Source: Roseobacter sp. MED193 (GTDB lineage Bacteria; Pseudomonadota; Alphaproteobacteria; Rhodobacterales; Rhodobacteraceae). Taken from it: a stretch of 64,000 bases of DNA. Made by a program: the position numbers and the translations under genes. Positions 1-64,000 of this stretch are shown piece by piece. Where the stretch lies: NCBI RefSeq assembly GCF_000152965.1, contig NZ_CH902583.1, forward strand, positions 3,725,694 through 3,789,693, given 5' to 3'. The first letter of the stretch is position 1; each line of letters opens with the position of its first letter. The notes beneath the pieces are model-generated. The model had not been told where the DNA came from. It saw only the letters and a program-made list of their open reading frames with translations, and searched no databases.

Positions 1-109
1 CTGGCAGGCAGAGACGCCTTCGCCTGATGAATGGCGTAAAGATCACAACTAGGGCGGCGGTTTTATGCCTGTAGGCAGAGGATGCCAGATTTTGTGACCA
101 TTGCCTGCG

Positions 110-778
110 TTAAATCGATTCCGGTTCCGCCAGCAGTCCCAGTGCACTGCGGTCCAGGATCTGTAGCCCACCCCGGCTGATTTCGATCAATTGGCTGCGT
201 TTCCAATTTGACAGGGTCTTGGAGACGGCTTCGCGCGTGGCGCCCACATATTCTGCCAGTTCAGCCTGCGAAAGCGCAAGCCGCCCATTTCCACTGTCAG
301 GTGCCAGATAGAGCAGCTTGCGGGCCAGGCGCACGGGCATGGGCAGGAAGACCTGTTCGTTCAGCTGCATATTCATCCAACGCATCCGTTGCCCCGCCAG
401 GCGCAAGAGGTCTCCTGCCAATTCAGGATGCTCTCGGATCTGTGCAAGAATGTCCCGGTTCCGCAGGCGCAGCAAGCGGCTCGGCTCGGCGGCGGTCACG
501 GTGGCGGTGCGCAGTCCCGGATCAAACAGTACGATTTCTCCAAAGACAGCGCCCGGTCGCATCAGGTCGAGCGAGAGCTTGCGACCGGCTGCAGAGAGAA
601 TGGAAAATTCCAAGGACCCGGCGATGATCGCATAAAAGGCATCGCCAGTATCGCCCTGCTCGAACAGAATTTCTCCGTTAGACAGGCGCACTTCGCTGGC
701 CTGACTTTCTAGCATTTCGCGCAAAGGCGCCGAGGCGGCGGACAAAAAACCGGTTTTTGGTAGGCGGTCATTTGGCAT
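110..778 (-). CDS. Crp/Fnr family transcriptional regulator
   Basis: The 222-residue protein has a cyclic-nucleotide-binding-type beta-roll in the N-terminal half (GDTGDAFYAIIAGSLEFS, then FGEIVLFDPG). A winged helix-turn-helix of the Crp type lies near residues 165-210 (LSQAELAEYVGATREAVSKT). There are no cysteines, so it is not an Fnr-type iron-sulfur sensor; the ligand is unknown, and a role as DNA-binding activator or repressor is inferred from the family. It starts at ATG with no tight neighbour, and the next gene on this strand lies more than 230 bp upstream, so it is probably a single transcription unit. Confidence 0.9.
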   Translation of the reverse strand: MPNDRLPKTGFLSAASAPLREMLESQASEVRLSNGEILFEQGDTGDAFYAIIAGSLEFSILSAAGRKLSLDLMRPGAVFGEIVLFDPGLRTATVTAAEPSRLLRLRNRDILAQIREHPELAGDLLRLAGQRMRWMNMQLNEQVFLPMPVRLARKLLYLAPDSGNGRLALSQAELAEYVGATREAVSKTLSNWKRSQLIEISRGGLQILDRSALGLLAEPESI

Positions 779-1013
779 GATGTCTCTGGTCTCCGTCTTT
801 CCTGTGCCAGATCAGCGCAGGGAGCAGACCCAAAGGAGGATCTGCGTTGTCTAAGAGGTCTTAGCAGAGCTGGGCGGCTTGGGGAACTCTGGGAACAGCC
901 CAGTGCCTGGGCATGATCCGCACTGCAAATCTTTTCCCACCAGATCTGCCTATTATTGCATCCTCACCGGAGGGGGCCTGGACAAACAAGCGGCGCAGAT
1001 CCGTTGATGAGCA

Positions 1014-1532
1014 TTACTGGGCAATGGCGACCAAGCCCAGCTGTCGTGCAGTGTCGAGTGAAAGGGTGCTACTGTCTAATCCAGCGTCCTTTTGATATCG
1101 GCGAATGGCGATCCGAGTGGCCCGGTCTATCTGGCCGCTTGCAGTCCCACGATAGAACCCGCGGGCGGCGAGGGCACGTTGTAACGAGGCGATGAATTCC
1201 GGTGTCATTTGTTCTGGACAGGGCGTTTCCAGCCAGGTCTCCTGCCGAGGCTGCACGATATCTTGACGCGTGACAGTACGAAACACCGCTGGCCGCAGGA
1301 TTTGACCTGCATCATCGCGCACAGCAGGGGTGACGAGAACCTGATCAGTGACGGTTTGAATAACGGCGGGGCTGGTATTTTTATGCCAACAGGTGCCTGG
1401 GGGGGCGCCGGGAGGTGCCTGTGGCGCCGGAGGCGCAAGTCCGGTTGCCGGATTTTGCGGCACGCAGGCACCCATGCCTAAGGCCACAATAAGCGACAGG
1501 CAGGCAAGAAGAGGGGCGGTTGCTTTGGTCAT
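1014..1532 (-). CDS. Putative lipoprotein with peptidoglycan-binding-like domain
   Basis: The 172-residue product starts with a hydrophobic segment ending in MGAC at about residues 20-23, a plausible lipobox, followed by a Pro/Ala-rich linker. The last 60 residues (SLQRALAARGFYRGTASGQI, then RATRIAIRRYQKDAGL) match the three-helix peptidoglycan_binding_1 fold. It is probably an outer-membrane or periplasmic lipoprotein that touches the cell wall; the middle region is not recognised. It is a monocistronic gene. Confidence 0.8.
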   Translation of the reverse strand: MTKATAPLLACLSLIVALGMGACVPQNPATGLAPPAPQAPPGAPPGTCWHKNTSPAVIQTVTDQVLVTPAVRDDAGQILRPAVFRTVTRQDIVQPRQETWLETPCPEQMTPEFIASLQRALAARGFYRGTASGQIDRATRIAIRRYQKDAGLDSSTLSLDTARQLGLVAIAQ

Positions 1533-2159
<627 letters not shown>

Positions 2160-2160
<1 letters not shown>

Positions 2161-2987
2161 TGCGACTGAGGACCCTGGCGCGGCGTCTGATGTCGCGCCT
2201 GTGGTTCCGTCCAACGCGCCGCGCGGTGCGACTGGCGAGCCTGTGGCTTGTGTTGGCTGCCGCGAGCGTCAGCGCTGTGTCCGTGCGCGCTCATGAAGAC
2301 GAGGCGGACGCAAAACACCCTGTCACCTGGACAGAGGAGATCCTGTCAGCTGAATTCGTTTCGCCGACAAGCAAGTACTCCCACGGTGTCTTGGGCGATG
2401 CCGTCGAGTGGTCTGGGCTACGATTCCTGTTTCCCGGTAACCATGGGGCATCGGAGGCGCATATTCTTCTGCCAACGGATCATGTCTTTGAAGATCTCAA
2501 GCCAAGATTGGTTGATCTCACGCTGGATGGTCGACCAAATGCAATGATGGTGGTTGAGACAGACATGGCTTTGGGCGCTGCGCTGGCATTATATGGGGCC
2601 CATGGCAAGATTGCCGAGACACCTCATATTGGTCGCGCCAATCGCTGGCTGGCGCCGGTTGCTGCGGGAGATCTGGATGGTGACGGGCGAGTTGAGCTTG
2701 CCTATGTTGATCGGCCACATCTGGCCAAGACCTTGAGAATCTGGCGCTTTGACGCAGGCACACTTACTGAAGTCGCTTCTATGTCAGGGGTTACCAACCA
2801 CCGTATCGGAGACGACTTCATTACCTCGGGTCTGCGTCGTTGTGCGGAAATCTCAGAATTGATCCTTGTCGATGCGAGCTGGAAAAGGTTGATCGCTGTG
2901 CGGCTCACTGGTGAAGAGATTACCAGCCGTGATATTGGTCCCTTCGCTGGCCAGGTCAGTCTCCAGGCCGCGCTGGCCTGCGAGTGA
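2160..2987 (+). CDS. Exported FG-GAP/VCBS-repeat-like protein
   Basis: This 275-residue protein has an arginine-rich N terminus and a hydrophobic stretch (LASLWLVLAAASVSAVSVRA) that looks like a signal peptide, so it is probably periplasmic. GDLDGDGRVELAYVD near residues 170-185 is a calcium-binding FG-GAP/VCBS-type motif; PRLVDLTLDGRPNAMMVVE and ISELILVDASWKRLIAVR look like degenerate blades of the same kind. Function is unknown. It overlaps the ferredoxin stop codon by one base. Confidence 0.8.
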
Positions 2988-3191
2988 TCTAGAGATGCGA
3001 AAGCGGCGACCGCACCGTGCTTTTTGCGCAGAGCCATGTCCATGGGGGCGGCACTCTCTGATTGCCAAAACACGCGTGAGCCTCGCTATGCTTTCCCCTT
3101 CTTTCCCCTATGATCACACCTCCCCCGCCTCGGGTGAAGAACTCAAGAAACGTCTTGCCACGAGACTTGCCTGCAATGAGGTTGCCGCGCT

Positions 3192-3809
3192 TTAGGGGGT
3201 TTCACTGCGTACCACATGATCACCGCCAATATCACCCAGCGAGGAAAACAGACTAGCGGTATTGTTCACGCCCATCTTTTTAAGCAAACGCGCGCGATGC
3301 ACCTCGACCGTGCGGTAGCTGAGGTTCAGGGTGCGGGCGATTTCCTTGCTGGTCTGTCCCTCGCCGAGCAGCGAATAAACTTCGCGCTCGCGCCGGGTCA
3401 GTGGCAGATACGGGCGCTGTGTCGAGAGATCGGCAAAGCTCCAGACTGCGCGCCCAAGCGGAGTGTCGGGGGTAAAGGTATGGCCGCGCACCCTGACCCA
3501 GAACAGCTCTCCATTTTTGCGCCGCATGACGCGTTCATCCCAATAGGGATTGCCCTGGCCTAGGATTTTGTCTCCGCGCGTCCGTAGGTTTTGAAACTCT
3601 TCTTCCGACGGGTAGAGAAATGCAAAAAGCTGATCCAGGAGCTCGTTGCGAGTATAGCCAAACATATCGCTAAAGCGTTGATTGCACTCGCGCAGGACCC
3701 GGTTCTCTGTGACCACAAGACCAATAGGTGCAAAGTCAAAAGCCAGCCTGGCCAGTTCCCGCGCATCGAAAAGCTGGTCTAGCCTGTCAAGACTGTGCTG
3801 TTGTTCCAT
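3192..3809 (-). CDS. PAS domain LuxR-type transcriptional regulator
   Basis: The 205-residue one-component regulator has a PAS fold at about residues 20-130 ([20 protein letters not shown], then [17 protein letters not shown]). A LuxR/GerE helix-turn-helix follows at about 135-200 ([36 protein letters not shown]). It lacks a receiver domain, so the signal is probably sensed directly by the PAS pocket, although no haem or flavin ligand can be named. It faces the preceding exported-protein gene and has no operon partner. Confidence 0.92.
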
Positions 3810-3909
3810 CGTTCCTCCGAGATCTTGCGCTGACTTTATCTATGGATGAGCTGCATGAAAACAGTTTTGACGCGTTCGATGGTTGTCGAGCAAAAGTGGC
3901 GCGGAGGGG

Positions 3910-4791
3910 TTAGCTCAAGTAATAGCCCTGAGGAGCTAGCGCAGACGGAGGGGGGGTGCCCAAATGAGGGGCTATTGAAATCTCTACGGTGCGGCAGATG
4001 GCATCCAGGGGTAGTCCATTGACTGTCTCGCCAAAGGGCTGGGCCAATTCTTCGGTGACCTCTGCCAAACCAAAAAACACATAGGCTATGATCGCAACAA
4101 AGATTGGCGTCATCCAGGCTGCGCCCTCCAACAGGGCAAAGGGGACCAGCAGACAATAGAGATATGTGGTGCGAAAGACCAGGAGTGAATAGACATAGGG
4201 CAGCGGTGTGGTGGCGATACGCTCACAACCGGCCTGTGACAACGCGATTGAGCTCAACCGTTCTGACAGGGCCTTGCGTGCAAACCCATCTGGTGCGGCC
4301 TTGGCAATGGCAAGATTGGCCGCGTTGAGGGCCGCACAGGGCGGATGGGCCTCTGGAGTGAAGTCCACTCCAGACCAGTTTTGTGACGCGTCAGGGACTT
4401 TAGTTCTGCGCAAATTAGCCCTGTGCAGGTGCAAAAAGTCTAAGGCCAGGTGCAGCACCTCGCGGCGAGTGGCATCATGGGGCAAAAACATCGCGCAGTC
4501 TCGGGCCAGGGCGCGCATATCCGCAACCAATTGTCCCCAAAGCCTGCGCCCCTCCCACCAGCGCTCATAGGCCGCATTGTTTCGAAAGCCGAGAAACAGT
4601 GAGAGAGCGATACCAAATACCGCGAAAGGTGCTGCTTCCAGATGGGGCAAGGAGGCAACGAAGATATCAATCCAGACGAGGAGAAATGATAAAAGTGAAA
4701 CAGTGATGATGCGTGGCAGAATACGCGGCAACACTGATCCCTTGGTGGCAAAGAGTAACTCAAATACACCGGTCTTTTCTCGAATGATCAT
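3910..4791 (-). CDS. Bestrophin family anion channel
   Basis: The 293-residue inner-membrane protein matches the bestrophin/UPF0187 family. It begins MIIREKTGVFELLF, has a first membrane helix (ILPRIITVSLLSFLLVWIDI), the family-typical FGIALSLFLGFRNNAAYERW, and further membrane segments around VYSLLVFRTTYLYCLLVPFA. Bacterial members are anion or cation channels. The frame stays open 28 codons further upstream, but the ATG at 4791 is preceded by cagggctgac, a suitable ribosome-binding site, and agrees with the family N terminus. Confidence 0.9.
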   Translation of the reverse strand: MIIREKTGVFELLFATKGSVLPRILPRIITVSLLSFLLVWIDIFVASLPHLEAAPFAVFGIALSLFLGFRNNAAYERWWEGRRLWGQLVADMRALARDCAMFLPHDATRREVLHLALDFLHLHRANLRRTKVPDASQNWSGVDFTPEAHPPCAALNAANLAIAKAAPDGFARKALSERLSSIALSQAGCERIATTPLPYVYSLLVFRTTYLYCLLVPFALLEGAAWMTPIFVAIIAYVFFGLAEVTEELAQPFGETVNGLPLDAICRTVEISIAPHLGTPPPSALAPQGYYLS

Positions 4792-4968
4792 GTCAGCCCT
4801 GCTCGCAAAATTCTGGAAAGAACACTGTATTGTCGCAAGTAGGGTCTCGCTTTGCCAAAGGCAGCGAGATCCCACATTTACGCGTCATAGAAGACTTTGC
4901 CCCCTCGCTCTAGGCGCTTACCCCCAGGATGCTTCAGGCCAAATGAATACCCTGGGGCTCCATAGCTT

Positions 4969-4996
4969 CTTCATTTGGCTAAAAATATCCCCGGGG
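4969..4996. repeat. Dispersed intergenic repeat, copy 1
   Basis: The unit reads ttcatttggctaaaaatatc followed by a G/C-rich run. The same unit recurs at 10972-11000 and, inverted and degenerate, at 26346-26373. A shorter inverted partner, ggccaaatgaa, lies just upstream at 4938-4948. Read on the minus strand it ends in GGGGATATTTTTAG, resembling a terminator T-tract downstream of purD. Confidence 0.6.
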
Positions 4997-5047
4997 AAAC
5001 GCCGGAGGCGTTGGGGGCAAAGCCCCTGACACGCGTTCAGGGGTTAG
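4997..5047 (-). terminator. Putative hairpins downstream of purD
   Basis: Read on the minus strand, two inverted repeats follow the purD stop at once: CCCCTGAACGCGTGTCAGGGG and AACGCCTCCGGCGTT. They lead into the AT-rich repeat copy 1 with a run of five T. This is a plausible compound terminator for purD. Confidence 0.5.
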
Positions 5048-5048
5048 T

Positions 5049-6314
5049 TCAATCTAACGCCCGCCAACCGATGTCGTGTCTTAGGAAGCCCTGGGGCCAA
5101 TCGATCTGCTCTGCCATGGAATAGGCCCGGTCGCGTGCTTCCTTCAGATTGCTGCCCCGTGCTGTGACATTCAGAACGCGTCCGCCAGTTGCAAGGGTTT
5201 TACCATCCTTGGTAGCTGTACCCGCGTGAAAAACCATGTTGGAACTGTCTTCCTGCAGAGCGTCGAGGCCCCTGATCACCGTGCCTTTTTCATAAGACCC
5301 AGGATAGCCTTTTGCGGCCATGACAACGGTGATGGCGTGGTCATCCCCCCAATTTGCCTGCGCTTCGGCCAAGCGACCTTCGGCAGAGGCCTGCATCAAG
5401 TCCAGTGCCTGTGCGCCCAGACGCATCATCAGCACCTGACATTCTGGATCACCAAAGCGGACATTGTATTCCACCAGACGAGGCTGCCCGTCCTTGATCA
5501 TCAACCCAGCATAGAGCACACCCTGATAGGGCATGCCGCGTTCTACCATCACTTTCATGGTTGGTTTGACGATTTCCTCCATCGCCTTTGCCTCGATTTC
5601 TGCAGTCAGCACCGGCGCTGGAGAATAGGCCCCCATACCGCCGGTATTTGGCCCTGTGTCGCCTTCGCCCACGCGCTTGTGGTCCTGCGCCGAACCAATC
5701 GATAGGACATCTTCGCCATCGACCAGCACAAACAAGGACGCCTCTTCGCCCTCCATGAATTCCTCGATCACCACTTCGGCGCCGGCACCACCAAAGGCGC
5801 CTCCAAACATATCGTCAATCGCCGCCAGGGCTTCTTCTTCGGTCATAGCGATGATCACGCCCTTGCCTGCAGCTAGGCCATCGGCTTTGACCACGGTCGG
5901 CGCGCCGTGCTGGCGAATATGGGCCTTGGCCGCCTCGGCGTCGGTGAAGTGGCCATAGCCTGCAGTTGGGGCCTGTGCCGCATCGCAGACCTCCTTGGTA
6001 AAGCTCTTGGAGGCTTCAAGACGCGCCGCAGCTTCTGAGGGGCCAAAGACCAGAACGCCTGCTTCGCGCAGCCGGTCCGCCACGCCTGCGGCCAGGGGGG
6101 CTTCGGGGCCAATGATAACAAAACCAATGGCGTTTTCTTCGACAAAAATGGTGACCGCAGCCCCGTCCATGATGTCGAGGTCCGCGCATTCAGCGATCTG
6201 AGCGATGCCAGCATTGCCTGGGGCTACGATCAACTTGTCACATTTTGGGTTCTGCATCACAGCCCAAGCCAAGGCATGTTCACGCCCGCCGCTGCCGAGG
6301 ATAAGGATATTCAA
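5049..6314 (-). CDS. purD: Phosphoribosylamine-glycine ligase (GARS)
   Basis: This enzyme catalyses the second step of purine synthesis, joining glycine to phosphoribosylamine with ATP. The N terminus NILILGSGGREHALAWAV is diagnostic. The ATP-grasp region is full length (VVKADGLAAGKGVIIAMTEE, MEGEEASLFVLVDGE, GPNTGGMGAYSPAP, VEYNVRFGDPECQVLMMRL). I place the start at the TTG at 6314, because GGAG lies six bases upstream and the family normally begins at this asparagine; an in-frame GTG at 6326 would add four residues. Confidence 0.97.
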   Translation of the reverse strand: MNILILGSGGREHALAWAVMQNPKCDKLIVAPGNAGIAQIAECADLDIMDGAAVTIFVEENAIGFVIIGPEAPLAAGVADRLREAGVLVFGPSEAAARLEASKSFTKEVCDAAQAPTAGYGHFTDAEAAKAHIRQHGAPTVVKADGLAAGKGVIIAMTEEEALAAIDDMFGGAFGGAGAEVVIEEFMEGEEASLFVLVDGEDVLSIGSAQDHKRVGEGDTGPNTGGMGAYSPAPVLTAEIEAKAMEEIVKPTMKVMVERGMPYQGVLYAGLMIKDGQPRLVEYNVRFGDPECQVLMMRLGAQALDLMQASAEGRLAEAQANWGDDHAITVVMAAKGYPGSYEKGTVIRGLDALQEDSSNMVFHAGTATKDGKTLATGGRVLNVTARGSNLKEARDRAYSMAEQIDWPQGFLRHDIGWRALD

Positions 6315-6388
6315 GTCGCTCTCCACTTGCTAAGCTTTGTGGGAGGTCTAGTAGTTGAAGCGGAAACAGGCAAGGGACGCATTTAGAG

Positions 6389-7009
6389 ATGTCGCATTTG
6401 AGCAGACCCGATCTGTGGGAGCGGATTTCCCGATATGACTTTCCTACAGTTGACGGTGGATTGACCTTTGTCGACCTCTTGCGACGCGACACAAAATTCA
6501 CGCGGAGCCTGGCTGAAGATGCCATTGATGAGTACCGGCGCTTTGCATATCTAACCCAGGTTGCGGATCAGCCACTTGTTCCCTCTTCTCGGGTAGATAA
6601 GGTTTGGCACCTGCACCTGACGCTTACGCGGGACTATTGGGAGCGCTTTTGTGGTGAGACCCTCGGGCGCAGGCTGCATCATACCCCAGGTCAGGGTGCG
6701 TTTTATGAGCATCCTGATTACGCGGTTACTCTGGCGTTGTACCGAAAAGAATTTGGCTTCTCGCCCCCCTATGATCACTGGCCCACTTCTGCGCGCAAGG
6801 CTCCGGATACCATTTTCTTAGCGTTCGCTTTGCTGGTGGGGCTGATTGGTTTGATTGCCAAGGAACCGATGGCGATTTATAGCGCCGCTGCGCTGGGGAG
6901 CGTTTTTGTTCTGACCTTCTGGGTGGAGCTGCCATTTATCAGAGTATTCGGTGTGGGAGCTGAGCACGAAATCGACGGGTCAAGTTGCAGTAGCTGCGGC
7001 GGGGATTGA
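6389..7009 (+). CDS. Glycine-rich-domain-like membrane protein
   Basis: The 206-residue protein has an N-terminal region with VDKVWHLHLTLTRDYWERFC and LHHTPGQG, the pattern of the GRDP-like (PF07173-type) and TIGR04222-type proteins. Two membrane helices follow near residues 135-190 (TIFLAFALLVGLIGLIA, AALGSVFVLTFWVELPF), then a short SSCSSCGGD tail. Biochemical role is unknown. It is divergent from purD and precedes xseA. Confidence 0.75.
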   Translation: MSHLSRPDLWERISRYDFPTVDGGLTFVDLLRRDTKFTRSLAEDAIDEYRRFAYLTQVADQPLVPSSRVDKVWHLHLTLTRDYWERFCGETLGRRLHHTPGQGAFYEHPDYAVTLALYRKEFGFSPPYDHWPTSARKAPDTIFLAFALLVGLIGLIAKEPMAIYSAAALGSVFVLTFWVELPFIRVFGVGAEHEIDGSSCSSCGGD

Positions 7010-7102
7010 GGTTTTCGAGTATTGGCCTCACCGTGCCGTAGCATTAAGATCTGCCGCGCAAAACAATAAGAACATGCAAGATATCGCTGGAGGCACACGC
7101 CC

Positions 7103-8542
7103 TTGTCCGACCTTTTTGATGATCCCCAGCCTGGCCAGAACGCGCCTGAATTCAGCGTTTCGGAACTATCCGGTGAGGTAAAACGCACGTTGGAGGGCAC
7201 GTTTGGCCGCATTCGCGTGAGAGGCGAAGTGGGGCGGGTGTTCAAGGCACGTTCCGGCCATTTGTATTACGATATCAAGGATGATCGCTCGGTGCTGGCC
7301 TGCACTACCTGGAAGGGGCAGATCTCGAGCCTTTCAGTGGTGCCAGAAGAAGGCTTGGAAGTAGTTGTCACCGGGCGGCTTACAGCCTTTGGAGCGCAGT
7401 CGAAATACAACATGAATGTCGACGAGGTGGCCGTAGCAGGGCAGGGCGCCCTGATGGCCTTGCTGGAAAAGCGCAAGAAACAGCTCGAACTTGAGGGGTT
7501 GTTTGCGCCAGAGCGCAAGAAACCGCTGCCCTATCTGCCGCAAATCATTGGGGTTGTGACCTCTCCTTCAGGTGCGGTGATCCGCGATATCTTGCACCGC
7601 CTGCGGGAACGTTTCCCACGCAAAGTTCTGGTCTGGCCAGTGGCGGTGCAGGGGGCCAATTGTGCGCCCGAGGTTGCCCATGCCATTGAGGGCTTTAACA
7701 AAATGACCCCAGGCGGCGCGCTGCCGCGCCCGGATCTTATTATTGTTGCCCGCGGTGGCGGGGCAATCGAGGATCTGTGGGGTTTTAATGAAGAGGTGGT
7801 GGCGCGCGCCGCTGCGGCCTCTGATATTCCGCTGATCTCGGCGGTGGGCCACGAGACCGATACGACACTGATAGACTTTGTCTCTGACCGTCGCGCTCCG
7901 ACCCCGACCGCGGCGGCGGAACTGGCAGTGCCTGTGCGGTTGGAACTTATGGCTTGGATTGAGGACCAGGGGGCGCGGTTGCTGCGCGGGACTGGCCAGG
8001 CGGTGCAGCAACGCCGCCAGCGGCTCAACGATCTGTCCCGCGCCATGCCGCGCGCTGAGAGCCTGTTGGAAAGCCCGCGCCAGCGTCTGGATCAGGCTGG
8101 CTACAACCTGCCGCGGGCGCTGATGTCTGCAGTGCAGCAGCGACATGTCAATCTGAGCAGGGCCTCTGCCGGATTGCGGCCCGCCGCCCTGAGAAACCTT
8201 GTGCAACGCCGTCGTGGGCAGTTCGAAACGGCCATTGCCAAGCTTTCTCCTTATCCGATTGCGCGGGAAATCAGCCGGCAAAAAGCGGATCTGGAAAAAC
8301 TGACAGCCCGTATGGTCGCCGCACAGGGCGTGCGAATGGCCCGGCAGAGCCACCAGCTAGAGGCGGCTGGTCGCCAGCTTGAGATCCTCAGCTACAAGGC
8401 AACACTTTTGCGCGGCTATGCGGTGGTGCGGAGCGGCGCAGAGGTGATCACCACTCAAGCTCGGGCCGCAGCTGCACCCTCTCTGACAATCGAATTTGCT
8501 GATGGCAACCTGGATGTGGAAGCCAATGAAGCGGTAAAATAA
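7103..8542 (+). CDS. xseA: Exodeoxyribonuclease VII large subunit
   Basis: The 479-residue subunit of the single-strand exonuclease has an N-terminal OB fold (FGRIRVRGEVGRVFKARSGH, LYYDIKDD). The catalytic domain carries VVTSPSGAVIRDILHRL, ARGGGAIEDLWGFNEE and SAVGHETDTTLIDFVSD, and a long helical C-terminal region follows. The start is TTG at 7103 with GGAGG nine bases upstream. It would work with XseB, which is not in this window. It converges with the next gene, only 27 bp away. Confidence 0.96.
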   Translation: MSDLFDDPQPGQNAPEFSVSELSGEVKRTLEGTFGRIRVRGEVGRVFKARSGHLYYDIKDDRSVLACTTWKGQISSLSVVPEEGLEVVVTGRLTAFGAQSKYNMNVDEVAVAGQGALMALLEKRKKQLELEGLFAPERKKPLPYLPQIIGVVTSPSGAVIRDILHRLRERFPRKVLVWPVAVQGANCAPEVAHAIEGFNKMTPGGALPRPDLIIVARGGGAIEDLWGFNEEVVARAAAASDIPLISAVGHETDTTLIDFVSDRRAPTPTAAAELAVPVRLELMAWIEDQGARLLRGTGQAVQQRRQRLNDLSRAMPRAESLLESPRQRLDQAGYNLPRALMSAVQQRHVNLSRASAGLRPAALRNLVQRRRGQFETAIAKLSPYPIAREISRQKADLEKLTARMVAAQGVRMARQSHQLEAAGRQLEILSYKATLLRGYAVVRSGAEVITTQARAAAAPSLTIEFADGNLDVEANEAVK

Positions 8543-8569
8543 CCCGTTGGGGCATAGATCCTTGCAGAC

Positions 8570-8971
8570 TTAAACTCCGACCTCTGGCCCCAGGCAGATC
8601 ATTTCATCGTCGACATCACCGGATTCATAAAGTTCGGTGGCTTGCGGGTCATTCTGGAAGCGGGCGTTCAAGCCCTCTGGGGTGAGCATAAAGCTCCAGC
8701 ATTGTGGCTGGCTGTTGTCCTCATAGACGAAACAGATTTGTCCGGCTTCCTCATACCAGATGCCTTCTTGGCAACGCCCGTCCAGAAAAGACCAGATAAC
8801 ACGACGCCCTGGTAAGTAGCGTTCCACCCCGTAGGCGGTGCCGTCAAAGCCGTAAAAGAGCGTTTTTCCTTGGGTGTAGCGGTCGAATTCTTCGGCCCCC
8901 ATAGGTTCTATCGCCCGGCCTGTTTGCGGAAGGGACGTTAGGAAGGCCAAGAGAATCAACAACAGTCGCAT
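8570..8971 (-). CDS. Small exported protein of unknown function
   Basis: The 133-residue protein begins MRLLLILLAFLTSLPQTGRA, a clear signal peptide. The mature part has three Cys (GRCQEGIW, GQICFVYE, SQPQCWSF) plus one near the end (EMICLGP), suggesting disulfides in the periplasm. I do not recognise a named family. Confidence 0.8.
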   Translation of the reverse strand: MRLLLILLAFLTSLPQTGRAIEPMGAEEFDRYTQGKTLFYGFDGTAYGVERYLPGRRVIWSFLDGRCQEGIWYEEAGQICFVYEDNSQPQCWSFMLTPEGLNARFQNDPQATELYESGDVDDEMICLGPEVGV

Positions 8972-9162
8972 GGATAGGACTGTGACAGAGCTGCGCTAAC
9001 AGGCAAACCCCTTTGGCTTATAGGAGGCCAGAGCTGTAGCCTGGCTGTGCCCCGGCGCGTTTCCCTTGCTTCACCTAGGGTCACCTTTGACCCGCAGTGC
9101 CAAGCGGGGCAAGCATGGGTGAACACCAAGCCTATGATGGCGCTCAGAGGGGGGAATGGCAG

Positions 9163-9810
9163 ATGACTGGCATCGGCATCTTGGAAACAGCGGCTTTTCT
9201 TGCGGCCCTGGCCTACCTAGGATTTACCGCCCGCCCGCCCAGCCTGCTGCGCAGTCTGCTCAAGACGGCATCTGTAGCCGTTCTTGCTCTTGCCGCGCTG
9301 ATGCTTGGGGCGCCGATGTGGCTGATGCTGGGGCTTGCTCTTTGCGCCCTGGGGGATTTTTTACTTTCCTTGGATGGGGAACGGGCCTTTATGGGCGGAG
9401 TGGGTGCCTTTGCCCTTGGGCATTTGGCCTATGTGGTTCTGTTTCTAGGGCATCCCAGCAGTGATTTGAGCCAGATCTGGAACATGCCGGGCCTCGCGCT
9501 GGCCTGTGCCTTTGTTGTGTTGGGGCTGGTGATGGAGGGCATTCTCGCTCCGCGCGCTGGGGATCTGAAGGTCCCCGTTTTGCTCTATATACCGATCATT
9601 CTTGCCATGGGGGGCGCGGCCTTGAGCCTGAACAGCTCGGCGCTGATCTGGGTACTGCCTGCGGCATTGGCCTTTATCGCCTCAGATGTGATCCTTGCCT
9701 TTGAAACCTTTGTTATTGAAAAAGAGCACCCCATGCGTCGCTACACGCCATATTTGGTCTGGCCGCTCTATTGGGGGGCGCAGGCTGGGTTTTATCTGTC
9801 TTTTTCCTGA
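9163..9810 (+). CDS. Lysoplasmalogenase / YhhN family membrane protein
   Basis: The 215-residue protein has about eight hydrophobic helices. The segments LGLALCALGDFLLSLDGERA and FALGHLAYVVLFLG, with the conserved GDxLL and GHxxY motifs, and IASDVILAFETFV near the C terminus, are typical of the YhhN/TMEM86 family. Characterised members cleave lysoplasmalogen vinyl ethers; activity here is inferred. The ATG at 9163 is preferred over an upstream in-frame ATG at 9097 because a strong purine run (agaggggggaa) precedes it. Confidence 0.88.
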   Translation: MTGIGILETAAFLAALAYLGFTARPPSLLRSLLKTASVAVLALAALMLGAPMWLMLGLALCALGDFLLSLDGERAFMGGVGAFALGHLAYVVLFLGHPSSDLSQIWNMPGLALACAFVVLGLVMEGILAPRAGDLKVPVLLYIPIILAMGGAALSLNSSALIWVLPAALAFIASDVILAFETFVIEKEHPMRRYTPYLVWPLYWGAQAGFYLSFS

Positions 9811-9886
9811 TTGGCGCACTTCATCCGCTTTGCAACCGGGGGCAATCCGCATTAGGTGAAGGGGAAACCCTGTTGCGGAGGCCCTG

Positions 9887-10954
9887 ATGGCGTTTTTCTC
9901 AAAGCTCAAGGAGCGCTTGTTCAAATCCTCGTCGAAACTGGACGAAGGGCTGGAGGCAATTGTAGACGAGGGCGGGGGTACTGAGCAGGCTGCTGCTGTT
10001 GAGACGCGGGTTATTGACGCGCCTCCTAGTGCAACGCAAACAGCACCAGCATCTGAGGCAGCACAACCGTCGGGTCTTCTGGGGCGCCTGGTCGGGCGCG
10101 GTGGCACAGCCGAGCAGCGTCGTACCTTGGATGACGATATGCTGGAGCAGCTGGAGGAGCTGCTGATTGCTGCCGATATGGGGGTGGATACTGCCCTGCG
10201 TGTGACCGCCAATATGGCCGAAGGCCGCTTGGGAAAGAAACTCTCTGCGCGCGAGATCAAGGAATTGCTGGCAGCTGAGGTGGCTCGGGTCATGGAGCAT
10301 GTTGCCAAGCCAATGCCACTCTATGCCCATCGCCCGCAGGTGGTTCTGGTGGTCGGAGTGAATGGTTCCGGTAAGACCACGACGATTGGCAAACTTGCCA
10401 GCCAGTTCAAGGCCGCCGGAAAAAATGTGGTGATCGCCGCTGGGGACACTTTTCGCGCTGCTGCTGTTGAACAACTGCAGGTTTGGGGGGACCGTGCTGG
10501 GGTGCCGGTGCTGACCGCACCGGAAGGCTCTGATCCTGCCAGCCTCGCCTATGACGCCATGACCCGCGCCCAGGAAGAGGGCGCAGATCTGTTGATGATC
10601 GATACGGCAGGTCGCCTGCAGAACCGGGCGGATCTGATGGAGGAACTCTCCAAGATCATCCGTGTCATTCGTAAAAAGGACGAAACCGCGCCGCACAACA
10701 CTCTGCTGGTGCTAGATGCCACCACCGGCCAGAACGCACTCAGCCAGGTTGAGACATTCCAGAAACTCGCGGATGTTTCAGGTCTAGTGATGACCAAACT
10801 GGATGGCACAGCAAAGGGAGGCGTTCTGGTGGCGCTGGCGGATAAATTTGCCCTGCCCATTCACGCCATCGGCGTCGGTGAACAGATCGACGATCTGGCG
10901 CCTTTCGATCCAGAAGAATTTGCCGCCGCTCTCACAGGGCTCGACCAATCTTGA
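9887..10954 (+). CDS. ftsY: Signal recognition particle receptor FtsY
   Basis: FtsY is the membrane-associated GTPase that docks SRP-ribosome complexes for co-translational insertion. The 355-residue protein has an acidic/Ala-rich A region (about 20-60), an N domain, and a G domain with GVNGSGKTTTIGKLA near 155, DTFRAAAVEQL, the DTAGR box, TKLDGTAKGG and GVGEQIDDLAPF. The length is short of E. coli FtsY because the A region is short, as is usual in alphaproteobacteria. Confidence 0.97.
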   Translation: MAFFSKLKERLFKSSSKLDEGLEAIVDEGGGTEQAAAVETRVIDAPPSATQTAPASEAAQPSGLLGRLVGRGGTAEQRRTLDDDMLEQLEELLIAADMGVDTALRVTANMAEGRLGKKLSAREIKELLAAEVARVMEHVAKPMPLYAHRPQVVLVVGVNGSGKTTTIGKLASQFKAAGKNVVIAAGDTFRAAAVEQLQVWGDRAGVPVLTAPEGSDPASLAYDAMTRAQEEGADLLMIDTAGRLQNRADLMEELSKIIRVIRKKDETAPHNTLLVLDATTGQNALSQVETFQKLADVSGLVMTKLDGTAKGGVLVALADKFALPIHAIGVGEQIDDLAPFDPEEFAAALTGLDQS

Positions 10955-10971
10955 TTGGGCTGCCGCCTCGC

Positions 10972-11000
10972 TTTCATTTGGCCAAAAATATCCTACGGGG
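10972..11000. repeat. Dispersed intergenic repeat, copy 2
   Basis: The unit tttcatttggccaaaaatat followed by cctacgggg lies 17 bp after the ftsY stop. It shares about 20 bases with the copy at 4969-4996. It may form part of the ftsY 3' end. Confidence 0.6.
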
Positions 11001-11057
11001 GTTTGGGGGTGGAAAATCCCCAATGCCCTGTACTCATAATCGAATCGAGCAACCCTG

Positions 11058-11960
11058 ATGAGCGATTGGCTGATTTCTCTCGAAGGCACAGAAGCCGGCC
11101 ATCAGGCCGCTTTGTTCCTGGCCCTGATGGCGGCTTTCCTTCATGCGGTCTTTGGCGCGCTGCAAAAGGGCAAGCATGATCCCTGGCTGTCGCGCGGCGC
11201 CATTGATGCCTCTTATGGGCTGATGGCGGCCCCCTTTGCGCTCTTTGTGGTGCCCTGGCCCGAGCCACATATGTGGGCGATCTTTGCCGTCGTCTGGGTG
11301 ATTCATGTGGCCTACAAAGTTCTGCAGGCACTGGCCTATACCAAGGGCAGCTATACCGTGGTCTACCCGGTGGTGCGTGGCACTGGGCCGCTGTTTACGG
11401 TGATTGGCTCCTACTATCTGTTTGGCGAGGTCTTCACTTTGGTGCAATGGGCCGGCGTCGGGGTCTTGCTTTTGGGCATCTTTGGTCTTGCGGCCTATAA
11501 TTACCGCTATCTGGAAACTCATCGTGAAACCCTGGGACTGGCGATGTTCCTGGCGCTTGTCACTGGGCTGTTTGTGGCGCTTTACACCACCTATGATGCC
11601 TACGGCATTCGCGCCACCGCAGATCCCTTTACCTTTCTGGCCTGGTTTTTCATGATCGACGGCCTGGCAATGCCGCCCTATGCCTATCTGCGCTGGCGCC
11701 GCATGGCAAAGAAACCCGATCTGGCGCCGCTGGCAATCAAGGGCATTTTTGGCGGACTTGTCGCTTTTGCCTCCTTTGGTGCGGTGATGCTTGCAACCCG
11801 GCTCGATAAGGTGGGTGAGGCCGCCGTTCTGCGCGAAACCTCCACCGTGTTTGCCGCGCTCATCGGCTGGCTGGTGCTGAAAGAAACCGTTGGTCCCCGC
11901 CGGGTTGCCTTGATGGCTTTGATCGCGCTGGGCGCCGTGATAGTGGAGATGGGCGGCTGA
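11058..11960 (+). CDS. EamA/DMT family transporter
   Basis: The 300-residue membrane protein has about ten hydrophobic helices arranged as two EamA repeats. The first includes YTVVYPVVRGTGPLFTVIGS and the second ends with RETSTVFAALIGWLVLKETV, both typical of the drug/metabolite transporter superfamily. Substrate and direction cannot be read from the sequence. It lies between ftsY and yciB, probably in one transcription unit. Confidence 0.9.
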   Translation: MSDWLISLEGTEAGHQAALFLALMAAFLHAVFGALQKGKHDPWLSRGAIDASYGLMAAPFALFVVPWPEPHMWAIFAVVWVIHVAYKVLQALAYTKGSYTVVYPVVRGTGPLFTVIGSYYLFGEVFTLVQWAGVGVLLLGIFGLAAYNYRYLETHRETLGLAMFLALVTGLFVALYTTYDAYGIRATADPFTFLAWFFMIDGLAMPPYAYLRWRRMAKKPDLAPLAIKGIFGGLVAFASFGAVMLATRLDKVGEAAVLRETSTVFAALIGWLVLKETVGPRRVALMALIALGAVIVEMGG

Positions 11961-12006
11961 TCCGCATCTCGCGCACCCAGTGCCATAATGACCTACAGGA
12001 GATCCC

Positions 12007-12627
12007 ATGACGCGCGCCACAAGTGCATCCAAGAAGATCAACCCAACCCTCAAAATGGTGTTGGAGCTTGGCCCTGTCGTCCTGTTTTTTATCGGCTACA
12101 TCAAGCTGCGCGAAGAGGTGTTTGTCATAGCTGGGCAGGATTACAAAGGCTTTATCGTCGTGACGGCAGCCTTCATCCCGCTGATGATACTGTCCACACT
12201 GGCGCTGTGGAAACTCACCGGTCATCTGTCAAAAATGCAGGTGGCGACGCTGATCCTGGTCGTCTTTATGGGCGGGCTGTCGGTCTGGCTCAATGATGAG
12301 CGGTTCTTCAAGATGAAACCAACCTTGATCTATCTGCTCTTTGGTGGGGCGTTGGGGGTTGGTTTGCTGCGCGGGCAAAGCTATCTGAAACTGGTTATGG
12401 AAGAGCTGATGCCGCTGGAGCATGAGGGTTGGATGATTCTCACGCGGCGCATCTGTCTGTTTTTCCTGGGTCTTGCCCTGGCTAACGAGCTGATCTGGCG
12501 CCTGACGACCACCGATACATGGGTCTATTTCAAAACCTTTGGCCTGCCGGTGGCGATGTTTGCCTTTTTCATGTTCCAGGGGAAAGTGTTCCAGGAACAC
12601 GGCCTGCCGGACGAGGATGAGGCATAA
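12007..12627 (+). CDS. yciB: Inner-membrane septation protein YciB/IspZ
   Basis: The 206-residue protein has five or six membrane helices with family motifs: LELGPVVLFFIGYIK at the start, DERFFKMKPTLIYLLFGG in the middle, and LALANELIWRLTTTDTWVYF with FKTFGLP near the end. In enteric bacteria the family affects cell envelope integrity and septation. GGAG six bases before the ATG supports the start. Confidence 0.94.
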   Translation: MTRATSASKKINPTLKMVLELGPVVLFFIGYIKLREEVFVIAGQDYKGFIVVTAAFIPLMILSTLALWKLTGHLSKMQVATLILVVFMGGLSVWLNDERFFKMKPTLIYLLFGGALGVGLLRGQSYLKLVMEELMPLEHEGWMILTRRICLFFLGLALANELIWRLTTTDTWVYFKTFGLPVAMFAFFMFQGKVFQEHGLPDEDEA

Positions 12628-12658
12628 TCAGCCTTTGAAAAACCCAAGGCAGGTCGGG

Positions 12659-13357
12659 CTACTCCCGGGATGCGTGGTTGCCAAAAATGACCTGTTGCGC
12701 GCGGCTGTCTGAACGGTCGCCGCGCCGCGAGGCTTCCAGGCTGCGTCCTGCGAGCACACCGGGACGCTCCCAGAGAAGGTCCAGCCAGCGCGCCATATGA
12801 GGTTTGTCCTCCAGGGACTGTTCTTGCCCCTCCCAGAGCGAAGCCCAGGGCCAGATCGCCATATCTGCAATGGTCATTCTGTCGCCCGCCACATATTCGT
12901 TCTTTGCCAGTTGCCGGTCTAAAACCCCGTAAAGCCGCGCCACTTCGGCACGGTAGCGATCCTTGGCATAGGGAATAGGATCGGGGGCATATTTCAGGAA
13001 ATGATGCGCCTGACCGGCCATCGGCCCCAGCCCGCCCATCTGCCACATCAACCATTGATCCACCACCAGCCGCTGGCGCTCGGTTTCGCCATAGAATTGC
13101 CCCGTCTTGCGCGCCAGATATTGTAAAATCGCGCCGCTCTCAAACAGAGAGACAGCCGTGCCACCCGGGCCATCTGGATCGACAATCGCAGGCATACGGT
13201 TGTTGGGGGCAATCTTCAGGAAATCCGGGGCAAACTGATCCCCCGCGGAAATGTCAATCAGATTGACCTCATAGGGCAGGGCCATTTCCTCAAGCGCGAT
13301 TGAGATTTTCCAACCGTTTGGCGTCGGCCAGTAATATAGCGCGATGGGATCTTGCAT
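12659..13357 (-). CDS. Glutathione S-transferase family protein (YfcG/YghU-like)
   Basis: The 232-residue protein starts with a thioredoxin-like domain (ALYYWPTPNGWKISIALEEM; the TPNGWK stretch is typical of the Ure2p-like/YghU class). NNRMPAIVDPDG and LFESGAILQYLA form the glutathione site. A helical C-terminal domain follows (RMTIADMAIWPWASLWE). These enzymes act mostly as disulfide-bond reductases. It faces yciB across a 31-bp gap. Confidence 0.9.
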   Translation of the reverse strand: MQDPIALYYWPTPNGWKISIALEEMALPYEVNLIDISAGDQFAPDFLKIAPNNRMPAIVDPDGPGGTAVSLFESGAILQYLARKTGQFYGETERQRLVVDQWLMWQMGGLGPMAGQAHHFLKYAPDPIPYAKDRYRAEVARLYGVLDRQLAKNEYVAGDRMTIADMAIWPWASLWEGQEQSLEDKPHMARWLDLLWERPGVLAGRSLEASRRGDRSDSRAQQVIFGNHASRE

Positions 13358-13490
13358 GATCGCCCCTTTGTAAAACCTGTGGGAAACACCCTTTGCGCGA
13401 TAACAGCATGGGGGCCAAGGTCAAACAAGCCTGCGATGAAACGTGATTGATCACAGGCCAGTGATTGCCAGCGAATGGCGCCCGAAACTC

Positions 13491-13519
13491 TTGACTGAGC
13501 GTTCTAACCGGCGTATCGG
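13491..13519 (+). promoter_or_regulatory. Putative sigma-70 promoter of the metZ leader
   Basis: TTGACT at 13491-13496 and TATCGG at 13514-13519 are separated by 17 bp. The predicted transcription start near 13526 lies just upstream of the SAM-II aptamer. The -10 match is weak. Confidence 0.45.
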
Positions 13520-13530
13520 AATGCGCATCA

Positions 13531-13582
13531 ACACCGTGGCGATTTGTAACCGGATTGCGGGCCACGTTAAATATCCGCTAAA
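13531..13582 (+). promoter_or_regulatory. SAM-II riboswitch
   Basis: The conserved SAM-II (metA-type) core is present. Helix P1 is cgtggc (13535-13540) with gccacg (13561-13566). The loop contains GATTTG..ACCGGATTGC. Between P1 and the 3' element lies GTTAAAT, followed by CCGCTAAAG. The pseudoknot is formed by cggat (13551-13555) with atccg (13573-13577). S-adenosylmethionine binding is expected to lower metZ expression. A transcription terminator follows directly. Confidence 0.92.
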
Positions 13583-13597
13583 GAGGTCAGGATGTGA

Positions 13598-13636
13598 AGG
13601 ACCCCCTTTCGCTTGGCCGAACGGGGGTTTTTTGTT
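13598..13636 (+). terminator. Rho-independent attenuator behind the SAM-II riboswitch
   Basis: The stem CCCCC (13602-13606) with GGGGG (13623-13627) is extended by flanking pairs and followed by a TTTTTT run, all within the metZ leader. It is upstream of the metZ ribosome-binding site, so it can only act as an attenuator in the leader RNA. Confidence 0.85.
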
Positions 13637-13661
13637 GCGCGATGAGCGCGGAGGACATGAG

Positions 13662-14852
13662 ATGAGTGAGAACTGGAACAACCGCACAAAGCTGGTGCAT
13701 GGGGGTACACGCCGCAGCCAGTATAATGAGGTGAGCGAAGCGATTTTCCTCACCCAGGGGTTTGTTTACGACAGCGCCGAACAGGCCGAGGCCAGGTTCC
13801 TTGAGACCGGTCCGGATGAGTTTATTTATGCGCGCTACGGCAATCCCACTGTGGCGATGTTCGAAGAGCGTATCGCACTATTGGAAGGGGCCGAAGACGC
13901 CTTTGCCACGGCTTCTGGCATGGCGGCTGTCAGCGGCGCGCTGACCTCACTGCTCAAGGCGGGCGATCACGTGGTGTCAGCCAAGGCGCTGTTTGGGTCT
14001 TGTCTCTATATCCTGGAAAATATTCTTACCCGTTACGGGGTAGAAGTGACTTTTGTCGATGGCACCGATCTGGATCAGTGGCGCGCGGCGGTACGGCCGG
14101 ATACAAAGGCGGTGTTCTTTGAAAGCATGTCGAACCCGACGCTGGAAGTTATCGATATCACGGCGGTTGCCGCCATCGCCCATTCGGTCGGTGCTATGGT
14201 TGTGGTCGATAATGTTTTCTCCACCCCGGTATTTTCCAAGGCGATCGCGCAGGGCGCTGATGTTGTGGTCTACTCAGCGACCAAACACATTGATGGTCAG
14301 GGCCGGGTGCTCGGGGGCGTGGTTCTGGGCAGTAAGGACTTTATCCGTGGTACCCTTGAACCCTACATGAAACACACTGGCGGCTCGCTCAGCCCGTTTA
14401 GCGCCTGGACCCTGCTCAAGGGACTGGAGACGATTGACCTACGGGTCAAAGCACAAGCGCAGAGCGCATTGTTAATTGCGCAGGCTTTCGATGGCCACGC
14501 CGCGCTGAACCGCACAATCTATCCAGGTCTTGAAACCCATGCCCAAAATGCGCTGGTGCAAAGCCAGCTGGGGGGCGCAGGCGGAACTGTGCTGTCGCTG
14601 GATCTCAAGGGCGGCAAGCAGGCGGCTTTCCGCTTCCTCAATGCGCTGACCATTCCGGTGATCTCCAATAATCTTGGTGATGCCAAATCCATCGCCACAC
14701 ACCCGGCAACCACGACCCACCAGCGTCTGCCCGATGAGCAGAAGGCTGCCCTGGGGATCACCCCCGGTCTGGTTCGGTTCTCGGTTGGTTTGGAAGACAG
14801 CGATGACCTGATTGCGGATCTGGAACAGGCTTTGGCTGCCTCCCAGGGCTAA
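13662..14852 (+). CDS. metZ: O-succinylhomoserine sulfhydrylase
   Basis: The PLP enzyme converts O-succinylhomoserine and sulfide to homocysteine in methionine synthesis. It is 396 residues long, the usual size for the Cys/Met metabolism PLP family. Motifs include YARYGNPTVAMFEERIALLE, FATASGMAAVSGAL, VVVDNVFSTP and the PLP lysine in VVYSATKHIDGQGRVLGG. The ATG at 13662 has GGAGG seven bases upstream. MetZ is preferred over MetB from the riboswitch context and MetZ-like residues, but substrate choice is not certain. Confidence 0.93.
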   Translation: MSENWNNRTKLVHGGTRRSQYNEVSEAIFLTQGFVYDSAEQAEARFLETGPDEFIYARYGNPTVAMFEERIALLEGAEDAFATASGMAAVSGALTSLLKAGDHVVSAKALFGSCLYILENILTRYGVEVTFVDGTDLDQWRAAVRPDTKAVFFESMSNPTLEVIDITAVAAIAHSVGAMVVVDNVFSTPVFSKAIAQGADVVVYSATKHIDGQGRVLGGVVLGSKDFIRGTLEPYMKHTGGSLSPFSAWTLLKGLETIDLRVKAQAQSALLIAQAFDGHAALNRTIYPGLETHAQNALVQSQLGGAGGTVLSLDLKGGKQAAFRFLNALTIPVISNNLGDAKSIATHPATTTHQRLPDEQKAALGITPGLVRFSVGLEDSDDLIADLEQALAASQG

Positions 14853-14870
14853 GCCGGTCCTGGGCTCTTG

Positions 14871-14902
14871 CCCCGGATTTGAGGCGTAAGTCCGATCCGG
14901 GG
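14871..14902. terminator. Hairpin after metZ
   Basis: CCCCGGAT pairs with ATCCGGGG across a 16-base loop, 18 bp after the metZ stop. No T-tract follows, so its function as a terminator is uncertain. Confidence 0.45.
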
Positions 14903-15007
14903 GGGAATCTGACGTATTTGACTGATCCGTTTTGAGTTTTGGGCCGTATAGGTCTAAACAGTAAAACGCAGCCCTCACTGGGCGGCGCCAACGGAGTGCA
15001 TTTTGCT

Positions 15008-16111
15008 ATGAATATCCAAACGCGTGATCTGTCCGAGGCTCCCGATCGTCATGCCGCCGAAACGGCACTGGCGCTGCTGCGGCAATGGGCCGAAGCCGCC
15101 GACCCCAGTGAGGTGGCGCAACTGGACCCAGCAATTGCACGTCTGTTGCCTGGTCGCGAGCTGGGCAACTACCCGGAGCTATCGCGCGATTACCCAGAGG
15201 AATTTGTGTCTGATGCGGCCTACCGGGCTACGCTGCCAGATCTTCAGAACGGGCCTGCAAGTCTTATTCGCGGTGCCAAAGAGCAGATCCAGCACGTGGG
15301 CATTTCTAACTTTCGGCTGCCAATCCGGTTTCACAGCCGTGACGGGCATGACCAGACCTTAGAGACCAGTATCACCGGTTCAGTCAGCCTAGAGGCGGAC
15401 AAAAAGGGCATCAACATGTCCCGGATTATGCGCTCCTTTTATAAACACGCTGAAAAAACCTTTAGTTTCGAGGTAATGGAATCTGCATTGAGTGACTACC
15501 TCACCGATCTGGAGAGCATGGATGCGCGATTGCAGATGCGGTTTTCGTTTCCGGTGCGGATTGAAAGCCTGCGTTCTGGTCTGTCTGGCTATCAGTACTA
15601 CGACATCGCGCTGGAGTTGGTTCAATCCGAGGGGCAGCGCCACAAGGTGATTCATCTGGACTATGTTTATTCGTCGACCTGCCCATGTTCGCTAGAGCTG
15701 AGCGAACATGCCCGCAAAGCACGGGGGCAACTGGCCACGCCGCATTCGCAGCGATCCGTTGCGCGGCTTTCGGTTTCGGTCGACCCCGATGGCGAATGCC
15801 TGTGGTTTGAAGATCTGATTGAGCACTGCCGCAGGGCCGTGCCGACAGAGACACAGGTGATGGTCAAGCGTGAGGATGAACAGGCCTTTGCGGAGCTGAA
15901 CGCTGCCAATCCGATTTTTGTCGAAGATGCAGCACGGCTGTTCTGTGAAGCCTTGCAGAATGACGCCCGAATCAAAGATTTTCGTGTTGTTGCCAGCCAT
16001 CAGGAAAGCCTGCATAGCCATGATGCCATCAGCATTCTGACTCAAGGGCCACTTTTTGCCAACAAGAGCCTGGACCCACGTTTGTTCTCTTCTTTGATCC
16101 ATCAGGGCTGA
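15008..16111 (+). CDS. folE2: GTP cyclohydrolase FolE2
   Basis: This type IB GTP cyclohydrolase makes 7,8-dihydroneopterin triphosphate, the first folate precursor. The 367-residue protein has the family motifs NFRLPIRF, SLEADKKGINMSRIMRSFY, SSTCPCSLELSEH (the catalytic and metal-binding Cys region) and ASHQESLHSHDAI. FolE2 works with metals other than zinc and is often linked to zinc limitation, but I see no clear Zur site upstream. Confidence 0.95.
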   Translation: MNIQTRDLSEAPDRHAAETALALLRQWAEAADPSEVAQLDPAIARLLPGRELGNYPELSRDYPEEFVSDAAYRATLPDLQNGPASLIRGAKEQIQHVGISNFRLPIRFHSRDGHDQTLETSITGSVSLEADKKGINMSRIMRSFYKHAEKTFSFEVMESALSDYLTDLESMDARLQMRFSFPVRIESLRSGLSGYQYYDIALELVQSEGQRHKVIHLDYVYSSTCPCSLELSEHARKARGQLATPHSQRSVARLSVSVDPDGECLWFEDLIEHCRRAVPTETQVMVKREDEQAFAELNAANPIFVEDAARLFCEALQNDARIKDFRVVASHQESLHSHDAISILTQGPLFANKSLDPRLFSSLIHQG

Positions 16112-16244
16112 GAAAGGCAGAGATTGCCGACCGGGGACGGGGCCCAAGGGGAACAGCTAAAGCGTTGTGTACTGAGCACGACGCGATTGCCGGGCGCGGG
16201 CTTTGGCTTGACAGTTTCGACTAGGAGGTCCAACGCTCACCCTC

Positions 16245-17693
16245 ATGTTGGACCTTCGACCCGTTGGATATGTGATCGGCCTTCTGGTCGTGATTCTGGG
16301 CGCCATGATGGTGTTTCCCTTCCTCGCTGACCTTATCGAGGGGCGGGGCGCGTGGCCTGTGTTTTTGGAAAGCGGTATTATAACCATGCTAGGTGGGGCG
16401 CTTTTGGCGCTGAGCTGTGGCAGTGGAAACCACGAGGGGCTGTCGATCCAGCAGACTTTCTTGTTGACCACCCTTGTCTGGGTTGCGTTGCCTATTTTTG
16501 GCGCTTTGCCTCTTATGCTGGGGGCCACTGATCTCAGCTTTACAGACGCGTTTTTCGAAGCCATGTCCGGTCTGACTACGACCGGGTCAACGGTGATTTC
16601 AGGGCTGGATGAGCTGCCAAAGGGACTGCTGTTGTGGCGTGGAATCCTGCAATGGCTCGGCGGGATCGGGATCATTGTCGTCGCGATGGTCTTTCTGCCA
16701 GAGCTGCGGGTTGGCGGCATGCAGATCTTTAAGTCAGAGAGCTTTGATACTTTTGGTAAAATTTTGCCCCGTGCCCAGGCGATCGCAAAGCAGATCGCGC
16801 TGATCTATCTTGGTCTGACGGCCATCTGCATGCTGGTCTATATCGCCCTGGGCATGGGTGGGTTTGATGCCTTGGTACATGCCATGACCACTATGTCTAC
16901 GGGTGGGTTTTCCAACTATGATGCGTCATTTGGGGCCTTTTCGGGGGCCGCAGAATATGCGGCCTCGATTTTTATGATCTGCGCTGCCTTGCCGTTTGTG
17001 CGTTACGTGCAGCTGGTAAACGGTAAGGCGACACCGCTGTTCCACGATAGCCAAATTCGGGTATTTCTCGGGACGATTCTGGTTCTTGTTCTGGTAACTT
17101 CGGGCGTCCTGGTCACTGTTTTTCCGCACCACCCTGAGCAAGCTGTTCGCGAGGCGCTGTTTAATATTACCTCGATCATCTCTGGTACCGGATACGCTAG
17201 CGTCGACTATATGGAGTGGGGAAGTTTCCTCATCATGGTGTTCTTCTTTATTGGTCTGATTGGCGGCTGCGCGGGTTCAACCGCCTGCTCGATCAAGATC
17301 TTTCGCTATCAGCTGCTCTTTGCCTCAATCCGGGTGCAGATCCAGCGAATCCGCTCGCCGAATGGAATCTTTGTGCCCCGGTTTGATGGCCGCCCCGTGG
17401 GCCCGGACGTGCTAAGTTCGGTGATTTCCTTTTTCATGTTCTTTATTGTTACGATGGGGATTGTGGCCTGGGCGCTGGCGCTGACAGGTTTGGATTTTAT
17501 CACCGCTATATCTGGCGCCGCTACGGCGGTGGCCAATGTCGGGCCGGGGCTGGGAGACATTATCGGGCCAGCCGGAAACTTTTCCTCACTGAATGATGCC
17601 GCCAAATGGATCCTGAGCAGTGCGATGTTGATTGGGCGGCTGGAGTTGATGGCGGTCTTTGCTATTCTCACAATCCGGTTTTGGCGCGCCTAA
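16245..17693 (+). CDS. trkH: Trk-type potassium transporter, membrane subunit
   Basis: The 482-residue inner-membrane protein has the four pore loops of TrkH/KtrB, seen as EAMSGLTTTGSTVIS, ATTMSTGGFSNYD-like, ITSIISGTGYASVDY and AATAVANVGPGLGD. Glycines of each selectivity filter are present (TTTGST, STGGFS, GTGYAS, NVGPGL). TrkA, its cytosolic NAD-binding partner, is not adjacent. An AGGAGG sequence lies 16 bp before the ATG, longer than usual. Confidence 0.94.
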   Translation: MLDLRPVGYVIGLLVVILGAMMVFPFLADLIEGRGAWPVFLESGIITMLGGALLALSCGSGNHEGLSIQQTFLLTTLVWVALPIFGALPLMLGATDLSFTDAFFEAMSGLTTTGSTVISGLDELPKGLLLWRGILQWLGGIGIIVVAMVFLPELRVGGMQIFKSESFDTFGKILPRAQAIAKQIALIYLGLTAICMLVYIALGMGGFDALVHAMTTMSTGGFSNYDASFGAFSGAAEYAASIFMICAALPFVRYVQLVNGKATPLFHDSQIRVFLGTILVLVLVTSGVLVTVFPHHPEQAVREALFNITSIISGTGYASVDYMEWGSFLIMVFFFIGLIGGCAGSTACSIKIFRYQLLFASIRVQIQRIRSPNGIFVPRFDGRPVGPDVLSSVISFFMFFIVTMGIVAWALALTGLDFITAISGAATAVANVGPGLGDIIGPAGNFSSLNDAAKWILSSAMLIGRLELMAVFAILTIRFWRA

Positions 17694-17844
17694 GTGCCGC
17701 CTGGGCGGGCGGTTTCACGGCTGCGGCAGATCGTCTGCCTGTGGCATATCGGGTGTATCGCTACAATCCCTAGTCTTGCCCTCTAATCCGCTTCCGCCTA
17801 TGAGGCTGTGATCGGAAACAGCGAGCGCACGGAGACTTTTGCCC

Positions 17845-19083
17845 ATGCCCGTTCTAGTAATGAAGTTCGGCGGCACATCCGTCGCCAATCTCGACCGGAT
17901 CCGCCGCGCCGCCAAGCGTGTCGGCGTTGAAGTGGCCAAGGGCTATGATGTCATCGTCATTGTCTCTGCCATGTCCGGTAAGACCAATGAATTGGTTGGC
18001 TGGGTCAATGAGACCTCGCCAATGTTTGATGCCCGTGAATATGACGCGGTGGTCTCTTCGGGGGAAAACATCACCGCCGGGCTGATGGCGCTGACACTGC
18101 AGGAAATGGATGTGCCTGCGCGCAGCTGGCAAGGCTGGCAAGTGCCGCTGAAAACCACCAGCGCCCATAGCCAGGCCCGGATCGAAGAGATCCCACCGGA
18201 AAACATTAATGCAAAGTTTTCTGAGGGCATGCGTGTCGCAGTGGTGGCTGGTTTCCAGGGGATTAGTCCCGAGGGTCGGATCACCACATTGGGACGCGGT
18301 GGATCTGATACCACTGCTGTGGCTTTTGCGGCGGCCTTTGATGCCGAACGCTGTGATATCTACACAGATGTGGACGGGGTTTATACCACAGATCCGCGCA
18401 TCTGTGACAAGGCGCGCAAGCTTGACAAAATCGCCTTTGAAGAAATGCTGGAATTGGCCTCACTTGGGGCAAAGGTATTGCAGACCCGCTCGGTTGAGCT
18501 GGCGATGCGGTATAAGGTGAAACTGCGCGTTCTCTCTAGCTTTGAAGAACAATCCGACGAGGCCGGAACACTGGTCTGCGACGAGGAGGAAATCATGGAA
18601 TCCAATGTAGTGGCTGGTGTGGCCTATTCCCGCGATGAAGCCAAGATGACCTTGATGTCGGTTGCTGACCGGCCCGGCATTGCAGCGATCATCTTTAATG
18701 CGCTCTCTGACGGAGGGGTGAATGTTGATATGATCGTGCAAAACATCTCGGAAGATGGCCGTACGGACATGACATTTTCTTGCCCCACCGATCAGGTGGC
18801 TCGCGCCGAGAAAGCACTCCTGGCGATCAAGGACGCAGGCGAGCTGAACTACGCCGAGTTAGTGGCTGATGTTGAGGTCGCGAAGGTCTCTGTGGTTGGG
18901 ATCGGGATGCGCTCCCAATCGGGTGTAGCTGCGAAAATGTTCAAGGTGCTCTCGGATGAGGGTATTAACATCAAGGTCATTACAACCTCAGAGATTAAGA
19001 TTTCCGTGCTTGTCGACCGAAAATACATGGAACTTGCGGTGCAAGCACTGCATGATGCCTTTGAATTGGATAAGGCAGCCTGA
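17845..19083 (+). CDS. lysC: Aspartate kinase
   Basis: The enzyme phosphorylates aspartate, the entry step for lysine, threonine and methionine. The 412-residue protein has VMKFGGTSVANLDRIRR at the N terminus, TTLGRGGSDTTAVAFAAA in the kinase domain, YTDVDGVYTTDPR, and two ACT domains after about residue 265 (MSVADRPGIAAIIFNAL, VGIGMRSQSGVAAKMFKVLS) that give feedback control. The ATG at 17845 is preceded by GGAG. Confidence 0.97.
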   Translation: MPVLVMKFGGTSVANLDRIRRAAKRVGVEVAKGYDVIVIVSAMSGKTNELVGWVNETSPMFDAREYDAVVSSGENITAGLMALTLQEMDVPARSWQGWQVPLKTTSAHSQARIEEIPPENINAKFSEGMRVAVVAGFQGISPEGRITTLGRGGSDTTAVAFAAAFDAERCDIYTDVDGVYTTDPRICDKARKLDKIAFEEMLELASLGAKVLQTRSVELAMRYKVKLRVLSSFEEQSDEAGTLVCDEEEIMESNVVAGVAYSRDEAKMTLMSVADRPGIAAIIFNALSDGGVNVDMIVQNISEDGRTDMTFSCPTDQVARAEKALLAIKDAGELNYAELVADVEVAKVSVVGIGMRSQSGVAAKMFKVLSDEGINIKVITTSEIKISVLVDRKYMELAVQALHDAFELDKAA

Positions 19084-19128
19084 TAACTTTGGGCTGCCTG
19101 CCACAAAAAGAATATGTGAACAGGGCCC

Positions 19129-21369
19129 ATGGTCGAATCTACTGAATCTGAAAGTCGCAAGCTGCTTGGCCGCCTGCGAGAGGCTATGGCCGGGGAAGAT
19201 CCTGGCCAGGCCCGCCTGGACAAGATCACGCATCTGATCGGTGACAGTATCGGGACTGAGGTTTGCTCGGTCTATCTGTTTCGCGATGATGAGACGCTGG
19301 AGCTGTGTGCAAGCGAAGGGTTGAACGTCGAATCCGTGCACCAGACCCGGATGCGGATCGGCGAAGGCCTGGTGGGGCGTGTGGCTAAGTTTGGCAAGGT
19401 GATCAATACGCCAGATGCACCAAACGCCAAGGGCTTTCGCTATATGCCTGAAACAGGCGAAGAACGTTTTTCGTCTTTTCTAGGTATTCCAATCCAACGG
19501 CTTGGCGAAATGCTGGGTGTTCTGGTTGTTCAGTCCAAAGACGCGCGCGAGTTTTCAGCCGATGCGGTCTACGCCCTAGAAGTGGTGGCTATGGTCATTG
19601 CGGAAATGACCGAGCTTGGCGCCTTTGTTGGCGATGAGCCTGGCCTGTCGCCACTGCACCAACAGCCTGTTCTGTTGCCCGGAACTGCTGCTCAGGAAGG
19701 CGCTGCTGAAGGGCATGTCTGGCTGCACGAACCCCGCGTGCTGGTGACCAATCCAATTGCGGATGATCCTGAAAAAGAGCTGGAGCGTCTCACCGAGGCG
19801 GTCGAGCAGTTGCGCGTGGGCGTCGACAAGATGCTTGAGATCTCGCAGAACGGAGATAAAGAGCAGCTACAGGTTCTTGAGGCCTATCGGATGTTTGCCA
19901 ATTCCAAGGGCTGGATGCGGCGCATGGAAGAAGATATCTCTCGCGGTCTCAGCGCCGAAGCCGCAGTAGAGAAAGAGCAGTCTCAGGCCCGTGCGCGTTT
20001 GTCTCAAGTGCAGGACGCATATTTGCGGGAACGGTTGAGCGATCTGGACGATTTGTCGAACCGGTTGTTGCGCATTCTGACCGGGCAGGGGGCTGAAACC
20101 GGCGCTGAACTGCCGGACGATCCTATCCTGGTTGCGCGCAATATCGGGCCCGCTGAATTGCTGGAATATGGCCGAAACCTCAGAGGTATCGTGCTGGAGG
20201 AGGGCTCTGTTGGCTCTCATGCAGCCATAGTGGCCCGCGCCCTGGCGATTCCTTTGGTGGTGAATGCCAAACGCATCAGGAATGAAGCCCTAAACGGCGA
20301 TCATATCATGGTGGACGGAGAGCAAGGCGTGGTGCATCTGCGTCCTGACGACAGTGTCGTGAGTGCTTTTCGTGACAAGATTGCCATGTTGGCACAGGCG
20401 CAAGAACGCTACGTCTCCATCCGTGACAAGGCGGCTGTGACCCAGGATGGCCACAGGATAAATTTGGTCATGAATGCCGGCCTGATGGCCGATCTTCCCT
20501 CGCTGGAGAATTCAGGTGCCGAAGGCGTGGGTCTGTTTCGGACTGAACTTCAGTTTTTGGTGCGCAACCAAATGCCCCGTCGTTCTGAGCTGGTCACCCT
20601 GTATAAACGCGTGTTGGATTCCGCGCAGGGGAAGAGGGTTGTATTTCGAACTTTGGATATTGGTTCAGACAAAGTTCTGCCCTACATGAAGCCAAATGAC
20701 GAACCAAACCCGGCTTTGGGCTGGCGCGCTATTCGGGTAGGCTTGGACAAACCTGGGATGATGCGGATGCAGTTACAGGCGCTGATACGGGCTGCAGAAG
20801 GGCGTCCACTGACAGTGATGTTCCCCTTTGTTGCGCAGGCTGAAGAATTCCGCGCTGCGCGTAACGAGGTGAACAAGACGCTGGAGCGGGAGCGTATCCT
20901 GGGTCACGCCTTGCCAGAGAGCCTGGAAATCGGCGCTATGCTAGAGACTCCGTCCCTCGCCTTCGCCCCGCAAAAGTTTTTTGATGAGGTCGACTTTATC
21001 TCGATTGGTGGCAACGATCTGAAGCAGTTCTTCTTTGCTGCAGACCGAGAGAACGAACGGGTGCGCAAGCGCTATGATAGCCTCAATGTCAGCTTCCTCA
21101 CATTTATTGACCAAATTGTAGAGCGCTGTGCGACATCCAGCACCCCGCTCAGCTTCTGCGGCGAAGATGCAGGGCGCCCGATTGAGGCCGCCTGTCTTGC
21201 CGCTATGGGCTTGCGGACACTGTCGATGCGGCCCGCTTCAATTGGGCCTGTTAAGTCTTTGTTAATGCGGATTAACCTTGGTGACTTGAGGAAGGTCATC
21301 TTTGAGTCACGGCATCGAGGCGATCAGTCCGTTCGCGAGGCGGTCATGCGCTACCTGCGCGAGATCTAA
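19129..21369 (+). CDS. ptsP: PTS-Ntr enzyme I (GAF domain PEP-protein phosphotransferase)
   Basis: The 746-residue EI-Ntr phosphorylates the NPr-type HPr from phosphoenolpyruvate, a regulatory phosphorelay tied to nitrogen and potassium status. An N-terminal GAF domain occupies about residues 20-165 (DSIGTEVCSVYLFRDDETLE, RIGEGLVGRVAKFGKVI). The phospho-accepting His is in VGSHAAIVARALAIP near residue 364. The PEP-binding barrel includes GVGLFRTELQFL, MFPFVAQAEEF and SIGGNDLKQFFFAADR. It follows lysC by 45 bp. Confidence 0.95.
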   Translation: MVESTESESRKLLGRLREAMAGEDPGQARLDKITHLIGDSIGTEVCSVYLFRDDETLELCASEGLNVESVHQTRMRIGEGLVGRVAKFGKVINTPDAPNAKGFRYMPETGEERFSSFLGIPIQRLGEMLGVLVVQSKDAREFSADAVYALEVVAMVIAEMTELGAFVGDEPGLSPLHQQPVLLPGTAAQEGAAEGHVWLHEPRVLVTNPIADDPEKELERLTEAVEQLRVGVDKMLEISQNGDKEQLQVLEAYRMFANSKGWMRRMEEDISRGLSAEAAVEKEQSQARARLSQVQDAYLRERLSDLDDLSNRLLRILTGQGAETGAELPDDPILVARNIGPAELLEYGRNLRGIVLEEGSVGSHAAIVARALAIPLVVNAKRIRNEALNGDHIMVDGEQGVVHLRPDDSVVSAFRDKIAMLAQAQERYVSIRDKAAVTQDGHRINLVMNAGLMADLPSLENSGAEGVGLFRTELQFLVRNQMPRRSELVTLYKRVLDSAQGKRVVFRTLDIGSDKVLPYMKPNDEPNPALGWRAIRVGLDKPGMMRMQLQALIRAAEGRPLTVMFPFVAQAEEFRAARNEVNKTLERERILGHALPESLEIGAMLETPSLAFAPQKFFDEVDFISIGGNDLKQFFFAADRENERVRKRYDSLNVSFLTFIDQIVERCATSSTPLSFCGEDAGRPIEAACLAAMGLRTLSMRPASIGPVKSLLMRINLGDLRKVIFESRHRGDQSVREAVMRYLREI

Positions 21370-22002
21370 TTGGTCGCGCAGGGGCGCGGGGCTTTCTTGT
21401 CAATTCTGTTTGTCTGCTGTCGTTTTTCTGACGTCAGCCGCAGGCACTCGTCCGGAGAGCAACTTCAACGTATCGCCAGGGCGGAAAGCCCCCTTATTGG
21501 GGGGGAGAGGTGCAATTTATTCAGAAATATTGATTGTCCTATATCGTTAAAAATGGACAAAAATGAGGAAAAATTAGAGGATAATTTCCAAATATCAACT
21601 TTTTTACTAGTTTTGGAGGTCTTGAGCAGATTGCGAAGGGCAGCACGGTTTGGGATGGCACTAAAAGCTGAGTTTTCTGGCGTGTTTCGTGAGCTAGAGT
21701 TAAAGAATTCACAGTCCTTTTGTTGGTCCAAAAATTTTTTGCAATGCTAATCCACAAGTTTATCCACATAAGTGTGAGGGTTAATGTATTGTTAACCAAC
21801 ATGAATGTGGCTTTTCCTAGATGCAGGAGTGGCAGGTCCTAACAGAGGGGGCTCTTGGGCGTAGGGCTTGCGTAGGGCACATCAATCCGGCGCGTGCCAT
21901 GGGGGAGTATGCATAAATCTTCAAGTATGAAACTTTAAGCTTGAAGTTTTTTACTGCTGACCTATCCTGATCCTATCTTTTGATTTCAGGGAAGAATGGG
22001 TC
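21370..22002. other. AT-rich intergenic region with DnaA-box-like sites
   Basis: This 633-bp stretch holds no convincing gene. Part of it (about 21510-21610 and 21730-21810) is far more AT-rich than the surrounding genes. It contains TAATCCACA (21748-21756) and a perfect TTATCCACA (21760-21768), both in the same orientation and 12 bp apart, then gttaatgtattgttaacc. A CCCCCTTATTGGGGG hairpin lies at 21489-21503. The right end holds the operator-like repeats of the next operon. Confidence 0.6.
21919..21947 (+). promoter_or_regulatory. Candidate MarR-type operator upstream of the aromatic operon
   Basis: CTTCAAG (21919-21925) and CTTGAAG (21940-21946) form an inverted repeat with start points 21 bp apart. 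The second arm lies in ACTTTAAGCTTGAAGT, itself a near-palindrome with two mismatches. It is 56 bp upstream of the first operon gene and could be bound by the operon's own MarR protein (inference). Confidence 0.5.
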
Positions 22003-24297
22003 ATGAAAGTCGCATGTTTGGGAGGGGGGCCTGCGGGGCTCTATTTTGCAATCTCGCTGAAGCTGCGGCAGCCCGAGGCTGAGGTCACCGTATTTGAGCA
22101 AAATAAGGCGGATGACACCTTTGGTTGGGGGGTGGTGCTGTCGGATGATGCACTGGACAATCTAAGCCAGAATGATCCTGAATCTGCCCGGGCGATCAAA
22201 GAGAGCTTTGCCTATTGGGACGATATTGCGGTGGTGCAAGAGGGCGTGAGGACCGTCTCTCAAGGACATGGTTTTGCAGGCATCGGCCGCAAGAGATTGC
22301 TGTTGATCCTGCAAGAACGCGCACGGGCGCTTGGAGTTGATCTGCAGTTCGAAACCCGCACAAAACCTGCATCCGCCTACCAAAAAGATTACGATGTCGT
22401 GGTGGGGTGTGACGGGCTGAACTCTGCGGTTCGCAACGAATTTGCCGATCACTTCAAACCCAATATCGATGTGCGCCCCTGCAAATTTATCTGGCTTGGC
22501 ACGCATCAGAAGTTTGATGATGCGTTTACCTTTGTATTTGAAAAAACCAAACATGGCTGGGTCTGGATCCATGCCTATCAATTCGACGATGATACCGCTA
22601 CCGTGATTGTTGAATGCTCTGGCGAGACTTGGGATCGCTGGGGGTTCGAAGATATGTCCAAGGAGGAGATCATTCGTACCTGCGAAGAGATCTTTGCCGA
22701 TCATTTAGGCGGTCATGCCCTGATGTCCAATGCTGATCACCTTCGAGGCTCGGCGGTTTGGATCAACTTCCCGCGGGTGCTCTGTGACAAGTGGCACCAC
22801 GAAAACGTTGTGCTGCTGGGCGACGCCTCGGCCACCGCGCATTTCTCAATTGGTTCTGGATCCAGGTTGGCCTTTGACAGTGCCATTGCCCTGGCAGAGC
22901 TGATTTCTACCGAACAGAGCCTGGAGCGGGCCTTTGAACGCTATCAGGACGAGCGCCGCCTGGATGTGCTGCGCCTGCAGTCTGCGGCGCGCAATTCGCT
23001 GGAGTGGTTTGAAGACGTTGAGCGCTATCTTGGCATGGACCCCGTGCAGTTCAATTATTCTCTTCTTACCCGCAGCCAAAGAATCTCACATGAAAATCTG
23101 CGCTTGCGCGATCCAAACTGGCTGAAATCGGCAGAAAAGTGGTTTCAGGAAAGTTCCGGAGCGCCAGATGGTGCGCCAGTACGCCCGCCAATGTTTGCGC
23201 CCTATCATCTGCGTGGCATGGCGTTGAAAAATCGCATCGTGGTCTCTCCGATGGCACAGTATAAGGCGGTTGATGGCTGTCCGACGGATTGGCATCTGAT
23301 CCATTATGGCGAACGCGCTAAGGGCGGCGCCGGGCTTGTCTACACCGAAATGACCTGCGTCAGCCCCTCGGGCCGGATCACCCCCGGATGCCCTGGTCTC
23401 TACGCGCCGGAGCATGAAGCCGCCTGGACGCGTTTGGTGGACTTTGTGCATCAAGAGACCGATGCCAAGATCTGCTGCCAGATCGGTCATTCGGGGCGCA
23501 AGGGGTCCACACAAGTCGGCTGGGAGGAGATGGACGCGCCGCTGGCGGCGGGCAACTGGGATCTGGTTTCGGCTTCCGCTCTGTCCTGGTCGCCAAACAA
23601 TGCGGAGCCGCGCGAGATCACCCCGGCGGAAATGCAACAAATTAAGGGGGAGTTTGTCGCCTCAGTTGAAATGGCTGCGCGCTGTAGATTTGACATGATC
23701 GAACTCCATGCTGCACATGGCTATCTAATTTCATCCTTCATCTCGCCTAAATCGAACATTCGGACGGATTCCTATGGTGGCTCGCTCGACAATAGGTTGC
23801 GCTACCCGCTAGAGGTCTTTGCTGCCATGCGGGCAGCTTGGCCTGCGGATAAGCCTATGTCGGTGCGGATCTCGGCCACGGATTGGCTGGGTGAGGGGGG
23901 CGTCACACCCGAAGAGGCGGTAGAGATTGCCCGCGCCTTCTCACAGGCGGGCGTGGATATCATTGATGTTTCTGCAGGCCAGACCTCAATCGAAGGTCAG
24001 CCGGTCTACGGCCGCATGTTTCAGACGCCTTTCTCCGATCGCATTCGCAACGAAGCGGGGCTGGCAACCATGGCAGTCGGCAATATCTATGAGGCGGATC
24101 ACGCCAATTCTATCCTGATGGCGGGGCGCGCAGATCTGGTCTGCGTAGGGCGCCCACATCTGGCAGATCCTTATTGGACTTTGCATGAGGCCACTAAGAT
24201 CGGTGATCGGTTTGGTGGCTGGCCCTTGCCCTATGAGGCAGGACGCGACCAGGCTTGGCGGCTTGCGGATCGCGACGCAGAAGTGATCCGGGCATGA
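22003..24297 (+). CDS. Bifunctional aromatic-CoA monooxygenase/reductase (2-aminobenzoyl-CoA type)
   Basis: The 764-residue fusion has an N-terminal FAD monooxygenase (residues 1-385: [53 protein letters not shown]). A C-terminal old-yellow-enzyme-like FMN reductase follows (about 395-760: [51 protein letters not shown]). This architecture is that of 2-aminobenzoyl-CoA monooxygenase/reductase, also annotated as salicylyl-CoA 5-hydroxylase, which hydroxylates and reduces the ring of an aromatic CoA thioester. The adjacent CoA ligase favours the aminobenzoate reading. Confidence 0.93.
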
Positions 24298-25049
24298 ACT
24301 TTCAGGGCAAACACGTTGTAATCACTGGCGGTGGCTCGGGTCTTGGGGCGGAATTGGCCCGTCAGTTTGCGGCAAAAGAGGCCCATGTGACCATCCTTGG
24401 CCGTCGCATGGAAGCCTTGCAGGAGGTTGCCGACGAAACTGGTGCCTTGCCGCTCTCATGTGATGTGACGCAGCGCGACAGCTTGGATCTCGCAGTGTCG
24501 AAAGCCATCGCTGAACAGGGCGCGGTGGATATTGCCCTTGCCAATGCCGGCGCGGCACCCTCCAAAGCCTTTGAGCAGATGGACGAGGCGGATTTTACGG
24601 ATGCTTTGGGCGTCAACCTGCTGGGGGTGTTTAACCTTTGGCAGGCCTGCCTGCCGGGAATGAAAGCGCTGGGTTGGGGGCGGTTGATCGCTGTTGCCTC
24701 CACCGCTGGCCTGAAAGGATACCCCTATGTGTCCGGCTATTGCGCGGCAAAACACGGGGTGGTGGGTCTCACGCGGGCCTTGGCGGTTGAGTTGGCAAAA
24801 TCTGGGGTGACTGTGAATGCGCTTTGCCCTGGATTTATCGAGACGCCACTGTTGGAGGAGTCACTGGATCTGATCGTGGCAAAAACCGGCATGTCGCGAG
24901 AGCAGGCGGCCAAGTCTTTGCGCCGTGGAAATCCCCAAGACCGGTTCATCCAACCAAGCGAGGTCGCAGAAGCTGCGCTTTGGCTGGCGAGTGAGGCTTC
25001 CGGATCTGTGAACGGCAGCGCATTGCCTATTTCTGGAGGTGAAATTTGA
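24294..25049 (+). CDS. SDR family oxidoreductase
   Basis: The 251-residue NAD(P)-dependent dehydrogenase has [18 protein letters not shown] (cofactor motif), ANAGAAPS, and the catalytic Ser/Tyr/Lys in [20 protein letters not shown]. It overlaps the preceding stop codon (ATGA) and probably oxidises a hydroxyacyl-CoA intermediate after ring cleavage. That step is inferred from position only. Confidence 0.92.
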
Positions 25050-25507
25050 CGGATACGGAGAGTTCGAAGGATCGGTTGCGGCTTTGGCTGCGTTTGCTCA
25101 AGGCGACACGCAGTGTGGAAAGTGCCCTGCGTGAGAACCTGCGGCAAGATTTTGCGACAACCTTGCCCCGGTTCGATGTAATGGCAGCCCTGTCTCGGCA
25201 CGAGCAGGGGCTCAAGATGAGCGAATTGTCGAGCGTGCTTAAAGTCTCCAATGGGAATGTGACCGGAATTGTGGAGCGCCTGGTCGAGGATGGCCATGTG
25301 TTGCGTGAAAAGGTCCCTGGAGATCGCCGGGCCAGCCGGGTGCGGCTGACCCCAGAAGGGGTGGCAGAATTTTCCCGACAAGCCGAGGCGCACGAGGGCT
25401 GGATAGATGAGATTTTTGCTGCGGTAGCCCCAGAGGCCGCCCAGGGCATAAGCGAGGCGCTGGATGCAGTGGCGCAGCAATTGGAAGACAGGGAGAGCAC
25501 GCAATGA
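25046..25507 (+). CDS. MarR family regulator inside the aromatic operon
   Basis: The 153-residue winged-helix regulator has a recognition region [20 protein letters not shown] and the wing [13 protein letters not shown]. The start is TTG, overlapping the previous stop (TTGA), with GGAGG upstream. It also overlaps the next gene by four bases. By analogy with BadR/HbaR-type MarR proteins it may sense an aromatic-CoA intermediate and control its own operon (inference). Confidence 0.92.
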
Positions 25508-26307
25508 CGCAGATCGACACCAAGCATTTTCTTTGTCGGGTGGAGGACGGCATCGCGACCGTTTTCCTGGACCGACCAGAACGCAAGAACCCGCTGACCT
25601 TTGAAAGCTACGGCGAGTTGCGCGATTGGTTTCGGGATCTGCACTATGACGATACGGTGAAGGCTGTGGTCTTTGCTTCTAACGGTGGGAACTTCAGCTC
25701 AGGCGGTGATGTGCATGATATCATTGGCCCGCTGACCAAAATGAGCATGAAGGAGTTGCTCGCATTTACCCGCATGACCGGCGATTTGGTTAAGGCGATT
25801 GTCAATTGCGGCAAGCCAGTCATTGCGGCGATTGATGGCATTTGTGTTGGTGCAGGTGCGATTATCGCCATGGCCTCGGATCTGCGTATTGCCACGCCTG
25901 AGGCAAAGACGGCCTTTCTGTTTACGCGTGTTGGCCTTGCCGGCTGTGACATGGGAGCCTGTGCGATCCTGCCCCGCATCATCGGACAGGGGCGCGCGGC
26001 AGAGCTGCTTTATACGGGCCGCTCAATGAGTGCAGAAGAGGGCGCAGCCTGGGGCTTTCATAACAAGTTGGTTGCCGCCTCAGATCTCGAGGCAGAGGCC
26101 CATGCCCTGGCGGAGCGTATCGCCGCGGGGCCGAACTTTGGCAATATGATGACCAAGACCATGTTGGCGCAGGAATGGTCGATGTCGATTGAACAGGCCA
26201 TTGAGGCCGAAGCGCAGGCCCAGGCGATCTGTATGCAGACGGCCGATTTTGAGCGTGCCTATCATGCCTTTGTGAACAAGGAAAAACCGGTTTTTGAAGG
26301 TGATTAA
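25504..26307 (+). CDS. Enoyl-CoA hydratase family protein
   Basis: The 267-residue crotonase-fold protein has the CoA/oxyanion motifs [19 protein letters not shown] and [20 protein letters not shown]. The usual second catalytic region ([17 protein letters not shown]) carries Asp and Cys rather than the two-Glu pair of classic hydratases, so it may be a specialised ring-opening or hydration enzyme. It is translationally coupled to the MarR gene. Confidence 0.9.
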
Positions 26308-26345
26308 GCTGATAAGGAGCCGCTTGGGGCGGGGCTGGGATGCCT

Positions 26346-26373
26346 CCGGCGGGAATATTTTTGGAAAGATGAA
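26346..26373. repeat. Dispersed intergenic repeat, inverted copy 3
   Basis: ccggcgggaatatttttgga followed by aagatgaa is the inverted and slightly degenerate form of the unit at 4969 and 10972. It occupies the only larger gap (81 bp) within the aromatic operon and could attenuate or process the transcript. Confidence 0.5.
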
Positions 26374-26388
26374 ACTGTGAGGTGACAG

Positions 26389-27549
26389 ATGGCGGACCGG
26401 ACCTTTTTGAGCTGGCCATTCTTTGAGGATCGGCACCGGGAACTCGCCCGGGAGCTGGATCGCTGGGCCGACCAGACGCTGGGACATATCGATCACGCGG
26501 ATGTCGATGGGGCCTGCCGCAACCTGGTTGCCGCTTTGGGAGAGGCCGGATGGGCGCAGCACAGTGGTGCGATGGCGGGCGAGAGTCTGGATGTGCGCAC
26601 GCTCTGCCTGATCCGGGAGACATTGGCACGCCATGATGGGCTGGCTGATTTTGCCTTTGCCATGCAGGGGCTGGGAACCGGAGCGATCTCGTTGTTTGGT
26701 ACCGAAGCTCAGCAGGCGGAGTGGCTGCCTTTGACCCGCAGTGGCAAGGCTATTTCCGCTTTTGCGCTCACTGAACCGCGCTCAGGCTCAGATGTGGCCA
26801 ATTCCACTATGACGGCCACTTTGGACGGCGAAGACTACGTGTTGAATGGGGAAAAAACCTGGATTTCCAACGGCGGCATTGCCGATGTTTACACCCTGTT
26901 TGCACGCACCGGGGAGGGGCCAGGGGCCAAAGGCTTGTCTGCCTTTATTGTGCCGGCTGGGTTGCCAGGGTTTGAGGTGGTGGCGCGCCAGCAGGTGATT
27001 GCGCCGCATCCTTTGGCGACATTGCAATTTAGCGATTGCCGCATTCCCAAATCGGCGCTTTTGGGCCAACCCGGCGGTGGCTTTAAGATTGCGATGTCGG
27101 TACTTGATGTCTTTAGATCAACAGTGGCGGCGGCCGCACTTGGCTTTGCCCGCCGTGCTTTGGATGAAGCGCTGCACAGGGTCTCTACCCGTCAGGTGCA
27201 GGGGGCGCCGCTGTTTGATCTGCAGATGGTACAGGGGCACATTGCGGATATGGCGCTGGACGTTGATGCGGCGGCTCTGTTGGTCTATCGCGCAGCCTGG
27301 GCCAAAGATAGCGGCGCCATGCGTGTTACCCGCGAGGCGGCCATGGCCAAGTTGTTTTCCACTGACCAAGCGCAGCAGGTTATCGACAAAGCTGTGCAGT
27401 TACATGGCGGCGACGGAGTGCGGCATGGGCAAAAGGTCGAAGAGTTATACCGTGATATCAGGGCTTTGCGTATCTATGAGGGGGCCTCGGATGTGCAGCG
27501 GGTGGTGATTGCCCGCCAGACCCTTGGCGCGTTTGAAGGAGGGAAGTGA
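26389..27549 (+). CDS. Acyl-CoA dehydrogenase
   Basis: The 386-residue FAD enzyme has the family signatures [40 protein letters not shown] and [20 protein letters not shown] followed by [22 protein letters not shown]. It fits a beta-oxidation-like step on the opened ring. One base separates its stop from the ligase start. Confidence 0.94.
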
Positions 27550-27550
27550 G

Positions 27551-29164
27551 ATGTTGGGAGCCAGCGCGCATATCGATACATTCACCCGTGACAACTTACC
27601 ACCGCAGGACCAATGGCCGGAATTCCTGCTGGAGGGGTTTGATTACCCTGAGCAGTTGAATGTCGGGGTCGAGCTGACAGATGCCATGGTTGCCAAAGGT
27701 TTTGGTGACCATACGGCTCTGATTGGGAACGGACGGCGGCGGACCTATAAAGAACTGGCGGATTGGACCAATCGATTGGCCCATGTCCTAAGCGAGGATC
27801 TGGGTATCAGGCCGGGTAACCGTGTCTTGATCCGGTCTGCCAACAATCCGGCCATGGTGGCCTGCTGGTTGGCGGCGACGAAAGTGGGCGCGGTGGTGGT
27901 CAATACCATGCCGATGCTGCGGGCGGGGGAATTGGGACAGATTGTCGACAAGGCCGAGATCAGCCATGCGCTCTGTGATACCCGGCTCATGGAAGAGCTG
28001 GTGACCTGTGCCAAGACATCCGACTATCTGAAATCGGTTGTTGGCTTTGACGGCACCTTGAACCATGACGCCGAACTGGACCGTTTGGCCCTGGAAAAAC
28101 CGGTCAGTTTTGAGGCGGTGCAGACCGGTCGCGATGATGTGGCCTTGCTGGGGTTCACTTCGGGCACTACGGGAGCCCCTAAGGCGACGATGCATTTTCA
28201 CCGGGATTTGTTGATCATCGCCGATGGCTATGCGCAGGAGGTGCTGGATGTCCAACCTGAGGATGTTTTTGTTGGTTCGCCGCCCTTGGCCTTTACCTTT
28301 GGTCTCGGGGGCTTGGCGATTTTTCCGCTGCGGTTTGGCGCTGCCGCCACACTGTTGGAGAATGCTTCTCCTCCCAACCTGATCGAGATTATTCAGAAAT
28401 ACCGCGCGACGGTGTGTTTTACCGCGCCAACGGCCTACCGGGTAATGTTGCAGGCGATGGAGCAGGGGGCAGATCTATCTTCGCTGCGCGCGGCTGTTTC
28501 TGCTGGTGAGACCCTGCCGTCGCCGGTCTATGAGGACTGGATGGCCAAGACCGGTAAACCGATGCTGGATGGGATCGGTGCTACAGAGATGCTGCATATC
28601 TTTATTACCAATCGTTTCTCAGATCACCGTCCAGCCTGCACCGGTAAACCGGTAAGCGGCTATCAGGTGCGCGTTCTGGATCAGGACGGAAATGAGGTCC
28701 CACGTGGGGAGATAGGACGGTTGGCGGTCAAAGGACCGACGGGATGCCGCTATCTGGCGGATGATCGGCAGGCCTCCTATGTGCAGGATGGCTGGAATGT
28801 GACAGGGGACAGTTTCACCATGGACGCCGAAGGCTATCTGCATTTTGCTGCTCGTAACGACGATATGATCATCTCATCCGGCTACAATATTGCAGGACCC
28901 GAGGTGGAGGCGGCACTCCTGTCGCATGAGGCCGTGTCGGAATGCGCGGTGATTGGAACGCCAGATGAGGCGCGCGGCTCAATTGTTGAAGCCCATGTGG
29001 TGCTTTCTGCAGGGCATATTCCATCTGAGGCCTTGGTGAAGCTGTTGCAAGACCATGTGAAGGCCAGTATCGCGCCCTTTAAATACCCGCGTTCCGTGGT
29101 TTTTGCCAAAGACTTGCCAAAGACCGAAACGGGTAAAATCCAACGTTTTCGGCTAAAATCTTAG
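27551..29164 (+). CDS. 2-aminobenzoate-CoA ligase or related benzoate-CoA ligase
   Basis: The 537-residue ANL superfamily AMP-forming ligase activates the aromatic acid as its CoA thioester. It has the P-loop LLGFTSGTTGAPKATMHFHR, the GATEML motif in MLDGIGATEMLHIFI, ARNDDMIISSGYNIAGPEVE, and the C-terminal catalytic Lys in LPKTETGKIQRF. Similarity to benzoate-CoA ligases and the neighbouring monooxygenase/reductase suggest anthranilate as substrate. Confidence 0.9.
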   Translation: MLGASAHIDTFTRDNLPPQDQWPEFLLEGFDYPEQLNVGVELTDAMVAKGFGDHTALIGNGRRRTYKELADWTNRLAHVLSEDLGIRPGNRVLIRSANNPAMVACWLAATKVGAVVVNTMPMLRAGELGQIVDKAEISHALCDTRLMEELVTCAKTSDYLKSVVGFDGTLNHDAELDRLALEKPVSFEAVQTGRDDVALLGFTSGTTGAPKATMHFHRDLLIIADGYAQEVLDVQPEDVFVGSPPLAFTFGLGGLAIFPLRFGAAATLLENASPPNLIEIIQKYRATVCFTAPTAYRVMLQAMEQGADLSSLRAAVSAGETLPSPVYEDWMAKTGKPMLDGIGATEMLHIFITNRFSDHRPACTGKPVSGYQVRVLDQDGNEVPRGEIGRLAVKGPTGCRYLADDRQASYVQDGWNVTGDSFTMDAEGYLHFAARNDDMIISSGYNIAGPEVEAALLSHEAVSECAVIGTPDEARGSIVEAHVVLSAGHIPSEALVKLLQDHVKASIAPFKYPRSVVFAKDLPKTETGKIQRFRLKS

Positions 29165-29171
29165 TGCGGGG

Positions 29172-29209
29172 CAGGGGCGGATCTGTTTGATTACAGTCTG
29201 TCGCCCCTG
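29172..29209. terminator. Hairpin between convergent genes
   Basis: CAGGGGCG (29172-29179) pairs with CGCCCCTG (29202-29209) across a 22-base loop. It lies between the convergent ligase and quinone-reductase genes. No strong T-tract is seen. Confidence 0.4.
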
Positions 29210-29219
29210 TCGAACTGTA

Positions 29220-29804
29220 TCACGCAGCCTTTGCAGCTAGTTTCTGCACCTGGCCGAGCCACCGATTCACTGCTTTGGGCTTTGCGTGAGAGGCGGGGGC
29301 CAAAAAGGTGGTCTTGACGGGTTTCAAGCCGATAAAGCCGAGGATCTGACGCTCTGTTTGGCGCAGCATGGCATTGCCGTAGAAGAGCCACATCAAAAAC
29401 TTTGGGGTGTCCGCAGTGACGATGACGCGCCCGCTACGCCCCTTTAGCATTGGGGCAGGCATGCCCATCTTGGTATTACGTGTGTCAAAAGCCTTACCCG
29501 GCAATAGCGCGCGATCAAACAAGCCTTTCAACTTGCCTGGCAGTCCGCCCCACCACATGGGCGTGGTCATCACAAAATGCTCACACCATTCCAGGTCGTT
29601 GAAAAAACGCTCTAAATCTGGCTCTAGGGGTTTGACATTAGAATAGCCCGCAAAGCCGTAATCGTTGTCAAAATCGAGATCATGCAGATGAAGGATACGG
29701 ACTTCGTGACCGTTTTCCTCGGCAGTGCGCGCATAGGCGAGGCTTAGTGCTTTGTTCAGGGAGGTCTCGGCGGGGTGGCCGTTCAAGATAAAGATTCGGG
29801 TCAT
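29220..29804 (-). CDS. Flavodoxin-fold NAD(P)H-dependent oxidoreductase
   Basis: The 194-residue protein belongs to the NQO1/MdaB/KefF family of FMN or FAD quinone reductases: RIFILNGHPAETSLNKAL at the N terminus and FVMTTPMWWGGLPGKLKGLFDRALL, the family signature. The start at ATG 29804 has GGAG six bases upstream; a TTG at 29816 is less likely. It is divergent from a TetR regulator and shares three operator palindromes with it, which suggests induction by an electrophile or quinone. Confidence 0.92.
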   Translation of the reverse strand: MTRIFILNGHPAETSLNKALSLAYARTAEENGHEVRILHLHDLDFDNDYGFAGYSNVKPLEPDLERFFNDLEWCEHFVMTTPMWWGGLPGKLKGLFDRALLPGKAFDTRNTKMGMPAPMLKGRSGRVIVTADTPKFLMWLFYGNAMLRQTERQILGFIGLKPVKTTFLAPASHAKPKAVNRWLGQVQKLAAKAA

Positions 29805-29820
29805 GGGGTGCTCCAATAAT

Positions 29821-29882
29821 TGACTGCGGTCATTTAATTGGATAGAAAATGACCGTAGTCAATTAGAAAATGACCGTAGTCA
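29821..29882. promoter_or_regulatory. Triple TetR operator in the divergent promoter region
   Basis: Three copies of a TGAC-N4-GTCA palindrome are present: TGACTGCGGTCA (29821-29832), TGACCGTAGTCA (29850-29861) and TGACCGTAGTCA (29871-29882). The last two share the longer context gaaaatgaccgtagtcaa and are 21 bp apart, two helical turns. On the minus strand each later copy contains TTGACT, which could serve as a -35 element for the oxidoreductase. Confidence 0.82.
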
Positions 29883-29945
29883 AAAATATGTGACCGCGCA
29901 GGGAAGCAAATTGACCATCCAGATTGCACATGGCAGCTAGAGAGC

Positions 29946-30524
29946 ATGGTGAGGCAAATGCAAAAAAGAACTTTGGAGACCCGCGCCCGGCTTGTCGCAG
30001 TGGCGACGGCTTTGGTGGCGGAAAACGGCTACGGCGCACTGCGTACCGACGAAGTGGTCAAGAGGGCTGGTGTGGCCAAGGGGACTTTCTTTTCTCATTT
30101 CAAAGATAAAGACGCCCTGATGGACCTGTTGATCGGGGCGGGTATCGACGCCCATTTGGATCAATTGGCCAAGGCGCCCCCGCCGGAGACCGTGGAAGAA
30201 CTGGTGGCGTTGCAAGCCCCTTTGCTGCATTTTATGACCCAAGAGCGCTATGTCTTTGATGTGATCCTGCGCCTGTCCGGTGCTGCGGCGGTGGCCGAGA
30301 TTGGTGCAATAGCCACCACATTTGGGCGCTACCTCGACCTCACAGTCCCTTGGTTCGAAAAGGGAACGTTCCGCAATGATATTTCTGCGGAGTTACAGGC
30401 CGACGGTATGCAGGCCTTTGTGACACAAGCTATGGCTCTGCATTTCTGTGCCCTGCACGAGGATCAAAGCATGGGGGCTCGGTTAGCCGTTTACCTGCGT
30501 GCCTGGCTGTGTCCTGGGGGGTGA
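29946..30524 (+). CDS. TetR/AcrR family transcriptional regulator
   Basis: The 192-residue protein has a TetR N-terminal helix-turn-helix (ALVAENGYGALRTDEVVKRA, GVAKGTFFSHFKDKDALMDL) and a helical ligand-binding domain. It probably represses itself and the divergent quinone reductase through the triple palindrome. The start could be ATG 29946 or ATG 29958. Confidence 0.93.
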   Translation: MVRQMQKRTLETRARLVAVATALVAENGYGALRTDEVVKRAGVAKGTFFSHFKDKDALMDLLIGAGIDAHLDQLAKAPPPETVEELVALQAPLLHFMTQERYVFDVILRLSGAAAVAEIGAIATTFGRYLDLTVPWFEKGTFRNDISAELQADGMQAFVTQAMALHFCALHEDQSMGARLAVYLRAWLCPGG

Positions 30525-30540
30525 GGTCGCGATTGCCGCC

Positions 30541-30560
30541 TTCCTTAGGTACCTAAGGAA
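30541..30560. repeat. Perfect 20-bp palindrome
   Basis: TTCCTTAGGTACCTAAGGAA is a perfect palindrome between the convergent tetR and GST genes and contains the GST stop codon. As RNA it would fold to an eight-pair stem with a GTAC loop; no T-tract follows on either strand. Confidence 0.7.
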
Positions 30561-31170
30561 ATGGCGTTGCAGGGTCGCCCTGCTGCCATTGTGGGTATTT
30601 CTGCATGATGCCTTGAAACCTGTCGCTGATCAGGAAACGCTCCAGCCAGGCCTGAAGGTTAGGCCAGGGTTGCTGGTCGAACCAGAGCTTGTCGATGAAG
30701 GCAAACTGCCGCACGAAGGGCAAGATGGCATAATCTGCGATTGTTGCCTGGGCAAAAATCCAAGTGTCAATCTGTTGGTCAAGATCGGCGAGGAACAGGG
30801 CGGCCTGCGGACGTTGGACTGCGGCATCCTCTGATGGATAGCGGCTAGCGTATTTTGTCCTGTCTAAGGCCCGTTTGAAAGGGCCGTCGGCCCTGGCAAT
30901 CCAATCCCAACCGCTCTTGGGCATCTGCAACCACTGTTCTGGGTCGTTTCGGCGCAGCGCCCATGTCATGATGTCCAGGCTTTCGTCCAGAACTTGTTCA
31001 GAGGTCACCAAACAGGGCACGGTGGCGCTAGGCGAGGCCGCCAGAAAGGCCGGGGGTTTATCGCGCAGCACGATTTCACGCAGCTCAACGGGTTGCGCAG
31101 CAGAAGCAAGGGCCAGTCGGGCGCGCATGGCGTAGGGGCATCTGCGAAAGGAATAAAGCGTATGGGTCAT
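30553..31170 (-). CDS. Glutathione S-transferase, glutaredoxin-2-like
   Basis: The 205-residue protein begins MTHTLYSFRRCPYAMRARLA with a CPYA active-site motif like that of Grx2/GST hybrids. It continues with ATVPCLVTSEQVLDESLDIM and a helical C-terminal domain (ATIADYAILPFVRQFAFID). It probably handles glutathione-dependent thiol exchange. Confidence 0.88.
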   Translation of the reverse strand: MTHTLYSFRRCPYAMRARLALASAAQPVELREIVLRDKPPAFLAASPSATVPCLVTSEQVLDESLDIMTWALRRNDPEQWLQMPKSGWDWIARADGPFKRALDRTKYASRYPSEDAAVQRPQAALFLADLDQQIDTWIFAQATIADYAILPFVRQFAFIDKLWFDQQPWPNLQAWLERFLISDRFQGIMQKYPQWQQGDPATPFP

Positions 31171-31360
31171 GTGGCAGTAGGGTTTTCTGTGTCTCGGATC
31201 TGGCTAGCCTTTGGTGCTGCCTAAAAGGCAGGAGTTTTGGCCCCGTGTCGAGCGGTTCTTGCTAGGAGCACGAAATCACGAGCCCTTTCATTCCGAGGTC
31301 TGCAGCGCTAACAGTGCAAGGATTACAAACCAAGTCATAAGTATGAGGATCTGTCGCCAT

Positions 31361-31933
31361 ATGACTTCCTTTCCCAAAATCTGGTTTTTGCGTCACGGCC
31401 AAACCGAGTGGAACGCAGAAAAACGTATCCAAGGGCAGTTGGAATCGCGGCTCAGTCCTTTGGGGCAGTCCCATGCGCACCAGCAGGCCAAACTGATGCG
31501 TCCGATACTGGCTGAGGCACCCGCCTGTTTTGTCTCCCCGCTGGGGCGGGCACAGGAAACCGCAAATATAGCGCTGCAAGGGGTGAGCTTTACAACCGAC
31601 CAGCGTTTAGCAGAAGCCCATGCTGGGGATCTTCAGGGCATGACCTTGCCTGAGGTCGAGGCAAAGTACCCCAAAATTTGGTCCGCAAACCCAAGCCACT
31701 TGGATTTGTTTTGCGCTGCGCCCAATGGCGAAGGGTATGACAGTTTTCATGCCCGAATACTGGCGTTTATGCAGGCCCTTACGGAGCCCTCGGTGGTGGT
31801 CGCCCACGGATTGTTGGGTCAGGTCATGCGCGGCATCGCCCTGGGATTGACGCGTCAGGAGATGGCAAAGCTGTCAAACCGGCAGGGCTGTGTCTATGTT
31901 TTGGAAGGGCAGCGCGAGCAGCTTTTGAAGTAA
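31361..31933 (+). CDS. Histidine phosphatase family protein
   Basis: The 190-residue phosphoglycerate-mutase-like phosphatase has the phospho-histidine motif FLRHGQTEWNAEKRIQG at the N terminus, CFVSPLGRAQETANIAL, the acidic EAHAGDLQGM and VVVAHGLLGQVMRGI with the second His. Substrate is unknown. The frame is open further upstream, but ATG 31361 gives the family-typical N terminus and has GAGGA upstream. Confidence 0.9.
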   Translation: MTSFPKIWFLRHGQTEWNAEKRIQGQLESRLSPLGQSHAHQQAKLMRPILAEAPACFVSPLGRAQETANIALQGVSFTTDQRLAEAHAGDLQGMTLPEVEAKYPKIWSANPSHLDLFCAAPNGEGYDSFHARILAFMQALTEPSVVVAHGLLGQVMRGIALGLTRQEMAKLSNRQGCVYVLEGQREQLLK

Positions 31934-31967
31934 TCTGAATTTTTTGCAAAAAATCGATTTTCCCCTC

Positions 31968-31996
31968 TTGCGCCCACCTCGGTCTTTGTCTAAATC
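31968..31996 (+). promoter_or_regulatory. Promoter of tRNA-Val
   Basis: TTGCGC (31968-31973) and TAAATC (31991-31996) are spaced by 17 bp and end 10 bp before the mature tRNA. Confidence 0.6.
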
Positions 31997-32006
31997 CACG
32001 CTCATC

Positions 32007-32082
<76 letters not shown>

Positions 32083-32162
32083 TACTACCTCATTGATTTC
32101 AAATAAAACCCTGTTTATCAGGGGGTTGCGCCGCCTCAACTAGTACACATAGGCGGGACACA

Positions 32163-33770
32163 ATGAGATACGCGATGCCCAACCCTGAACTGATCGGAAA
32201 GACCTACTACCTGCGAGTCAGGGTTCCCAAAGATGTCGCTGAAGCAGCCCGTGGGACAAAAGTGGCCGTGCCTGTGGGGGATCGGGTTTCTACGGTGAGT
32301 GTCAAAGACGTCGTGAAGGTTTCGCTCCGCACTTCAGATGCTGCCGAAGCAAAGCGGCGGTTTACACATGCGCTGGCGGCAGTTGAGGCACATTGGGCAG
32401 CCCTGAAGAAAGGCCCTGTGGCGCTGAACCACAAGCAGTGCGTTGCGCTTGCTGGCGAGATCAGGCGCGACTGGGTGGCTGCGTTTGACGAAGAGCCGGG
32501 GTCGCCCAGCGGTTGGATGCTGGTGCAAGAACTGGACGCAGATGCAGCGCAGTTGACACAGAACCCTTTCGAACGGCTAGCAGTTCGCGCAGCTGTGAAA
32601 CCGCCAAACTCAAAGGGTCTGGAGGCGAGGTTTGGTGGGTTTGCGGATGTGGTTCTCCGACGGCACGGTTTGATAGTAGACGCAGCGACAAGGGTCCGAC
32701 TTCTGCCGCTCATCGCATCGGCTATGTCTGAAGCTGCCGAAGTGAATCTCAGTAAGTCTCAGGGTGACTACAGCGACAGTGGAGATACCGCGAAGTATCC
32801 AGCGTTTGGGCCAAAACAGACAGCGACGGATGAGCGACAGCGAGACGAAAAGAAGCCGCTGACATTTGGGCGGATAATTGACGAAGAAGAGCGACGGCGG
32901 TCTCTAGGCAGGGATGGCAAGCCGATCCCGCCAACGACAATTCGCAAGTACCGCCTTGCATCGAAAGAGTTCGCAGACTTCCGTGGGGGTGATAATGCCC
33001 GAACGGTCACACCAGAAGACGTGGAAGGCTGGAAGCTGAACATGCTGGAGGAAGGCGAGCTGTCAAACAGCACCATTGCCCAGCGCCTGCAAAACATTAG
33101 TACTGTGATGGAATGGGGGCAACAGCATGAACTTGGTAAGCTGTTTCTGCACTCAAACCCCGTCAACGTGGTCAAGCGCCCAGAGAAGCATGGCGTCCGC
33201 AGTGAAAATCGGACACTCAGGCTGACCGAAGCGCGGGCAATTCTTCGGGCGGCACGGCAGGAAACTAAGCCAACGCTAAGGTGGCTCCCTTGGATGATGG
33301 CGTATTCCGGTGCGCGGGTTGGCGAGGTTGCCCAACTCTGCGCTCAAGACTTCTTTGCAGTAGAGGGGCAATGGTTCTTTGTATTGACGACGAAGGGCCG
33401 AAAGACACTGAAGAACGAGCAAAGCATCAGGAAGGTACCGCTCCATCCAGACCTGATCACAGAGGGGCTTCTTGAGTTTGTGCAAGGGCGGTCCGGTGAC
33501 CCTTCGAGTAAGTTGTTCAAGCGATCTTCCCAGCAAGACTTGTCAGCGTGGGTGCGTGGGACCGTCGGGGTGACACGAGAAGAAGCAGCGCCAAACCACG
33601 GATGGCGACACTTGTTTGAAGACATGGCGCTTGATGCTGAAATGACCGGGGCGGCTAAGCTCTACATCACAGGACGGGCCTCTGGTGGTTCTGCTGATGG
33701 TTACGGCAAGAGCGACGCAATGCTGCCGGGACTGGCGCGAGAGATGCAGAAGATCAGATCGTACCTATGA
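32163..33770 (+). CDS. Tyrosine-type site-specific integrase
   Basis: The 535-residue phage-type integrase has a DUF6538-like N terminus (PELIGKTYYLRVRVPKDVAE), an SAM-like core-binding domain (about 265-340) and a catalytic domain. The visible catalytic residues are Arg in YSGARVGEVAQLC, Lys in TTKGRKTLKNEQSIRKVPLH, His and Arg in NHGWRHLFEDMA, and a tyrosine in SADGYGKSDAM. It presumably recombines the 24-bp core with the tRNA-Val site. It reads away from the tRNA. Confidence 0.95.
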   Translation: MRYAMPNPELIGKTYYLRVRVPKDVAEAARGTKVAVPVGDRVSTVSVKDVVKVSLRTSDAAEAKRRFTHALAAVEAHWAALKKGPVALNHKQCVALAGEIRRDWVAAFDEEPGSPSGWMLVQELDADAAQLTQNPFERLAVRAAVKPPNSKGLEARFGGFADVVLRRHGLIVDAATRVRLLPLIASAMSEAAEVNLSKSQGDYSDSGDTAKYPAFGPKQTATDERQRDEKKPLTFGRIIDEEERRRSLGRDGKPIPPTTIRKYRLASKEFADFRGGDNARTVTPEDVEGWKLNMLEEGELSNSTIAQRLQNISTVMEWGQQHELGKLFLHSNPVNVVKRPEKHGVRSENRTLRLTEARAILRAARQETKPTLRWLPWMMAYSGARVGEVAQLCAQDFFAVEGQWFFVLTTKGRKTLKNEQSIRKVPLHPDLITEGLLEFVQGRSGDPSSKLFKRSSQQDLSAWVRGTVGVTREEAAPNHGWRHLFEDMALDAEMTGAAKLYITGRASGGSADGYGKSDAMLPGLAREMQKIRSYL

Positions 33771-33792
33771 CGGGCAGGCAATGAGGGCAAAA

Positions 33793-34065
33793 ATGGACGA
33801 ACAATCAAAGCAAACCAGCGAATGGGATAAGCCTTGGGTCTTCCGTTCAATAGTGACGTTCCTTGGGCTTTTTGTTTTAGGCATTATGTTGATCAACCGC
33901 TACGAAGACGTACCCACAGATTGGGAACGTTGTGTGGCTGGAGTTGAAGAACAAATACTGTCGAGCGACCTACACACGAAATACACAGAAACCATTAACG
34001 GACGACGCGTTGTCAAAGCAAGCCGAATGATCACCGTCATGCTTGGCTGCGGCGGAGGCAACTGA
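33793..34065 (+). CDS. Small membrane protein of the integrated element
   Basis: The 90-residue protein has one hydrophobic helix (VFRSIVTFLGLFVLGIMLIN) followed by a hydrophilic domain with Cys residues (WERCVAGVEE, MLGCGGGN). The ATG at 33793 has GAGGG upstream; an ATG at 33781 is also in frame. No family is recognised. It lies 22 bp after the integrase stop and touches the next gene. Confidence 0.65.
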   Translation: MDEQSKQTSEWDKPWVFRSIVTFLGLFVLGIMLINRYEDVPTDWERCVAGVEEQILSSDLHTKYTETINGRRVVKASRMITVMLGCGGGN

Positions 34066-34556
34066 ACACCTTCGACTTCAACAGCAACAACATCCGCGTG
34101 ATCGACATCGACGGGGAGCCTTGGTTCGTAGCAACCGATGTGTGCCGCGCCTTGTCGCTACAGATACAGCCAACTGGGAAGGTCAACGTCACCGCTGCAA
34201 CACGGAACTTGGCGGGTGATGAGAGGGGGTTGCTTTCAATACATACCCCTATCCCGACCAAAGAAAGCCACACCACAAAGATGGTCTGCCTATCCGAAGG
34301 CGGTCTCTACAAGCTCATCATGCGCTGCGACAAGGCTGAGGTACATGACTTCCAAGAGTGGGTCACTCGCGTGGTCCTGCCTGCCATTCGCAAGGACGGC
34401 GGCTACGTCATGGGCGAAGAGAAGGTCGTGACTTGTGAGTTGAGCGAGGACGAGCTTGTCGCGAGGGCCATCGCGAGGGGGTTGGGTTCCACCATTAAAT
34501 TGAGTGCCACCATTGAAGATAACCAGCAGGCATTCGGGGTGACGGCCCCGGCGTGA
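34062..34556 (+). CDS. Bro-N domain protein (phage antirepressor-like)
   Basis: The protein carries the Bro-N fold seen in phage and baculovirus regulators: NTFDFNSNNIRVIDIDGEPW, FVATDVCRAL, then CLSEGGLYKLIMRCDK and FQEWVTRVVLPAIRKDGGYV. No ATG or TTG lies in frame before the first strand. The nearest GTG (34098) would cut off that strand, whereas a CTG at 34062, behind GGAGG and overlapping the previous stop, would give the complete domain. I therefore choose CTG. The C terminus is short and lacks a second DNA-binding domain such as KilA-C. Confidence 0.75.
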   Translation: MNTFDFNSNNIRVIDIDGEPWFVATDVCRALSLQIQPTGKVNVTAATRNLAGDERGLLSIHTPIPTKESHTTKMVCLSEGGLYKLIMRCDKAEVHDFQEWVTRVVLPAIRKDGGYVMGEEKVVTCELSEDELVARAIARGLGSTIKLSATIEDNQQAFGVTAPA

Positions 34557-34742
34557 CGCCTCGCTGGTCTCTTCAGCTGGTCCGTGGCTTCTGCTTCGGG
34601 TTCCCGTGGACGAGGTGAGATAGCCTTGGCGGGACCCTGAGGCAGGGCTGCTGCTGTCGCGAAGGTGTGCAGCTACTGGGTGTGCATTCTGCACAGGCGG
34701 GGACTGGCTATTTGGACCCTGAAACTGAAGAGATACCATAAA

Positions 34743-35504
34743 ATGATCAAACAAAAGCAATCGGTTAGCAAGCCGAAAGCAAGACGCATGACGCTAGCCA
34801 ATCTGAGAACCGAACCAGAGACGTTCCAATTCCGGGCATTCGAGACGGAGGAACACCACGTCCAAGACCTCGCAGCGTCCATCAAGGCCGGGAACGAAAT
34901 GGACCCACTGACTGTATGGAAACGGGGTGATGACGATTACGTGGTCCTGAATGGCCACCACAGACACGCGGCGTATGCCCGATGCGATTACCGTAAGCCC
35001 ATCGCGGTCAACGTCTTCGAGTGTAGCGAGGCAGAAGCCAAGCTGATTGCGCTAGAGGAGAGCACCAAGACCAAGCTGCCGATGACGAACGTAGAAAAGC
35101 TGGATGCGGCGTGGCGGTTGGTCTGTACCGACCACGATTACTCGCGGGCGCAACTTGTCAAAAGCACGGGTGCTGGAGACGGCACAATCGCCAAAATGCG
35201 ACGCCACCGTAAGACCCTCGAAGTCGAGGACTTGGAAATCCCAGCATCGTGGTGGTTGGCGCAGCGGCGAGTGAAGGGCTTGGAAAAACAGGAGTGGGAC
35301 AATGACATGCAAGAGCAGATGATCCAGACCAGAGCGAAAGCGCTCGACGACGCAATCGGGCAAGCATTGGGTCGCGCTGGAAAAATACAGTGGGAAGCCG
35401 TTGCCATAGTACTTGAGCGACGACTGAACAAGCAGACGTTGGGTTACGTGATTGATGAGTTGCGCGACGAAGACGAAGAGGACGAGAATAACAGTCCGTT
35501 CTGA
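34743..35504 (+). CDS. ParB/Srx-fold N-terminal domain protein
   Basis: The 253-residue protein has a ParB-like nuclease/CTPase-fold region: HVQDLAASIKAGNEMDPLTV, then VVLNGHHRHAAYARCDYRKP and NVFECSEAEAKLIALEES, where GHHRHAA replaces the GxRR motif. A HTH-like region follows (SRAQLVKSTGAGDGTIAKMR) and an acidic tail. No ParA partner is near, so it is probably a phage-type regulator rather than a segregation protein. Confidence 0.82.
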   Translation: MIKQKQSVSKPKARRMTLANLRTEPETFQFRAFETEEHHVQDLAASIKAGNEMDPLTVWKRGDDDYVVLNGHHRHAAYARCDYRKPIAVNVFECSEAEAKLIALEESTKTKLPMTNVEKLDAAWRLVCTDHDYSRAQLVKSTGAGDGTIAKMRRHRKTLEVEDLEIPASWWLAQRRVKGLEKQEWDNDMQEQMIQTRAKALDDAIGQALGRAGKIQWEAVAIVLERRLNKQTLGYVIDELRDEDEEDENNSPF

Positions 35505-36025
35505 CCCCAGCCCTTTGGGGCACAGAAATCTGAGCGGCTTACCAAATACCGCCCGTATCGCTTTTCTCCCCCGTGGGTGCGGCGAGGGGCGGTGGGGTCC
35601 AAGATCAAAGGGGGGAGGGCGCGGCAGTATGCTACGCCCTTCCACGCGGTCACTGAGTGGCCGAGGTGTCCCGTCAGACTTGGGGAACATGCCCATTGGT
35701 TGCGAATACCTGCAGCCGTCCAGCGCACAGCCCCACCTCACCTTGGACGGGGTCTGGGATGTGTTGTAGTGGCTGCCACGGACACACGTGTTGGATAACG
35801 ATAGTGATGTGGAAGAACAGGAAGGGTATTGTGTAGGTGCGCATGTTGCGAACTCCGATACAGTGTCAGATGCGCAAGGTGCTGATACCTATGCAACTGT
35901 GCTTAGGTAGTCCTTGCTCCAGTTGGTAGCAGTGGCGCGAGTCGAAGACTCTGCGACATCCTGACTCAGGCGTTGGCCCGAAGCCCTTTGTCCGTAGGGG
36001 TATAGGCTAACGTGCGGTCGTGATT
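35505..36025. other. Non-coding stretch of the integrated element
   Basis: I see no convincing gene in about 520 bp. It contains a nine-pair hairpin (GGGAGGGCG at 35612-35620 with CGCCCTTCC at 35634-35642) and a CCCC/GGGG hairpin right after the ParB-like stop. It may hold regulatory RNA or decayed sequence. Confidence 0.5.
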
Positions 36026-36102
36026 GTGTCCGCTGTGGTGTCCGTAAGGGTTGACTTGTGTCATCGTACATCTCTATCAACGTACACAACCCAAACGGAC
36101 AC
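36026..36102 (+). promoter_or_regulatory. Inverted-repeat site upstream of the resolvase (candidate res/operator)
   Basis: GTGTCCGTAAGGGTTG (36038-36053) and CAACCCAAACGGACAC (36087-36102) form an inverted repeat of 16 bases with two mismatches, separated by 33 bases. A further direct GTGTCCG lies at 36026-36032. The right arm ends 11 bp before the resolvase ATG. Serine resolvases bind such arrays as res sites and to repress themselves (inference). Confidence 0.6.
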
Positions 36103-36113
36103 ATGAGGACGCC

Positions 36114-36749
36114 ATGAGCAAGACCATTCTGTACGCACGAGTTTCTACAGCGGACCAAACCCTTGATCACCAGAGAACGCAGGCCGAGGCCGCAGGCTTT
36201 GTGATCGACGAGGTGGTGGCTGACCACGGGGTCTCAGGCGTCAGCACTACGTTGCAGGAACGGCCAGAGGGGAAGCGGCTGTACGACAAGCTGCGCCACG
36301 GGGACACGCTGGTTGTCCGCTGGGTAGACCGTCTGGGCCGCAACTACCAAGACGTCACGGACACAATACGACACTTCATGCGGCAGGGTGTCGTGGTCAA
36401 GACGGTGATTAACGGGCTGACCTTCGACGGGGCAACGCAGGACCCCATGCAGGAAGCCGTGAGAGACGCGCTGATAGCCTTCATGGCCGCGACGGCACAG
36501 GCACAGGCGGAAGCCACCAAAGAGGCCCAGAAGGCTGGCATAGCTGCTGCAAGGGAGGACAGCACCAAGTACCGGGGCAAGAAGCCCAGCTATACCCGGG
36601 AGACGCTGGGTATTGTCGTGGACATGCTAGGTCAAGGTGCTGGTACCACTGAGATTAGCAAGGCCACAGGGCTGACAAGGCAGACAGTTCTAAGAATACG
36701 TCAAAATCCAGTCGCTGCAGACATCGCATTGATAAGATGGGGAACATAA
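36114..36749 (+). CDS. Serine recombinase / resolvase
   Basis: The 211-residue protein starts MSKTILYARVSTADQTLDHQ with the catalytic Ser in YARVSTADQ. The conserved arginines appear in VVRWVDRLGRN. A C-terminal helix-turn-helix of the Hin/resolvase type follows (GTTEISKATGLTRQTVLRIR). It is probably a small-serine resolvase or invertase of the element. An inverted repeat lies in its promoter region. Confidence 0.94.
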   Translation: MSKTILYARVSTADQTLDHQRTQAEAAGFVIDEVVADHGVSGVSTTLQERPEGKRLYDKLRHGDTLVVRWVDRLGRNYQDVTDTIRHFMRQGVVVKTVINGLTFDGATQDPMQEAVRDALIAFMAATAQAQAEATKEAQKAGIAAAREDSTKYRGKKPSYTRETLGIVVDMLGQGAGTTEISKATGLTRQTVLRIRQNPVAADIALIRWGT

Positions 36750-36859
36750 ACAGGGGTGCCTGGACTTGTTCTTTTCGTTAAATTTGTTGCTTTCGTAATT
36801 GAGGTGGTCGTCGGAATGAAACAACCATAGAGTGCTGGGGAGATTTCAAGGAGACAATT

Positions 36860-37915
36860 ATGCAGATTGCTGAGCTTTATGGTTTTTCACGTTGGTTTCA
36901 ATCTGAACTGCGGCAGCTCGTTTCTAAATACAACTCTGTGGCCAAAGTCCTTCAACACAATGCGTCACAACAGCAAAAGCAGCCGTTGGAAGGTCCATTG
37001 GACGACCTTATAAACTACCTTCAAGGCATGGACTTTGATGCTTTGTCCATGCAGCAGGTGGCGCTATTTCCGCTGTTTGACGTGCAGGAGCTAGTTGGCA
37101 AGCAAGGCGTTTCGTTCGTTGAATCTACTATTAGAAAGAGTGACTTTGATCCGGCAACTGCGCACCAAAATGTGACAGATGCCGTGCAGCGGCTTCAATC
37201 AGCAAATCAAAGAGTTGATGCCATCTTGCAGGCATTCGATGGTCTGGACCTTCCACTTGCTGACCCTGAGCTAGAGAAGGGGCGTGTACTGGTTAGAGTT
37301 GAGTTTGCTGGTGAAGCATCGATGCACAATGTGGCCGAATGGAAGTCATGGTCGGCTTCTTGGTACGAGATTGTTCGTGGGGTAGCCATAGCTATCGACG
37401 AAACACCAGAAGAAACACAAGTCATCGGTGCATCGCAAGGCTCCGTAATAATGAAGCTGGCTGCTACTTATGCTTTTACACGAGTTCTGGCTCTAATTTC
37501 GAAATCAATCTCAAGCATTGCGAAGGACTATCTCGAAGTTAGACATTCGATGGAAGATCTCAAAGCGAAGAAGCTCCTCAACAAGAAATCCGAGACCGCT
37601 CTGAAGGCAAATGCTGAAGAAATCAAAACAACGGGCGTCGAGACAATCATGGATGAGCTGAGGCCAATCCTGCCTGACAATGTGTCGGGCGATAAGGAGA
37701 ACGCTTTGAAGATGGCCATTGAGAAGGCGCTCGACTTCCACAACAAGGGCGGCGATGTCGATTTTGTCGCTCCAGATCAACCAGTAGAAGAGGGTGAAGA
37801 CGAAGAGGGCATACCGTACGATGAGATCGCGGAAGTTCGAATAGCAATCGAGGAAGCACGAGCAGTACGGAATGAGTTAATGATGCTGGCTGACCTTAGA
37901 AGCGACGGGGAATAG
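36860..37915 (+). CDS. Unrecognised 351-residue cargo protein
   Basis: I do not recognise this family. The protein is soluble and acidic, mostly helical by pattern, with no signal peptide. A central stretch VIGASQGSVIMKLAATYAFT followed by an amphipathic helix (VLALISKSISSIAKDYLEVR) and a charged helical region (residues 230-270) stands out. The C terminus is strongly acidic (EEGEDEEGIPYDEIAEVRIA). The base composition is clearly more AT-rich than the host genes, which indicates transfer. A ribosome-binding site (aaggagac) lies 8-10 bp before the ATG. Confidence 0.8.
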   Translation: MQIAELYGFSRWFQSELRQLVSKYNSVAKVLQHNASQQQKQPLEGPLDDLINYLQGMDFDALSMQQVALFPLFDVQELVGKQGVSFVESTIRKSDFDPATAHQNVTDAVQRLQSANQRVDAILQAFDGLDLPLADPELEKGRVLVRVEFAGEASMHNVAEWKSWSASWYEIVRGVAIAIDETPEETQVIGASQGSVIMKLAATYAFTRVLALISKSISSIAKDYLEVRHSMEDLKAKKLLNKKSETALKANAEEIKTTGVETIMDELRPILPDNVSGDKENALKMAIEKALDFHNKGGDVDFVAPDQPVEEGEDEEGIPYDEIAEVRIAIEEARAVRNELMMLADLRSDGE

Positions 37916-37932
37916 TAATAGAGTGGAAATGG

Positions 37933-38115
37933 GTGGGCAGAGCTACGATAGTAGTCATGGTAGCGTTTGTTGGCTGTGGTACATCTTGGGTTCGAGCTTT
38001 GAGTGTACCACGTAGCACTAATAAGGTATTGAAATTACACAGGTTCCAGAAAATGAGTTCGAATCCCTTCGTCGAACCCAGGCCATGCGTTAACTGCGGA
38101 ATGGGTGGAATATGA
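37933..38115 (+). CDS. Putative 60-residue lipoprotein
   Basis: A GTG start gives a short peptide with a hydrophobic N terminus and a possible lipobox (VAFVGC near residues 10-15), followed by a basic region and a CVNCG motif. Its stop overlaps the ATG of the next gene (ATGA), which suggests translational coupling. The small size and weak start make the call uncertain. Confidence 0.4.
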   Translation: MGRATIVVMVAFVGCGTSWVRALSVPRSTNKVLKLHRFQKMSSNPFVEPRPCVNCGMGGI

Positions 38116-38435
38116 ATGTGCCGAAACAAGCGTTGCTGGCTGCCGTACTAGTTATCCCTACTACGATTGCAGCCGAAGTTGTCGAGGTCAAATATACCGG
38201 TTTAGTTGACCTATTGGGCTACGAATGTGCAGATACCGCTTCCAGCTTTGTCAATCGGATCTGCTTCAGTCATGAAAAATTGCACTTGGTCGTCCTGCTG
38301 AAATCAACATACTATGCTTACTGTGGTGTCGATCCGCGCATCGCCCAAGATTGGGTCACTTACGGTAGCAAAGGCGTGTTTTACAACCTATACGTCAAAG
38401 GCCGCTTCGATTGCAGGGAGCAACAACTGCCTTGA
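38112..38435 (+). CDS. Exported KTSC-domain protein
   Basis: The 107-residue protein begins with a signal peptide (NVPKQALLAAVLVIPTTIAA). The mature part fits the KTSC domain: YECADTASSFVNRICFS, then TYYAYCGVDPRIAQDWVTYG and SKGVFYNLYVKGRFDC, the pattern typical of YxYxxVP...SKGxxFN..I/VKG. Four or five Cys suggest disulfides. KTSC function is not established. It is the last gene before attR. Confidence 0.78.
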   Translation: MNVPKQALLAAVLVIPTTIAAEVVEVKYTGLVDLLGYECADTASSFVNRICFSHEKLHLVVLLKSTYYAYCGVDPRIAQDWVTYGSKGVFYNLYVKGRFDCREQQLP

Positions 38436-38534
38436 CGCAGTCTGTCAGGCTGGTGCATAGCGTTAGTACACATCAACGCTAGCGGTGCTGATATATGTGT
38501 TTAAAATCAATGGAGTGAGGCGTTGGATGTAGAC

Positions 38535-38558
38535 TTCGAGCCTCTCACGACCCACCAT
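38535..38558 (+). repeat. attR: right 24-bp direct repeat
   Basis: An exact copy of the tRNA-Val 3' end, including CCA, lies here without the rest of a tRNA. The bases on either side differ from those around the left copy, which fixes the repeat at 24 bp. Confidence 0.92.
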
Positions 38559-38959
38559 TCCCCGCCCTAAATATGTACTCGGTTCATCCCTAGGGGTGTT
38601 GGATTTGATGGTGTGGAAACGCATGGCGCCGTATGCGCTGATCCTCTAGAGGTTGCGTTTCTTATGCCGCCAAGCTTCGTTTTTCCTGGGTCTGAATGCT
38701 GACCCCCAGGGCCTTGGTGGTGGCGGGGCCTGGGTTTGGCGAGGTCGCGACCAGAAGGCTTACTCCTTGAGTTTAGCGGCCTTCAGGGGTTTTCAGCCAA
38801 CCAGTTTGAAATTTTGCATTTTTCATAGGTTTTTGTATGGCGTCTTGGGGGGCGAAGACCTGGCGTTTGGCATAGGCATATGTTGCCGCCGTGCGGAGAC
38901 AATGTTAGAATTCGTCAATCCAAATTTGGCAAAACTCCCAATTCCATAGGAGACTAGGC
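38559..38959. other. Intergenic region right of the element
   Basis: This 401-bp host sequence follows attR. A hairpin CCTGGGTC/GACCCCCAGG lies at 38684-38711. A 98-codon open frame in this interval does not look coding. Nothing else is recognised. Confidence 0.5.
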
Positions 38960-39703
38960 TTGTCTAACCCTCGTCCGACACTAACCCTGACGTTGCGCCG
39001 TACCGGTGGGACCTCATTGCAGAGCTTTCTGGCTCAGGTCTCGCCGTTCCGGTCAGTGGAGCACGAACCATTCAATCCTGATCGGATCTGGGGTCATATT
39101 GTGCAGAAGTTCCAAGAGGACAAGGATCTGGACGCGCTGGAGGCCAGTATCGACGCGCTTTTGGAGAATAAGGTCAATATCAAGCATTGCGTGGAAGTCG
39201 TCCCGGTTCAGGTGACTAAACTGCTGATCAAATGCGCCAAAAAGCACGGTTACTTTTTCATTGTCCTCACGCGGAGCAACAGCATTCGCAGATTGAGATC
39301 GCTTTTCCTGGCCATGTCGACCGGTGCCTGGGGGCCAGAGCATGAAGCCGAAAGATACCCGGCCATTCTGGCTGGGGAGGTGAAGCCCGCTCCCATCAAT
39401 CTGGACAAGGTCCGCCGGCAGTACTGGAACGACCAGCTCGTGCTTGGGCGCACGATCTCTCAATTGAGATACCAAAATGTCGACTATGAGTGGCTGGTTT
39501 TTGAAGAGGTTTACCAGGGGGAAGACCCTGTCTCCGTACATGCGGCCAAATTGGCAACCCAGATCGGCATTGATGTGTCAGGGGAGGGGGCAAATCTGGA
39601 CAAGCTGAACGAAAGAGGAAAGCAGAGTTCTTATCAGATTGAGAATTTCATTCCAAACTATGATGACATGATGGCGATCTTGAAAGAAACCTGCATCGAC
39701 TGA
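38960..39703 (+). CDS. Sulfotransferase-like protein
   Basis: The 247-residue protein starts with LTLTLRRTGGTSLQSFLAQV, resembling the PAPS-binding 5'-phosphosulfate loop of Stf0-type and other sulfotransferases. The segment YFFIVLTRSNSIRRLRSLFL matches the 3'-phosphate-binding motif with Arg and Ser. The start is TTG at 38960 with AGGAG six bases upstream. The acceptor is unknown, and its sequence is divergent, so activity is tentative. Confidence 0.75.
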   Translation: MSNPRPTLTLTLRRTGGTSLQSFLAQVSPFRSVEHEPFNPDRIWGHIVQKFQEDKDLDALEASIDALLENKVNIKHCVEVVPVQVTKLLIKCAKKHGYFFIVLTRSNSIRRLRSLFLAMSTGAWGPEHEAERYPAILAGEVKPAPINLDKVRRQYWNDQLVLGRTISQLRYQNVDYEWLVFEEVYQGEDPVSVHAAKLATQIGIDVSGEGANLDKLNERGKQSSYQIENFIPNYDDMMAILKETCID

Positions 39704-39755
39704 CCCTATTGCCCCTCATGGCTGCGTTCTTGTCTGAGGGTATTTGCGAGATTGG

Positions 39756-39788
39756 GAAAGGGGGGCGGTCTGTCCCCCTTTTCCTTTT
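39756..39788 (+). terminator. Rho-independent terminator after the sulfotransferase-like gene
   Basis: AAAGGGGG and CCCCCTTTT form a stem around gcggtctgt and end in a T-rich run, 52 bp after the stop codon. The rest of the 366-bp gap to the tRNA cluster is AT-rich and otherwise empty apart from the tRNA promoter. Confidence 0.8.
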
Positions 39789-40002
39789 CACAGGTGTGAT
39801 CTCGTTTTGTTGGGGGTTTTGCCATGGTGGCTTGGCTGACAAGTGCTGGGAGTCGGGTGCCACGGGGTTTTGGCAGGGGTGTGGTAGAAAGAGTGAAGGC
39901 TTTCGAAACGGATTGGGCGCTATTTGAAGTGATGAAAATCAAATGGTTACCGTGTTTTGGCTATTTTTTTCGACCAAAGCAGAGAAAATGCCAAAACACC
40001 GC

Positions 40003-40032
40003 TTGACGATCCCCGAGCGCTAGGAATATTAC
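40003..40032 (+). promoter_or_regulatory. Promoter of the tRNA-Asp cluster
   Basis: TTGACG (40003-40008) and TATTAC (40027-40032) are separated by 18 bp and stand 38 bp before the first tRNA-Asp gene. Confidence 0.6.
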
Positions 40033-40069
40033 AGCCCAACATTCAGCAGAGATGCTGGGTGGGCAGCAC

Positions 40070-40146
40070 GCGGTTGTAGCTCAGCTGGTTAGAGTACCGG
40101 CCTGTCACGCCGGGGGTCGCGGGTTCGAGCCCCGTCAACCGCGCCA
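40070..40146 (+). tRNA. tRNA-Asp(GTC), copy 1
   Basis: The 77-nt tRNA has acceptor arms GCGGTTG and CAACCGC, anticodon GTC in cctGTCacg, T loop GGTTCGAGCC and encoded CCA. Confidence 0.97.
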
Positions 40147-40237
40147 CTGCTCCTGTCTGATTTGGACATGCCAAATCCCGCTCCGGATGGAGCCGCCTCG
40201 GATGAGGATCGTGGCGTAAGCCACAAATAAGAAATGC

Positions 40238-40314
40238 GCGGTTGTAGCTCAGCTGGTTAGAGTACCGGCCTGTCACGCCGGGGGTCGCGGGTTCGAGCCC
40301 CGTCAACCGCGCCA
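40238..40314 (+). tRNA. tRNA-Asp(GTC), copy 2
   Basis: This sequence is identical to copy 1 over all 77 bases. The 91-bp spacer before it is unrelated to the later 46-bp spacer. Confidence 0.97.
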
Positions 40315-40360
40315 CTTTCTTTTTGATTGCCCTCAGGGGCGCCTGAAAAGGCAAAGATGC

Positions 40361-40437
40361 GCGGTTGTAGCTCAGCTGGTTAGAGTACCGGCCTGTCACG
40401 CCGGGGGTCGCGGGTTCGAGCCCCGTCAACCGCGCCA
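40361..40437 (+). tRNA. tRNA-Asp(GTC), copy 3
   Basis: This is a third identical 77-base copy. The three genes are probably co-transcribed from the promoter before copy 1. Confidence 0.97.
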
Positions 40438-40589
40438 CTTTTCTCTCACGTACAAAACTATCCTGTTAGGCAATAGCTTCGGGCCGTGTTTCTGATCGCT
40501 TCAGACACGACAGCGCCCAATCGCCAATAATTTGGAACGATAGGGAGTTGCCGGATTTGGATATGGGGGGGCAGGGCTATTTGTCGCTT

Positions 40590-40811
40590 TCAAGGTGCGG
40601 GTGGGATCGGCTCAGCCTGTGTATCATGGCGCCAAGAGGTGAGATCTCCATTGACCCATTTGGTAAGGCGCTCCAGATCTAGATGCTTCTCGCCCTCTAG
40701 GTGGCGCAGCATGACCCGAACACCGTGCTGATACCCTGCGCGATAGCTTTCTTCAGGATCACTTTGGATGCCTTCGAAGCCGGCGGGTCGTTTGAATTTA
40801 CTTTGCGGCAT
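40590..40811 (-). CDS. Short conserved-looking protein of unknown function
   Basis: The 73-residue soluble protein (FKRPAGFEGIQSDPEESYRA, YQHGVRVMLRHLEGEKHLDL) has a helical, coding-like composition. It has no family I can name. It is separate from its neighbours. Confidence 0.6.
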   Translation of the reverse strand: MPQSKFKRPAGFEGIQSDPEESYRAGYQHGVRVMLRHLEGEKHLDLERLTKWVNGDLTSWRHDTQAEPIPPAP

Positions 40812-41024
40812 TACTCATCTCCATTCGCAATTAACAGCGCTTGGGCGTAGTATCGCGAGAAATTAATAAGTAACTCTAAAGCTTGGAGAGGTTTGTGCTC
40901 ATGCCGCGCGTTTTGAGTGTCTTCTCGCGGCTAAAGGCCATCTGGTGTGGGAGCGGCCTAAGAGAATAGGCCTGCTCCCGGGTCTGTTGGGCGGAACCGC
41001 GAAGAGCTCGCGGCCGCGCTGAAT

Positions 41025-42413
41025 TTACTTGGTGAGTGCGTCCAGGATTCTTGCCCAAGAGCGCATTCCCTTGTGGAAGCTCTTCACATCATATTTCTCA
41101 TTGGGAGAATGGATAGCATCGTCCTCATTTGCATATCCCACCAGCATCGATTCCATGCCCAGAATGGACTTGAAGAAGCCAGCAATCGGAATCGAGCCGC
41201 CCATCCCGCAGAATACGGCTTCGCGGTCCCATTCATCGCTCAGGGCGCCACGTGCGGCTTCAAACTCTGGACGGCTGATGTCCATGACAGAAGCGCGAGA
41301 CCCTTCCAGGTCATTGTCCCAGATCACCCTGCAATCGGGTTTCAGCTGCGCCTCTACATGGCTGCGGATTTTGTCGCGCAGGGCGTCAGGGTCCATATCC
41401 CCCACCAGTCGGCAGGTGATTTTGCAGTGGGCCTCAGAGGGGATCACGGTCTTGGATCCCGCACCATTGTAGCCACCCCAGATGCCATTTATTTCCAGCG
41501 TCGGGCGGGCCCACTGCTGTTCCAGGATGGAATAGTCTTTTTCGCCATGGGCCTGAGTATAGCCTGCATTGTCGAGGTAGTCCTTGGCCTCAAAGCCGGA
41601 GGCTTCCCATTGTCGCAGCAGTTCAGCGGGGACCTTTTCGACACCTTCATAAAAGCCCTCAACCGCAACCGCGCCGGTGTCTTCATTGTAGAAGGACGCC
41701 ACGATGCGGGAGATTTCACGCAGCGGGTTAAGGCCGGGGCCACCGTAGTGACCAGAATGCAGGTCAATTCGTGGCCCAACCAGTGTGAATTCGTCCTTTA
41801 CCATGCCACGCAGTTGCGACGAAATGGAAGGGACCCCACGAGACACCATCGAAGTATCGCAGATCAGCGCAATATCCGCTTTCAGCTCTGCTGCGTGCTC
41901 TTGCATGAAGGGCACGAGCGAGGGGGATCCGCTTTCCTCTTCGCCCTCAAAGAAGAAGGTGATGCGACAGGGCAGGGAGCCATGAATAGCTTTCCAGGCG
42001 CGGCACGCCTCAACAAAGGTCATCAGTTGCCCCTTGTCATCCGAAGCACCGCGACCGCGGATCACGGTGCCATTTTCGGTCTCTTCCAGTTGCGGCTCAA
42101 AAGGAGGAGTCTTCCACAGGTTAAGCGGATCGACGGGCTGAACGTCATAGTGACCATAAAACAGTACATGGGGGGCGTCGGCGTTCTCTTCCCCGATATG
42201 ACCCACGACCATGGGGTGGCCAGGGGTTTGGCGTTTTTCTGCCTTGATTCCAATGCTGTTCAGGTCCGCGACCAGCCAATCGGCTGCCTTGTCACACTCC
42301 GCCTTATAGGCGGGGTCGGTGGAAATGGATTGAATGCGCAACAGCTCCAGCAGGCGCTGGGTGGCTGCGTCAAGCTCTGTATCAATCCGATCAAGCACGT
42401 CGTTAAGCGACAT
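41025..42413 (-). CDS. M20 family dipeptidase
   Basis: The 462-residue zinc peptidase of the M20/CNDP class has metal and catalytic motifs in LFYGHYDVQPVDP, GRGASDDKGQLMTF, FFFEGEEESGSPSL and the dimerisation-domain His in DLHSGHYGG. The last metal ligand is in YANEDDAIHSPNEKYDVKSF. It probably hydrolyses cytosolic dipeptides. GGAG lies seven bases before the ATG. Confidence 0.94.
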   Translation of the reverse strand: MSLNDVLDRIDTELDAATQRLLELLRIQSISTDPAYKAECDKAADWLVADLNSIGIKAEKRQTPGHPMVVGHIGEENADAPHVLFYGHYDVQPVDPLNLWKTPPFEPQLEETENGTVIRGRGASDDKGQLMTFVEACRAWKAIHGSLPCRITFFFEGEEESGSPSLVPFMQEHAAELKADIALICDTSMVSRGVPSISSQLRGMVKDEFTLVGPRIDLHSGHYGGPGLNPLREISRIVASFYNEDTGAVAVEGFYEGVEKVPAELLRQWEASGFEAKDYLDNAGYTQAHGEKDYSILEQQWARPTLEINGIWGGYNGAGSKTVIPSEAHCKITCRLVGDMDPDALRDKIRSHVEAQLKPDCRVIWDNDLEGSRASVMDISRPEFEAARGALSDEWDREAVFCGMGGSIPIAGFFKSILGMESMLVGYANEDDAIHSPNEKYDVKSFHKGMRSWARILDALTK

Positions 42414-42682
42414 TATGGTCTCCGGTAAATTGGGTTTGATTGGCCAAACCCTAGCAGCCTCCTATGCAGGGGACCAGATCTGCTTGAGGGGGAATTCAAG
42501 CGGATCACACATGGCCTGTTTTGGGCCAAGTATTGGCCGATATTTGTGCGAATCCGTTGGATCTGGCGCGGATCGTAAAGGGGAAGTTTGACCTGCATCC
42601 CCGCGCAAGCCTGGCAGGTAGACTGGTTTGGGGTTTCCAATAGGCGGCAATATTCACATTTGTCGCAGCTGATCTGGCGCAA
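42413..42682 (-). CDS. Doubtful small Cys-rich reading frame upstream of the M20 gene
   Basis: An 89-codon frame begins with RQISCDKCEYCRLLETPNQS and TCQACAGMQVKLPL, giving five Cys in CxxC-type spacing. Its stop overlaps the M20 start (TAATG), an arrangement often seen with coupled genes. The last third uses rare AGA/AGG codons and looks non-coding, so it may be a chance frame or be frameshifted. Confidence 0.25.
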   Translation of the reverse strand: MRQISCDKCEYCRLLETPNQSTCQACAGMQVKLPLYDPRQIQRIRTNIGQYLAQNRPCVIRLNSPSSRSGPLHRRLLGFGQSNPIYRRP

Positions 42683-42735
42683 ATGGAATTAAACAAGACG
42701 CAGGGCTTCTTGCCGGGCTTTCGCTATAGGTCTAT

Positions 42736-42749
42736 TTGACCTGTATCAA
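42736..42749 (+). promoter_or_regulatory. Candidate FnrL-binding site upstream of hemA
   Basis: TTGAC-CTGT-ATCAA matches the Fnr consensus TTGAT-N4-ATCAA at nine of ten positions. It lies 158 bp before the chosen hemA start. FnrL control of hemA is known in Rhodobacter sphaeroides; its use here is an inference. The rest of the gap between the M20 gene and hemA is not recognised. Confidence 0.7.
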
Positions 42750-42906
42750 AGTTGTGTAGGCCCTCTGCGCGTATCCGGTTGATCTGAGAACGTGTATTTG
42801 TTACTCATTCATGAACGTGAATGGGTCTATGGCCTGCAAACTGCGTGACAGATACACAGCCTGCGCTGCTTTTTGATTGGCGCCTAAGATAGCTATGGAG
42901 AAGCCG

Positions 42907-44130
42907 GTGGACTATTCCGCGAAACTCGATGCCGCCATTGATCGTCTTCACGAAGAGGGGCGCTATCGCACCTTTATCGACATTGAACGCAAGAATGGTC
43001 AGTTCCCCCATGCGGTCTGGACACGCCCCGATGGCAGCAGTCAGGATATCACGGTGTGGTGCGGCAACGACTATCTTGGCATGGGCCAAAACCCGGCTGT
43101 GCTACAGGCGATGCACGAGGCCATTGATGCTACCGGTGCGGGCTCTGGCGGGACCCGCAATATCTCCGGCACCACAGTCTATCACAAACGTCTAGAGGCC
43201 GAACTGGCGGATCTGCACGGCAAAGAAGCCGCGTTGCTGTTCACCTCGGCCTATATTGCCAATGATGCGACGCTGAGCACTCTGCCAAAGCTGTTCCCTG
43301 GTCTGATCATCTATTCGGATGCTTTGAACCATGCTTCAATGATCGAGGGCGTGCGCCGTAATGGTGGGGCCAAGCGGGTGTTCCGCCACAATGATGTTGC
43401 GCATCTGCGGGAGCTTTTGGAAGCAGATGATCCTGCCGCCCCCAAGCTGATTGCTTTTGAATCGGTTTATTCCATGGATGGTGATTTTGGGCCGATTAAG
43501 GAAATCTGTGATCTGGCCGATGAATTTGGCGCTCTGACCTATATCGATGAGGTTCATGCGGTTGGGCTTTATGGTCCGCGCGGTGGCGGTGTCACAGAGC
43601 GGGATAATCTCGCCCATCGCATCGATATTATTAACGGCACCCTGGCCAAGGCCTATGGTGTTATGGGCGGCTATATCGCAGCTTCAGCCAAAATGTGTGA
43701 TGCGATCCGCTCCTATGCGCCTGGTTTTATCTTCACCACATCTCTATCCCCAGCGGTTGCAGCCGGTGCTGCGGCGTCAGTGGCCTACCTGAAAGTGCAC
43801 CCAGAGTTGCGCGAAAAGCATCAGGAGCTAGCCAAGATACTGAAACTCCGCCTGAAAGGCCTTGGTCTGCCGATTATTGATCATGGTAGCCACATTATTC
43901 CGGTGATAGTGGGGGATCCTGTCCACACCCAAAAGCTCAGCGATATGCTGCTGTCGGAGTTCGGCCTTTACGTGCAGCCGATCAATTTCCCAACCGTGCC
44001 GCGGGGCACCGAACGCCTACGGTTCACACCGTCACCAGTGCATGGGGCGACAGAAATCGACAATCTGGTCCATGCGATGGACAGTCTTTGGTCGCATTGT
44101 GCGCTGAATCGTGCCGAATTGGCGGGCTAG
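42907..44130 (+). CDS. hemA: 5-aminolevulinate synthase
   Basis: The PLP enzyme condenses glycine and succinyl-CoA to start haem synthesis by the C4 route. The protein matches the Rhodobacter HemA family end to end: [71 protein letters not shown], and the PLP Lys in [18 protein letters not shown]. The GTG at 42907 gives 407 residues, the length of R. sphaeroides HemA, and has GGAGAAG upstream. An ATG 12 bases earlier has no ribosome-binding site. Confidence 0.97.
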
Positions 44131-44225
44131 CACACAGAATTCTGTGCAAAGTTGTTGAGTGTGTTATATTTCCCTTAATGAAAAGGTGCGGGTGAATCAT
44201 GGGGTGATTCGTTTAGCGCCGAAAG

Positions 44226-45482
44226 ATGTCGAATGCGGCAGGCTATGATGGGACAGCGGGCATGATTAGGCGCCTCACTTTGCGCAAGTCGAAGGAGCAT
44301 GAGCAGGTCTCAGCTCCCAAGAGTTTCGATGACTATGAACTGCGCCTTGGCGATATGATGCGGGGAGAGCGGGCCACCATGGGGAAATCCCTACTGGATG
44401 TCCAGCGTGAGCTTCGAATCAAGGCCTCCTACATCGCTGCCATCGAGAATGCCGATCCTTCCGTTTTTGATACCCCCGGCTTTATCGCCGGCTATGTGCG
44501 CTCCTACGCGCGGTACCTGAACATGGATCCCGAAATTGCCTTTGATACCTTCTGTCGTGAGAGCGGTTTTGCTGTCGCCCATGGGATGTCGTCAGAGGCT
44601 TCTTCACGCAAAGAAGTTATTGTTCCTGTGACCACTAGCGGCGGGCTGGGAAGTGGGGCCTTTACTGCACCTACAACGCCTTTTGCACCGGCTGCTAGCG
44701 GGTTCTTCGCACAGATCGAACCGCGTGCCATTGGTTCTCTGATGGTGCTGGTCGGCTTGATCGCTGGGATCGGTTACGGCGGTTTGAGCGTCCTGAGAGA
44801 AGTGCAGCAGGTGCAATTCGCGCCGGTCGAACAGACACCGCTTGTTCTGGCGGATGTGGATCCGCTCCAGGGCGCGCGCTCCGGGGCTGGCTCCCTGTCC
44901 TCTTCTGCCATCACGCATGAGACAGATATCGCAGCAGCGGCTTTGGATCGTCTTTATCGCCCTCAGGCGCTGGATGTGCCGGTTCTGGTTGCCCGCGATG
45001 CGCCTATCGCCTCGTTGAACCCTGGCAGCCTTGGCAATTTTGCTGTACCCGAACTGCCCAGTCTCACACTTGCAGAGGCGAGCCTGCCGTCGACAGAGCC
45101 TTCTGGGCTTGCCGTTCCGCAGGTTGTTGAAACGGTTTCACCTGGTGTTGAAATGGTCGCTGTGCGGCCCTCTTGGGTGCAGGTCACCTCGGCGGATGGC
45201 TCTGTCATCTTTGAGGCGATCATGAATGCAGGCGACAGTTTTTCGGTTCCGCTGACGGAAGAGGCCCCAAAACTGCGCACAGGCGAAAGCGGCGCGATCT
45301 ATTTTGCTGTCAACGGCAGCCATTTTGGCCCAGTTGGTGATCGCGGTCAGGTTAGCAAGAATGTCGACCTCTCGGTTGATGGTGTGTTGGACCGCTTCGA
45401 GGTGGCCGACTTGACAGACGGCAAGAACAGCGCGCTTGCAACTATGGTTGCAGCTTTGCAAACGCAACCTGAATCCGAATAA
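44226..45482 (+). CDS. RodZ-like helix-turn-helix membrane protein
   Basis: The 418-residue protein has an N-terminal Xre-like HTH (MMRGERATMGKSLLDVQREL, RIKASYIAAIENADPSVFDT, PGFIAGYVRSYARYLNMDPE), a single membrane helix (GSLMVLVGLIAGIGYGG), a Pro/Ala-rich periplasmic linker and a C-terminal DUF4115 domain (SWVQVTSADGSVIFEAIMNA, GDSFSVP). RodZ links MreB to the cell-elongation machinery. The gene precedes ispG, a common alphaproteobacterial order. Confidence 0.9.
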   Translation: MSNAAGYDGTAGMIRRLTLRKSKEHEQVSAPKSFDDYELRLGDMMRGERATMGKSLLDVQRELRIKASYIAAIENADPSVFDTPGFIAGYVRSYARYLNMDPEIAFDTFCRESGFAVAHGMSSEASSRKEVIVPVTTSGGLGSGAFTAPTTPFAPAASGFFAQIEPRAIGSLMVLVGLIAGIGYGGLSVLREVQQVQFAPVEQTPLVLADVDPLQGARSGAGSLSSSAITHETDIAAAALDRLYRPQALDVPVLVARDAPIASLNPGSLGNFAVPELPSLTLAEASLPSTEPSGLAVPQVVETVSPGVEMVAVRPSWVQVTSADGSVIFEAIMNAGDSFSVPLTEEAPKLRTGESGAIYFAVNGSHFGPVGDRGQVSKNVDLSVDGVLDRFEVADLTDGKNSALATMVAALQTQPESE

Positions 45483-45653
45483 GCACCTCATCCTTTCCCT
45501 GATACATAGGGTGTCGCTCCAGATTGCGTTCCTTGTTTCCTTCAGAGCGCAATTAAACCACTTTGTTGAGCCCAGGATCTGGTGCGCCCCATTGCAGCGT
45601 ACGCGCTGAGGCCATATCTAGCAGGGAACAAGGATCAACCGGGATCAGCCTGC

Positions 45654-46781
45654 ATGTCGATGAACCACATTCGCCCTTGGCGCAATATTGAGCGCCGTAA
45701 AAGCCGTCAGATCCATGTCGGCAAGGTCGCCATTGGGGGGGATGCGCCTATTGCGGTGCAGACCATGACCAACACGCTCACCACAGATGTTGCAGCCACC
45801 ATTGCGCAGGTGCAGGCCGCTGCCGAGGCTGGTGCGGACCTGGTGCGGGTCTCAGTTCCGGATGAGGCCTCCTCGAAGGCCCTAAAGGAAATTGTGGCTG
45901 AGAGCCCGGTGCCGATCATCGCGGATATTCATTTCCACTACAAACGCGGCATCGAGGCCGCTGAGGCCGGGGCAGCCTGTCTGCGGATCAATCCTGGCAA
46001 TATCGGTGATGAAAAACGTGTGGCCGAGGTGATCAAGGCCGCCCGTGACCATGACTGCGCCATCCGGATTGGCGTTAATGCGGGTTCATTGGAAAAACAC
46101 CTGCTGGACAAGTATGCAGAACCCTGTCCTGACGCCATGGTGGAAAGCGGATTGGATCACATCAAGATCCTGCAGGACCACGATTTTCACAATTTCAAGA
46201 TCTCTCTCAAGGCCTCGGATGTCTTTATGACCGCGGCCGCCTATATGCAGCTGGCCGAGGCCACAGATGCGCCGATCCATATCGGAGTGACTGAGGCCGG
46301 TGGTTTTGTCTCGGGCACCATCAAATCGGCCATTGGACTGGGGCAGCTGTTGTGGATGGGCATCGGTGATACCCTGCGGGTGAGCCTTTCTGCGGATCCG
46401 GTCGAAGAGGTCAAGGTCGGCTTTGAAATCCTCAAATCCCTGGGCCTGCGCCATCGTGGCGTTAATATTATCTCCTGCCCTTCCTGTGCGCGGCAGGGGT
46501 TTGACGTGATCAAAACTGTTGAGGCGTTAGAGGACCGTTTGGCCCATATCCACACCCCGCTAAGCCTGTCGATCATTGGCTGCGTGGTTAATGGTCCCGG
46601 CGAGGCACTGATGACCGATGTGGGCTTTACCGGCGGCGGTGCGGGATCCGGCATGGTCTATCTGGCAGGCAAAGCCAGCCACAAGATGAGCAATGCGGCC
46701 ATGGTGGATCACATCGTCGAGGAGGTGGAGAAAAAGGCTGCCGAGATCGAAGCGAAGGAGGCGCTAGGCGCCGAAGGCTGA
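45654..46781 (+). CDS. ispG: 4-hydroxy-3-methylbut-2-enyl-diphosphate synthase
   Basis: IspG (GcpE) reduces MEcPP in the MEP isoprenoid pathway. The 375-residue protein has [49 protein letters not shown], and 4Fe-4S cysteines in [12 protein letters not shown] and [12 protein letters not shown]. The frame is open to 45582, but ATG 45654 gives the family N terminus. Confidence 0.97.
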
Positions 46782-46811
46782 CTGTCACGGAAACTTGGAC
46801 TGAATTGGGTT

Positions 46812-46850
46812 AAAGGGCGCCAACTCAGGCGCCCTTGGCTCTTTCTTTTA
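46812..46850 (+). terminator. Rho-independent terminator of ispG
   Basis: GGGCGCC (46815-46821) pairs with GGCGCCC (46828-46834) and is followed by a T-rich run ttggctctttctttt. Confidence 0.85.
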
Positions 46851-46927
46851 CCCATAATTCATTGGCCTAGAGCACTCGACATTTCTTACCGTACAGGTTG
46901 CCCAGGTTTGGCGAGCCATAGCAGGTC

Positions 46928-47419
46928 CTAAAGAAGGGCGTTCATTGCAGCTATGCACAGCCAAAGACCCAATCCGAAAACGGTATGGGTGATCATCCCT
47001 TTTAGGCGCATCCTCCATGGGGTCGGGGCATTCGACATTGCCAGCCCCCAACCAAAGAGCGGCTGAAAGACAAGCCATGGCACCAAGACTGTCGCAAGGC
47101 CAAAACTCAGACCTTGCCAGATCTGAGGTGCATTGAATGCCGAAGCGCCAAACAGTAGGGCAAAACTGATCCCAAAAAAAATTCCCAGGATCACATGCGC
47201 AGACCATCCGAGTATGGCTTCACCAGCAACAGGCGGAGATGCGCGGATATCATCGTGAAAAATACCCTGGCGAGGAAGCGATCCGATCCAACGGCCCACC
47301 ATGCAGTAGAATGTGTGTGTGGCCTTTGTTCCCTGACGTAAAAACGTGAAAAGATCGGTGAAGATGGTCGCGCCCAAACCGGCAGTCGCGCCAAAAAACA
47401 GTAACTCCGCGAAATCCAT
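46928..47419 (-). CDS. DUF2938 family membrane protein
   Basis: The 163-residue protein has four hydrophobic helices (LFFGATAGLGATIFTDLFTF, AHVILGIFFGISFALLFG, LVPWLVFQPLFGWGLA, LKGMITHTVFGLGLWLCIAA). The HxVFGLGLW and QPLFGWG features suit DUF2938. Function is unknown. It is divergent from a MerR regulator with a dyad between them, so it is probably that regulator's target. Confidence 0.82.
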   Translation of the reverse strand: MDFAELLFFGATAGLGATIFTDLFTFLRQGTKATHTFYCMVGRWIGSLPRQGIFHDDIRASPPVAGEAILGWSAHVILGIFFGISFALLFGASAFNAPQIWQGLSFGLATVLVPWLVFQPLFGWGLAMSNAPTPWRMRLKGMITHTVFGLGLWLCIAAMNALL

Positions 47420-47459
47420 GCGCTTTCCTTTCTATGACGAATCTCGCATTGTTTCTGCA

Positions 47460-47479
47460 ACTTAAAGCGAGGTTTAAGT
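47460..47479. promoter_or_regulatory. MerR-type operator
   Basis: ACTTAAA-GCGAGG-TTTAAGT is a perfect 7-bp inverted repeat with a six-base centre. Read on the minus strand, TTGACT (47477-47482) abuts it as a possible -35 box, so the dyad would lie in the long spacer, as MerR regulators require. It stops only four bases before the MerR start codon. Confidence 0.8.
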
Positions 47480-47483
47480 CAAT

Positions 47484-47894
47484 ATGTACCGGCTAGATAT
47501 TGCAGAGGTTGCTTCGCAAAGCGGATTGGCCCCATCGACTTTGCGCTACTATGAGAAGAGGGGGTTGATTACTTCAGACGGTCGCCGAGGGCTGCGTCGG
47601 GAATACGACGACAGCGTGTTGATGCGGCTGGCTTTGATTTCGCTTGGGCGTAGGGCAGGCTATTCTCTCGAAGAGATTAGAGCGCTGTTTCGACCGCAGG
47701 GTGGGAAATACGATCTCAATCGCCAAGAGCTGCGCAGCCAAGCGAATACCCTACGTAGGCAAGCGCAGGAACTCTGCGCAACTGCGGAACTGTTGGACCA
47801 CATCGCTGCCTGCACTGCCCCTTCCTACCTGGAGTGTCCGAGGTTTCAAGATATATTGAAAGACACCCTCAAGACCAAAGAGGGAAAGGCATAA
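47484..47894 (+). CDS. MerR family transcriptional regulator
   Basis: The 136-residue protein has the MerR helix-turn-helix and wing: MYRLDIAEVASQSGLAPSTL, RYYEKRGLI and GRRGLRREYDDSVLMRLALI, followed by a helical dimerisation region. It has two Cys near the C terminus (IAACTAPSYLECPRF); ligand or redox sensing is possible but unproven. It is divergent from the DUF2938 gene. Confidence 0.92.
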   Translation: MYRLDIAEVASQSGLAPSTLRYYEKRGLITSDGRRGLRREYDDSVLMRLALISLGRRAGYSLEEIRALFRPQGGKYDLNRQELRSQANTLRRQAQELCATAELLDHIAACTAPSYLECPRFQDILKDTLKTKEGKA

Positions 47895-47960
47895 GCTGGT
47901 TCGGCTTTGATGAAGGTCGAGGGGCGAAAGCCACTACTCGCGGCATCATCTATTGCAAAG

Positions 47961-47985
47961 AACAGGGCCAACTCAGGGCCCTGTT
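47961..47985. terminator. Bidirectional terminator between merR-type gene and dsbA-type gene
   Basis: AACAGGGCC (47961-47969) pairs with GGCCCTGTT (47977-47985). A T-rich run follows on the minus strand (TTCTTTGC). The two flanking genes are convergent. Confidence 0.7.
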
Positions 47986-48003
47986 CAATGGGAAGGCGCA
48001 ATA

Positions 48004-48774
48004 TCAGCTGTTTTCTTCGCGCTGTTCATCCACAATGATCTTCAATTGATCTGCAGGCAGATAGCCCCGTAGCAACTGATTGCCGAGTACAAAGGTCGGC
48101 GTGCCCGATATGGCCAGGTTCTGGGCCAGGGCGCGAGTGCGGCGTAGTTCATCGGTGACAGCCTCTGAATCCATCGCTTCCCAAATTGCATCCGCATCTA
48201 GAGACAGGCCATTGGCCAAGCGGCGCATGGTGACTTCGTTCAGTTCACTGGTCATCTCGATCAGGGCTTCGTGGACTTGCTTATAAGCGTCATTCCCAGC
48301 CACTTGTTTGGTGGCAACAGCAAAGCGAGAGGCGAACAGAGATGCTTCTCCCAAAATGGGGAATTCTTTTACAATAAGCCGGATATTGCCGTCGGCTTGC
48401 AATAGTTTGGCCACTTCGGGTGCCGCTTTGCGGCAGTACCCACAGCGGTAGTCCATAAATTCAACTAGAGTGATATCACCGTCTGGGTTGCCTCCGACCC
48501 AAGAGTACCCATCGTTGTGCAGCTCTTCCAGGTTGGCCGCAACCATGGCAACATCGCGGGTCGCCTCATCTGTTGCCTGCTGCTGTTCCAGCAGGTTGAC
48601 AGCTTCCAGTATGATTTCGGGGTTTTCCAGCAAATAGGCGCGTACTTCGGCGCCAAAGGCCGCGCGTTCTTCCGCGGTCATAGCGCCGAGATCAAAAGCC
48701 TGCGCCGGAAGGCCACCCAAGAAGAGCGCCGCTGCAGTTGCCATTCCTGTGGCCATGCGCGTAAGAGGTTTCAT
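48004..48774 (-). CDS. DsbA-like thiol:disulfide oxidoreductase
   Basis: The 256-residue exported protein has a signal peptide (MATGMATAAALFLGGLPAQA), a helical N-terminal region and a thioredoxin fold with the CxxC motif in MDYRCGYCRKAAPEVAKLL and the cis-Pro in AISGTPTFVLG. It belongs to the DsbA/Com1-like (ScsC-like) class and probably makes or isomerises periplasmic disulfides. Its start overlaps the preceding M48 stop (ATGA), so both are in one operon. Confidence 0.92.
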   Translation of the reverse strand: MKPLTRMATGMATAAALFLGGLPAQAFDLGAMTAEERAAFGAEVRAYLLENPEIILEAVNLLEQQQATDEATRDVAMVAANLEELHNDGYSWVGGNPDGDITLVEFMDYRCGYCRKAAPEVAKLLQADGNIRLIVKEFPILGEASLFASRFAVATKQVAGNDAYKQVHEALIEMTSELNEVTMRRLANGLSLDADAIWEAMDSEAVTDELRRTRALAQNLAISGTPTFVLGNQLLRGYLPADQLKIIVDEQREENS

Positions 48775-50123
48775 CGTCGTTTCCTTTTTTGAATTTGTTC
48801 ATAGGCCAGTAAAACATCCTGCGCACGACGCCAGGTGGTGGAACCACGTGGTAATAGCGCGACGGCGCGTTTTGCGTGAAGCCCTGCATCTTCGAAACGC
48901 CCAGAAAGGGCGTAGCGTTCGGCAGTCACCAAGGCCGCCATCCCGTTTTGACCGGTTTTGGCATAGGCCTGTGACATATCCCGCAGGACCAGCGCATTGC
49001 GAAAATCCAGATTGCGGGAGCGTTCCATTGTTTTTAGGGCGGCGCTTGGTGATCCTGCCGCCAGTTGGGCGCGTCCATAGCTGGCCAGGACCAATGAATC
49101 GGCGGGGGTCAGTTGAACTGCACGCGCGAAACTGTTCTTCGCTTCGCTCCAGTGTCGGTTTTCAAATAGGATCTGGCCCTTGAGGTCATGATAGAAGGCA
49201 TCTTTGGGGCGGATTGCCAGGGAGCCATTGATGGCACGCAGTGCCTGTTGCAGGTTACGCCGACGGTGATGGGCAATGGCTTCGCGCATCAGGCGAATGT
49301 CCCGGTGGGATTCTTCCTTGGCGCGGCGCAGGCTCCATTTTGGGGATCGTTTAAAGGCCGAAAGTTTCCCGCGAATACGGGCAAACCAATAGTCCGCTTC
49401 GGGGGCGGCAGCTGTGCCCCTGCCATGTGAGGCGACAAAGGCTTCGGCTGCGCGGATCCTATCGCGGCTCAAGGGATGAGAACGCATGTAAGGGTCTTGA
49501 TTGGCCAGGCTCAGCACTTCTTGGCCGGCGAAGATCCGGTGCAGATCAACCAATCCCTGCGGGTCGATGCCGGCCGCGATGAGAAAGCGGGCGGCAGCGC
49601 GATCAGCGGAGGATTCTTCGGCGCGGGTATGCGACAGAAAACCTCGCAGGGCGGAGGTCTGGGTTCCGATCGCGATCCCTCCAGCTGCCTCACTTGCGCC
49701 TGCAGCGGCAGCGATGGCGGCCAGGGCCAGGCCAAGCCCGACGGCGGTTCCAGCGGACTGCAGGTTCTGCTGCCGCCGGGCCAGATGCCCATTGGAAATA
49801 TGCGCGGCCTCATGGGCGATGACCGCCTGAAGCATTTCGGGACTGGTGACCTTTAAGATCAAGCCGTAGTTGATAAAAATTGTGCGACTATCCAAGACAA
49901 AGGCATTGAACTGTGAATCGTTCACGACCAAGACGCGCAGTCGTTTGGCATTGAGCCCTGCGGCCCGCAGTACGGGGGCGGCCAGCCTGGACAGGCCCTG
50001 TTCGATATCCGCATCTCGCAATAGCGTAATGGTCGCCGCCTGCACACAGGTGGCGGTATAGACGAGCAGGCAAAACACCACAGCCGGGATTGACGCCAGC
50101 CGAGAGAAGCGGTCAAAAGTCAT
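48771..50123 (-). CDS. M48 family metalloprotease with TPR repeats (BepA-like)
   Basis: The protein has a signal peptide (VVFCLLVYTATCVQA), a zinc site AVIAHEAAHISNGHLARRQ (HExxH) with a downstream acidic ligand region (RAEESSADRAAARFL), and C-terminal TPR-like helices (ALRAINGSLAIRPKDAFYHD, SFARAVQLTPADSLVL). It is probably a periplasmic quality-control protease. The start could be ATG 50123 or 50144; 50123 gives the better signal peptide. The ATG at 50123 abuts that of the divergent aminotransferase frame. Confidence 0.9.
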   Translation of the reverse strand: MTFDRFSRLASIPAVVFCLLVYTATCVQAATITLLRDADIEQGLSRLAAPVLRAAGLNAKRLRVLVVNDSQFNAFVLDSRTIFINYGLILKVTSPEMLQAVIAHEAAHISNGHLARRQQNLQSAGTAVGLGLALAAIAAAAGASEAAGGIAIGTQTSALRGFLSHTRAEESSADRAAARFLIAAGIDPQGLVDLHRIFAGQEVLSLANQDPYMRSHPLSRDRIRAAEAFVASHGRGTAAAPEADYWFARIRGKLSAFKRSPKWSLRRAKEESHRDIRLMREAIAHHRRRNLQQALRAINGSLAIRPKDAFYHDLKGQILFENRHWSEAKNSFARAVQLTPADSLVLASYGRAQLAAGSPSAALKTMERSRNLDFRNALVLRDMSQAYAKTGQNGMAALVTAERYALSGRFEDAGLHAKRAVALLPRGSTTWRRAQDVLLAYEQIQKRKRR

Positions 50124-50145
50124 GCGCGCACCATGGGAGATCATT

Positions 50146-51291
50146 ATGCGAAACTCAAGCAGATCAAACGTCGATCCCTTCATTGTGATGGATGTGATGG
50201 AGGCGGCTCGCCAGGCGGAAGAGCAGGGACGTCACATTATCCATATGGAAGTGGGCCAGCCTTCAACGGGGGCACCGATGGCGGCGCGGCGGGCTTTGTC
50301 GGATGCGCTGGAGGACAATAGTCTGGGTTATACAGTTGCCCTAGGCTTGCCTGCGCTGCGACAGGGGATCGCGCGGCTTTATGGTGAATGGTATAATGTG
50401 GATCTAAACCCGGACCGGGTGGTGGTCACTCCTGGGTCTTCTGGCGCCTTTCTGCTGGGGTTTACGGCCTTGTTCGACAGCGGCGACCGCGTTGGCATTG
50501 GGGCACCGGGCTATCCCTCATATCGTCAGATCCTGTCTGCATTGGGCTTGACACCTGTTGATATCGAGACCGCGCCGGAAAACCGGTTGCAACCTGTGGC
50601 GTCAGACCTAGAGGGGTTGGATCTCGCTGGGCTGATGGTTGCATCACCAGGGAACCCCACGGGAACGATGCTTGACCGTGCAGCAATGGGGCAGCTCATA
50701 GATGCGGCCAAGGCGCAAAATGCTTCTTTTATTTCTGATGAGATTTACCACGGTCTGGAATATGAAGCTAAGGCGGTGACCGCCTTGGAGCTCACCGATG
50801 AGTGCTATGTGATCAACTCCTTCTCCAAGTTCTTTTCCATGACCGGCTGGCGGGTGGGCTGGATGGTGGTTCCCGAAGATCACGTGCGCGTCATCGAGCG
50901 GCTGGCGCAAAACATGTTCATCTGCGCGCCGCATGCCAGTCAGATTGCAGCCCTAGCCGCGCTTGATTGCCAAGATGAGATGCGCGAGAATCTCGCCGTT
51001 TATGCGCGCAACCGGCAATTGATGCTGGAAGGGTTGGTCGCGGCTGGTTTTGACAAAATCGCGCCACCTGATGGTGCCTTTTATGTCTACGCGGATGTCT
51101 CTGACCTGACCACCGACAGCCGGAGTTTTGCAGCAGAAATTCTTGAGAAGGCGGGCGTTGCCGTGACGCCGGGGCTGGATTTTGACCCCAAACGTGGCGC
51201 GACGACGCTCCGGTTTTCCTACGCGCGAGGGACTGCAGATATTGAAGAAGGCCTGTCACGGCTAAAGCAGTTTATGGCGGCGCGGGGCTGA
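50146..51291 (+). CDS. Pyridoxal-phosphate aminotransferase class I/II
   Basis: The 381-residue fold-type I enzyme has HMEVGQPSTGAP, VVVTPGSSGAFLLGF, VASPGNPTGTMLD, SDEIYHGLEYE and the PLP Lys in NSFSKFFSMTGWRVGWMV. Substrate cannot be assigned; the family includes aspartate- and alanine-type enzymes. An ATG at 50122 is also in frame, but the ATG at 50146 has GGGAGA at good distance. Confidence 0.92.
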   Translation: MRNSSRSNVDPFIVMDVMEAARQAEEQGRHIIHMEVGQPSTGAPMAARRALSDALEDNSLGYTVALGLPALRQGIARLYGEWYNVDLNPDRVVVTPGSSGAFLLGFTALFDSGDRVGIGAPGYPSYRQILSALGLTPVDIETAPENRLQPVASDLEGLDLAGLMVASPGNPTGTMLDRAAMGQLIDAAKAQNASFISDEIYHGLEYEAKAVTALELTDECYVINSFSKFFSMTGWRVGWMVVPEDHVRVIERLAQNMFICAPHASQIAALAALDCQDEMRENLAVYARNRQLMLEGLVAAGFDKIAPPDGAFYVYADVSDLTTDSRSFAAEILEKAGVAVTPGLDFDPKRGATTLRFSYARGTADIEEGLSRLKQFMAARG

Positions 51292-51398
51292 AAGCACTGA
51301 TTTGGGGCGAACGGGGTTTCTCCCTGTTTGATATCTTGCCCTCGTGATGGCTAAAGTAGCCGCAAGGCCGAAAGAAAAGAGCAAGGCAGGGGCAGGAC

Positions 51399-52634
51399 AT
51401 GGGCAAGTTACACGCAGCGATGGCGGCCTTGTGGCTGGGAGGGCTCAGCCTCATGGGCTCGTTGGCCTCTGGGCAGGAGTTTAGTGGCCTTGCCAGGATT
51501 ACCAGCGAGATCTCTCAGGTTCGAGATACAGGTCGGGGTGCTGCGATCCAGCTTGGGCTTAGCCAAGGCGTGCCCTACCGGTTGTTCACGCTTGATGAGC
51601 CCGCGCGGCTGGTGCTTGACTTTCAGGAGGTCGACTGGACTGGGCTCAACGCGGATGAGTTCTTGACCGGTGAAGCCATTACGTCAGTCCAATTTGGCAC
51701 CTATGTCCCTGGCTGGTCCCGTATGGTTCTGGAGCTCTCCGGCCCTATGGCGGTTGGGGCGGCGGAACTTGATGTGGACCCGGTAACTGCGGCAGCGGTG
51801 CTCACCTTGGCCCTGGCACCCAGCACGCCCGAAGACTTTGCCAGGGGGGCTGGTGCGCCACAGGATGAGCGCTGGGATTTGCCAGCCCCGCAGGCTTTGG
51901 ATGTGGTGCCACCGCGGGATGAAAACGCGCCGCTCTTGGTGGTTTTGGATCCGGGGCATGGCGGCATTGATCCAGGTGCCAAGGCAGAAGGCGGCGTGGT
52001 TGAGAAAGATTTGATGTTACAGTTTGCGCTGGAACTGGGCGAAATCCTCGTGCGGTCCGGTCAGTTTGATGTGCAGGTCACGCGCGATGGCGACTACTTT
52101 GTCTCCTTGGAGCGTCGCACCGCATTGGCGCACCAGGCCGGGGCTGATCTGTTTATCTCTTTGCATGCGGATTCGCTGACACAGGGCCACGCACATGGCT
52201 CAACGGTCTATATTCTGTCGGAAGAGGCTTCTGATGCGGCCTCGGCCAGCCTGGCAGAGCGCCACGATCGGGCAGACCTTCTGTCTGGCACCGATCTGAG
52301 CCATACGGATGATCTGGTGGCTGGGGTGATGCTTGATCTGGCGCGGCAGGAAACTCAACCACGCAGCGTCGCCTTGGCGCAGGCCCTGGTTGCAGGGCTG
52401 AAGCAACAGGGTGGGCCGGTTAATCGTAAGCCTTTGCGATCCGCAGGGTTCTCTGTGTTGAAATCTGCAGATATCCCATCAGTTTTGGTTGAAATCGGCT
52501 TTTTATCCAGCGCCCGGGATCTGGCCAACTTGCAAAACCCTGAATGGCGGCGCCAAACGGCGACAGCTATGCTGAAAGGTCTGATTGACTGGCGCATCGA
52601 AGACGAGGCGCGTCGCGCCCTGGTGCGCCAATAA
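51399..52634 (+). CDS. amiC: N-acetylmuramoyl-L-alanine amidase with AMIN domain
   Basis: The 411-residue exported protein has a signal peptide, an AMIN domain (about 30-150: YRLFTLDEPARLVLDFQEV) that targets the septum, and a C-terminal Amidase_3 domain with zinc ligands in LDPGHGGIDPGA, GVVEKDLML, FISLHADS and the catalytic Glu in SVLVEIGFLSS. It splits daughter-cell peptidoglycan. It precedes mrcA, also a cell-wall gene. Confidence 0.94.
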   Translation: MGKLHAAMAALWLGGLSLMGSLASGQEFSGLARITSEISQVRDTGRGAAIQLGLSQGVPYRLFTLDEPARLVLDFQEVDWTGLNADEFLTGEAITSVQFGTYVPGWSRMVLELSGPMAVGAAELDVDPVTAAAVLTLALAPSTPEDFARGAGAPQDERWDLPAPQALDVVPPRDENAPLLVVLDPGHGGIDPGAKAEGGVVEKDLMLQFALELGEILVRSGQFDVQVTRDGDYFVSLERRTALAHQAGADLFISLHADSLTQGHAHGSTVYILSEEASDAASASLAERHDRADLLSGTDLSHTDDLVAGVMLDLARQETQPRSVALAQALVAGLKQQGGPVNRKPLRSAGFSVLKSADIPSVLVEIGFLSSARDLANLQNPEWRRQTATAMLKGLIDWRIEDEARRALVRQ

Positions 52635-52658
52635 CCAGACAGCGCTTTCGCCAAATAG

Positions 52659-52678
52659 AGCCCTTTCAATGAAGGGCT
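52659..52678 (+). terminator. Hairpin between amiC and mrcA
   Basis: AGCCCTT-tcaatg-AAGGGCT is a perfect seven-pair hairpin 24 bp after the amiC stop, without a T-tract. It may end or stabilise the amiC message. Confidence 0.45.
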
Positions 52679-52851
52679 TAATCTGTGAGCGCTATACCGG
52701 CGATCACCGGATTCGGAGGGCACTGGCAGGGACTGATGATGCGCAACGGGGTGATTTTCCCCCTTTAGCGGCATCTTTCCGCTGTTTCCGCTTTTGACCC
52801 CAGGCCATTGCCCTCCTATATAGGCGGCACCCCGCGTGAAAGGCAGCATCC

Positions 52852-55356
52852 GTGCTCAGGTTTATTCTATCCTTCTTTGGTTCTATTTTCAGCACCATTA
52901 CCCTTGGTATTGGTATGGTGGCGCTGACTCTTGGGGCGATTTTCTGGATCTATGGGCGCGATCTCCCCAGCCATGAATCCCTGTCGCAGTATCAGCCCCC
53001 AACCATCAGCCGGATCTATTCCGGCGAGGGGCGGATGATTGATGAATTTGCCAAGGAACGGCGCCTGTTCACACCGTCGTCTGACATTCCCGACCTGGTG
53101 AAACAGGCCTTCATCTCGGCGGAGGATAAGAACTTTTATTCCCACAAGGGCTACGACGCCCGAGGCATTGCGGCCGCAGCGGTTGAGGCTGTGCGCTCGC
53201 GTGGGGGCAACGTACGGGGGGCCTCGACGATCACTCAGCAGGTTATGAAAAACTTCCTGCTGTCCGGTGATCGTAAAGCGGCACGCAAAATCAAGGAGAT
53301 CATCCTCGCCACACGGCTTGAGGAAACTCTGGATAAAGATCAGATCCTTGAGTTGTATCTCAACGAGATTTTCCTAGGCCAGAACTCCTACGGGGTGACG
53401 GCTGCGGCGCAGACCTATTTCAACAAAACCCTGGGCGAGCTGGCGCCACATGAGGCGGCAACCCTTGCTTCGATGCCCAAGGCTCCTTCGGATTTCCATC
53501 CGGTCCGCCGTAAGGAGCGTCTGACGGAACGGCGCGACTATGTGCTGCGCGAGATGTTTGAAAACGGCTATATCTCTGAGGCTGTCTATAAGGTCGAGGT
53601 GCAACAGCCGCTTCGCTCCGTTCAAAATGGCGATTTTGAGAGTTTCCGCACGGCGCTGCCGCCACGTGACTATTTCTCTGATGAGATCCGCCGCCAGCTG
53701 TCCGAAGACTTTGGCGAGGGAGAGTTCTTTACTGGGGGCCTGTCGGTGCGGGCGACCATTGACGCTGAGATGCAGACAGAGGCTGCCGATGCGCTGCGCA
53801 CGGGGTTGCAGAAATATGACCGCTCTCGTGGGATTTGGATCGGGACCGGCGTCGCCCTGGAAGAGGCGGTGTTGGCGGATGAAGCCAGTTGGCGAGAGGC
53901 GCTCGCCGAGGCCGAAGTGTCCCGCGATATTACCCTGGGCGGCAAGTGGTATCCGGCGGTTGCGCTGGAGGTTGGCGACAAAAACCTTGTTGTAGGCGTT
54001 GAGGGGCAGACGGGCACGGGACAGGTGCCGCGCGATGACATCAAATGGATGAAGGGCAGCTTTAAGGACAATATCACTCGTGGCGATGTGGTTCATGTGC
54101 GTGCGGTCAAGGCAGATGACGGCAGTATCCGGCACTGGTCCCTGCGTCAGGTGCCTGAGGTTCAGGGCGGTTTTGTTGCGATGGATGTAAACACAGGCCG
54201 GGTTCTGGCGATGCAGGGCGGTTTTTCCTATCAGCACTCGGTGTTTAACCGCGCTACTCAGGCGCAGCGCCAGCCTGGGTCCAGTTTTAAGCCCTTTGTC
54301 TATGCTGCAGCGCTGGACAGTGGCTATAGCCCTGCAACCATCGTCATTGACGCGCCAATCGAGATCAACACACCGCAGGGGTTGTGGCGGCCCAAGAACT
54401 CGTCGAACAAGTTCTATGGTCCAACGCCATTGCGCACAGGGATCGAGCAGTCGCGGAACTTGATGACCATTCGTCTGGCGCAGGAAGTTGGCATGCCTGT
54501 TGTCGCCGGCTATGCGGAACGTTTTGGTGTTTACAACAACATGGGCGCTTTTCTGGCCAACTCGTTGGGGGCAGAGGAAACCACGCTGTACAAGATGGTG
54601 GCAGCCTATGCGATGTTTGCCAATGGCGGCCAGCGGGTGCAGCCAACCCTGGTCGACCGGGTTCAGGACCGCTATGGCCGGACAATCTACCGGCATGATG
54701 ATCGCGACTGTGTGGATTGTTCCGCGCCGGGGTTGCCAGCTGGGCGGTCGCCCCGCATTGATTCCAACCGCGAGCAGGTGATGGATCCGATCACTGCCTA
54801 TCAGCTCAGCTCGATGATGAAGGGCGTGGTGGATCGCGGGACTGCCTCTAGCGTGATCAACTTACCGGTTCCGACGGCGGGCAAGACCGGGACAACGAAT
54901 GATTCCCGCGATGTCTGGTTCGTGGGCTTCACCTCCAATATCGTCGCTGGTTGCTACATGGGTTTTGATCAGCCGCGCCCGATGGGGCGGGGGGCCTATG
55001 GTGGTACGATGTGCGGGCCAGTGTTCCAGCAATTCATGAAGGTGGCCACCGAGAAATTCGGCGGCGGACCATTCGAGGTGCCGGAGGGCGGTCATTTTAT
55101 CAAGATCGACCGCTACACGGGCGCCCGCCTGCCTGACAGCGCTTCGGGGGCCTATGTGGTGGCTGAGTATTTCCGCGATGGCGCTGAACCCATCTTTGGT
55201 CTTGCCTTTGATGGCGGTTTTGCAATGGGCTCAGATCTGCCGCTGCTGGAAGAGGTGCAGCAATCGGGGCGTCAGGTCACAACCTCGAGCGGAGGCACTG
55301 CGGTTCTGGGGCCAAAGGCAACCTTTGGCACGGTGACCTCTGGCGGTCAGTATTAG
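52852..55356 (+). CDS. mrcA: Penicillin-binding protein 1A
   Basis: The bifunctional class A PBP polymerises and cross-links peptidoglycan. The 834-residue protein has an N-terminal membrane anchor, a GT51 domain (about 60-235: AFISAEDKNFYSHKGYDARG, GGNVRGASTITQQVMKN, LELYLNEIFLGQNSYGV), an OB-like insert and a transpeptidase with SxxK in QRQPGSSFKPFVYAAALD, SRN in EQSRNLM and KTG in AGKTGTTNDSRDVWF. The start is GTG. It is followed by prfB in many alphaproteobacteria; here another gene intervenes. Confidence 0.96.
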   Translation: MLRFILSFFGSIFSTITLGIGMVALTLGAIFWIYGRDLPSHESLSQYQPPTISRIYSGEGRMIDEFAKERRLFTPSSDIPDLVKQAFISAEDKNFYSHKGYDARGIAAAAVEAVRSRGGNVRGASTITQQVMKNFLLSGDRKAARKIKEIILATRLEETLDKDQILELYLNEIFLGQNSYGVTAAAQTYFNKTLGELAPHEAATLASMPKAPSDFHPVRRKERLTERRDYVLREMFENGYISEAVYKVEVQQPLRSVQNGDFESFRTALPPRDYFSDEIRRQLSEDFGEGEFFTGGLSVRATIDAEMQTEAADALRTGLQKYDRSRGIWIGTGVALEEAVLADEASWREALAEAEVSRDITLGGKWYPAVALEVGDKNLVVGVEGQTGTGQVPRDDIKWMKGSFKDNITRGDVVHVRAVKADDGSIRHWSLRQVPEVQGGFVAMDVNTGRVLAMQGGFSYQHSVFNRATQAQRQPGSSFKPFVYAAALDSGYSPATIVIDAPIEINTPQGLWRPKNSSNKFYGPTPLRTGIEQSRNLMTIRLAQEVGMPVVAGYAERFGVYNNMGAFLANSLGAEETTLYKMVAAYAMFANGGQRVQPTLVDRVQDRYGRTIYRHDDRDCVDCSAPGLPAGRSPRIDSNREQVMDPITAYQLSSMMKGVVDRGTASSVINLPVPTAGKTGTTNDSRDVWFVGFTSNIVAGCYMGFDQPRPMGRGAYGGTMCGPVFQQFMKVATEKFGGGPFEVPEGGHFIKIDRYTGARLPDSASGAYVVAEYFRDGAEPIFGLAFDGGFAMGSDLPLLEEVQQSGRQVTTSSGGTAVLGPKATFGTVTSGGQY

Positions 55357-55423
55357 AACGCGCGCGCCATAATCACCTCAGACCACTTGGCCAGATGCAA
55401 CCCTGTGGTTTGCGCCTGCCGTC

Positions 55424-57505
55424 CTAGGCGGTCAGGGTCAGGGTTTCCGGGCGGGTCAGGCAGTAGCGCGCTGTGGGGCCAAAGCTTTCTGGATGGCTGC
55501 GCAGTTCTGGCATGCATTCAAACAGACTGAACAAGGCAGGTGGGCCAAGGGCTTCGAGCGCTTGATCGCCGGGAAAGAAACTCTCGGCGGGACAGTTTTC
55601 CGCGTAGATGATTTCGTGTTGGTCCAGCAGCAGATGCACGTAGGTGACCACGCCGCCAGGTTGGCGGCGAATGCTGTGGTCATTGACCAGATGATGGGCT
55701 GACGCCAGGACTTCGCTTGCATCAAACAGCAACCGTGTTGTGGCTCCTGAGAGCAGCATCCGGTGTTGTGGCGAGACCAAAAGATCGCGGCTGGCGCCAA
55801 AGGTGCCCGCGGAAATGCGGACCGGAGCCCAATCCCCCATGGCTGGCACTGTTGTCTTGCCGACCCAACGCACCGGCTGAAAACCATTGTCGCGGGTAAG
55901 CACCAGATCCCCCTGAACCAGCTCCTCGATTGGAATTGCGCCCATAGCAGTGGAGATTCGTGTGCCAGCGACAAAGCAGACGATGTTTTCGATATTGGTG
56001 AAATTTACTGTTGAACCGTCTAGTAGGGTAGCAGTCCCGCTCATGGTGCCATCATCGCTGGTGGCTGTGATGTTCAGACTGCCCGGATCAAGAAGGCCAT
56101 TGAAGTCGAGCGTGTCAAAGTCAGTGCCGCCCTCACCGCCGTCAATGGTAATGCTGGTCGCGCCGGTATCCCCGGTATCGGTGAATAAGAATGTATCTTT
56201 GTCGTCTCCGCCTAAAGCGGTATCCCCTTCTCCAACCAGAATTTGGTCAGTGCCACTGCCACCAACCAGAGAGTCGCTTCCAGCGCCGCCTTCCAAAGTG
56301 TCGTTGCCAGCCTCGCCAAAAATCGTGTCATCGCCGGCTCCGCCACTGAGTGAATCATCTCCTGCTTCAGGTGTGACGACTGGGAGGGTGAACTGTATAT
56401 CCGTGACCATGTAGTCGGAGCCATCGGTCAGGTCAGTTTGCATATTGGCGGTCAGAACCAGTTGGTCGAAGTCCCCGACGCCACTGATCGAAACGGTGCC
56501 GGCACCGCTGCCCAGGGCGTCTTCGGTGAAATCGCCCTCCGCGACGAGGACACCGTTGTCATAGACGGCCCAGTGACCGACCTCCCCGTAGGTATCTGTG
56601 TATAGATGTTCGACACCAAAAGTGATTTCATCAACGGGTTGATCCAGATCGACAATGAGCGCTTCGGATTCACCCGTGGCGGTATCATAGCCGATTTGGG
56701 CGGTGACCGCGCTGTCACTGTCGGTAATGGCTCCAGCGACACCAAACCCGCCACCGAAGTAGTCAAGGCTCGCTGCGCCACCACCGATACCGGTGGCTGT
56801 GACGTTGTAGCCATTGCCAGTATCTGTTACATTCGAGTCGTTGATCGTCACCGCCTTTGTGCTGAGATCAGACCACTGATTTGTGTCGCCGTAGATGAGG
56901 TCGTTGCCGTCGCCGCCGTCGATACTGTCCAGGCCACTCCCGCCAAACAAATTGTCGTTGCCCAGGCCGCCATCCAGGGAGTCGGCACCTTCGCCGCCTT
57001 GTAATGTGTCGCTGCCTGCGCCGCCAGACAGGGAGTCGTTGCCGGCCTCTCCCAATACGGAATCATCGCCGTCACCAGCCAAGACGGTGTCGTTCCCAGC
57101 TCCGGCCATGACACTATCATCATTGCCTGACGCACCACCGCCACTGCCATTGTCAATCTGATCCCCATCCGGATCTATGTATCTTTCGTCGATCAGTTCT
57201 GAATTGCTGGTACCATCAATTGTGCCGTCGATGGCTGAATAACTGGGGGCTGTGGCTGCACTTGCGCTCTCTAGCGTATCAACGGGGCCAAAGTCGGAAA
57301 TAAAGTAAACATTCCCGTCGGTTCCCAAAGAGTAGGTGCCGCTTTCAAGTTCGTTTGAATAGTAGGACCCGCCGACCCATCCGGACCAAGACCATGACCC
57401 GGCCCCAATTACAGAGTCTGTTGTAAAAGAAACAGCGCCGCCGGAGATGGTATCTCCGGAGTTCAGACTATTGTCCCCAAGCGATACCAAATATCCTAAA
57501 GGCAT
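55424..57505 (-). CDS. RTX calcium-binding repeat protein with C-terminal Hint domain
   Basis: The 693-residue protein has an N-terminal GYLVSLGDNSLNSGDTISGG domain, two blocks of RTX nonapeptides (AGNDTVLAGDGDDSVLGEAG at about 140-210 and AGDDTIFGEAGNDTLEGGAG near 395-430) and a Hint-type domain starting at ENIVCFVAGTRISTAMG. It lacks a signal peptide, so type I secretion is likely. The start is ATG 57505, with AAGG eight bases upstream and the family-typical MPLGYLVSLGD N terminus; an ATG at 57523 is also in frame. Confidence 0.93.
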   Translation of the reverse strand: MPLGYLVSLGDNSLNSGDTISGGAVSFTTDSVIGAGSWSWSGWVGGSYYSNELESGTYSLGTDGNVYFISDFGPVDTLESASAATAPSYSAIDGTIDGTSNSELIDERYIDPDGDQIDNGSGGGASGNDDSVMAGAGNDTVLAGDGDDSVLGEAGNDSLSGGAGSDTLQGGEGADSLDGGLGNDNLFGGSGLDSIDGGDGNDLIYGDTNQWSDLSTKAVTINDSNVTDTGNGYNVTATGIGGGAASLDYFGGGFGVAGAITDSDSAVTAQIGYDTATGESEALIVDLDQPVDEITFGVEHLYTDTYGEVGHWAVYDNGVLVAEGDFTEDALGSGAGTVSISGVGDFDQLVLTANMQTDLTDGSDYMVTDIQFTLPVVTPEAGDDSLSGGAGDDTIFGEAGNDTLEGGAGSDSLVGGSGTDQILVGEGDTALGGDDKDTFLFTDTGDTGATSITIDGGEGGTDFDTLDFNGLLDPGSLNITATSDDGTMSGTATLLDGSTVNFTNIENIVCFVAGTRISTAMGAIPIEELVQGDLVLTRDNGFQPVRWVGKTTVPAMGDWAPVRISAGTFGASRDLLVSPQHRMLLSGATTRLLFDASEVLASAHHLVNDHSIRRQPGGVVTYVHLLLDQHEIIYAENCPAESFFPGDQALEALGPPALFSLFECMPELRSHPESFGPTARYCLTRPETLTLTA

Positions 57506-57661
57506 TTGTCTAACCTTCTCCATCTATTCGCAGATTGCATCGATGGATTGTTCCTCGGATGATAGCAGTCTGGTCTAGGAAACTCGGGGGATAAGATGAG
57601 CGAAAAGTGATAAAGGTCGCGTTGATACAGGCGAGCAATCTGTTTCAATTTTTAGCCAACT

Positions 57662-57696
57662 GCGAGGGCGTAGAGGGTTTGAAACCTCGCTACGCC
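57662..57696 (+). promoter_or_regulatory. Inverted repeats in the prfB leader
   Basis: GGCGTAG (57667-57673) pairs with CTACGCC (57690-57696) around GGTTTGAAACC. The alternative GCGAGG (57662-57667) with CCTCGC (57685-57690) excludes the first pairing. No T-tract follows. The 308-bp gap otherwise contains the promoter regions of two divergent genes. Confidence 0.5.
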
Positions 57697-57813
57697 GTCT
57701 TTGGTGGAGAGCGATGGGATTGGGTCAACAAAGAGACCCACCGCTGCGCTGCTTGCTCGCAGGACAGGACTGGTTTATCACCCAAGCCTGATACGCAAGT
57801 TCAAGGACATATC

Positions 57814-58938
57814 ATGCGCGCTGAGACCCAAAACACCGTGGCCGAGATTGAGAAGTCTCTGGAGCTGTTGGCCCAGCGTCTGAATTGGGAAACCGCCGAA
57901 TACCGGTTGGAGGAATTCAATGCGCGTGTTGAAGATCCGAACCTTTGGGATGATGCAGAGGCCGCGCAAAAGCTGATGCGCGAGCGTCAAAACTTGGTGG
58001 ATGCCATCGATACCTACAAGGGAATCAAACAGGACTTGGCCGATAACATCGAGCTGATTGAACTGGGCGAGATGGAAGAGGATCAGGAAGTTATCACCGA
58101 TGCGGAAGAGGCGCTCAAAGCCCTGAAAGTGTCTGCCGCAGAGAAAGAGCTGGAAGCCCTGCTGGACGGGGAGGCTGACAGCAATGACACCTTCCTCGAA
58201 ATCAACTCAGGTGCGGGCGGCACCGAGAGCTGCGACTGGGCTTCTATGCTAGCACGGATGTATGTGCGCTGGGCGGAGAAAAAGGGCTACAAGGTCGAGC
58301 TGCAGTCCGAAAGCGCGGGCGAAGAAGCTGGCATTAAATCCGCAGCCTACAAGATCAGCGGCCACAATGCCTATGGCTGGCTGAAGTCAGAAAGCGGCGT
58401 ACATCGTCTGGTGCGGATCTCTCCTTTTGATTCTGCAGCCAAACGTCATACGTCTTTCTGCTCTGTCTGGGTCTACCCGGTGGTGGATGACAATATCGAA
58501 ATTGATGTGAACCCTGCCGATATCCGCATAGATACCTACCGGTCTTCTGGGGCGGGTGGCCAGCACGTGAACACCACCGACTCTGCGGTGCGGATTACCC
58601 ACCATCCCACCGGTATTGTGGTCACATCATCCGAAAAATCTCAGCACCAAAACCGTGACATCGCGATGAAGGCCCTGAAATCACGGCTTTATCAAATGGA
58701 ACTGGATCGGCGCAACGCCGCCATCAATGAGGCTCATGAAAACAAAGGCGATGCAGGTTGGGGCAGTCAGATCCGCTCTTATGTCTTGCAGCCCTACCAG
58801 ATGGTCAAAGATCTGCGCACCAGCCATGAGACCTCTGACACCAAGGGGGTGCTCGACGGTGATCTGGATGGGTTCATGGCAGCAACGCTCGCGTTGAACG
58901 TCGCGGGCAAAAGCCGCTCTGAAGCACAAGGCGAATAA
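57814..58938 (+). CDS. prfB: Peptide chain release factor 2
   Basis: RF2 releases peptides at UGA and UAA. The 374-residue protein has the RF2 recognition tripeptide SPF in [18 protein letters not shown] and the catalytic GGQ in [20 protein letters not shown]. The N terminus is one continuous frame, so there is no programmed +1 frameshift as in E. coli. AGGA lies seven bases before the ATG. Confidence 0.97.
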
Positions 58939-59205
58939 CCTCGCTTTCCTCGGTTTCGAGTCTAATGCATAAGGCCCGCGGTATCCTCGAGCAACAGCAC
59001 GGGCCCGGCGAAAAGATTGTTCGCCGTTCCCGCTGTCTACTAGCTTGCTTTTCTTGCGGGCGCTCGGACTATCAGGGCGCTGGGTGGTTTTCTGATTAAA
59101 GAGTTTGTTTTTTCAAGCTGTTTAAAAGCTTAGCCTTAGGTGTTGCTTTTCAGATCTGATTTCCAGCGTTAGGCTTGCCTGCAGATATGGCAGGAGCGGA
59201 CGTGG

Positions 59206-60621
59206 ATGTATGAACCCTTTGGATCGGCGCAGGACCTGGTTGCCAACCTGCGCAGTGGAGCGCTGAGCGCAGTGCAGTTGATGCAGTCCACCCTGGATCG
59301 GATTGACGCGCTTAACCCGCAGCTGAATGCGATTGTAGCCCTGCGTGATCGGGGCGAGCTGATGGCAGAAGCCGAAGCCGCCGACAGGGCCACCACCCGT
59401 GGGGCGTTGCACGGATTGCCCATGGCGATCAAGGATTTGGCGAATGTCAAAGGTCTTGCGTCAACGCAGGGCTCGCCCTTGTTCAAAGAATTTGTGCCGC
59501 AACAGGATGAGCTTTTTGTGGCGCGGCTGCGTGCAGCAGGCGCTATCTTCATTGGCAAGACCAATACGCCGGAGTTTGGCCTGGGCTCTCACACTTTTAA
59601 TCCGGTTTATGGTGCGACTAGAAACCCCTTTGATCCAGATCGCAGCTGCGGTGGATCATCGGGCGGTGCAGCGGTGGCCCTGTCTGCGGGGTTGGTCGCT
59701 CTGGCGGATGGCTCTGACATGATGGGGTCCCTGCGAAATCCGGCGGGGTGGAATAACGTCTATGGCTTTCGCCCCACCTGGGGCTGCGTCCCGGCTGAGC
59801 CCAGCGGGGATCTGTTTCTGCACCAACTGTCCACCCTTGGCCCGATGGCGCGCAGTCCCGATGACATTGCGCTCTTGCTCGATGTGATGCCTGGCCCCGA
59901 TCCGCGCCAGCCTTTGGCCCGCGCGCGCGAGGCGACGCTGCCATTACCTGACGTGGCCCCTATGCGCATTGGCTGGCTGGGGGATTGGGGCGGGGCCTTT
60001 CCGATGGAGCCAGGTATTCTGGACACCTGCAAAGAGGCCCTCACGCATCTGTCCGCTCAGGGACATTCTGTTGAGGCTGTATCTCCCCCGTTCTCGGCCG
60101 AGGAAATTTGGACATCGTGGATCACCCTGCGCTCTTTTGCGGTGGCTGCGGGGCTTCGCGCACTAGATGACCAACGCGCGCACCTGAAAGAGACCGCCAT
60201 ATGGGAATTGGATCGGGGGCTCTCCTTCAGCGCTCAAGAGATTCAGCAGGCCTCTGATCTGCGCTCAAATTGGCAACGCCGGGCCGCAGAATTGTTCCAG
60301 AACTATGACGCGCTTGTGCTGCCCACGGCGCAGTGCTGGCCTTTTTCGTTGGATCTTGAATACCCGCGTGAGATCAATGGCCTTGAGATGGATAGTTACC
60401 ACCGCTGGATGCAGGTTGTAACGCCGGTCAGCCTGCTTGGGCTGCCCTGTTTGGCGGTCCCGGCCGGGTTTGGCGCTGCTGGTTTGCCTATGGGGCTACA
60501 AATCTTTGCCGCACAGGGGCAGGATCGTAGCCTGCTGGCTTTGGGGCAGGGATATCACCTGCAAAGTAAGCTTCCGCAGAGGGCCCCGCCGACCTTGGCG
60601 GGATCCGGGGAGGGAACCTAA
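59206..60621 (+). CDS. Amidase signature family enzyme
   Basis: The 471-residue enzyme has the Lys of the Ser-cisSer-Lys triad in LHGLPMAIKDLANVKGLAST, the Gly/Ser-rich signature DRSCGGSSGGAAVALSAGLV and the catalytic region GSDMMGSLRNPAGWNNVYGF. In that motif the usual GSDxGGSxRxPA is altered to MMGS, yet the nucleophile serine remains. Substrate is unknown. Confidence 0.92.
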   Translation: MYEPFGSAQDLVANLRSGALSAVQLMQSTLDRIDALNPQLNAIVALRDRGELMAEAEAADRATTRGALHGLPMAIKDLANVKGLASTQGSPLFKEFVPQQDELFVARLRAAGAIFIGKTNTPEFGLGSHTFNPVYGATRNPFDPDRSCGGSSGGAAVALSAGLVALADGSDMMGSLRNPAGWNNVYGFRPTWGCVPAEPSGDLFLHQLSTLGPMARSPDDIALLLDVMPGPDPRQPLARAREATLPLPDVAPMRIGWLGDWGGAFPMEPGILDTCKEALTHLSAQGHSVEAVSPPFSAEEIWTSWITLRSFAVAAGLRALDDQRAHLKETAIWELDRGLSFSAQEIQQASDLRSNWQRRAAELFQNYDALVLPTAQCWPFSLDLEYPREINGLEMDSYHRWMQVVTPVSLLGLPCLAVPAGFGAAGLPMGLQIFAAQGQDRSLLALGQGYHLQSKLPQRAPPTLAGSGEGT

Positions 60622-60657
60622 AGAAACGCGTAAGATTTTTCTGGGGAGGAAAATTTA

Positions 60658-61422
60658 GTGAGTACAAAACCATTTGGAGTGCCAGAGCTACAGCCAATGC
60701 GGGGGAAGATCCTGACCCAAGCGCTGAAATGTGGCTGGCAGGACTTTTGCAAAAAGCCGCTCTATGGGCTGTTCTTTGCTGGGTTCTACGTTTTGGCAGG
60801 CTGGGTCATGACCTGGATCACTCTGGCAACTGGCACCACATTCTGGCTGGTGCTGGCAGCCATCGGGTTTCCATTGATCGGCCCCTTCGCCGCGGTTGGA
60901 CTATATGAGGTCTCTCATCGTCTGGAGCAGGATGAACCGATGAGCGCCGGGGATATTCTTGGTGTCATCCTGCACCAAAGTCGCCGCCAGTTGCCTTCGA
61001 TTTGCGCCATTATCATTGTCGTGTTTTTGTTTTGGTTTTTTCTGGGGCATATGATCTTTGCGCTGTTTCTGGGGCTGTCAACGATGACCAATATCTCCAG
61101 CTCGCTAGAGGTTTTTCTGACTCTGAATGGCATGTTGATGCTGGCCGTTGGCAGTCTTGTTGGGGCGCTGTTTGCGCTACTGCTTTATATGATCACGGTG
61201 ATCTCATTGCCGCTATTGCTCGACCGGGAGGTGGATTTTGTCACCGCGATGATTGCCAGCTTTACCTATGTGCAGAGAAACTTCCTTTTGATGATGCTTT
61301 GGGCTGTCGGCGTTGCCGTCCTGACCTTTGCAGCATTGATGCCTGGCTTTGTCGGGTTGTTTGTCGTTCTTCCATTGTTGGGGCATGCCACCTGGCACAT
61401 TTATCGCCAGATTGCCCATTGA
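60658..61422 (+). CDS. DUF2189 family membrane protein
   Basis: The 254-residue protein has six membrane helices; the [21 protein letters not shown] entry ([20 protein letters not shown]), [20 protein letters not shown] and [18 protein letters not shown] fit DUF2189. Function is unknown. The start is GTG. It follows the amidase gene by 36 bp. Confidence 0.85.
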
Positions 61423-61487
61423 GCCCAATCGCCCAGCCAGTCAAGGTGCTGCGAATATTTCTGACGGGAAGCTCGCTCTGGGTCGCC

Positions 61488-62318
61488 TCAGCGGAAGGGT
61501 TCCTCCGGTCGCAGCAGGTGGCGGTGATAGGGCAGCAGGTCCTGAGTAGTGGAGAACCCGGCGCTGCGGGCGGCCTGTAGAGCACGCCCCATATCCTGTC
61601 CAAGGTATTCGTAGACCATGCGGGTCACGCGTTCACCGCTGCCGTCGCGTACCGTCCGCGCGACATATCCAAGCCAGAAATTGTTCTCCAACGATCCGAT
61701 CCGCGCCAGATAGTTGAAGGAATAAGTCATGGCGTTGCGTCGTGAGATGATAAAGGCGACCCCGTCCTCATGGGAGGTAACAACGCCGCGAAATTCACGC
61801 ATCTTGGCGCCTTCCGACAGGCCTTGATAGCGCATTGCGTCGCGGGCCTCGTAGCCTTTGATGTAGGTGGCGGTTGTGCCAGAGCGGAAGACGTAAACAA
61901 GCCCGATGACAAATTTATTGCCATCGACAAAACTGCGCCGTGTGAAACGATAGAATCCCGTTGGAAACGTGGTTTCGTCAAGGTTGCGAATACCGTGGCC
62001 TAGAAAGTCCGCGAGAAACGGGCCATTCAGAATTTGCCCCTGGCGCCCAATTGTCCCAACTGGTTCTAGCAGTATACGGGCATCTACCTCAAAGAAGGTA
62101 CAGATCCGGTCAAGAATGTCGGGTCGCGGGAAGCTCTCGCCAGACATGTAACGGTTGAACTGGGTTCGATTGATCCCGAGGCGCCGAGACAATTCTGAAA
62201 TCGAAGGGTAGTTCTGGGCCAAGTGACGCAAATTGGTTCCAAACATATTGCGCAATTGTGCCGGCGAGCGGTTGGTTTCAGCGGCTGTTTGGCCGGAAAC
62301 GTCCAGTGAGTCTGCCAT
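61488..62318 (-). CDS. XRE-family helix-turn-helix regulator
   Basis: The 276-residue protein has a Cro/CI-like HTH at about residues 25-80 (ISELSRRLGINRTQFNRYMS, GESFPRPDILDRICTFFEVD). A large C-terminal domain (about 100-265) is not recognised and may bind a ligand. A GTGAC-N7-GTCAC palindrome sits 24 bp upstream of its start. Confidence 0.85.
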   Translation of the reverse strand: MADSLDVSGQTAAETNRSPAQLRNMFGTNLRHLAQNYPSISELSRRLGINRTQFNRYMSGESFPRPDILDRICTFFEVDARILLEPVGTIGRQGQILNGPFLADFLGHGIRNLDETTFPTGFYRFTRRSFVDGNKFVIGLVYVFRSGTTATYIKGYEARDAMRYQGLSEGAKMREFRGVVTSHEDGVAFIISRRNAMTYSFNYLARIGSLENNFWLGYVARTVRDGSGERVTRMVYEYLGQDMGRALQAARSAGFSTTQDLLPYHRHLLRPEEPFR

Positions 62319-62341
62319 GGTGGCCAGGGTATCCTGTTGTA

Positions 62342-62358
62342 GTGACGTAATATGTCAC
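62342..62358. promoter_or_regulatory. Palindrome near the XRE regulator start
   Basis: GTGAC-GTAATAT-GTCAC is a perfect 5-bp inverted repeat with a seven-base centre. It could be an operator of the adjacent regulator. No other support is visible. Confidence 0.4.
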
Positions 62359-62519
62359 GCGTATCGCCGAGTGGACGCTATTTCGCATCATGCTGCTTCT
62401 AATTTGTATCACAGTTTTACCGGGGCAGACACAAAATGCAATGGATCGACGCATTTTTGACGATGTTGCAATAGGGCTATTTGAACCAAGATTGATCCGT
62501 CCAAGTTGCGAGGCCCGTT

Positions 62520-63032
62520 ATGATTGGAATTGTTCTCTGGAGTGAGGCCACAGCCGGAAAAGCAGTTATATGGTGCGAAGATCAGGGGGATTTGGCTTTC
62601 TATTCCCATGATGACGCCAGTGAAGCCTTCAATGTCCACACTGGTGACTGGGTTGCATTCAGCCTAGAGTTGAAAGCTGATTTGCGTTTGGCGCATAACA
62701 TTCAGGTTCTTCAGGAGCCGGGTTGCCCTCATTTGGCGCAGGATCTTGTGACCGCAAGCGAGAAGGATGATATGGCCAGTCCACTCGCTCTTGTTGGGAC
62801 ATCCGCGCGGGGGGATTGTGAAGATAGGCTTCAGACGTCGCATGCGGGAGCGAAACCAGAGACGGGTCAGGCTAATCCAGCAGTTCCACTAAGAGCGGAT
62901 AGCGTTGCTTTGGAAAAGGTGAGCGAGGGCCTGTCGGTTATGGAAGGCCTGGGATCTGCACCAGCAGATGGAGCAACTGCGAACGTTATCGCCTTTCCGG
63001 TAGATAAGTCCGGGGGCCTGCGTCGCGCGTGA
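62520..63032 (+). CDS. Degenerate cold-shock-like OB-fold protein
   Basis: Residues 1-65 follow the cold-shock pattern: MIGIVLWSEATAGKAVIWCE, then DLAFYSHDDASEAFNVHTGD and WVAFSLELKADLRLAHNIQV. The RNA-binding aromatic motifs (FGFI and VFVH) are lost or changed. The remaining 100 residues are a low-complexity Ala/Gly/Pro tail. Function is unknown and RNA binding is doubtful. Confidence 0.6.
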   Translation: MIGIVLWSEATAGKAVIWCEDQGDLAFYSHDDASEAFNVHTGDWVAFSLELKADLRLAHNIQVLQEPGCPHLAQDLVTASEKDDMASPLALVGTSARGDCEDRLQTSHAGAKPETGQANPAVPLRADSVALEKVSEGLSVMEGLGSAPADGATANVIAFPVDKSGGLRRA

Positions 63033-63160
63033 AGGTGTGTTCCACTCAGCCAGGGCTAACAAACACCAAAGCCTGTACAAAATATGCGGTCTTTGGGACG
63101 TGGCGCATGGCGTAGGTTTCGGCCTCTTGGACCCCTAGCTGCGAGTTATCCCATTTGCGA

Positions 63161-63188
63161 CAAAGGCCAGCCTGACGACTGGCCTTTG
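63161..63188. terminator. Bidirectional hairpin between convergent genes
   Basis: CAAAGGCCAG and CTGGCCTTTG form a perfect ten-pair stem around CCTGACGA. It lies between the cold-shock-like gene and ilvN, which converge. Confidence 0.75.
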
Positions 63189-63214
63189 TTGTATGCAGTG
63201 CTTCGCGATTAGAT

Positions 63215-63775
63215 TTAGGTGCCGCGCAACAGGGCTGCGACACCTGTACGGGCGACTTCGGCGAGACCAAGAGGTCTCATCAAATCGGCAAAGGCGTCGA
63301 TCTTGTCAGGCGCGCCGGTTATCTCGAAAATAAAGCTGTTCAAAGTGCTATCTACAACATTTGCGCGGAAGATGTCGGCCAGGCGCAGGGCTTCGACCCG
63401 TTTGTCTCCATCTCCAACAACCTTGAAAATGGCCAATTCCCGCTCAACAGAGGCGCCCTCGACGGTGAGATCATGTACCTCATAGACCGAAACGATGCGG
63501 CCAAGCTGCGCCTTGATCTGTTCAATGACCTGTGGGGTGCCGGTGGTTACCACAGTAATGCGCGACAGGTGCCCGGTGTGATCGACCTCGGCCACGGTCA
63601 GGCTTTCAATGTTATATCCGCGTCCGGCAAACAAGCCGATGACACGGGCCAGAACGCCGGGTTCGTTTTCGACTAGTACGGCAAGGGTGTGGCGTTCCTG
63701 TACGTCGGAAAAATTCGGACGCAGGTTATAGGCGGAATGGCGGGTGGAGCCTTTTTTGATATGTAGGGCAGACAT
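63215..63775 (-). CDS. ilvN: Acetolactate synthase small subunit
   Basis: The regulatory subunit of acetohydroxyacid synthase starts the branched-chain amino-acid pathway and mediates valine feedback. The 186-residue protein has the N-terminal ACT domain (HTLAVLVENEPGVLARVIGL, FAGRGYNIESLTVAEVDHTG) and a second ACT-like C-terminal domain (EALRLADIFRANVVDSTLNS). It lies 74 bp downstream of ilvB. Confidence 0.97.
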   Translation of the reverse strand: MSALHIKKGSTRHSAYNLRPNFSDVQERHTLAVLVENEPGVLARVIGLFAGRGYNIESLTVAEVDHTGHLSRITVVTTGTPQVIEQIKAQLGRIVSVYEVHDLTVEGASVERELAIFKVVGDGDKRVEALRLADIFRANVVDSTLNSFIFEITGAPDKIDAFADLMRPLGLAEVARTGVAALLRGT

Positions 63776-63849
63776 TTATGTCCCTTTCTGAATTCGGGCC
63801 AAATTTGGGGCAGGGCGGTTCGCCCTGCAAAATCTCTGTGTGAAGGCGA

Positions 63850-64000
63850 TTAGACCAAGACCGCGCCGCCGGATTGGATGACACCCTGGGTGTCAGCCTC
63901 GCCCATCAGCATTTCATTGTGCGCCTTGCCTGACGGAATCATTGGGAAGCAGTTCTCATGCTTTTCAACCAGACAATCAAAGATCACAGGGCCGTCATAG
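63850..64000 (-). CDS. ilvB: Acetolactate synthase large subunit, 3' end
   Basis: Only the last 49 codons are within the window; the gene continues past the right edge. The C terminus reads AHNEMLMGEADTQGVIQSGG then AVLV, as in AHAS catalytic subunits. This is the thiamine-diphosphate enzyme whose partner is IlvN. Confidence 0.92.
   Translation of the reverse strand, partial: YDGPVIFDCLVEKHENCFPMIPSGKAHNEMLMGEADTQGVIQSGGAVLV

Follow-up and report, generated by a model that had tools for sequence, protein, structure and literature searches.

A 6.5-kb insert in a tRNA-Val gene of Roseobacter sp. MED193 and its putative family of very small mobile islands with a ParB-like protein and a serine resolvase

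What is the short insert that separates an intact tRNA-Val gene of Roseobacter sp. MED193 from a displaced copy of the gene's 3′ end, and how could so compact a piece of DNA move? We examined it within a window of 64,000 nucleotides, the whole stretch of DNA analysed (Table 1). An earlier reading made from the letters alone (the sequence-only reading) had reported that the tRNA-Val 3′ end is repeated exactly about 6.48 kb away. This was confirmed: the direct repeat is exact over 24 bp, extends to 27 bp with one mismatch and has a spacing of 6475, giving an insert of 6,475 bp, and the limits proposed for the element, 32060 and 38558, were correct to the single base. The repeat had no match in 100 shuffles of the window and has just two copies in the 4.67-Mb genome when up to two mismatches are allowed. 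The empty-site check that had been suggested was run, and an empty tRNA-Val site was found in a genome of the same genus (G003), where a single alignment spans the joined flanks contiguously and the junction could be read. None of seven element proteins was found at 11 tRNA-Val-site loci in 10 other genomes of the genus (G001, where the match is split over contigs, was left out of this comparison). The pattern named beforehand as grounds for rejection, an identical gene order in all relatives with no empty site, was not observed. The locus has the marks of a tRNA island, with the intact tRNA at one end, the displaced 3′ fragment at the other, an uninterrupted integrase gene adjoining an att site and an empty site in a relative. 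Insertion into tRNA-Val was precise, as the integrase gene and att sites show, and judged from these sequence features the 6.5-kb insert is a mobile island of foreign DNA.

Table 1. Features of the insert and its tRNA-Val site, in window coordinates
Feature	Position	Strand	Basis
tRNA-Val(tac), integration target, intact	32007..32082	+	ARAGORN; Rfam
attL core, 24 bp, tRNA-Val 3′ end plus one base	32060..32083	+	exact repeat
Tyrosine integrase, 535 aa, DUF6538 N-terminal domain	32163..33770	+	DUF6538 8e-11; PHROG integrase 6.9e-26
Small ORF, 94 aa, hydrophobic stretch by eye	33781..34065	+	no family; PHROG of unknown function, E 0.086
Bro-N/antirepressor-like protein	34098..34556	+	Pfam Bro-N 1.3e-18; PHROG Ant 9.4e-34
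ParB-like protein, 253 aa, ParB_N plus HTH-like part	34743..35504	+	PHROG ParB-like 4.1e-18; Pfam ParB_N 1.3e-4 (below the family cut-off)
Conserved non-coding block, core AAATCTGAGCGGCTTACC	35502..35611	+	nhmmer
res-like site, ~115 bp	35989..36101	+	half-sites -125 to -18 relative to resolvase start
Serine resolvase, 211 aa, Tn3/Tn552 type	36114..36749	+	Pfam Resolvase 3.4e-27
Unclassified 351-aa cargo protein, mostly helical in a low-confidence model	36860..37915	+	no credible family match
KTSC-domain cargo protein, 107 aa, signal-peptide-like start by eye	38112..38435	+	Pfam KTSC 3.2e-8
Right end, similar to the near-right-end of the Shimia element (L006), same tRNA	38450..38560	+	74% over 116 aligned columns to L006 15196-15306
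attR core, 24 bp	38535..38558	+	exact repeat

The gene content largely agreed with what the sequence-only reading had described. The tyrosine integrase beside the att site is of the DUF6538 type and keeps the catalytic R, H-x-x-R and Y positions, with a match to Pfam Phage_integrase (0.0067) below the cut-off. The phage-type regulators and other genes include the Bro-N antirepressor-like protein, whose start is uncertain (its frame stays open at least as far upstream as 34023, and the family scan began at 34068), the ParB-like protein and the resolvase. Capsid, replication and transfer genes had been reported as lacking, and scans of 7–8 ORFs against Pfam, PHROGs, NCBIfam and PADLOC gave no match to such families; capsid, terminase, primase, AlpA and relaxase were not recognised among the scanned element ORFs. 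For packaging genes, also described as absent, no credible candidate appeared, the sole match being a weak PHROG small terminase on the tail of the ParB-like protein (E 0.036), which we treated as chance.

The ParB family profile matches Noc/ParB structures, and no ParA was present among the element's ORFs. For the resolvase the closest solved structures are the Tn552 and Tn3/gamma-delta recombinases, and similar resolvases are widespread on plasmids of many kinds. In the Tn3/Tn552 res plan the half-sites are located upstream of the resolvase gene. The element resembles these systems in its catalytic domain and HTH and in having half-sites immediately before the resolvase gene, but it differs in that no transposase was found and that the resolvase is linked to tRNA integrases and ParB. 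The number of half-sites exceeded that of all 300 shuffles in 9 of 12 loci, at largely similar distances, and did not exceed the shuffles in 3 of 12, the half-site pattern having been formulated after viewing the alignment of the upstream sites.

Relatives of the ParB-like protein filled 43 rows, of which the 17 at E ≤ 1e-10, from 14 of 394 genomes, were followed. Integrase and tRNA accompany 15 of these 17 loci and a resolvase 14 (fetched stretches), and an exact att repeat of 17–24 bp is present in 12; in shuffled downstream DNA a repeat of at least 14 bp arose once in 280 trials. When short fetched loci were compared, the resolvase was found at 9 of 13 strong versus 0 of 16 weak ParB loci. 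A class-wide ParB search reached E ≤ 1e-10 in 6 of 318 genomes including MED193, with one other strong match. Many relatives miss one or more core parts: among the 17 loci, 3 are without a resolvase, 2 without integrase and tRNA, 5 without an exact att repeat and 9 without a clear non-coding block.

Thirteen elements, measuring 4.3–9.2 kb, could be delimited (12 of the 17 ParB loci and L125, found via its integrase); their exact att repeats lie in tRNA genes for Val, Ser, Cys, Asn, Arg, Leu, Ala and Thr, and one further family element lies in another alphaproteobacterial family. Left out were L126, L143 and L145 (integrase and tRNA, no exact repeat) and L127 and L148 (neither integrase nor tRNA found, L148 lying at a contig end). 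The scans covered selected ORFs per element, some of which overlap the opposite-strand resolvase and are probably not genes. Common to most members are a tRNA-targeting tyrosine integrase, the ParB-like protein and a Tn3/Tn552-type resolvase with its ~115-bp res-like site, and in many a non-coding block of ~90 bp precedes the resolvase. The MED193 element has this plan in full. These sequence comparisons place it in a scattered family of mobile islands of very small size, with a shared core and exchangeable cargo, and the core provides a DNA signature for finding members and roles that are directly testable.

How does this family stand to known islands? In the tRNA islands of the Islander catalogue, an integrase-marked insertion restores the tRNA and leaves the displaced fragment at the far end, as here, whereas the MED193 element represents a specific small family with a defined core (PMC4383910). 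The Pseudomonas tmRNA islands I23, I44 and I55, of which I55 is moved by jumbo phages, are similar in having a tyrosine integrase, direct repeats, putative phage-defence cargo and no recognised autonomous transfer genes. They differ in size (<20 to >70 kb), in their tmRNA site and in carrying AlpA, RadC, YqaJ and Gp2-like genes, and the section on them does not name a ParB/resolvase core (PMC12595487). No earlier description of a ParB-resolvase mini-element family was found among the open-access literature matches listed in a keyword search.

In all 13 loci that have both, the non-coding block lies upstream of the resolvase and shares its strand; 10 of the 13 had been used for model building. 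Independent matches are L124, L130, L126, L007, L009 and L011, and a second nhmmer model, built from 10 members, added L161/L173 (fetched by pattern), L133, L140 and L147. A pattern search independent of the elements found the 18-mer core in 2 of 325 genomes, a set without some family genomes (e.g., G398) and with several in which the block is present and the exact 18-mer is not. The two loci are the MED193 element and one 0.33 kb from an integrase near tRNA-Thr, where no ParB, resolvase or att repeat was found. An RNA reading of the block was rejected: it matched no Rfam family, its fold z was -0.73 and consensus pairs were absent.

We consider it probable that the MED193 insert is an integrative mini-element that passes through a circular stage prone to multimers and depends on some helper for its movement. 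The integrase would excise the element as a circle, whose DNA would be multiplied, possibly beginning at the non-coding block, or carried as head-to-tail multimers via host or helper functions. The resolvase acting on the res site would reduce multimers to monomers, the ParB-like protein would position the circle or regulate the module, and a monomer would re-integrate at a tRNA. Because no replication gene was recognised, we infer the multimer stage from the resolvase alone. A phage repressor may be the target of the Bro-N protein, the cargo may repay the host, in the family commonly through phage defence, and the vehicle between cells would come from a helper (phage or conjugative element) or from DNA uptake.

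Of the two lifestyles offered by the sequence-only reading, phage satellite or mobile island, a complete island is borne out by the att sites, the integrase's catalytic positions, the empty site and the relatives, whereas no phage packaging is indicated. A satellite, excised on a helper phage's signal and packaged by that phage, perhaps as a concatemer later cut by the resolvase, with the non-coding block as origin or packaging site, is a possible but doubtful account. The element is near in size to the prototype of the PICMI satellites, a family packaged as concatemers (PMC10803314), and it carries a phage-type antirepressor gene, although the scanned ORFs include no AlpA, primase, capsid-modifying gene or credible small terminase. 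In a genus relative, a stretch of ~36 kb after the same tRNA-Val contains genes for a phage integrase, an S24 repressor, terminase and capsid. Resolvase relatives (72–74%) lie on two IMG/VR contigs: L134 also has integrase relatives, with terminase and capsid genes ~29 kb away, and L133 has in addition the non-coding block, a tRNA-Val and a distant ParB, but neither terminase nor capsid genes of the two families tested, on a contig that may be a fragment. Such contigs may, however, be predicted proviruses that take in neighbouring islands, and IMG/VR scans seeded with the integrase, ParB and the 351-aa protein gave no close relative. Phage records held no ParB or 351-aa protein match in the protein search and only short antirepressor matches at the DNA level. 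The non-coding core has 11 exact matches in IMG/VR, none beside an integrase, ParB or resolvase in the fetched stretches; its reading as a phage packaging site was rejected, 11 matches being no more than a guessed (uncomputed) expectation for a short pattern in a large collection. As a whole, the virus collections offer weak, ambiguous traces of the element. A search for possible helpers in the MED193 genome found no TerL of the family PF03354 and one HK97-type portal. A gene transfer agent as vehicle would fall short for most family members, since its particles take up about 4 kb.

The PICMI satellites of Vibrionaceae, whose model needs AlpA and primase and whose prototype lies beside fis, are like the MED193 element in size (~6 kb), an integrase at a fixed chromosomal site and few genes, and also show protection against competing phages and large non-coding regions. 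Unlike them, the element has no AlpA or primase (DUF3987/DUF5906) match in the scanned ORFs and sits at tRNA-Val rather than fis (optional in the paper's first model); the words 'ParB' and 'resolvase' never occur in that paper's main text (PMC10803314). A bolder version holds that these are minimal satellites of Rhodobacterales-type bacteria and relatives that move as concatemers in helper particles, the block being the origin or packaging signal and resolvase/res cutting the concatemer to monomers before integration. We regard it as distinctly improbable; if true, the resolvase/res plan would replace the primase/AlpA plan of known satellites.

Fairly unlikely is a mobilisable element that carries only an oriT and rides on conjugative plasmids or ICEs; resolvase and ParB would then serve its maintenance, as on plasmids. 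The closest resolvases in the plasmid collection (61–77%) belong to plasmids of Alphaproteobacteria, two of which measure 9.8 and 12.6 kb, the former annotated with a DUF5906 protein and the latter with a primase/polymerase, but no relaxase matched in the element's ORFs, and neither relaxase nor type IV secretion, which would point to an ICE, matched in those scanned. The small Methylobacterium nodulans plasmids pMNOD06 and pMNOD07 have resolvases 72–73% identical (that of pMNOD07 split over two frames), with DNA similarity extending into the site upstream of the resolvase; they differ in having no integrase in the PLSDB gene table, which is incomplete, and in a primase/polymerase on pMNOD06 and a DUF5906 protein on pMNOD07. 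That the insert decayed from a larger prophage or island and lost its mobility is very unlikely. In favour of this reading, some family loci have broken integrases (L006 split over two frames, L011 truncated), and the Bro-N protein, scanned as 162 aa, falls short in length of its best-matching antirepressor profiles (255–480 positions). Against it, the integrase, ParB and resolvase genes and the att sites of the MED193 element show no interruption, and the compact plan is seen again at many tRNAs across different genera.

Small defence-carrying islands without visible means of travel are so far poorly explained, and the sequence-only reading had suggested a defence role here. The suggestion found support in the family, in which 6 of the 13 elements carry a gene matching anti-phage (PADLOC) models, but none of the seven scanned genes of the MED193 element matched one; a methyltransferase-like protein of L149 with a weak PADLOC match (9e-7) was excluded from the count. 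These gene matches support a phage-defence role at the family level. Unclassified genes beside the core are places to seek new anti-phage genes, and in the MED193 element the 351-aa protein is a candidate for defence cargo. Its single-sequence structure prediction has a mean pLDDT of 59, and a profile search against solved structures gave two weak matches (best E 0.0093). Among 394 genomes, 5 others encode relatives, of which 4 are close to full length, and one relative lies near R-M genes on a Photobacterium plasmid.

The sequence-only reading of this stretch had proposed an insertion in tRNA-Val flanked by an exact 24-bp att pair, and this was borne out. The repeat comprises the final 23 tRNA bases plus one more, its exact second copy lies 6,475 bp downstream (38535-38558), and the integrase sits between the copies; no further copy occurs in the surrounding 4.67-Mb genome with two mismatches allowed. 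We searched the flanking DNA in 12 genomes of the genus, including its own. The empty site that the same reading had suggested looking for is present in a relative, G003 (left-flank DNA 88% identical, right flanking protein 96%), where the two flanks, once joined at the att core, form a single 2-kb alignment and the junction reads through ...CCCACCA followed by TTC, as expected of an unoccupied tRNA-Val, showing that the element is an insertion. Nor do all relatives share its gene order, since none of its seven proteins was found in 11 loci at this site in 10 other genus genomes (1.9-19.6 kb each). We describe the site's arrangement for G002-G004, G006-G008, G010 and G011. The flanking gene lies near tRNA-Val in G004 (~0.39 kb between matches) and G008 (~0.14 kb) and 1.1 kb from it in G002, and tRNA-Asp follows tRNA-Val within ~0.6 kb in G006, G007 and G011. 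On contig C26 of G010 (loci L050 and L051; tRNA-Val at L051 18806-18881), ~36 kb with genes for an integrase, an S24 repressor, a terminase and a capsid extend from the same tRNA-Val to a second fragment of a tRNA-Val; this stretch is probably a prophage using the same site. A related element occupies the same tRNA-Val in Shimia (L006 9845-15306). Its integrase is divided between two reading frames, its right end matches that of the window element and has an imperfect att, and its cargo comprises three unclassified genes; ParB and resolvase were not found in it.

Genes of the window element (window positions) and PADLOC-matching cargo of related elements, by fetched locus
Feature	Locus	Position	Remark
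tRNA-Val(tac)	window	32007-32082	
Integrase	window	32163-33770	uninterrupted
Small ORF	window		between att copies, with integrase and Bro-N gene
Bro-N antirepressor-like gene	window		between att copies
ParB-like gene	window	34743-35504	
Serine resolvase	window	36114-36749	
Unclassified 351-aa gene	window		downstream part, between att copies
KTSC gene	window		downstream part, between att copies
Type I methylase without partner	L125		cargo, PADLOC
PDC-S05	L130		cargo, PADLOC
AriA-like ATPase, DUF4435 neighbour	L141		cargo, PADLOC
Type IIG enzymes	L142, L144		cargo, PADLOC
PDC-S05 and ATPase weakly matching AriA	L147		cargo, PADLOC

Between the ParB-like gene and the resolvase lies ~0.6 kb without a convincing gene. 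In agreement with the initial impression, in which packaging, replication and transfer genes were not seen, we recognised no replication, packaging or conjugation genes in the element.

To place the element among relatives, we searched its ParB-like protein against 394 genomes from the same bacterial family and inspected all 17 loci with strong matches (E<=1e-10), which fall in 14 genomes, with two loci in the own genome. Integrase and tRNA were present at 15 of the 17 loci, a resolvase at 14, and an exact 17-24 bp repeat of the tRNA 3' end at 12; with shuffled downstream DNA, a repeat of at least 14 bp arose once in 280 trials. A 13th delimited element, L125, was found via its integrase and has a resolvase without ParB. 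These 13 elements span 4.3-9.2 kb and target Val, Ser(gct), Ser(cga), Cys, Asn, Arg, Leu (three kinds), Ala and Thr tRNAs. In a control on short loci from the 394-genome search, a resolvase stood beside 9/13 strong ParB matches versus 0/16 weak ones. The combination extends to another alphaproteobacterial family, where L158 carries an integrase, ParB and a resolvase of a second type, with a 21-bp att repeat in tRNA-Phe whose copies lie 5,058 bp apart. We found no description of this ParB-resolvase mini-element family in the open-access literature searched.

The second member in the own genome (tRNA-Ser, 4,731 bp) resembles the window element in ParB (63% identical), resolvase (90%) and resolvase-region DNA (83%), and its integrase gave no tblastn match to that of the window element at E<=1e-3, so that core and integrase seem to be exchanged independently of each other. 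A third tRNA-Ser end copy lies 5.2 kb further on, closing a stretch with its own integrase and a second-type resolvase. This locus (L123 2125-12110; C1 ~2.95-2.96 Mb) apparently consists of two small tandem elements at tRNA-Ser(gct), bounded by the three tRNA-end copies, each with its own integrase and with differing resolvase types. At a tRNA-Thr, a 2.4-kb stretch between 35-bp repeats (L011 9849-12366) has no more than the non-coding block, a resolvase and an integrase that is truncated; it may represent a minimal form or a decayed one.

The resolvase's nearest solved structures are the Tn552 and Tn3 or gamma-delta recombinases. In the ~170 bp preceding the gene, aligned over 12 loci, TGTCCG/CGGACA-type half-sites recur as inward pairs at about -125/-103 and -75/-49 and in the same direction at -33/-18. 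Each locus has 2-7 half-sites, exceeding all 300 shuffles in 9/12 loci, counts that describe rather than test, because the pattern was set after the alignment had been seen. This res-like site has a layout resembling that of Tn3/Tn552-type res sites.

The ParB stop is followed immediately by a ~90-bp block that combines the core AAATCTGAGCGGCTTACC with a C-run/G-run part. A first model, built from four elements and searched in 1.29 Mb of fetched sequence (some loci duplicated), recovered it after ParB in three more elements (E 1.2e-4 to 2.3e-4) and at three loci that lack ParB and pair a resolvase of the second type with a related integrase (E 3.6e-4, 6.1e-4 and 3.5e-3); a larger model had no match in the reversed database. 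The block was found in 8 of the 17 strong ParB loci. Wherever block and resolvase occur together (13/13 loci, 10 of which are model members), the block precedes the resolvase on the same strand. Searched independently of the elements, the 18-base core pattern occurred in 2/325 genomes, once in the window element and once near a tRNA-Thr, at 0.33 kb from an integrase, where ParB, resolvase and att repeat were not found. Folding gave no support for an RNA, a reading we set aside, and the block is therefore taken as a putative DNA site. An origin seems most likely, ahead of a partition/operator site or packaging signal. In three elements an RNase H-like gene lies close to ParB (L141 8696-9214 and L147 10325-10828 by Pfam; L149 8738-9226 by similarity to L141), which may hint at a role in replication.

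Selected ORFs per element were scanned for cargo families, a match being a prediction of function. The defence role raised from sequence alone finds partial support: genes matching PADLOC models occur in 6/13 delimited elements, and none of the window element's seven genes matches. Beyond these 13, a type IIG/ISP enzyme is encoded at L007, and L009 holds an HNH gene that matches type IV weakly. L149 encodes a GtrA-domain protein and, judged from sequence starts, glycosyltransferase-like and methyltransferase-like genes. Relatives of the 351-aa protein occur in five other genomes of the 394. One is weak, and the other four match over nearly the full length at 29-36% identity, one of them being interrupted by an in-frame stop; several of the ten genes scanned beside these four are of housekeeping kinds. 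A Photobacterium plasmid encodes a relative of lower similarity, which has a C39-peptidase gene on one side and ATPase, Eco57I-type methylase and BsuBI/PstI-type endonuclease genes on the other. To place the 351-aa protein in defence is a guess from position.

Precise integration, an uninterrupted integrase, the family core, a res-like site and exchangeable cargo can all be read from the sequence. We propose that the element would excise as a circle and pass through a multimer stage, because a chromosomal island would otherwise seem to have no need of a dedicated resolvase that has its own site. The resolvase would return multimers to monomers, ParB would serve as a positioning or regulatory protein, and a helper would transfer the element.

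Among known systems, Pseudomonas tmRNA islands, one of which is moved by jumbo phages, likewise combine an integrase and repeats with defence cargo and lack transfer genes, but they are larger and have a different core (PMC12595487). The closest plasmid-collection resolvases lie on alphaproteobacterial plasmids, two of them small with primase-type genes. Identity with a PICMI, an element of similar size, is rejected because the AlpA and primase required by the PICMI model (PMC10803314) were not found in the window element.

In IMG/VR, the integrase, ParB and 351-aa protein retrieved no close relative, and the resolvase retrieved two contigs. In L133 (positions 1762-9530; contig of 48.9 kb, classed viral), a 74% resolvase is preceded at 0.26 kb by the non-coding block and accompanied by a distant ParB and a tRNA-Val, and the two terminase and capsid families tested had no match on the contig. 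L134 has a 72% resolvase and integrase relatives, with terminase and capsid genes ~29 kb away on its contig. Phage records contained no ParB or 351-aa protein match and, at the DNA level, antirepressor matches only. These matches would fit islands within or next to proviruses and do not demonstrate packaging. The own genome has one HK97-type portal gene (C1 119187-120179), possibly part of a gene transfer agent or a prophage.
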